A stretch of DNA of 64,000 nucleotides from the NCBI GenBank assembly GCA_030549495.1, contig JAUIRK010000804.1, positions 186,001-250,000 on the forward strand, read 5' to 3'. The DNA comes from Nectonema munidae. Lineage: Eukaryota > Nematomorpha > Nectonematoida > Nectonematidae. The position numbers were made by a program, and so were the translations under genes. This document shows positions 1 to 64,000 of the stretch, one piece after another (position 1 is the stretch's first letter; every line of letters starts with the position of its first letter). The notes beneath the pieces are model-generated. The model had not been told where the DNA came from. It searched no databases and worked only from the letters and a program-made list of their open reading frames with translations.

Positions 1-413
1 GGAGATGATTGAGAAGTAAAACAGAATTAAGCAGACGATTTACTGGTAATTTCAAAATGGAATGAAACAGCTGGTAGTGTCATAATGTAACGCAAAAGCG
101 TCGTAGTCGAATGCAACACTAACGCAATGAAATGCAACTACAACGTAATTGATTACAACAAGGACGTAATTCTTTGCAGCAACGAGGTGAATAGATCGAA
201 GAAATTTGTATAAGAACAGAGCAAATGTTTTTTTTTGTGATTTGTATAAACTAACTTTTCTCCGACACCTTTATGAGAATAGCAATTTTTAAGGGAAAAC
301 AGTAAAGACAGAGGTAACTGGAGCGATAAGACCGGACTGAAATTTGAAGCAGCTCTCTGAACGGGAATTAATCATTAGTAATTTCTTGTGTCACAAAATC
401 TCGTTATATCTGG
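1..413 (+). other. Possible 5' UTR exon of the IF gene
   Basis: This block is less AT-biased than its surroundings and contains no long open frame. It ends in a very good splice donor, TGG|GTAAGTG, at 413/414. The next strong acceptor on this strand is at 2888-2889 (TTTATTGCATTTAG), 12 bases before the IF start codon. A non-coding first exon spliced to that acceptor would explain both sites. The left boundary is outside the window or unseen. This is inference only; the donor could be a chance match. Confidence 0.3.
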
Positions 414-2889
414 GTAAGTGTAATTAAAATAGAGCTTAGTTGGGGTGCAAATTCTACCATTGATAAAAAATATACAATTGAAAAAATGTAGTAACTGCGA
501 TCATATGAAATAGTTACCATTATATGCGTAATTTCAAAGTAAAATTATTATAGTAAATTTACCACCCTGTTTCTACTAAAGTTTTCGAATACTTGAAATA
601 GTAAATCCTACCATTTTTATGTAATTTTTAACTAATAAATAGCCTATTTTACTACTTTCAAGGCTTCGAGTATAGTTAATCTTACAATCTGTTTTTTGAA
701 CAAATAAAAATTTCAAAGATTTTTATATCATATTATTCTAAAATAGTATCTTGAACATTTAGTTTTCGTTTTTTATAAGGGTAAGGGTAACCTTATCGAG
801 AAGGCACAATTGCGCTGCTTGTATCGAACTATAACAAAAGTGGGCTTGATGTGGGATCGAACCCAAGACTTTGAGTTATCGAAACCCAGTAACCAACCTT
901 ACTCACGCCCGTATATGCATAATTTTTTATTGGTATTTTTTCCATTTTCTATTTTTAACATTTTAAATTCATGGTTACAATTCAATATTTGTTGACATAG
1001 CAAAGTATATCTTTCTTTTTAAACATAAGATTTTTTACAATAATTTATTTCTTATCGAATTCAAAATACTTTTAATATGTTAACACGTATATTTAATCTT
1101 ACGCCATTATTCAAACCGCCCCTGTAAGCTTTATGAACCTGCTTACATTGTTTTTTTGTTGTAAAATCAAATATTTTGTATCTTTTACTTAAAAAGCATT
1201 TAACTAAAAAAATTTCATATTTTTTTCATAATCAACAAAACTTGTGTTTTCAAATTTCATATAATATTTCAGTTTGTAAAAGGATAGGAAAGAGAGCAAA
1301 TACTCATACATCTGTGATTGATAAACCAAAATAAATAAATTTGGCTGCGTAAAAGCTTACTAAATTTTCAATATGATTTCATTCCATCCTAAATTTTATC
1401 TGAAGTATAAGATTTCTTGATTTCAAGTAACTTTTATATATCAAATTGCTTATTTTCCTCTGCTTTATCTGGGAAGAAAACACTTAAGTGAATGTTTATT
1501 TTTCCTCGATTTAAGCAAATGAGATGCCAGTTTTAAAATATACCATAATTTTGTTCCTCTCCGTTATGCAAGTATAAAAAATTAGTAAGACAATAAACAA
1601 GAAAACAAATGTGAGATTGTTAGAAAATAAATCCTAAAAAAAGGTAAAAATTACGTAAATTTTATTTTTAATAATAATAACTCTTCTAACAATAAAATTA
1701 TCTGAGAAAACAATATTAAATTGCTTCTAAAAACAACCAAATGTTCTTTAATACTTTCCAAAGGGGGCAAAGTGCCTTGTTTGCTTTCCCCTAATGAATG
1801 CCCTCATGTCTAGACATTATTTTTCAGACTAAACGTCCTTTTTTGATATCAAGTGTTTGTGTGTTAAAAATAAGCAAACAAGGGATATCTCTTTAAAAAG
1901 ATTAATCACGTAAGTTCTTGCAAATCATCATACTACATCGATTCGTACAAGATTTGGGAGTAGCAAGATGTGAAAAATTATTAACTTATTTTTTGCACAA
2001 AAAACTTTTTGCCATATTAACTTTCATGCTTGAAAGAGTCTTTTAGAGAGAAGTAGTTCTTTCCATTTATGTATGAGATGGAGATAATACGGTGTGTGTA
2101 ATTCAAGACTCTAGTCAGGATGTAGCCTTCGATTCGGCTTTCATCAACATTATCCTTGTTGTCTCCCACTCTTCACATGAATACGTCGTGTCTCTGCATA
2201 AATTAACAATAATTTTTTTCTCTTTTTATTCACACAAGCGCTATACAAAAGTTTATACATATATGCTGTTAAAATGAGTAGAAATCGTGGTAACGATGTT
2301 GCCAAAAATCAATATGGGTAGACAGACATACTCATTTATGGTAGTGATCATGGCTACTTTATCTCTTCACTCTGTCTCAAAGAAGAAGGAAACGCGTGGA
2401 ATAAATTGTGTCTTAGTAGCAGAATTTTATGATTCGATTTTTTAATACTCTTTGTCTTCTTTCATTACGCAATTCGTATACTTGCTAGGAAAGAGCATTG
2501 CAATTTTGCTCGTCTCTTTCATCTATGCCTTCTATTTTTATTGAAGGAAGGGCTTTCTGCTTATTGATTGACGAAAATACCGTTTAAACTGAATGATGTT
2601 ATTGGTTGAAAAAATAGCATCAATTTTTTTTGATTGAAATAAAATTAAAATACATGGTAAATATGCTTTGATAGGCCAAGTTACATATAAATGTATGAAC
2701 AAATAAATGGATATAAAAATATATGCTATATAAGAACATGTCTACTCAATCGATGTTTTACTTTTTGTTATAGTTCATTCTTTTTATTTTTTATATTCTC
2801 ATATTTTACATTTAATATACTGAAATTGATCAATAGAAATCTTGTGAGTACTGAAGTCACATTTTTAAAATCAAATTTATTGCATTTAG
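414..2889. other. AT-rich upstream or first-intron sequence
   Basis: No gene is recognised here. It contains the SINE copy at 795-910 and otherwise AT-rich sequence. The part from about 2080 to 2560 is somewhat less AT-rich and could hold regulatory sequence for the IF gene, but no specific site can be named. The small open frames show no family resemblance. Confidence 0.5.
795..910 (-). repeat. tRNA-derived SINE, copy 1
   Basis: Read on the minus strand, the element begins GGGCGTGAGTAAGGTTGG, runs through a pol III B-box-like GGTTCGATCCC, and continues into a body ending TTCTCGAT. A second copy lies at 11958-12076, very similar over its whole length apart from small indels. B-box spacing and the GGGC...GCCC ends suggest a tRNA-derived head, but the T-stem pairs poorly, so it is not a functional tRNA gene. 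Confidence 0.6.
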
Positions 2890-2901
2890 ACAACTGATAA
2901 A

Positions 2902-41442
<38,541 letters not shown>

Positions 41443-41687
41443 AAGAACTCACCTGGATGAAAAGCGAACCAAACGACTTTTTTTATTTTTATCCTTAAAA
41501 ATTTGCATACAAATTGATTTTAAATCCATACCTTGCATAATGCATGTTTAACACGGTGATTTTGGGTTTTTACGATATTTTATTTTCTACTTTGTTCACT
41601 TTAAATGCTTTTCCTTCGTTTTTCGTCATCTTATCTTTGTTGTTCTAGTTCACCGATACAAATGTTACACTTTGTTCTGCTTTTTAA

Positions 41688-41693
41688 AATAAA
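41688..41693 (+). terminator. Candidate IF poly(A) signal
   Basis: AATAAA 246 bases after the stop, within TTTTTAAAATAAACATTT. It is the first clear AATAAA after the stop that I noticed. Confidence 0.5.
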
Positions 41694-42349
41694 CATTTAT
41701 GCATTTAATTGGATTTTAAATCTTCAATAATTTGAAGAATGCAGTAGTGAAGGACCATTTTGAATGCTAAAAGTTATTCACGTAATGAACAAAAATATAT
41801 ATCTTAGCGAAGAACTAACTTTTAAACGTTTATTATTTTATATGTGAATGCATGTGATGAGCATTCAACCACCCCAGGGATTTTCGTAATGAATGCCTTC
41901 TAATATTATATACATGATGAATAGGCTGTTTCGACTCAACAACGAACTTGAATGATACATCTTGTAAGCTTTCAATGGGACGCTAAACATTTTTATCTAG
42001 GTAAAGTAAACTTTGCTAATTTCATCACTTAGCTTATATTCATTGAATTACTCTATCTATACTGCTGCCTTGTGAAATTAATTTCTTGCTGAAGAAGGCT
42101 TTTCAAACGAAGCACTTTTTCATGAAGAAAAAATGTATAATATATTAATACATTTTATCGTCTTCCTTAAATCACTAAACCTGAATTCGAGTCCCCGGTA
42201 AACGACGGGCAGAAGGGGATAAGCCCTAGAAAATGTTTTCAGGCGCTGATAACTCCGAGTTTCAATATAAGAACTTAAACAATTTCTCTCTTCTGAACAT
42301 CTCTATCTATACATGCGGGTGGGTATAGTTCTCATGCGCTGAGAGGGAG
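41694..42349. other. Intergenic, unassigned
   Basis: AT-rich with a GC-richer piece at 42180-42260 (GAATTCGAGTCCCCGG, weakly B-box-like, then GACGGGCAGAAGGGG) that may be SINE debris. No second copy was seen in the window. Confidence 0.4.
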
Positions 42350-43560
42350 AGTCGGATTAAGCACTTTAGAGCCCCCAAGGACTTGAGATTTTGCATCAGA
42401 TCCTCAAAATTGATCTTACGTTACACATCTGGCTATATACTTAATAGAGATTAGACATCCATCCAGCCTGGCTTGTTGCATAGTTGTTCTGATGAAATTT
42501 TTAATATTCTTCAACTGAGAAAATTAGCGTTCAAAGGATAAGGGAGTTTATGTTACATTTGGAAAAGCACATTCAATGTTATATTCTACAAAAATTTATT
42601 CAAGTTCAGCATGTCTGAATCTTGTTTTTACATTTTTTCTTTCACTTAATTTATGGCTCATTTGAATGAAACTGGTGAAGCTTAGCTGAGAATTAATGTT
42701 GAAATCGTGTGGGTAAGCATAAATAAGCTTTTGACAGCACTCAGAATTTTCAAATAGGTCAAGAATTGTATAAAAAATGGTGATACGAAATCTATGTTTG
42801 ACATTCCAATATACACCTGGTGCATTTTCCTGATTGGTTACTTTCCATCTGCTTCATAACGCTCAAATTCATCTCATGAAATGCACAGCTACTCACCTAA
42901 TGATACATACATAGCTGTACATGTTTTTTTTATTCCAGACCCATTTTGCCGAACATGTCTTAATCTGTGAAAATTCTGCAAAACCTCTATCCAAAAATTT
43001 AACATGAAAACGAATTTTAGCTCTTACATTTTATCTGCACTATTATTTATTCTTTTCTAGCATCTCGATTTTTCGACTGGTGTTCCACTATATATTTATT
43101 GCTTTTAAATTTTTACGGGGAGAAATCAAAATTTCTGATGTTACTAGACTATCCCATCTGGTATGAGAGAGGGGTTGACACTTTTATTTTCAATACAATT
43201 TAAGACATTTTCCATTAGCTGGTTGAGGCTCGAAAAATGGAAGGTGTAGTTGTTCTGAAGAAGAGAAATTAACTGCTACTTAATGAAAGTCATATCTAGC
43301 AAACTTTTTTATTTTCAAAATTTTTTGCTAAATCCCATGTTGTCATAAGACTGACCACTACATTTTGAAAAGTCTAGCTTACAAATTACACTCAAGTACT
43401 GCAACACCCGATTTGCCATTTCTTCAAGAGTGTTCACTAGGCTGCCCAAATTTTAATCACCTAGGTGCAACATTTAACTGATCGATATGTGATGGATATG
43501 CTGTTGAATCAACACAATAAAATTAAAAAATTAGATGACTTCACTTTGTCAACTATAAAC
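42350..43560 (-). pseudogene. hAT transposase relic (TTF-type zinc finger group)
   Basis: The minus strand contains PLSHTRWDSL (about 43160), corresponding to the (L)S.TRW(S/D)AR block, and further 3' the pair KFSQLKNIKNFIRTTMQQAR and LDGCLISIKYIA (about 42430-42530), matching the hATC signature ER(S)FSKLK.IK..LRSTM.QERL..L..LSIE. Many stops and frame changes are present. The presumed terminus near 42350 reads TTAATCCGACTCTCCC on the minus strand; the other end was not found. Confidence 0.7.
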
Positions 43561-45860
43561 GCATGCATTTTTTGTAGTTGTACCATTTATTTGAAGGAGT
43601 TCCTCATAGACATGTATGGAGATTTTCCTTTTCTAGGATTTCTATATTTCAAAATATAGCGTGTAAGAAATGGATCAAACTGGCTTATGAGTTCAAGCTG
43701 CCCTAAAAATTAAAGATTCTATCCATGTCATCAAAAGTGAGCATAATAAATCTTTATTCAAAATGACATGAGGCCATGTCTGCTGAAAGCTCATAAAATT
43801 TAAATTTATTTTATTTTTTCCGTTAAAATTCTCAAAAAATGACCCTAAAGATTTGCTATATATTATACATATTTAATGTTAAATTAATTAATTCTGGCGT
43901 AAGATTTACATAAACATTGTTTTAATGACATGGTAAAAAAGATTACTGAGGGCACTCTAACTAAACCGAGTACTTTTCTCGCCCCTTAGTCTGATTATTG
44001 TTACTTAGTTTTTCCATCGCGGCTTGTAATAATTAAAGAAATAGCTTAAAATGATTGTTCCGTCTATAAATTTGTTTGCACGTCATTTCACCTATTCTAT
44101 ATATGATGTCTAATTTTGCTCATCATTCTATAATGATTATTCCTTGATAGCTCTACTTTCATCAAAAAACCTATTTTCCGAATCTCTTTACGGAAAAAAA
44201 CATTTCTTAGAATTTACCACAGAATTACCTGATCTCAGAGATTTCCTATTCAAGTTCAAATCTTCTTGTTGATCTTGGCTTTTTTTATCAGTATCATGCG
44301 TTGTAATATCCGGTGAAATGAAAGGATATCACTCTTGATATTTGTTAACCAAACTTTTTTCAAAATTCTGCCCCTTCATGAAATCATTCATAATCCTATT
44401 TTTTTAATTTCAAAAAAGGTTCAACATCAAACTCTCGCTTTCATACCAAAAGAAAAAATGGTCAAATTAGATTCTAATTTGTCAGTGTCTATATATCTTT
44501 GGATATTGGCATTATTTATGGAAAATCTAACTGGTTCCAATTTTATCCATCTTATTTAATACCTCCTCTCTCTTTCGAAATCGGTAGATCTTCTGTGAAG
44601 ACAAGTTACATAATTTTTTCTTAAAATTATATAGCTCTTCAATACTACTACATTGACAATATAAAAGCGATGCTAATTGTAATTATACATTTTATTAAAC
44701 TAGTTAAACTTTTACATTAATCTTATGACCATGTGTTCCTATTTCAATATACTTTCAGGTCACTTTTTTCTCTCATAATGTGTTTTGTGTTTCATTTCTC
44801 CCAATAAATAGTTCATACTCAATATGTTAATATTGGAGGTTGATTTCAGGAGAAGAACGTATAATAAAACAAAATATATTATAAATTTACATTTGTAGTA
44901 TATAACCAATAGATAACGTTTGTCAGAAAAAGATTTTGCAGATATGATTTTTTTGAAAAAAACTGTTCTTATGCATGCATCACTAATTTGATTGACATTT
45001 TTACACGGAAATGGCTAAACCAGAGTACAGAAATGAAATCAGCATCATCGATGTTGTACTAAGAATTTTTTTTAATTTGAAAAAAAATTTAATGAGAATT
45101 TTATGCTGAAATCAAAATTTTGATTTATGATTTTCTATCAAGTACGATCTTTATTAATCCTCGCAAAACCGTTGATTTAGTATTTAACTGTAAAGACGGT
45201 TATCTGCTTTAAAACTCCCAAAAATAAAAATTGTAAATATAGTATAAAATTTTTTGCATTTTGATGTCTAGTATTATATTCCATTGAAAAATATTTTCAA
45301 TTTTTTTGGAATTTTACTATATCCAAATAAGTTTGATTTACATCTTTTTATTTTTAACGCCATCTATAATGGAAAAAAATTAGAAAATTTATTTCAAAAC
45401 ATATCAGTGATCTGGCAATATCACGGGGACAACAAAAAAGAAACAACGAAATGTATAGAAAATATATGTTACATACAAAGCATAGCGTTTGCCAGATATA
45501 CTACTCAAATTTATAGTTTTGATATTTTTGGATGAAATCGAGAAGCCAACTTCCAATGAAAATTTGATTTGTTTTTAATTGGGTGCTAGATAAAAAATAT
45601 ATAAAATCTCAGAAAAATTAAAAAAAACAAATTTATAATCACTAAAATATTTATCAGCTTGAAGGTATACAATTACATACATGGTAACTCATACATACCA
45701 GAGGCGTATAATTAAAGATATTGAAAATATTTATAGCAAGTAGTGCTCAATACTTGCGATCTACAACATACATTAAATAATAATTAATCTTAATGAATAA
45801 TAGCTAGTTTGTGTAGACAATTTTTTTGAACAAATAATATATGGCTTACGATTATCTAAG
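43561..45860. other. Intergenic AT-rich DNA
   Basis: No gene is recognised. Open frames at 44335-44559 and 45284-45535 (74 and 83 codons) show no family pattern or supporting splice signals. Confidence 0.5.
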
Positions 45861-45868
45861 GTCTATCT

Positions 45869-47509
45869 CAGGGGTGTGGAACTTTTTTTGCAGTAAAGGC
45901 CACATTAGCACCGTAAACTCGGCATAAAGGCCGCAAACAATAAATATGTAATTTCTTATATAATGGTAATTTTTCAGCTATTGGTGACATAATTACATTT
46001 TAATTTGCATGAAAATGTAAACACATTACAAAGAATACATAAAAGTGTATTATTCAGCTACTTTAATAATCATTTAATGACCACTCTGATATTGTTTCTG
46101 TTGAACAACCATTAGAATATTTGGTTCTAACATGAATGTTTTGAGCTTTAATTGGTTTTCATCTGTGATCTGAGCCCTCAAAGCATTCTTGATTCGTCTC
46201 GTGTAAGAGAATGTTGATTCACAGAGATTTATATCATTGAGAAACACGATATCAATCGACGAGCATATTGACGGAGGCGGGAATACTCTGTGGCTCGCTT
46301 CCATTTTTGGCGCGATCTTCTTTATTATCGAAAGGCGATTTAACAATTTTATCTTTTAACTTGATGAGCTCCATTTGAAACTCTTCTGGTGCTTCATAAG
46401 AGTCAAGTATCTGAGGTTGAAAAGCTAGCTTTATTTAATTCTTCTCAAAATCATTGAATCTTTCATCATATTCCTTGTTCAGTGAATCTAAAACTGTTTG
46501 GTATCTTTCAAAAGATTGTGTCGTCTTTTATTTCATTCATTACCTTTGTTAACTGACGAAAAAGATTTCCGAAAAGTTTTGACTTTTCAAGTAGTGATCG
46601 AAAAAAGACAACTTCTTCCTAAATGCTAGAATTTTTTGCCACATATCCTAAATAGAGTTATTTTTACCCTTCAGAGAAACATTAAACTCATTCTGCTTTG
46701 ACACAATATCACACAGAAAGGCGCAACATTTTGAAGGAAATTAGCATCCGATAATTCGCATATTTGATCGTTCTCACAACAGAGTTCAATTATTTTCTCA
46801 CGCAAAGACAAAATTTTCAAGCGCACTTTTGAATGGTTGGGCAAATTACACTGATGATCTTATAGTCCAAAATGAGCGAGCATGTGTCGAAACTGGCGAG
46901 ACTTCATAGCATTTGCTCGGATAAAGTTTACTAAAAGACTGTCTTTTCTAAAAGCTAACCTTTTTTCCAGGCAGGGTACTTATTGTCCATAGGAGTGCTA
47001 ATATGCTCATGTGCATTGTATTTCTTTACTGTTGAAATTACTGTTTCACATAGCAAGCCTTGCATATTACCATTATTTGATCCAACAAAAATTCCAATTC
47101 ACCAGGCTCTATTTACTTCCTTCAATGTTCTTTTTAATTTGTTTGACACAAACGCATACAACACCCACAAACACAAACACACCACACAAAAGCATACGAA
47201 CACATACTGAAACACACACCCAACAAATACATAAAGACGAATAAAGTAGCATAAAAACAACCCAAACACAGAGACATACACCCAGACGCGACAGACAGAC
47301 ATAGAGACACATGCATTTTTTACGCTAATAGTGCTGTTTATCTATATCATGCTCCGATATTAAACTTTATAACTTCAAAAGTATATTTTTCAAATTTCAT
47401 ATATAATTTCTTATAATTTTATAGATTTTTCTTAACAGACCACAGGAGGCCGCACTTTATGGCTCAGAAGGCCGCTTGTGGCCTTAAGGCCGCAGGTTTC
47501 CCATCCCTG
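45869..47509 (-). mobile_element. hAT element with intact 8-bp target-site duplication
   Basis: 1,641 bp bounded by CAGGGGTGTGGAACTTTT and TTTCCCATCCCTG, with identical flanks GTCTATCT at 45861-45868 and 47510-47517. Subterminal GGCCGC words recur at both ends. The minus-strand frame at 46346-46074 reads SIDIVFLNDINLCESTFSYT, RRIKNALRAQITDENQLK and LEPNILMVVQQKQ, the C-terminal dimerisation region of a GTF2IRD2-like hAT transposase (LCE.TFS...I(K)...R..(L)TDE.L...L). The rest of the coding region is broken. A CA-rich stretch lies inside at about 47140-47290. Confidence 0.88.
47140..47290. repeat. CA-rich low-complexity stretch inside the hAT element
   Basis: Imperfect ACACAA and CACACC words without a fixed period. 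It opens several overlapping frames on both strands, all low-complexity artefacts. Confidence 0.7.
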
Positions 47510-47517
47510 GTCTATCT

Positions 47518-48959
47518 ACTTGTTACAATATAAGCTATACATGCAATATTGATTGACAAATATTTCTAAGATTTTATTGGGTGATCGATAATCACTCATT
47601 CTCGATTTCTCAAACTTATGTTTAAAACGACCAATGATAATCTTAAAATTTTCAAAAATTGTCCATTATGAAAAATAAGGCTAAAATCTTTGAACCTTTT
47701 TTTAAATTTTATTTTAAATTAGTAATTCCATTTATATTCTATGAATTCTTCCTAAACACTTCCTTTTACAGATACCATATTACGGGAAAATAATTAATCA
47801 CCTATTCTTTTATTTAGAGCTCAAACAAATCCTAAATTCTTAACTATAAGTGATCTATCAGCTGAGATTTATGATTATAAAAAATCTTGCCCTGCTTGAA
47901 ATTCTAGTTTTATCAAGTTCTTAGGTAAAAAGTAAATTTTAAAAATTTAAATTGTCAACCTGAATTCTATTTTCCCCCATATATGGCCAATCGTCCACGG
48001 TTTAGAAACCCTGCTCTAAACTATATACCTCATTCATAGTTCTATAACTAAGGATACTCTTTCTACTAAAACACCTTTCATATCTATCTATATTAGAATC
48101 TGCAATAAAGACAATGAAAAATTATAGTAAAAAGAAGATACGAAAAACATATAAGGCTTCAACCCCTATATTATTCATAGTGATTATTACTACATTCATT
48201 GTGATGTGAAGCAACAAGATGTTTCTTTCGCGAACTACGCCCTCGTATCTGGGTGTGACGTTTTAACGAACCCAGGCGAACCTATCCTAAAATAAATAAG
48301 TTTAAGCAAAATATAAAGGAGAAAATTGTTTAATAAATTTTTTTTTGAAATATGAAAATAGCGAAGCTAGACGAACCCATCCTAAACAAATCAGTTTGAA
48401 ATTTTTTTTTATTTTTTTTTTAAAAAATATACAAAAAATGTTTTTCAGTTTGAAAATTTTTTTTTCCTTATTTAAATTAAACGAAACGAGTGAAAACAAT
48501 CAAATGAGTCTGATTGATAACTATTTTTGGATTTCTAATGCTTTCATCTTCACATTGTGTAATTCGTATTTTTATAAGATATAAAAAAAGCAATGATGAA
48601 TTTGGATCACAGTAAAGGAAAATTTGGAGTTGACTTGATGGGTTCCATAAATGAGGAATTCAGCACTAGAAAGACCAAAATATGGCTTATGCTCATAAAT
48701 TATAACACGATTGATGTATCATGAAGTAATTCTTTTATTTTGATGAAAAAGGTTTAAGAAAAATTTAGCATTCAAAACAGCTTTCAGTTTCTCTTCAAAA
48801 GAATAAGTATTCACGCTCTTCCATTATCAATAAAAGAATCTACTCTGGAAGTTGTTTTTCAGAATATTGTTGCTTGTTTTAAAAAGAAAATTACCAAGTA
48901 TTCAAAGGCCGGTTTATTTTGTAAAAATTGTAAACGTACTTATTCATTTTGCAAAGTTT
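47518..48959. other. Intergenic, with a hAT-like terminus and unassigned repeats
   Basis: GGTTTAGAAACCCTG at 47999-48013 looks like a lone hAT right end. At 48250-48390, GAACCCAGGCGAACCTATCC and ACGAACCCATCCTAAAC form a loose direct pair about 100 bases apart. No gene was seen. Confidence 0.4.
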
Positions 48960-49513
48960 CAATTTGTCCAGACTTCAACTGAAAGAATAATTTTATTTAT
49001 TGTGCAGAAAAAATGTATTTCTTCATAGACTTTACCTCCACATCTTCTAATATTTTTGAAGATTTCTTAACAATATCTTGGCTAGATTCATTTTTAGATA
49101 TAAAGAACTGATAGTCATTCTTCTTTACCCACATCTGCGTACGTGGTTTTTTCATCACTTGATTTTTTTGGTAGGTTTTTTCCCGATTTTACAACACTCT
49201 TCAAAGTAGATTCAATTTTAACAACTTTTTCTAAAATTTTATCGACTTTAGAAGCTTCAGAGAAGGAAGATGGAGATAAAATGAACTTTTTATTACGATC
49301 TTTTTGGTCTAAACACACTTTACAAGTAAAATTGAAACCAAGTAAGAAGTACTTATCGAATATTTTGTTGAAGCCTTTACTTAACCTAATGCATATATAG
49401 CAGAACCAGCTGTTACAGAGGGAACATTGTAACATATGTTCTGATACACAATCAGCAGAGTTATCTTTGCAAACATCTCTACAACACTTAGTGCAGATCC
49501 AATCATTCATCAA
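48960..49513 (-). pseudogene. LINE ORF1 fragment, same family as 5459-9905
   Basis: The minus-strand frame 49513-49115 (132 codons) begins MNDWICTKCCRDVCKDNSAD and contains a PHD-type arrangement: CTKC, then HMLQCSLCNSWFCYIC, then a final CKVC. This is followed by a Lys/Ser-rich segment. Beyond its stop the sequence still matches copy 1 (DIVKKSSKILEDVEVKSMK against SIVEKSSEILKDIQVSSIK). The finger is intact here and broken in copy 1. The fragment is 3'-truncated relative to the element; no tandem 5' units precede it. Confidence 0.78.
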
Positions 49514-50312
49514 AAATAAAATTGAACAGACATAAAAAATTTGGACAAATCAAGGAGGAAAAGGTTATATAACTATAGGGTAGTTTGTTTTGCTGTACAA
49601 TTGATGGTAAAATATTTTATTATTTTCGAGGAATCAATCGGAATAGGACAGGGGCTCCCAAATTGGGTAGTAGGCTTCTAAAATTGTTAGGGGACTGTGT
49701 AAATTTACAACCAAAGTGTTTATTGGGTCTTTTTAAATTGTTAAGGTGGTGTGAAAAGTGTCGAAAACTTCCTTTTCCACGATAAAGAAAGTAAGTAAAT
49801 GTTATCCAGGAGCTCAATCATAACAAAGTTTCAATAAGCTGTTTTGGCAGAATTTTTCTTGTAAAAGAGAAGAATGAATTATTTAGTTGAGTGTTTTTAA
49901 ATATTTCATAGCATAAATGTTTTAAGTTATTAGATCTTTGGCATTTTTTAAATTGCACACGCCTTACTTCCAAACTTACGATACGTCACTTATTAATTAA
50001 ATTTTATGTAACATATTAAATTTTAAATTTTGAGCTAATTTTACAAAATCTAATGATATCTTTATATTTTAATGCAAAATTTAGTTCAAAAGCATACCAG
50101 TAAAGAAAACGTGTTTTCATTTTTTTTTAGAAAAAAACACTTTCTTCTTCTGACATTAAACATGTTAGGAGATTTTCTAAGTATTCATAACATATATTGC
50201 TACATTTCAAGTTAAAATTAAATGACCCATATACTTACCCAGGCTTTTTCCAAGAGTTGATATTTGGTAATTTATTATATTGTTTTGCTTTCATGTCTCG
50301 ATATATATATAT
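49514..50312. other. Intergenic, with a possible hAT terminus
   Basis: CAGGGGCTCCCAAATTGGG at 49649-49667 resembles a hAT left end (CAGGGG.TCCCAAA), with GC-richer DNA continuing to about 49790. No right end or transposase was found. The remainder is AT-rich. Confidence 0.4.
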
Positions 50313-51141
50313 TAGAGATGTATCGGATATCCGCATCCAATCCGCAAATGCGGATCATACGCAAACATTTTTACATCCACTTTACATCCTCATCCACGGT
50401 TTTTTTGATGTTAACATCCGCATCCCCATCAGCAATTTAAAATCTTTACATTATAGCTACTTTTCTAATTTTTACATTATATAGTTACTTTTCTCGATCC
50501 GAGATTCAAAAGTAAATTGTTCACCCATTTTGAAACAACAAATAAAGTAAAAACAAGCTATAAACTCTATTCTAAACTCTAGTAGTGAAGAAGGAGAAAG
50601 AAAATGAAGCTTTTAATGAAGAAATAAAGAAGTATCAAAATGAAAAAAGAATTGATTCATATAATTGCTTAGATATATATGGTTTAGATTCGTGGAAAAC
50701 TAAAAAAGAAGAATTTCCATTTTTATCAAAAATTGCATATCACCTTATCTATCCTCCTAGCACTGTTCAAGGCGAGCAGCTCTTTAGCAGCGCCGGAAAT
50801 ATTTATACTGACAAAGGAAAGAGATTAGTAGGGGAAAAAGTAGAAAAACTGTTATTTCTTAAAAAAAATTTACCGGTAATTAATTATGATTATTTTAAAT
50901 AAATTTTTCTAATTATTCTGATTTATGTTTTTTTACATTGGTGGATTAAAAAAACAGTAAAAAATGTAAAAAAGGGATAAAATAGTAAGATACTGTAAAA
51001 TATAAAACAATTTTTTTTTAATATTTTATATCCGTATCCGCATAAAAATTTATTTTGGATATTCGCATCCGCATCCTCTAGGATGTCAAATCTAATATCC
51101 GCATCCGCGGTGTAAAAAAATTCACATCCGATACATCTCTA
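50313..51141 (+). mobile_element. hAT element with TIRs, TSD and hATC open frame
   Basis: 829 bp with ends TAGAGATGTATCGGAT and ATCCGATACATCTCTA, perfect inverted repeats, and an ATATATAT duplication at 50305-50312 and 51142-51149. Subterminal ATCCGCATCC and GGATGCGG words recur. The 105-codon frame at 50585-50902 encodes SWKTKKEEFPFLSKIAYHLI, PSTVQGEQLFSSAGNIYTDK and GKRLVGEKVEKLLFLKKNL, the hATC dimerisation domain (W......P.L...A...L..P.(S)S...ER(L)FS.AG.I...R..L......LLFLK.N). Most of the transposase is deleted, so it is non-autonomous. The intact TIRs suggest relative youth. Confidence 0.9.
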
Positions 51142-51149
51142 ATATATAT

Positions 51150-52167
51150 TATATATACTGTTCTAAATTTATTATTCCGACTTTAAGAAAGTTTTTTTGA
51201 TATTTACTTTACTTTGAAAAAATCACTTAATTATTTGATATTGGTTTTTTTAGGTTCAGTACAGATTTTATGTTACAAAAAATATATAAAATGAACTTCT
51301 CGTTTTTATATTGTTGTTTTAACAGCAGCAAACATTAATTGTTTAAAAAAGTTAAGAAGGAAGGAAGGAAAATTTATTGTTTAAACATAAATTTTAGATA
51401 TGATAAGCAAAGTTTCATTTGAAGCTCAGTGCCGCTTAAAAATGTAAATTTAATTAAATAAGTGATGATAGCAAGCATTAAAATCTAAAATAGCTTTTTG
51501 CGAAAATAAAAATAAATCTGATAGAAAATTTGAGCATAAGGTCATTTATGGTGGATTAAAACAAAGTATTAGAGTGTTCAATGTTTCCTCATGAAGTTTG
51601 ACTAAAAATAAAATTACACCAAGTCCTATATAAGTAATAATTTCAGGGTTTTAAAGTAGTTAATTTTATCTCACAAATTTGACTAAAAATGCATCATCTC
51701 AAGAATCAATTTCAAATGATATGTAAAAGTTATATTATTCTGAGTGTTAAAAAAGTTTACATTAGTTTTTTTAGAGAATTTGTTTTCAATGTCAGCAATG
51801 ACATCTTTAAATATATTTTCAAAAATTGGAAATCTTAATTCTGTTCCCTCCAAATTTTACTTATTTAATTATATTAGATTAAGCATAATATTATAAATAT
51901 TATAAAAAATTTGACGGGAAGTTTGATTTTTAAATTCATTTCTTTTTGCAAAACGGTGTATATTACATATATGCCATGCATATTTCTTACATTTCACCAA
52001 TTCATCAACAATTTTTAAACTTTTATATAAGAATTCAAAAATAAATACTTCCATTATATTACACATGTGAAAACTTACTTTTCTTCATAAGTAGCAAACT
52101 TCATACAGTAAGAGTCTATATTCTTAAAATATAAATTGTAAATTTTGCAAAAGTACTAAAGATTCGT
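51150..52167. other. Intergenic, downstream of the FGF gene
   Basis: AT-rich. This includes the presumed 3' UTR side of the FGF gene. A 65-codon minus-strand frame at 52066-51869 was considered and rejected as an FGF exon. Confidence 0.5.
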
Positions 52168-52374
52168 TTATTTAGTATCAATTTTCTTCGTCTTTCTTTT
52201 GAGGAAATGAAAGCAATTTTCGTTATATTTCTTGTTGTTTGTTTTATGCGTGATAATTTTGCCCCAAAAATCGAATCCCAACAGCCACGAAGAATTGTAC
52301 CTTGATGTGTAAATGGTGTAGCCATCGGATGTGAGAGTTGCTTTGAAATCACAGAGCATAAGCTTTGCTCTTTT
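52168..52374 (-). CDS. FGF exon C: C-terminal half of the trefoil and stop
   Basis: 207 bp, 68 codons plus TAA. Acceptor TATTTTTTGGATATAG before AAAAGAGC, phase 0. It carries Cys119 of the C.F motif (LCDFKATL), DGYTIYTSRY, Trp141 and the LGFDFWGK strand, followed by HKTNNKK and FHFLKRKTKK. AATAAA overlaps the stop (CTAAATAAACG) and could serve for polyadenylation, though it is unusually close. Confidence 0.85.
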   Translation of the reverse strand, partial: KRAKLMLCDFKATLTSDGYTIYTSRYNSSWLLGFDFWGKIITHKTNNKKYNENCFHFLKRKTKKIDTK

Positions 52375-55300
52375 CTATATCCAAAAAATATAAAAAATTT
52401 CACATATGTTTTCGATGTAAAAAGAAGGAAAAGAAAAAAAATAAAATTAAGTTACTAAGATTTGGGATTAATTGAAAAAATATGCTGCAAAATACGAATT
52501 ATTTACAGAGTAGTTGCAAATTTTAAGTCATAAATTAATGCTTTTTACTAATTGAATAGTAAAATTTCAACTTTATCCCTTATCAGATACATATTTTTTT
52601 AACCTTATTAGATTATAAGAGTACAAATGTAGACATAAAATCTTTGGGAATTTTTCTGGAAAAGTTATAGGAATGGCACATGCTCTCATCTCTAAATACT
52701 TTTGTAACCAAATTTTTCCCTCAAATAAATAAGAAAAACACAATATTGAAACAAAATATTTTTATTTTACATTATAAAATTGTTATACCAAATTTTTTTT
52801 GAAATAAATAAAAAAACACAATATTAAAACAGTGAATTTTTTTTTTGAATGAAGAATGATTTGTTCAAACAGTTTTTCCACAGCTTTGACAACAGTTACG
52901 AGTGGATTTCCTGCAAAAGTTTGGTTGAAATTGCTTATTTTTCGCTTTCCCTTTTTTCACACCAAATAATTCAATGCAGCACTTTGTATCCTTCAACAAG
53001 CGACTGTGTTGGATTCTTCTTTTTCATCATTTCAAGAGCTGAAAGATTTTTCAGAAAAAATTTACGCGACTTTGTGTAATCATTTTTTTTGTCAATCACA
53101 AAGCTATTGAAGCATGCAACGTCAATAATATTATAAAACACAACAATTGGCCAATGAACACTTTTTCTTCTGCAGGTAAATTCTTCTAATTAATCAACAC
53201 CTACTTTAGTATTATTATAAAGATGGATAGTCTCTGGTAGAGAAGATAGAAGTGTATCTCGATTATAAAAACTGCTGTACAAAAGGATTACAGAACGGGT
53301 TTTCTTGGGCAAGAACGAAAGTAACAAAAAAAATTTTCGTTGTCGAACAGATATTCTGAATAATTTGGAGAACTTTAACATTTTTAAAACTTTAGAAACT
53401 TCTTTTCTGTTACAACGAAGTGTGCCAAGTAGCGTCATGTTTTTCTCAATCAACTGGCAGACTAGGTTATGACAGGTGAAAAATTTATCAGTGGTGATAT
53501 TTTAACCAGTATTGAACAGAAAGCTTGCATAAGTTCATAACAACTTTTTCGGCAAGATTTCTTTCTCTCTGTTTGCCTACCACAATATATTGTGGCATTT
53601 AAAGCAAATCCAGTCTTAACTTCACAAAGCCAAAAAATTTTTAAATCATACTTTTTTGGTTTTCTTGGTAAGTAGGATTTTCTGGGTAGTTTATCTCTGT
53701 AAGGTAATAGTTGCTAATCTAATGCGAGAAATTCTACAGGAATGTAAAGTTTTATCAAAGATAACACCAAAAGTTCGCAAACTTCTATGATCGCAGCCAT
53801 TTTGTCTTCTTTTTTTCTTACTTCTCTGGTTGATTGGTTGTCCAAACGGAGACATCTCAGAAATAATTTCATTCGATTAAGTGAAATGCAAGCTCTGTAA
53901 AAAGGATGAGAATCATTTTTATCAAAAAAGTCTCATATGTCATTAAAGTTATCACGATCTGCACCTGAGCGTATTAAAAAAGCTAAAAAAGACAATAGTT
54001 ACTTAAAATAATAATAAAACATAAAAATAGTTACTTAAAAAGGTTTAAATATTTTAATCAGTCGTACCAAACATACCTAGAATTTTTGAAGCGAACAAAG
54101 ATATTTTTGGATATTAAGAAACAAATGATTGATACATGAATCACTTGGGTGGTAAAAACTATTGGAGTCACATTATAAGTCAACGATTTCGAGCTCAAAG
54201 ATATAATGGCATTTCTGATGCATCCTTTGTAAAAGAAGACATAAAACTGAAAAACTCAAATTTTAACTCATTAAATAATTTATCTAAAATAGTCAGCAAG
54301 TCACATTGTAGGTATTGGCGGGTTGGATACGGCACATGGGCTTTATGTTTTACACACATTTACTAGTCCATAAAGGAATATTGTGAATTTATAGGTTATA
54401 CAATAAAGCATCCAAAAACAATTCTTTTAGGAACTATATTTTTTATGGAAACAATTTTTAATTTTAAAAGAAGGAAATTTCATTTTATTATAATTAAATG
54501 GTATGCCAAAGTATGCCAATATTTAATTCCCTATTTGATAATACTATGTGAAAATTTTAATTTTTTATTTCAAGTTCTTATTCAAAAAAATTTTTTTTAT
54601 ATAATTATATTTTGATATTCCCCTCGAAGTTTATCAATCCTTAAAATTGAGTGTTGATTGAATCAGATTTTGATTTAGCTTTCGCAGTGAAAAATATTTA
54701 CAAAAATTTAAACTAGTCACCATACTCTAAACATTTTTGACAGAAGTTTACTTATCTTGTTTTTAAGTCACTAAAATCTTCGTAAACCTCTTTACGTACG
54801 GAGCTTAATCTTTAAAGGAATATTTGTTATACATTATAATAAAATATACATTCATTACTTAAAAAGTCAAAAGAAATGTTTTCATAAATAAGTGAAAATG
54901 TAAAATTTAAAAATTTTTCGTTTTACAAATAATAGTAAACGTTTAAAATAGATCAATTTTTAAGTTTAAATCACAATTTTTTTTGATTAACTTCAAAAAT
55001 TAGAAATTATTATAGTATAGTTTTTTTAAAACCTCAAAAAATTTTCGCTATAAATTGTGAAAAATCATATTTTAAAACTAAAATATATTGTGATGTTATT
55101 TACACATATTTTCGCTCATTTTATATGTGAATGTAGAAGCTTTTCATTCTTGAGAAGATTGAATAATTTTTGACATATTTGATTGAAGACAAAATCATGA
55201 GAAACTATTAATTATTTTATCAATATATCTAAAAATAATCATTTCTTCGAATTAAGCTGTTAATTATATTTGTTGAATCAAATGTTTTCTCTATTTTCAC

Positions 55301-58300
55301 CACACTGTAAAATATCTACCTTTTCTATTTCTCTACACGTTAGCATAAATATAATATTAACGTTGAAATACGTTCTATTATTCAGCTGGAGTAAACGAAT
55401 ATAAAACAGAGAGATTAGAGTAATACTAATATAGTCTTTTTATTTATACGCCTTTTTAAAAGTTTTTTCCCATTTAACCCGACGACCAGATAATCAGACG
55501 ATATCTAATGTAAAGCAGAAGATTTGTATTAAAGAGCTTTGATAAACGCAGACGATTTTATTTTTGTAAAGTCGACTATAGTCGACATTGGGCGTTAACG
55601 GGTTAATACATTTTTTATGTTGATCTATTTAATGAAGGTTAATAAGCTCGATCAGGATTAATTGATAAGAGTCTAAGCTATTCTTTATAGACACATATAG
55701 TAGATTTAATAAATTTGTTACTTAAAGCCGATTAGTGTTTGTTTTGTTATGGTTAGTTGTTAGTTATGTGAGTAATAAGTGGAATATTTTCCTAATTAAT
55801 CATGATTTTAAGTTATTTATATAGAGAAGCAAAGATAATATTTAAGCCTTTATTATTAATTTTTAACAGTTAGTCATTTAGATAAATTAACACAGTATAC
55901 ATATTTTACTACATTTAAAAATTTCTAAATTATTGAAAAACCAGTATTCAGTAAGAGTATTCATTATTTAAAGGATTAAAGAACTTAAATTCGTTTACAA
56001 GTAAAAATTAAGAAAGTTTTACCTCTTTTGGAGTCACCTAGCCTAAAGTTTATTGTAGTTAAATTTAAAAAATATTATTTTACTCTGCAAAATCTCAGAA
56101 TAAAAGGAAAAATGATACATTTTTTTCGCGATAAGTCATAAATGTAAACTATAAAATTTGCCCATTTCTTTAAACATTAACCCATTTACGGCAATCGTCT
56201 GCGTTTTCTTAGATAACGTCTGCTTTGTTGGCCTTAAATGTGTTAATTTAAGCTTTAAAATATTTAGAAGCATAAAACGGTTTTTTAGAGTTGAAAATAT
56301 TAAAGAAGAAGAAGAAGAAAAAGAAATATTTTCAAACATAAAAAAAAGTTATATAAATTTGAAAATGATTAAAAAAAAATGAGTGCTTATATAAGCAATG
56401 AGCATATCAAAAGAGATTAACAAAAGAATACGAGTAAATTTGTTTGAAATAAACTTGTTTGAAGGTCCATAAAGGCGGCATTAAAAAAATTGAAACTTTT
56501 GTGGTGCAGAATACGTGTTAATTCGCAGACAATTTTTAAAATATTTTAGCATAAGGAAAGAACAAGAAAACTTTTTTAAATTTATAACTTAACCAATTTT
56601 TCAACGTTTACTCAATTCTAAAAAATTCTTTTGCAAAATGCTGTCCCCGTTAAAGCATCGAAATATACAGTACTTATAATACAATATAGCGAACAATAGA
56701 GGATTCCATAACAAACTTATCTGTTTCTCCCATGCTAGATGTCGTCTTTTCATTTATACATTCACAATATCTAATGTTATCATCTTTAAAGTTTTATCTC
56801 ACACTACTTTCCACCTTGCTTCTTTTCTTAACTTTTAATCTCCAAAGGCATTTAATCTTCTACTTTGAAAAACTGAAAACATTTGTCACAATGAAAAATG
56901 TTCATGTGAAAATTTTACTTTAAACAAAAGAATTCTCCTCCATCTAGCAACTCTTCAAGGGAATAAGCATATTCACTTATTGTGTCGTCCATCTTCTTAA
57001 TTAATTACTTTGATGAATCAATGCTTACAATACATAAATTGTAGCTCTTATTCTATAAAATTTGTTGCAATGCGCATCCGATGAATATTGAAAGTTAGGG
57101 TTTTTATTTACTGTAATTATTTTTATTAGAATTTCAAACAATAAGGAAACTACGATTAAGCTAAGCGTGATATATAAGAGGTATTGTTCTGAATAACAAT
57201 TTGACATAACTTTTTCTTATTTTATTTAATTTTTTCACTTTTTTTAAATAATATCTTTAATAAACATCATTTATTTTTTAGTAACCCTTTTTTTGTGTAG
57301 AAATTTTGAAATTACATTCTTTCAAATGAATTTTGATTCAAATAGATCTTTAAATCTTAAAGGTTTCCAAATATTAAATTTTTAATAAAGAGATGAAAAA
57401 GTGTGTTGTATCTCTGATGCAATAACTGGTAAACCTTTTTTGTTGAAGAGTTATATTTATCCTATCTCTCAGTCTATACTTTTTTAAAGAAATTGTTTAA
57501 TTAATCACATAGTAAATAAGAATTTCTTATAGCCAAAATTATATTTATATAGTAATTTCGTAAAATAAAATTTAAGTTCAATCAAAAATGCTATATAAAC
57601 TTTAAGCAGAAAATTAACCTAAGTACAGTCATATATTGATAAATCCCTCAACTGGATAATTCAGAAACATCCTTCTTTTATCATTTGATATACCTCAAAA
57701 TTTAATCTGAAATTATATTAAAATTACAAGAATCAATTTTTCACATAAGATTTTAAATAATTCCAGTTATTAAGAAATTTAATGAATAATTAAAAAATTT
57801 TTGTTCTTACTTTTAAATCAAGAAAATTTTGAATTATGTGAAAATTAGTTCATTTAAAATATAAACAACTGAAGTAACAAATATGACGAAATTTGCACAA
57901 TAAAAAATTATTACATTACAGTGGATAGAATTTATACAAATTGTTAGTGGGAAAGAACTTTTATCTAGCATAAGCATTGTTTATTCTCAAATTCATTCAA
58001 AGCGACTTGGAATAAAAGAAAAGAAACCTTAGCAATAATTTTCCTTTTTCTTGTGAAACAAATATAGCGTGAATTGAAGTTGCTTTGAAGTCTAACATAG
58101 GAAGGCTGAAGAATTTTTACTCGGATTTCCGCTAAATTAAAAACATTTGTTAGAATTGATAAAAAAAAAACCCCCAACAGTTTTTTTTAATTTTGTACAC
58201 CAATGCTAGCCTATACAAGCTATCCGCACAAATTGAAATTACTATGTTATAAATTACACTCATTTAAGTGTTTCTTTTAAGTGTAGCTATTTTTGGAACG

Positions 58301-59649
58301 AATTTTTAAGCAGTGCTTGTAAGTTGGATTCACACTAAACTTATTTAAATTAAAAAGAAGTTTTACTTCAGGTCTTATATCTGACGACACAAAAATAAAG
58401 TGTACCCCTACACGATGTTTTTGCTGTAAAAATGGCTAATGATTACTAATATAGTAAGTAAGTTTATTAAAAAAAAACTTTTGAGAAAATAATATATTTA
58501 TAATATATCAGTCAGATTTTTATTAGTCTTTTCTAATATAGGTTTTTACTTCTTTCTTAAACATCTTTGATGTTTTCTAATACTTTTAAACATTTTTTAT
58601 TTAAAAATTGAACTTGGATTTTCCATTTTAAATCGATAATTAATTTGAAGAAAATAATAATTGAATGAGAAGGAAATTTATTTTATTAAAATTACAATTA
58701 ATTTCGGTGTACACTAACACCGTTTTCAAGATATAAAAAGTAATTTTGAGTATTGAAGAGTGAAAGATATATATATATATATATATACATGTATGTATAT
58801 ATGTAACTGTGTAATGTATATGTGTAAGCATATAATGTGTGAATATAGGTGATAAAGGTAGAGGTGACGATATTTTAACAATAACAAAGTAATATGGAAG
58901 GAATATGCATAATATATAAAATGATGTATATGATTTTATTTTACCATTATTACTTCTAAATTCTATTTTTTTTTAGTTCTAAATGGTCTTTTTTCAATTC
59001 TAAATTGTTTTTTTAATTTAAAATTGTTTTTTAAAGTTCTAAAATGTCTTTTTTCAAATTCTAAACGCTCTTTCTAAAATACAAAATAAAATAAAAACAA
59101 TTTATAATGTAAAAAAGACAAATTAGTATTGAAAAAAGACAATTTCGAACTAAAAAAAGACAATTTTATATTTGAGCTGTTAATTGGTATTTATTCTTAG
59201 TTGCTTTTAGAGAATATGATATTCACTTATTTTTTTAGTAAAAATATTTTGATTTATTTAACAATTAATGTAATAAAAAATCATTTAAATACTTAAAATT
59301 ATTCAGCAACACGTTTATTGACATAAAGAACGTAAAAACAAGAATTTAAGCATTTAATATTCATTTTTTAATGATTTTACCAATAATAAAAAGTTTGCTT
59401 GAAATGAAATATTTTCTTACCATATTTTTCAAGATGTCTGACGTTATGCAATCCTTTAGCGTTAACTAGACGATTGAAGACTTGAATATGTCTTCCACTG
59501 CATCTGTTGTAAAGTTTGAAGGTTTTGTGATGAGGAGAAAAAAAAATTTGCTCACTTTTTAAAAAGTCTTCTCCTTTTTTACCTAAAATGTCTCTAATTG
59601 CCAACATATTGATAAAAGGAAATCTTCGTAATTGTTTTTTCGAAAAAAT
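52168..59649 (-). CDS. Fibroblast growth factor, FGF8/17/18-like (three exons seen, 5' end missing)
   Basis: Exons 59649-59421, 58131-58028 and 52374-52168 join in phase 1 and phase 0 to give 179 residues ending in TAA. The core beta-trefoil starts near residue 43: TFKLYNRCSGRHIQVFNRLV, close to the LYSRTSGKHVQV signature of the FGF8 group. It continues with VRLQSNFNSRYICFTRKRK and IIAK (YIC.....K.(I)IAK), then CDFKATLTSDGYTIYTSRYN, SSWLLGFDFWGKI and HKTNNKKYN...FHFL, matching C.F.E...(N)(G)Y..Y.S..Y..W.LGF...G....K(T)......FL. FGFs are secreted ligands for receptor tyrosine kinases, with heparan sulfate as cofactor; HKTNNKK lies where heparin-binding basic residues occur in the family. The signal peptide exon was not found. 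All three exons are intact, which argues against a pseudogene. Confidence 0.82.
52375..52849. other. FGF intron between exons B and C, first part
   Basis: AT-rich, nothing recognised. Confidence 0.6.
52850..54330 (-). pseudogene. piggyBac transposase relic
   Basis: Minus-strand pieces in order: DRDNFNDI and HPFYRACISLNRMKLFLRCL (about 53880-53990), then LPRKPKKYDLKIFWLCEVKT with GFALNATIYCGR (about 53580-53680), IEKNMTLLGTLRCNRKEV and ETIHLYNNTKVGVD (53453-53190), and CRRKSVHWPIVVFYNIIDVA just after. These are the classic blocks of the piggyBac DDE transposase (SLNRF..ILR.L, KP.KYGIK.(F)WL.(D), T..GT.R.NR, E.I..YN.TKGGVD, RR...RWP...F.N.ID). Several stops show it is dead. It sits in the FGF intron on the same strand as the gene. 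Confidence 0.85.
54331..55473. other. FGF intron, AT-rich
   Basis: No gene or repeat defined. Confidence 0.6.
55474..55606. mobile_element. piggyBac-type MITE, 133 bp
   Basis: Begins TTAACCCGACGACCAG and ends GGGCGTTAACGGGTTAA, an inverted TTAACCCG with a TTAA at each end, as left by piggyBac insertion. No coding. It shares the 14-mer AAACGCAGACGATT with the element at 56177-56246 (inverted there). Confidence 0.65.
55607..56176. other. FGF intron, AT-rich
   Basis: Nothing recognised between the two MITEs. Confidence 0.6.
56177..56246. mobile_element. piggyBac-type mini-MITE, 70 bp
   Basis: Ends TTAACCCATTTACGGC and GGCCTTAAATGTGTTAA are inverted repeats matching at 15 of 17 positions, with terminal TTAA. 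The inside holds AATCGTCTGCGTTT, the reverse complement of a word in the MITE at 55474. Confidence 0.6.
56247..58027. other. FGF intron, AT-rich
   Basis: No gene recognised. Small frames on both strands have no family resemblance. Confidence 0.6.
58028..58131 (-). CDS. FGF exon B: middle exon, 104 bp
   Basis: Acceptor GTTTTTAATTTAG before CGGAAATCC; with the G from exon A this makes Ala77. It encodes EIRVKILQPSYVRLQSNFNS, then RYICFTRKRKIIAK, in phase 1 to 0. A 104-bp middle exon ending just after the (K)G.L.(A)(K/S) strand is, as I recall, the conserved layout in many FGF genes. The donor AAG|GTTTCT is weak; read-through would add 19 residues and then a stop. Confidence 0.82.
58132..59420. 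other. FGF intron between exons A and B
   Basis: 1,289 bp, AT-rich. Contains an AT-dinucleotide run at 58766-58788 and several poly-T or TTTTTCTAAA-like words at 58960-59160. It begins, on the minus strand, with GTAAGAAAA. Confidence 0.65.
59421..59649 (-). CDS. FGF exon A: N-terminal part of the trefoil
   Basis: Open for 76 codons to the donor TATG|GTAAGA (phase 1). LYNRCSGRHIQV and NRLVNAKG are the strongest FGF8-group match in the window. The 5' boundary is uncertain: the acceptor TGATTATAG at 59650 is in frame and used here. Alternatives are a nearer AG within 59590-59600, or initiation at Met 59607. The sequence before TFKLYNR (GKKGEDFLKSEQ) resembles the variable segment that follows the signal peptide in this group. 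Confidence 0.78.
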
Positions 59650-62600
59650 CTATAATCAGATGATATGATTAAAGACAAAATATTACATTTCAATTTATTA
59701 GAATAGTATAGAGATGTAAAAAAATATTATTATAAGTTTTTTTATTATGTCACTATAGAGATCATATTCTTGTTAAAAAAATAAATACATAAATTGAATT
59801 TAAAAAATGTTAACTAAAGTAGCAATATAATTAGTCAAATACAATACAATAAACTAACCAATTACATAGCCATCTAATATCATTAACTCAACTAACCCTA
59901 ACCCTTATAAAATAAGGTTTTGAAGTTATTATTACCTTTAAATTGTCAATATAAAATATGTAATTTACAAAATCATCGCAAATATTAAGTTTTAAAAGTG
60001 TTTATTAAAAAATATAATTTTTATAAGGATTACCTTTGCAAAGAATTGATTTGTAAATATCTGATTTGCTGTTAGTCTCCAACTAAATACATTAGAAGCA
60101 TATTATATAATTTATATTAATATTGAAAGAAATTATGAAACATCTTCCAAAATTTAAAGTTATCAAGAATTTTATTGAGCAAGTATTTTTTAGCATTTTT
60201 GTTTTAGAGAAAATTGATTCAATTCTTTCAGAAAAATCTAGAATTACTTTATTGCTATAATATTTTGAGAAACTCGTAGAAAATGCTCAGACGAATTCTC
60301 GAAAAGGCAAAATGCACAATTGGAAAATTTAATTAAATAGAAGAATTATGACACTATATTAAATAGAGAAAAATAGAAAAAAATGTTTACTATATGCTAA
60401 CTGTCTAGTTAACCAAATTATAAGAACTAATTGATTAGCTTGCTAACTAATAATCTGGATCTTAACTAACTTAACAACTAATAATTAACTAATTAAAGAA
60501 ATGCATAAATAAAATTAACTAATAAAAAATATATTTATTAATCGTCATGCAAACAAACAAATGGATGGTAAATTTTTATTTATTTTATATGTCAACATAT
60601 TAAAAAATAACTATGATTTTTAACATATCAGTCTGTTTCCTAATTATTAAAAAATTTATTCACCGCCATTTTTTTATTTTACCATTTTCATTTTTGCATA
60701 TTATTTTTTCCTTCTAAAATTCTTCTTTCTCCAATCCTTTTTATATTTTTTATTTAGAATCTAGCTTTGTTATTAAAATTAAATATTTAAACTATAGTGA
60801 AATGACGAGTATGGTCTAATCTAAAGGTTTTAGCCTGAATATCTATATTTGATTCTAATCAAAGGATTTAATTTCTATATTAATCCACTATCGGATTTAG
60901 TGTATGCCTTTGATTACGTCCATTTATATATGCAATTTACAGTTCAATGAATTTTCCGGTCACCCTTTTATCTGGTTATTCTGGTTTTAATTTTCATTGC
61001 AGAAAATATGTTTATATTTTAGATGAATTTATCTTACAATAAAAGGATAAGGAAGAGCCAATAGCGAAAGAGCATTTCATTGTTGCGTTGGATATAATTT
61101 CACTGGAATCTAAAACATATATTTTGAATGTTGATAATAAAAGAAAAACAATGAACTCAAAATCAGTAAATGTTTTTATACTTTACTCATAAAATGTCTT
61201 TTTTACTTTTACTAAAGATTTTATATACAAGTGATCATTAATGTATATTATGGTTTAAAATATATTTATTTTAAATGAAAACTGTGTAAGTGAAGTTGCA
61301 AAGATAAAAATCAATATCAATTTATTAATGCCAAATATGACATTCTTTGTCAAAAAGGTTATATAAATGCAATCAAGTGATAAAATATCCACTCATTTTA
61401 CAATTTATTTTTGATTACATGTATTGAATAAATTGTATATATGGTTCGCCCCAAGAGGAAAAATCTGCCTTATCAGAAAGTAATAAATATTTTCTCTTTG
61501 CTCAATTGTTTCTTCGTAATTATTCGTGAATTTATATTAATAATTTTGAGCATTTTCCTAAAATACATCACTATTTTCACCAAAAATTTAAAACTTTCCA
61601 AATATTAACAGGCAATTTTATTGCTAATAAAATATTTCAAACAGAATTTTTACTTTTTTAGAATGTTTTGACTTTCTTAGAGAAAACATTGTACTACCAG
61701 CTATAGCGAAATGATGTCCAAATGTTCATGTAATTAGGTTGTAATCAACCTCTTTTTTATTTTTCGATTATATCTGAAATTACAGAGTTGAAAGCAAAGC
61801 AATATTTTTCACTGACAAGTATATTGTCTCTTGATAATAATAGGAAAGTTTAATTTTTTTACATAAATTACACAAATAGCAAGTTTCATATAGTAACTTT
61901 TTTTAACTAGTCATCTCGCTCTTACTTAAAGAAACTCACCCATAGCTAATAATATTATACTATAAATATATATCATTTTTAGTTCTAGTTTGTCCATTTG
62001 CAATTATATTTTGTCTTTTTGCAATTCTATGTGAATTAAATTTTTTCATTTTGTTGTATTTATATAGTTTTGGCAAATATTTTAACATTATATTGAGATT
62101 AAATTTTCTAAATTTTTGACAAGGGATTAGCTATTAAATTATAACTATTTTTTTTAGTGTAAGCAAGATTATTTTATGCTAATTTTGAAAAATGAAAGTA
62201 ATAACTTGTAACATGCCTTTTAATTTAACTTTATTTAGTGGAGTCCTTTATGAGCTCTATTTTTGAAGGATTTAGTTAAAAAAAAATGTTCACTTTACAG
62301 CCAAATAATATATAATATTGTAGAAAAAGGAAAATAAGCTTACTTTGCAATTTTTATGAGAGAAGAATATTGATGTGTACTATATCCATATCATAAGTAG
62401 CAAAGTTTATCTTATCGGAAAAATGTTACTTTTATCTACAAGTATAAGCATTACAGTACAAACACACACACACACAGACATAAATATAAGTATTGTATAC
62501 TTCTTATGTACTAAAGATATACATTATTTGCATTTCATATATAAGTATTGGTGTATGTGCAATGTGCGATGTGCAATTGTGTGCGATGATTTCAGTGTTT

Positions 62601-64000
62601 AAATAGATAACAAAGAATGCTCCCAGAAGGAATAACGACCACTACATTGTTATAGTTAGACAAGCAAATTATGCATTCAACTATTAATCCTCTTTTATAA
62701 GACTTTATGCCAACAAACCAAAAATGTTGACTTAATCAGAGTGATATATATATATTATATATGTATATATGAATATTATAAATTATATTGATATAAAACA
62801 AACAAATATAAATTTTATCGAATGGATAGTCTTTCCTACACAGGTGTAAATATGCATTAGACTAATATATGACTTATTATGAATAAGTATAGATTCTATC
62901 AACTCCCACGAGGCTATCAATTTTTGAGAAAGTAATTGACATGTCAGAAATTTGAAATATATCAAGATTTATTATCGCGGCTTTGTTTAAAGTATAATTA
63001 TATGGATGAACCAAGTAAAATGCGATTGTTCATGTAACGTAAATTATATTCACTTGCAAATATTATTTTTAAGACAGTTGGACGATGTGTTCAATCTCAA
63101 TAAAATAAGATAAAAGCAAATGTTTAAAAGTTTTTTTATGAATGAACAAACTTTTTTATATCACTTTAAAATTGAGAATAATCAACAATTTTGCAAAATA
63201 TATAATATAGTACAATTTTATCATAAACTATATAAAATATTTTTTTATTATCTTTAAAAATATTTAAAAATTTTTATAAATTGTGTGATTATAAAACTTA
63301 AATTTTATAAATGTTAGGAAAAAATAATTTATCAATTTAACCGTAATAGCGAAAATTTATTTATTTTTATTATAAAAAATGTGATAATATTTTTACTAGT
63401 ACGCAAATTGACTAGTTAAAACGTATACTAGTTTTTTACTAGGTAAAACGTACAGACTTCATCAAAAAATCAAATTTACATTTGAAATTTAAACATTTTG
63501 CTTGACACAAGCTTTCAAATCAATACTTCTTTCAAAGATATCTGACGCCTCATCGAGTCAAACAGGATCAAATTTTTACAAGTTCACACAAAATTTCTTG
63601 AAAATGCACCTTCCATTTGAAAATATCTTCTCCTATGAATATGGCTTCAAGAGATGCTTTCAGTCAGAACTCTCACATAATGACTTTGTTTCTTATATAA
63701 CCAGCAAACATAAGAAAGCAGAATTTGTTGTACTTGTAAAATAATCAGCACGCTAAATTGTAAACTAAAATGTTAATATAGAGATTTCACAAAAAAAATT
63801 TCAGTACGTTCCTGAAGTGTTTTTTTAGACAGAAAATTAATCTGAACTTTTTACTGATTCATTTCTAACGATTCAACAAATAAATTCTTTAGCACCTAGA
63901 AGAAATGTTCTTCCACAATGGCAGTAGCTTTCTTTTTTTAGAGGAACTTCCTATGATGACCTAATTTTTACACATGTTTTCTGGTAAAACCTAAAACTTT
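59650..64000. other. AT-rich DNA, no recognised gene
   Basis: Probably upstream or 5' intron of the FGF gene. A short CA run is at 62461-62478 and AT runs occur at about 62744-62770. An 80-codon plus-strand frame at 63502-63744 is less AT-biased and could be an exon or transposon piece, but I do not recognise it. No signal-peptide exon for the FGF was identified. Confidence 0.5.

Follow-up and report, generated by a model that had tools for sequence, protein, structure and literature searches.

A divergent fibroblast growth factor gene in three small exons of Nectonema munidae, most likely of the FGF8/17/18/24 subfamily

We analysed a window of 64,000 nucleotides (the whole stretch of DNA under study), which corresponds to C514:186001-250000 in an assembly of 211.56 Mb and 748 contigs. 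The gene described here lies at window positions 52168-59649 on the minus strand. Its parts are as follows (a slash marks the exon border).

59421..59649, minus strand: exon 1, the first core exon, 229 bp, ...KTFKLYNRCSGRHIQVFNRLVNAKGLHNVRHLEKY; donor G/GTAAGA, phase 1
58132..59420, minus strand: intron 1, 1,289 bp, GT..AG; donor GTAAGA at 59420
58028..58131, minus strand: exon 2, the middle exon, 104 bp, AEIRVKILQPSYVRLQSNFNSRYICFTRKRKIIAK; phase 1 in, phase 0 out
52375..58027, minus strand: intron 2, 5,653 bp, GT..AG; weak donor GTTTCT at 58027
52168..52374, minus strand: exon 3, the last exon, 207 bp, KRAKLMLCDFKATLTSDGYTIYTSRYNSSWLLGFDFWGKIITHKTNNKKYNENCFHFLKRKTKKIDTK; stop codon TAA at 52170-52168
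52167..52172, minus strand: AATAAA, overlapping the FGF stop codon; possible poly(A) signal

The two acceptors are TTTAATTTAG and TTTTTTGGATATAG. Joined by script on the minus-strand sequence, the exons give 179 codons and a TAA, free of internal stops, with intron phases 1, then 0. The original prediction of three minus-strand exons in compatible phases is thus borne out by one open frame with GT..AG at both junctions; the length of 104 bp given for the middle exon agrees with the measured interval 58028-58131, and the quoted FGF-core strings were all found in the sequence. The FGF core is typically encoded in three exons, with an intron of phase 1 before the middle exon and one of phase 0 after it; the window gene fits this layout, its middle exon measuring 104 bp. 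The GC content of the exons is 33-35%, against 21-26% in the introns; this comparison was made post hoc, and 7% of the stretches of equal length at 40-64 kb are equally GC-rich.

Based on the Pfam FGF family (PF00167), the joined protein is matched with an E-value of 2.3e-13 and 50.7 bits (cut-off 24), over profile positions 3-124 of 124. The proposed HMM check of the joined translation therefore returned a match above the cut-off along nearly the full profile. When the exons are submitted one by one, exon 3 reaches 20.9 bits and misses the cut-off of 24, and exon 1 (from its ATG) and exon 2 give nothing in Pfam at E <= 10. The earlier point that the gene is not visible in any one frame also held: an unspliced search of the whole genome for the family was empty at E 0.001, and exon 3 of the window gene appeared alone, at E 0.27, once the limit was raised to E 10. 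When the joined protein was compared with the whole genome, six matches were obtained; three of them are its own exons and the others are weak (E 0.1, 0.7 and 1.3). The weak matches on C252, C740 and C606 show by eye no FGF frame and were rejected as paralogues; another candidate, on C336, resembles by eye a fascin-type trefoil and was set aside. The FGF18 core found no match in the genome, and this search must be regarded as insensitive, since it missed even the window gene. Judged by its sequence, the window gene is a genuine, if divergent, member of the FGF family.

Concerning the subfamily, comparison of the joined protein with PDB sequences places FGF18 (7.7e-14, 55.2 bits) and FGF8b (1.8e-10, 44.2 bits) on top, followed by a consensus FGF (4e-5), FGF21 (0.11) and FGF2 (0.28); several antibody chains are among the weak matches. 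FGF18 and FGF8 are ahead of every other PDB chain by at least 17 bits, as the others reach at most 27 bits, and FGF1, FGF9, FGF12 and FGF20, which are members of the PDB set, are absent at E <= 10. The top order is unchanged with a 165-aa form of the window protein. With FGF18 and FGF24 it has 32% identity, with two FGF8s 29%, and with FGF1, 4, 9, 10 and 12 the values are 16-22%; the cores of FGF1, 4, 9 and 10 used here were verified against PDB entries. A tree of 11 rows, with no invertebrate FGF8 among them, groups the window protein with FGF8, FGF18 and FGF24 at a support of 88/93 (below the strong-support mark of the tool). The FGF8-like identity proposed in the original prediction is supported both by the lead of FGF18 and FGF8b in the PDB comparison and by this grouping. 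A profile built from the window protein and FGF18 was also run against the protein set: among the best 120 of 561 matches most are FGF18 and those with a species name are all vertebrate, a result that is no evidence on the subfamily because FGF18 was part of the query.

The window protein has in common with vertebrate FGF18, FGF8 and FGF24 the whole FGF core and the LY-R-SG-H-QV stretch, at the 29-32% identity given above. It differs from them in four residues inserted between NAKG and KYAE, a C-terminal basic loop two residues longer, two more cysteines (NRC and ENC) and its N-terminal segment; a signal peptide is putative in the window protein. Two other cysteines of the window protein align with the pair of FGF8/18/24, which forms a disulphide in FGF18; the first of the two is absent in FGF1, 4, 9, 10 and 12. 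The same pair is found in a second FGF of this genome (on C704, described below), which is FGF12-like and lies outside the FGF8 branch in the tree, so the pair by itself does not mark that branch here. Nor does the short loop before W mark it by itself, since the loop of FGF4 is short too. In the excerpted text of PMC3420111, protostome members of FGF8/17/18/24 include EGL-17 of C. elegans, Pyramus and Thisbe of Drosophila, and FGF8 of Tribolium; by that placement they share the subfamily to which the window gene most likely belongs.

The 5′ limit of exon 1 is uncertain, as possible acceptor AGs lie at 59649 (phase 0), 59593 (phase 2) and 59582 (phase 1), with several more; the in-frame ATG of the exon starts at 59607. 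The 24 kb upstream were scanned for signal-peptide exons by hydrophobicity and donor score, with 369 kb of the same genome as background and with thresholds that were fixed after candidate A had been seen. Six donor ends pass the loose threshold in these 24 kb, compared with 1.8 expected, and the best three candidates reach up to 19 kb upstream.

61940..61997, minus strand: candidate A, MDKLELKMIYIYSIILLAMG; donor G/GTGAGT, phase 1 to the acceptor at 59582; 21% GC; weak
64462 and 79686 (window-extended coordinates): further donor ends that pass, outside the best three

The upstream search suggested in the original prediction did bring up several signal-like exons; the best three are wholly or partly in repeated DNA and none was adopted. 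Candidate A lies mostly inside a repeat. Candidate B (C514:252346-252279) has its flank in a common repeat, and there is a single 78% copy of the exon proper, which contains a frame-shifting gap. Candidate C (C514:264834-264775) has the top donor, 7/7, of which there are 0 in the 369 kb of background; it is antisense within an element with at least 42 further matches (40 of 55 candidates scored). A frame beside it is by eye a CENP-B-like transposase, and the interval of 59.65-80 kb contains frames that resemble, also by eye, relics of LINEs and DNA transposons.

Among the explanations for these data, an accidental combination of three open frames without relation to one another has a practically negligible probability: the DNA is AT-rich and the window outside its CAT array holds 448 stop-to-stop frames of 40 or more amino acids, but the Pfam match at 2.3e-13 is co-linear over nearly the whole profile, and even about 1.5e7 frame triples (any 3 of the 448) would still leave about 3e-6. 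It is also very unlikely that the locus is a pseudogene, a dead FGF copy. Such a reading could draw on the first exon, which is without a convincing candidate, on the weak donor of intron 2, and on the broken transposase in that intron together with the transposon-like frames seen by eye upstream; against it, 179 codons over three exons are kept without a stop or frame shift, both junctions keep their splice dinucleotides, and the search of the whole assembly with the joined protein gave no second copy.

A true but fast-evolving FGF from outside the FGF8 branch, whose nearness to FGF8/18 would result from convergence or a long-branch effect, is the less improbable of the alternatives, and we still consider it unlikely. 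The end branch of the window protein is 2.91 changes per column long and the strong-support mark is reached in 0 of 8 inner branches; the cysteine pair is unspecific, as the C704 FGF has it too; and the middle exon of FGF1/FGF9-type genes is 104 bp, which is the size found here. On the other side stand the 55 and 44 bits for FGF18 and FGF8 compared with at most 27 for any other PDB chain, and the identity of 29-32% to FGF8/18/24 compared with 16-22% to the others. The reading that we prefer, and hold to be highly probable, is a protein-coding FGF gene that most likely belongs to the FGF8/17/18/24 subfamily.

The genome was also searched for a receptor and for further FGFs. With the kinase domain of FGFR1 as the query, 53 matches were found at E <= 1e-5. 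The lowest E-value is that of an intronless kinase on C316 (43% identity) and the highest identity is that of a C78 exon (66% over 71 residues).

C78:735.7-739.7 kb, plus strand: exons of a receptor tyrosine kinase of FGFR type, each up to 66% identical to the human FGFR1 kinase
C704:230382-248779, plus strand: second FGF gene, four exons, ..HFLQMLPDGTINGTYDRNSIY, KIMQVSLFQRNRLVQLMNVKVKKYVCMNSKGYLYSKLK, GKNHISCIFYKEK.. and FVALNDLGYPLKG..

When two of the C78 exons are joined, FGFR1-4 make up 59 of the 60 best PDB rows listed; the remaining row, at the top of the list, is a chain called EGF receptor that is matched in two places. The genome holds an FGFR-type receptor kinase. The joined exons of the C704 gene match Pfam FGF at 2.3e-21; the intron between its last two exons is 68 bases long, and its second exon is flanked by the same intron phases as the middle exon of the window FGF. 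In the PDB it is closest to FGF12/FHF1 (3.7e-17), followed by the consensus FGF (1.8e-14), FGF13 (3e-13), FGF1 (4e-12), FGF20 (6e-12) and FGF9 (1e-10). The two FGFs belong to the same family and share the cysteine pair, whereas their identity is 18% and it is the C704 protein that is nearest to FGF12/FHF1.

By these genes, the animal has at least two FGFs and an FGFR-type receptor kinase; at the sensitivity of the searches used, the number of FGFs is a lower bound. That the animal belongs to a lineage with hitherto undescribed FGF signalling and keeps a small FGF set consisting of an FGF8-type ligand and a second FGF nearest to the intracellular FGF12/FHF type is a rather unlikely reading. According to the excerpted text of PMC3420111, only FGF1/2, FGF8/17/18/24, FGF9/16/20 and Bnl are clear in protostomes. 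For an invertebrate, an FHF-like FGF would, if true, be notable, and if a protostome had a true FHF, the origin of that subfamily would move back to before the chordates.

The joined protein was compared with a protein set carrying nr, UniRef, NCBI and EukProt names, and none of the 36 candidates was matched at E <= 10; therefore that set contains no annotated protein that is both nearly identical to it and 0.55-1.75 times as long. The window FGF seems unannotated there, although other annotations may include it, and the earlier remark that automatic annotation could miss the gene fits the absence of relatives at E <= 10 among the 36 candidates. Since FGF8/17/18/24 in protostomes is already published, as far as the excerpted text of PMC3420111 goes, the window FGF would add a member to a known protostome subfamily. 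It would be a developmental ligand whose exons are small and whose identity to the vertebrate relatives is about 32%; such a gene can be detected by reading splice borders. Two putative ligands and one putative receptor are now on record for an animal with a seemingly unannotated FGF, which helps to fix the FGF subfamilies kept in a poorly sampled lineage; knowledge of how FGFs work is unchanged by the window gene.

Members of the FGF family are small proteins, in general secreted, and they activate FGFR kinases (PMC3420111, excerpted text, and general knowledge). The window protein would be expected to fold as a beta-trefoil and may be secreted by means of a signal peptide, the exon for which would lie upstream. 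With its basic surface it could then bind heparan sulphate, and it could activate an FGFR as a paracrine developmental signal, as EGL-17 and FGF8 do.

Other features were recorded in the window and in one further contig.

53193-53932, minus strand: piggyBac-like transposase, broken, within the second intron of the FGF gene
50576-50899, plus strand: dimerisation piece of a hAT transposase (5.8e-10)
About 5.5-10.5 kb: LINE-like frames (by eye)
27681-39203, plus strand: intermediate-filament gene of several exons, matched in two pieces (Filament 4e-19, lamin tail 1.6e-8)
13558-17425: CAT trinucleotide array, 3.87 kb, 99% matches
C107:1917-3518, minus strand: COX1, divergent and about full-length, with TGA read as Trp (code 5), on a contig of 70.7 kb

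Of the two transposase pieces in intron 2, one passes the cut-off for DDE_Tnp_1_7 (4.3e-5) and the other, at 7.2e-4, falls short of it. An Rfam search of the window returned nothing. A 36-base CAT run has 54,629 + 55,384 overlapping matches genome-wide, compared with 61 + 91 for a backward-read control, and long CAT arrays are therefore very abundant in this genome. The COX1 on C107 is 45-52% identical to its best 120 matches listed, all of them arthropod where named. ARAGORN (bacterial code) listed no tRNA in the first 10 kb of C107, the first 5 kb of which contain only four weak inverted repeats; according to the excerpted text of PMC10380579, cox1 is without hairpins in a known hairworm. 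The features of C107, which by eye also include repeated non-coding stretches, are odd for an animal mitochondrial genome.
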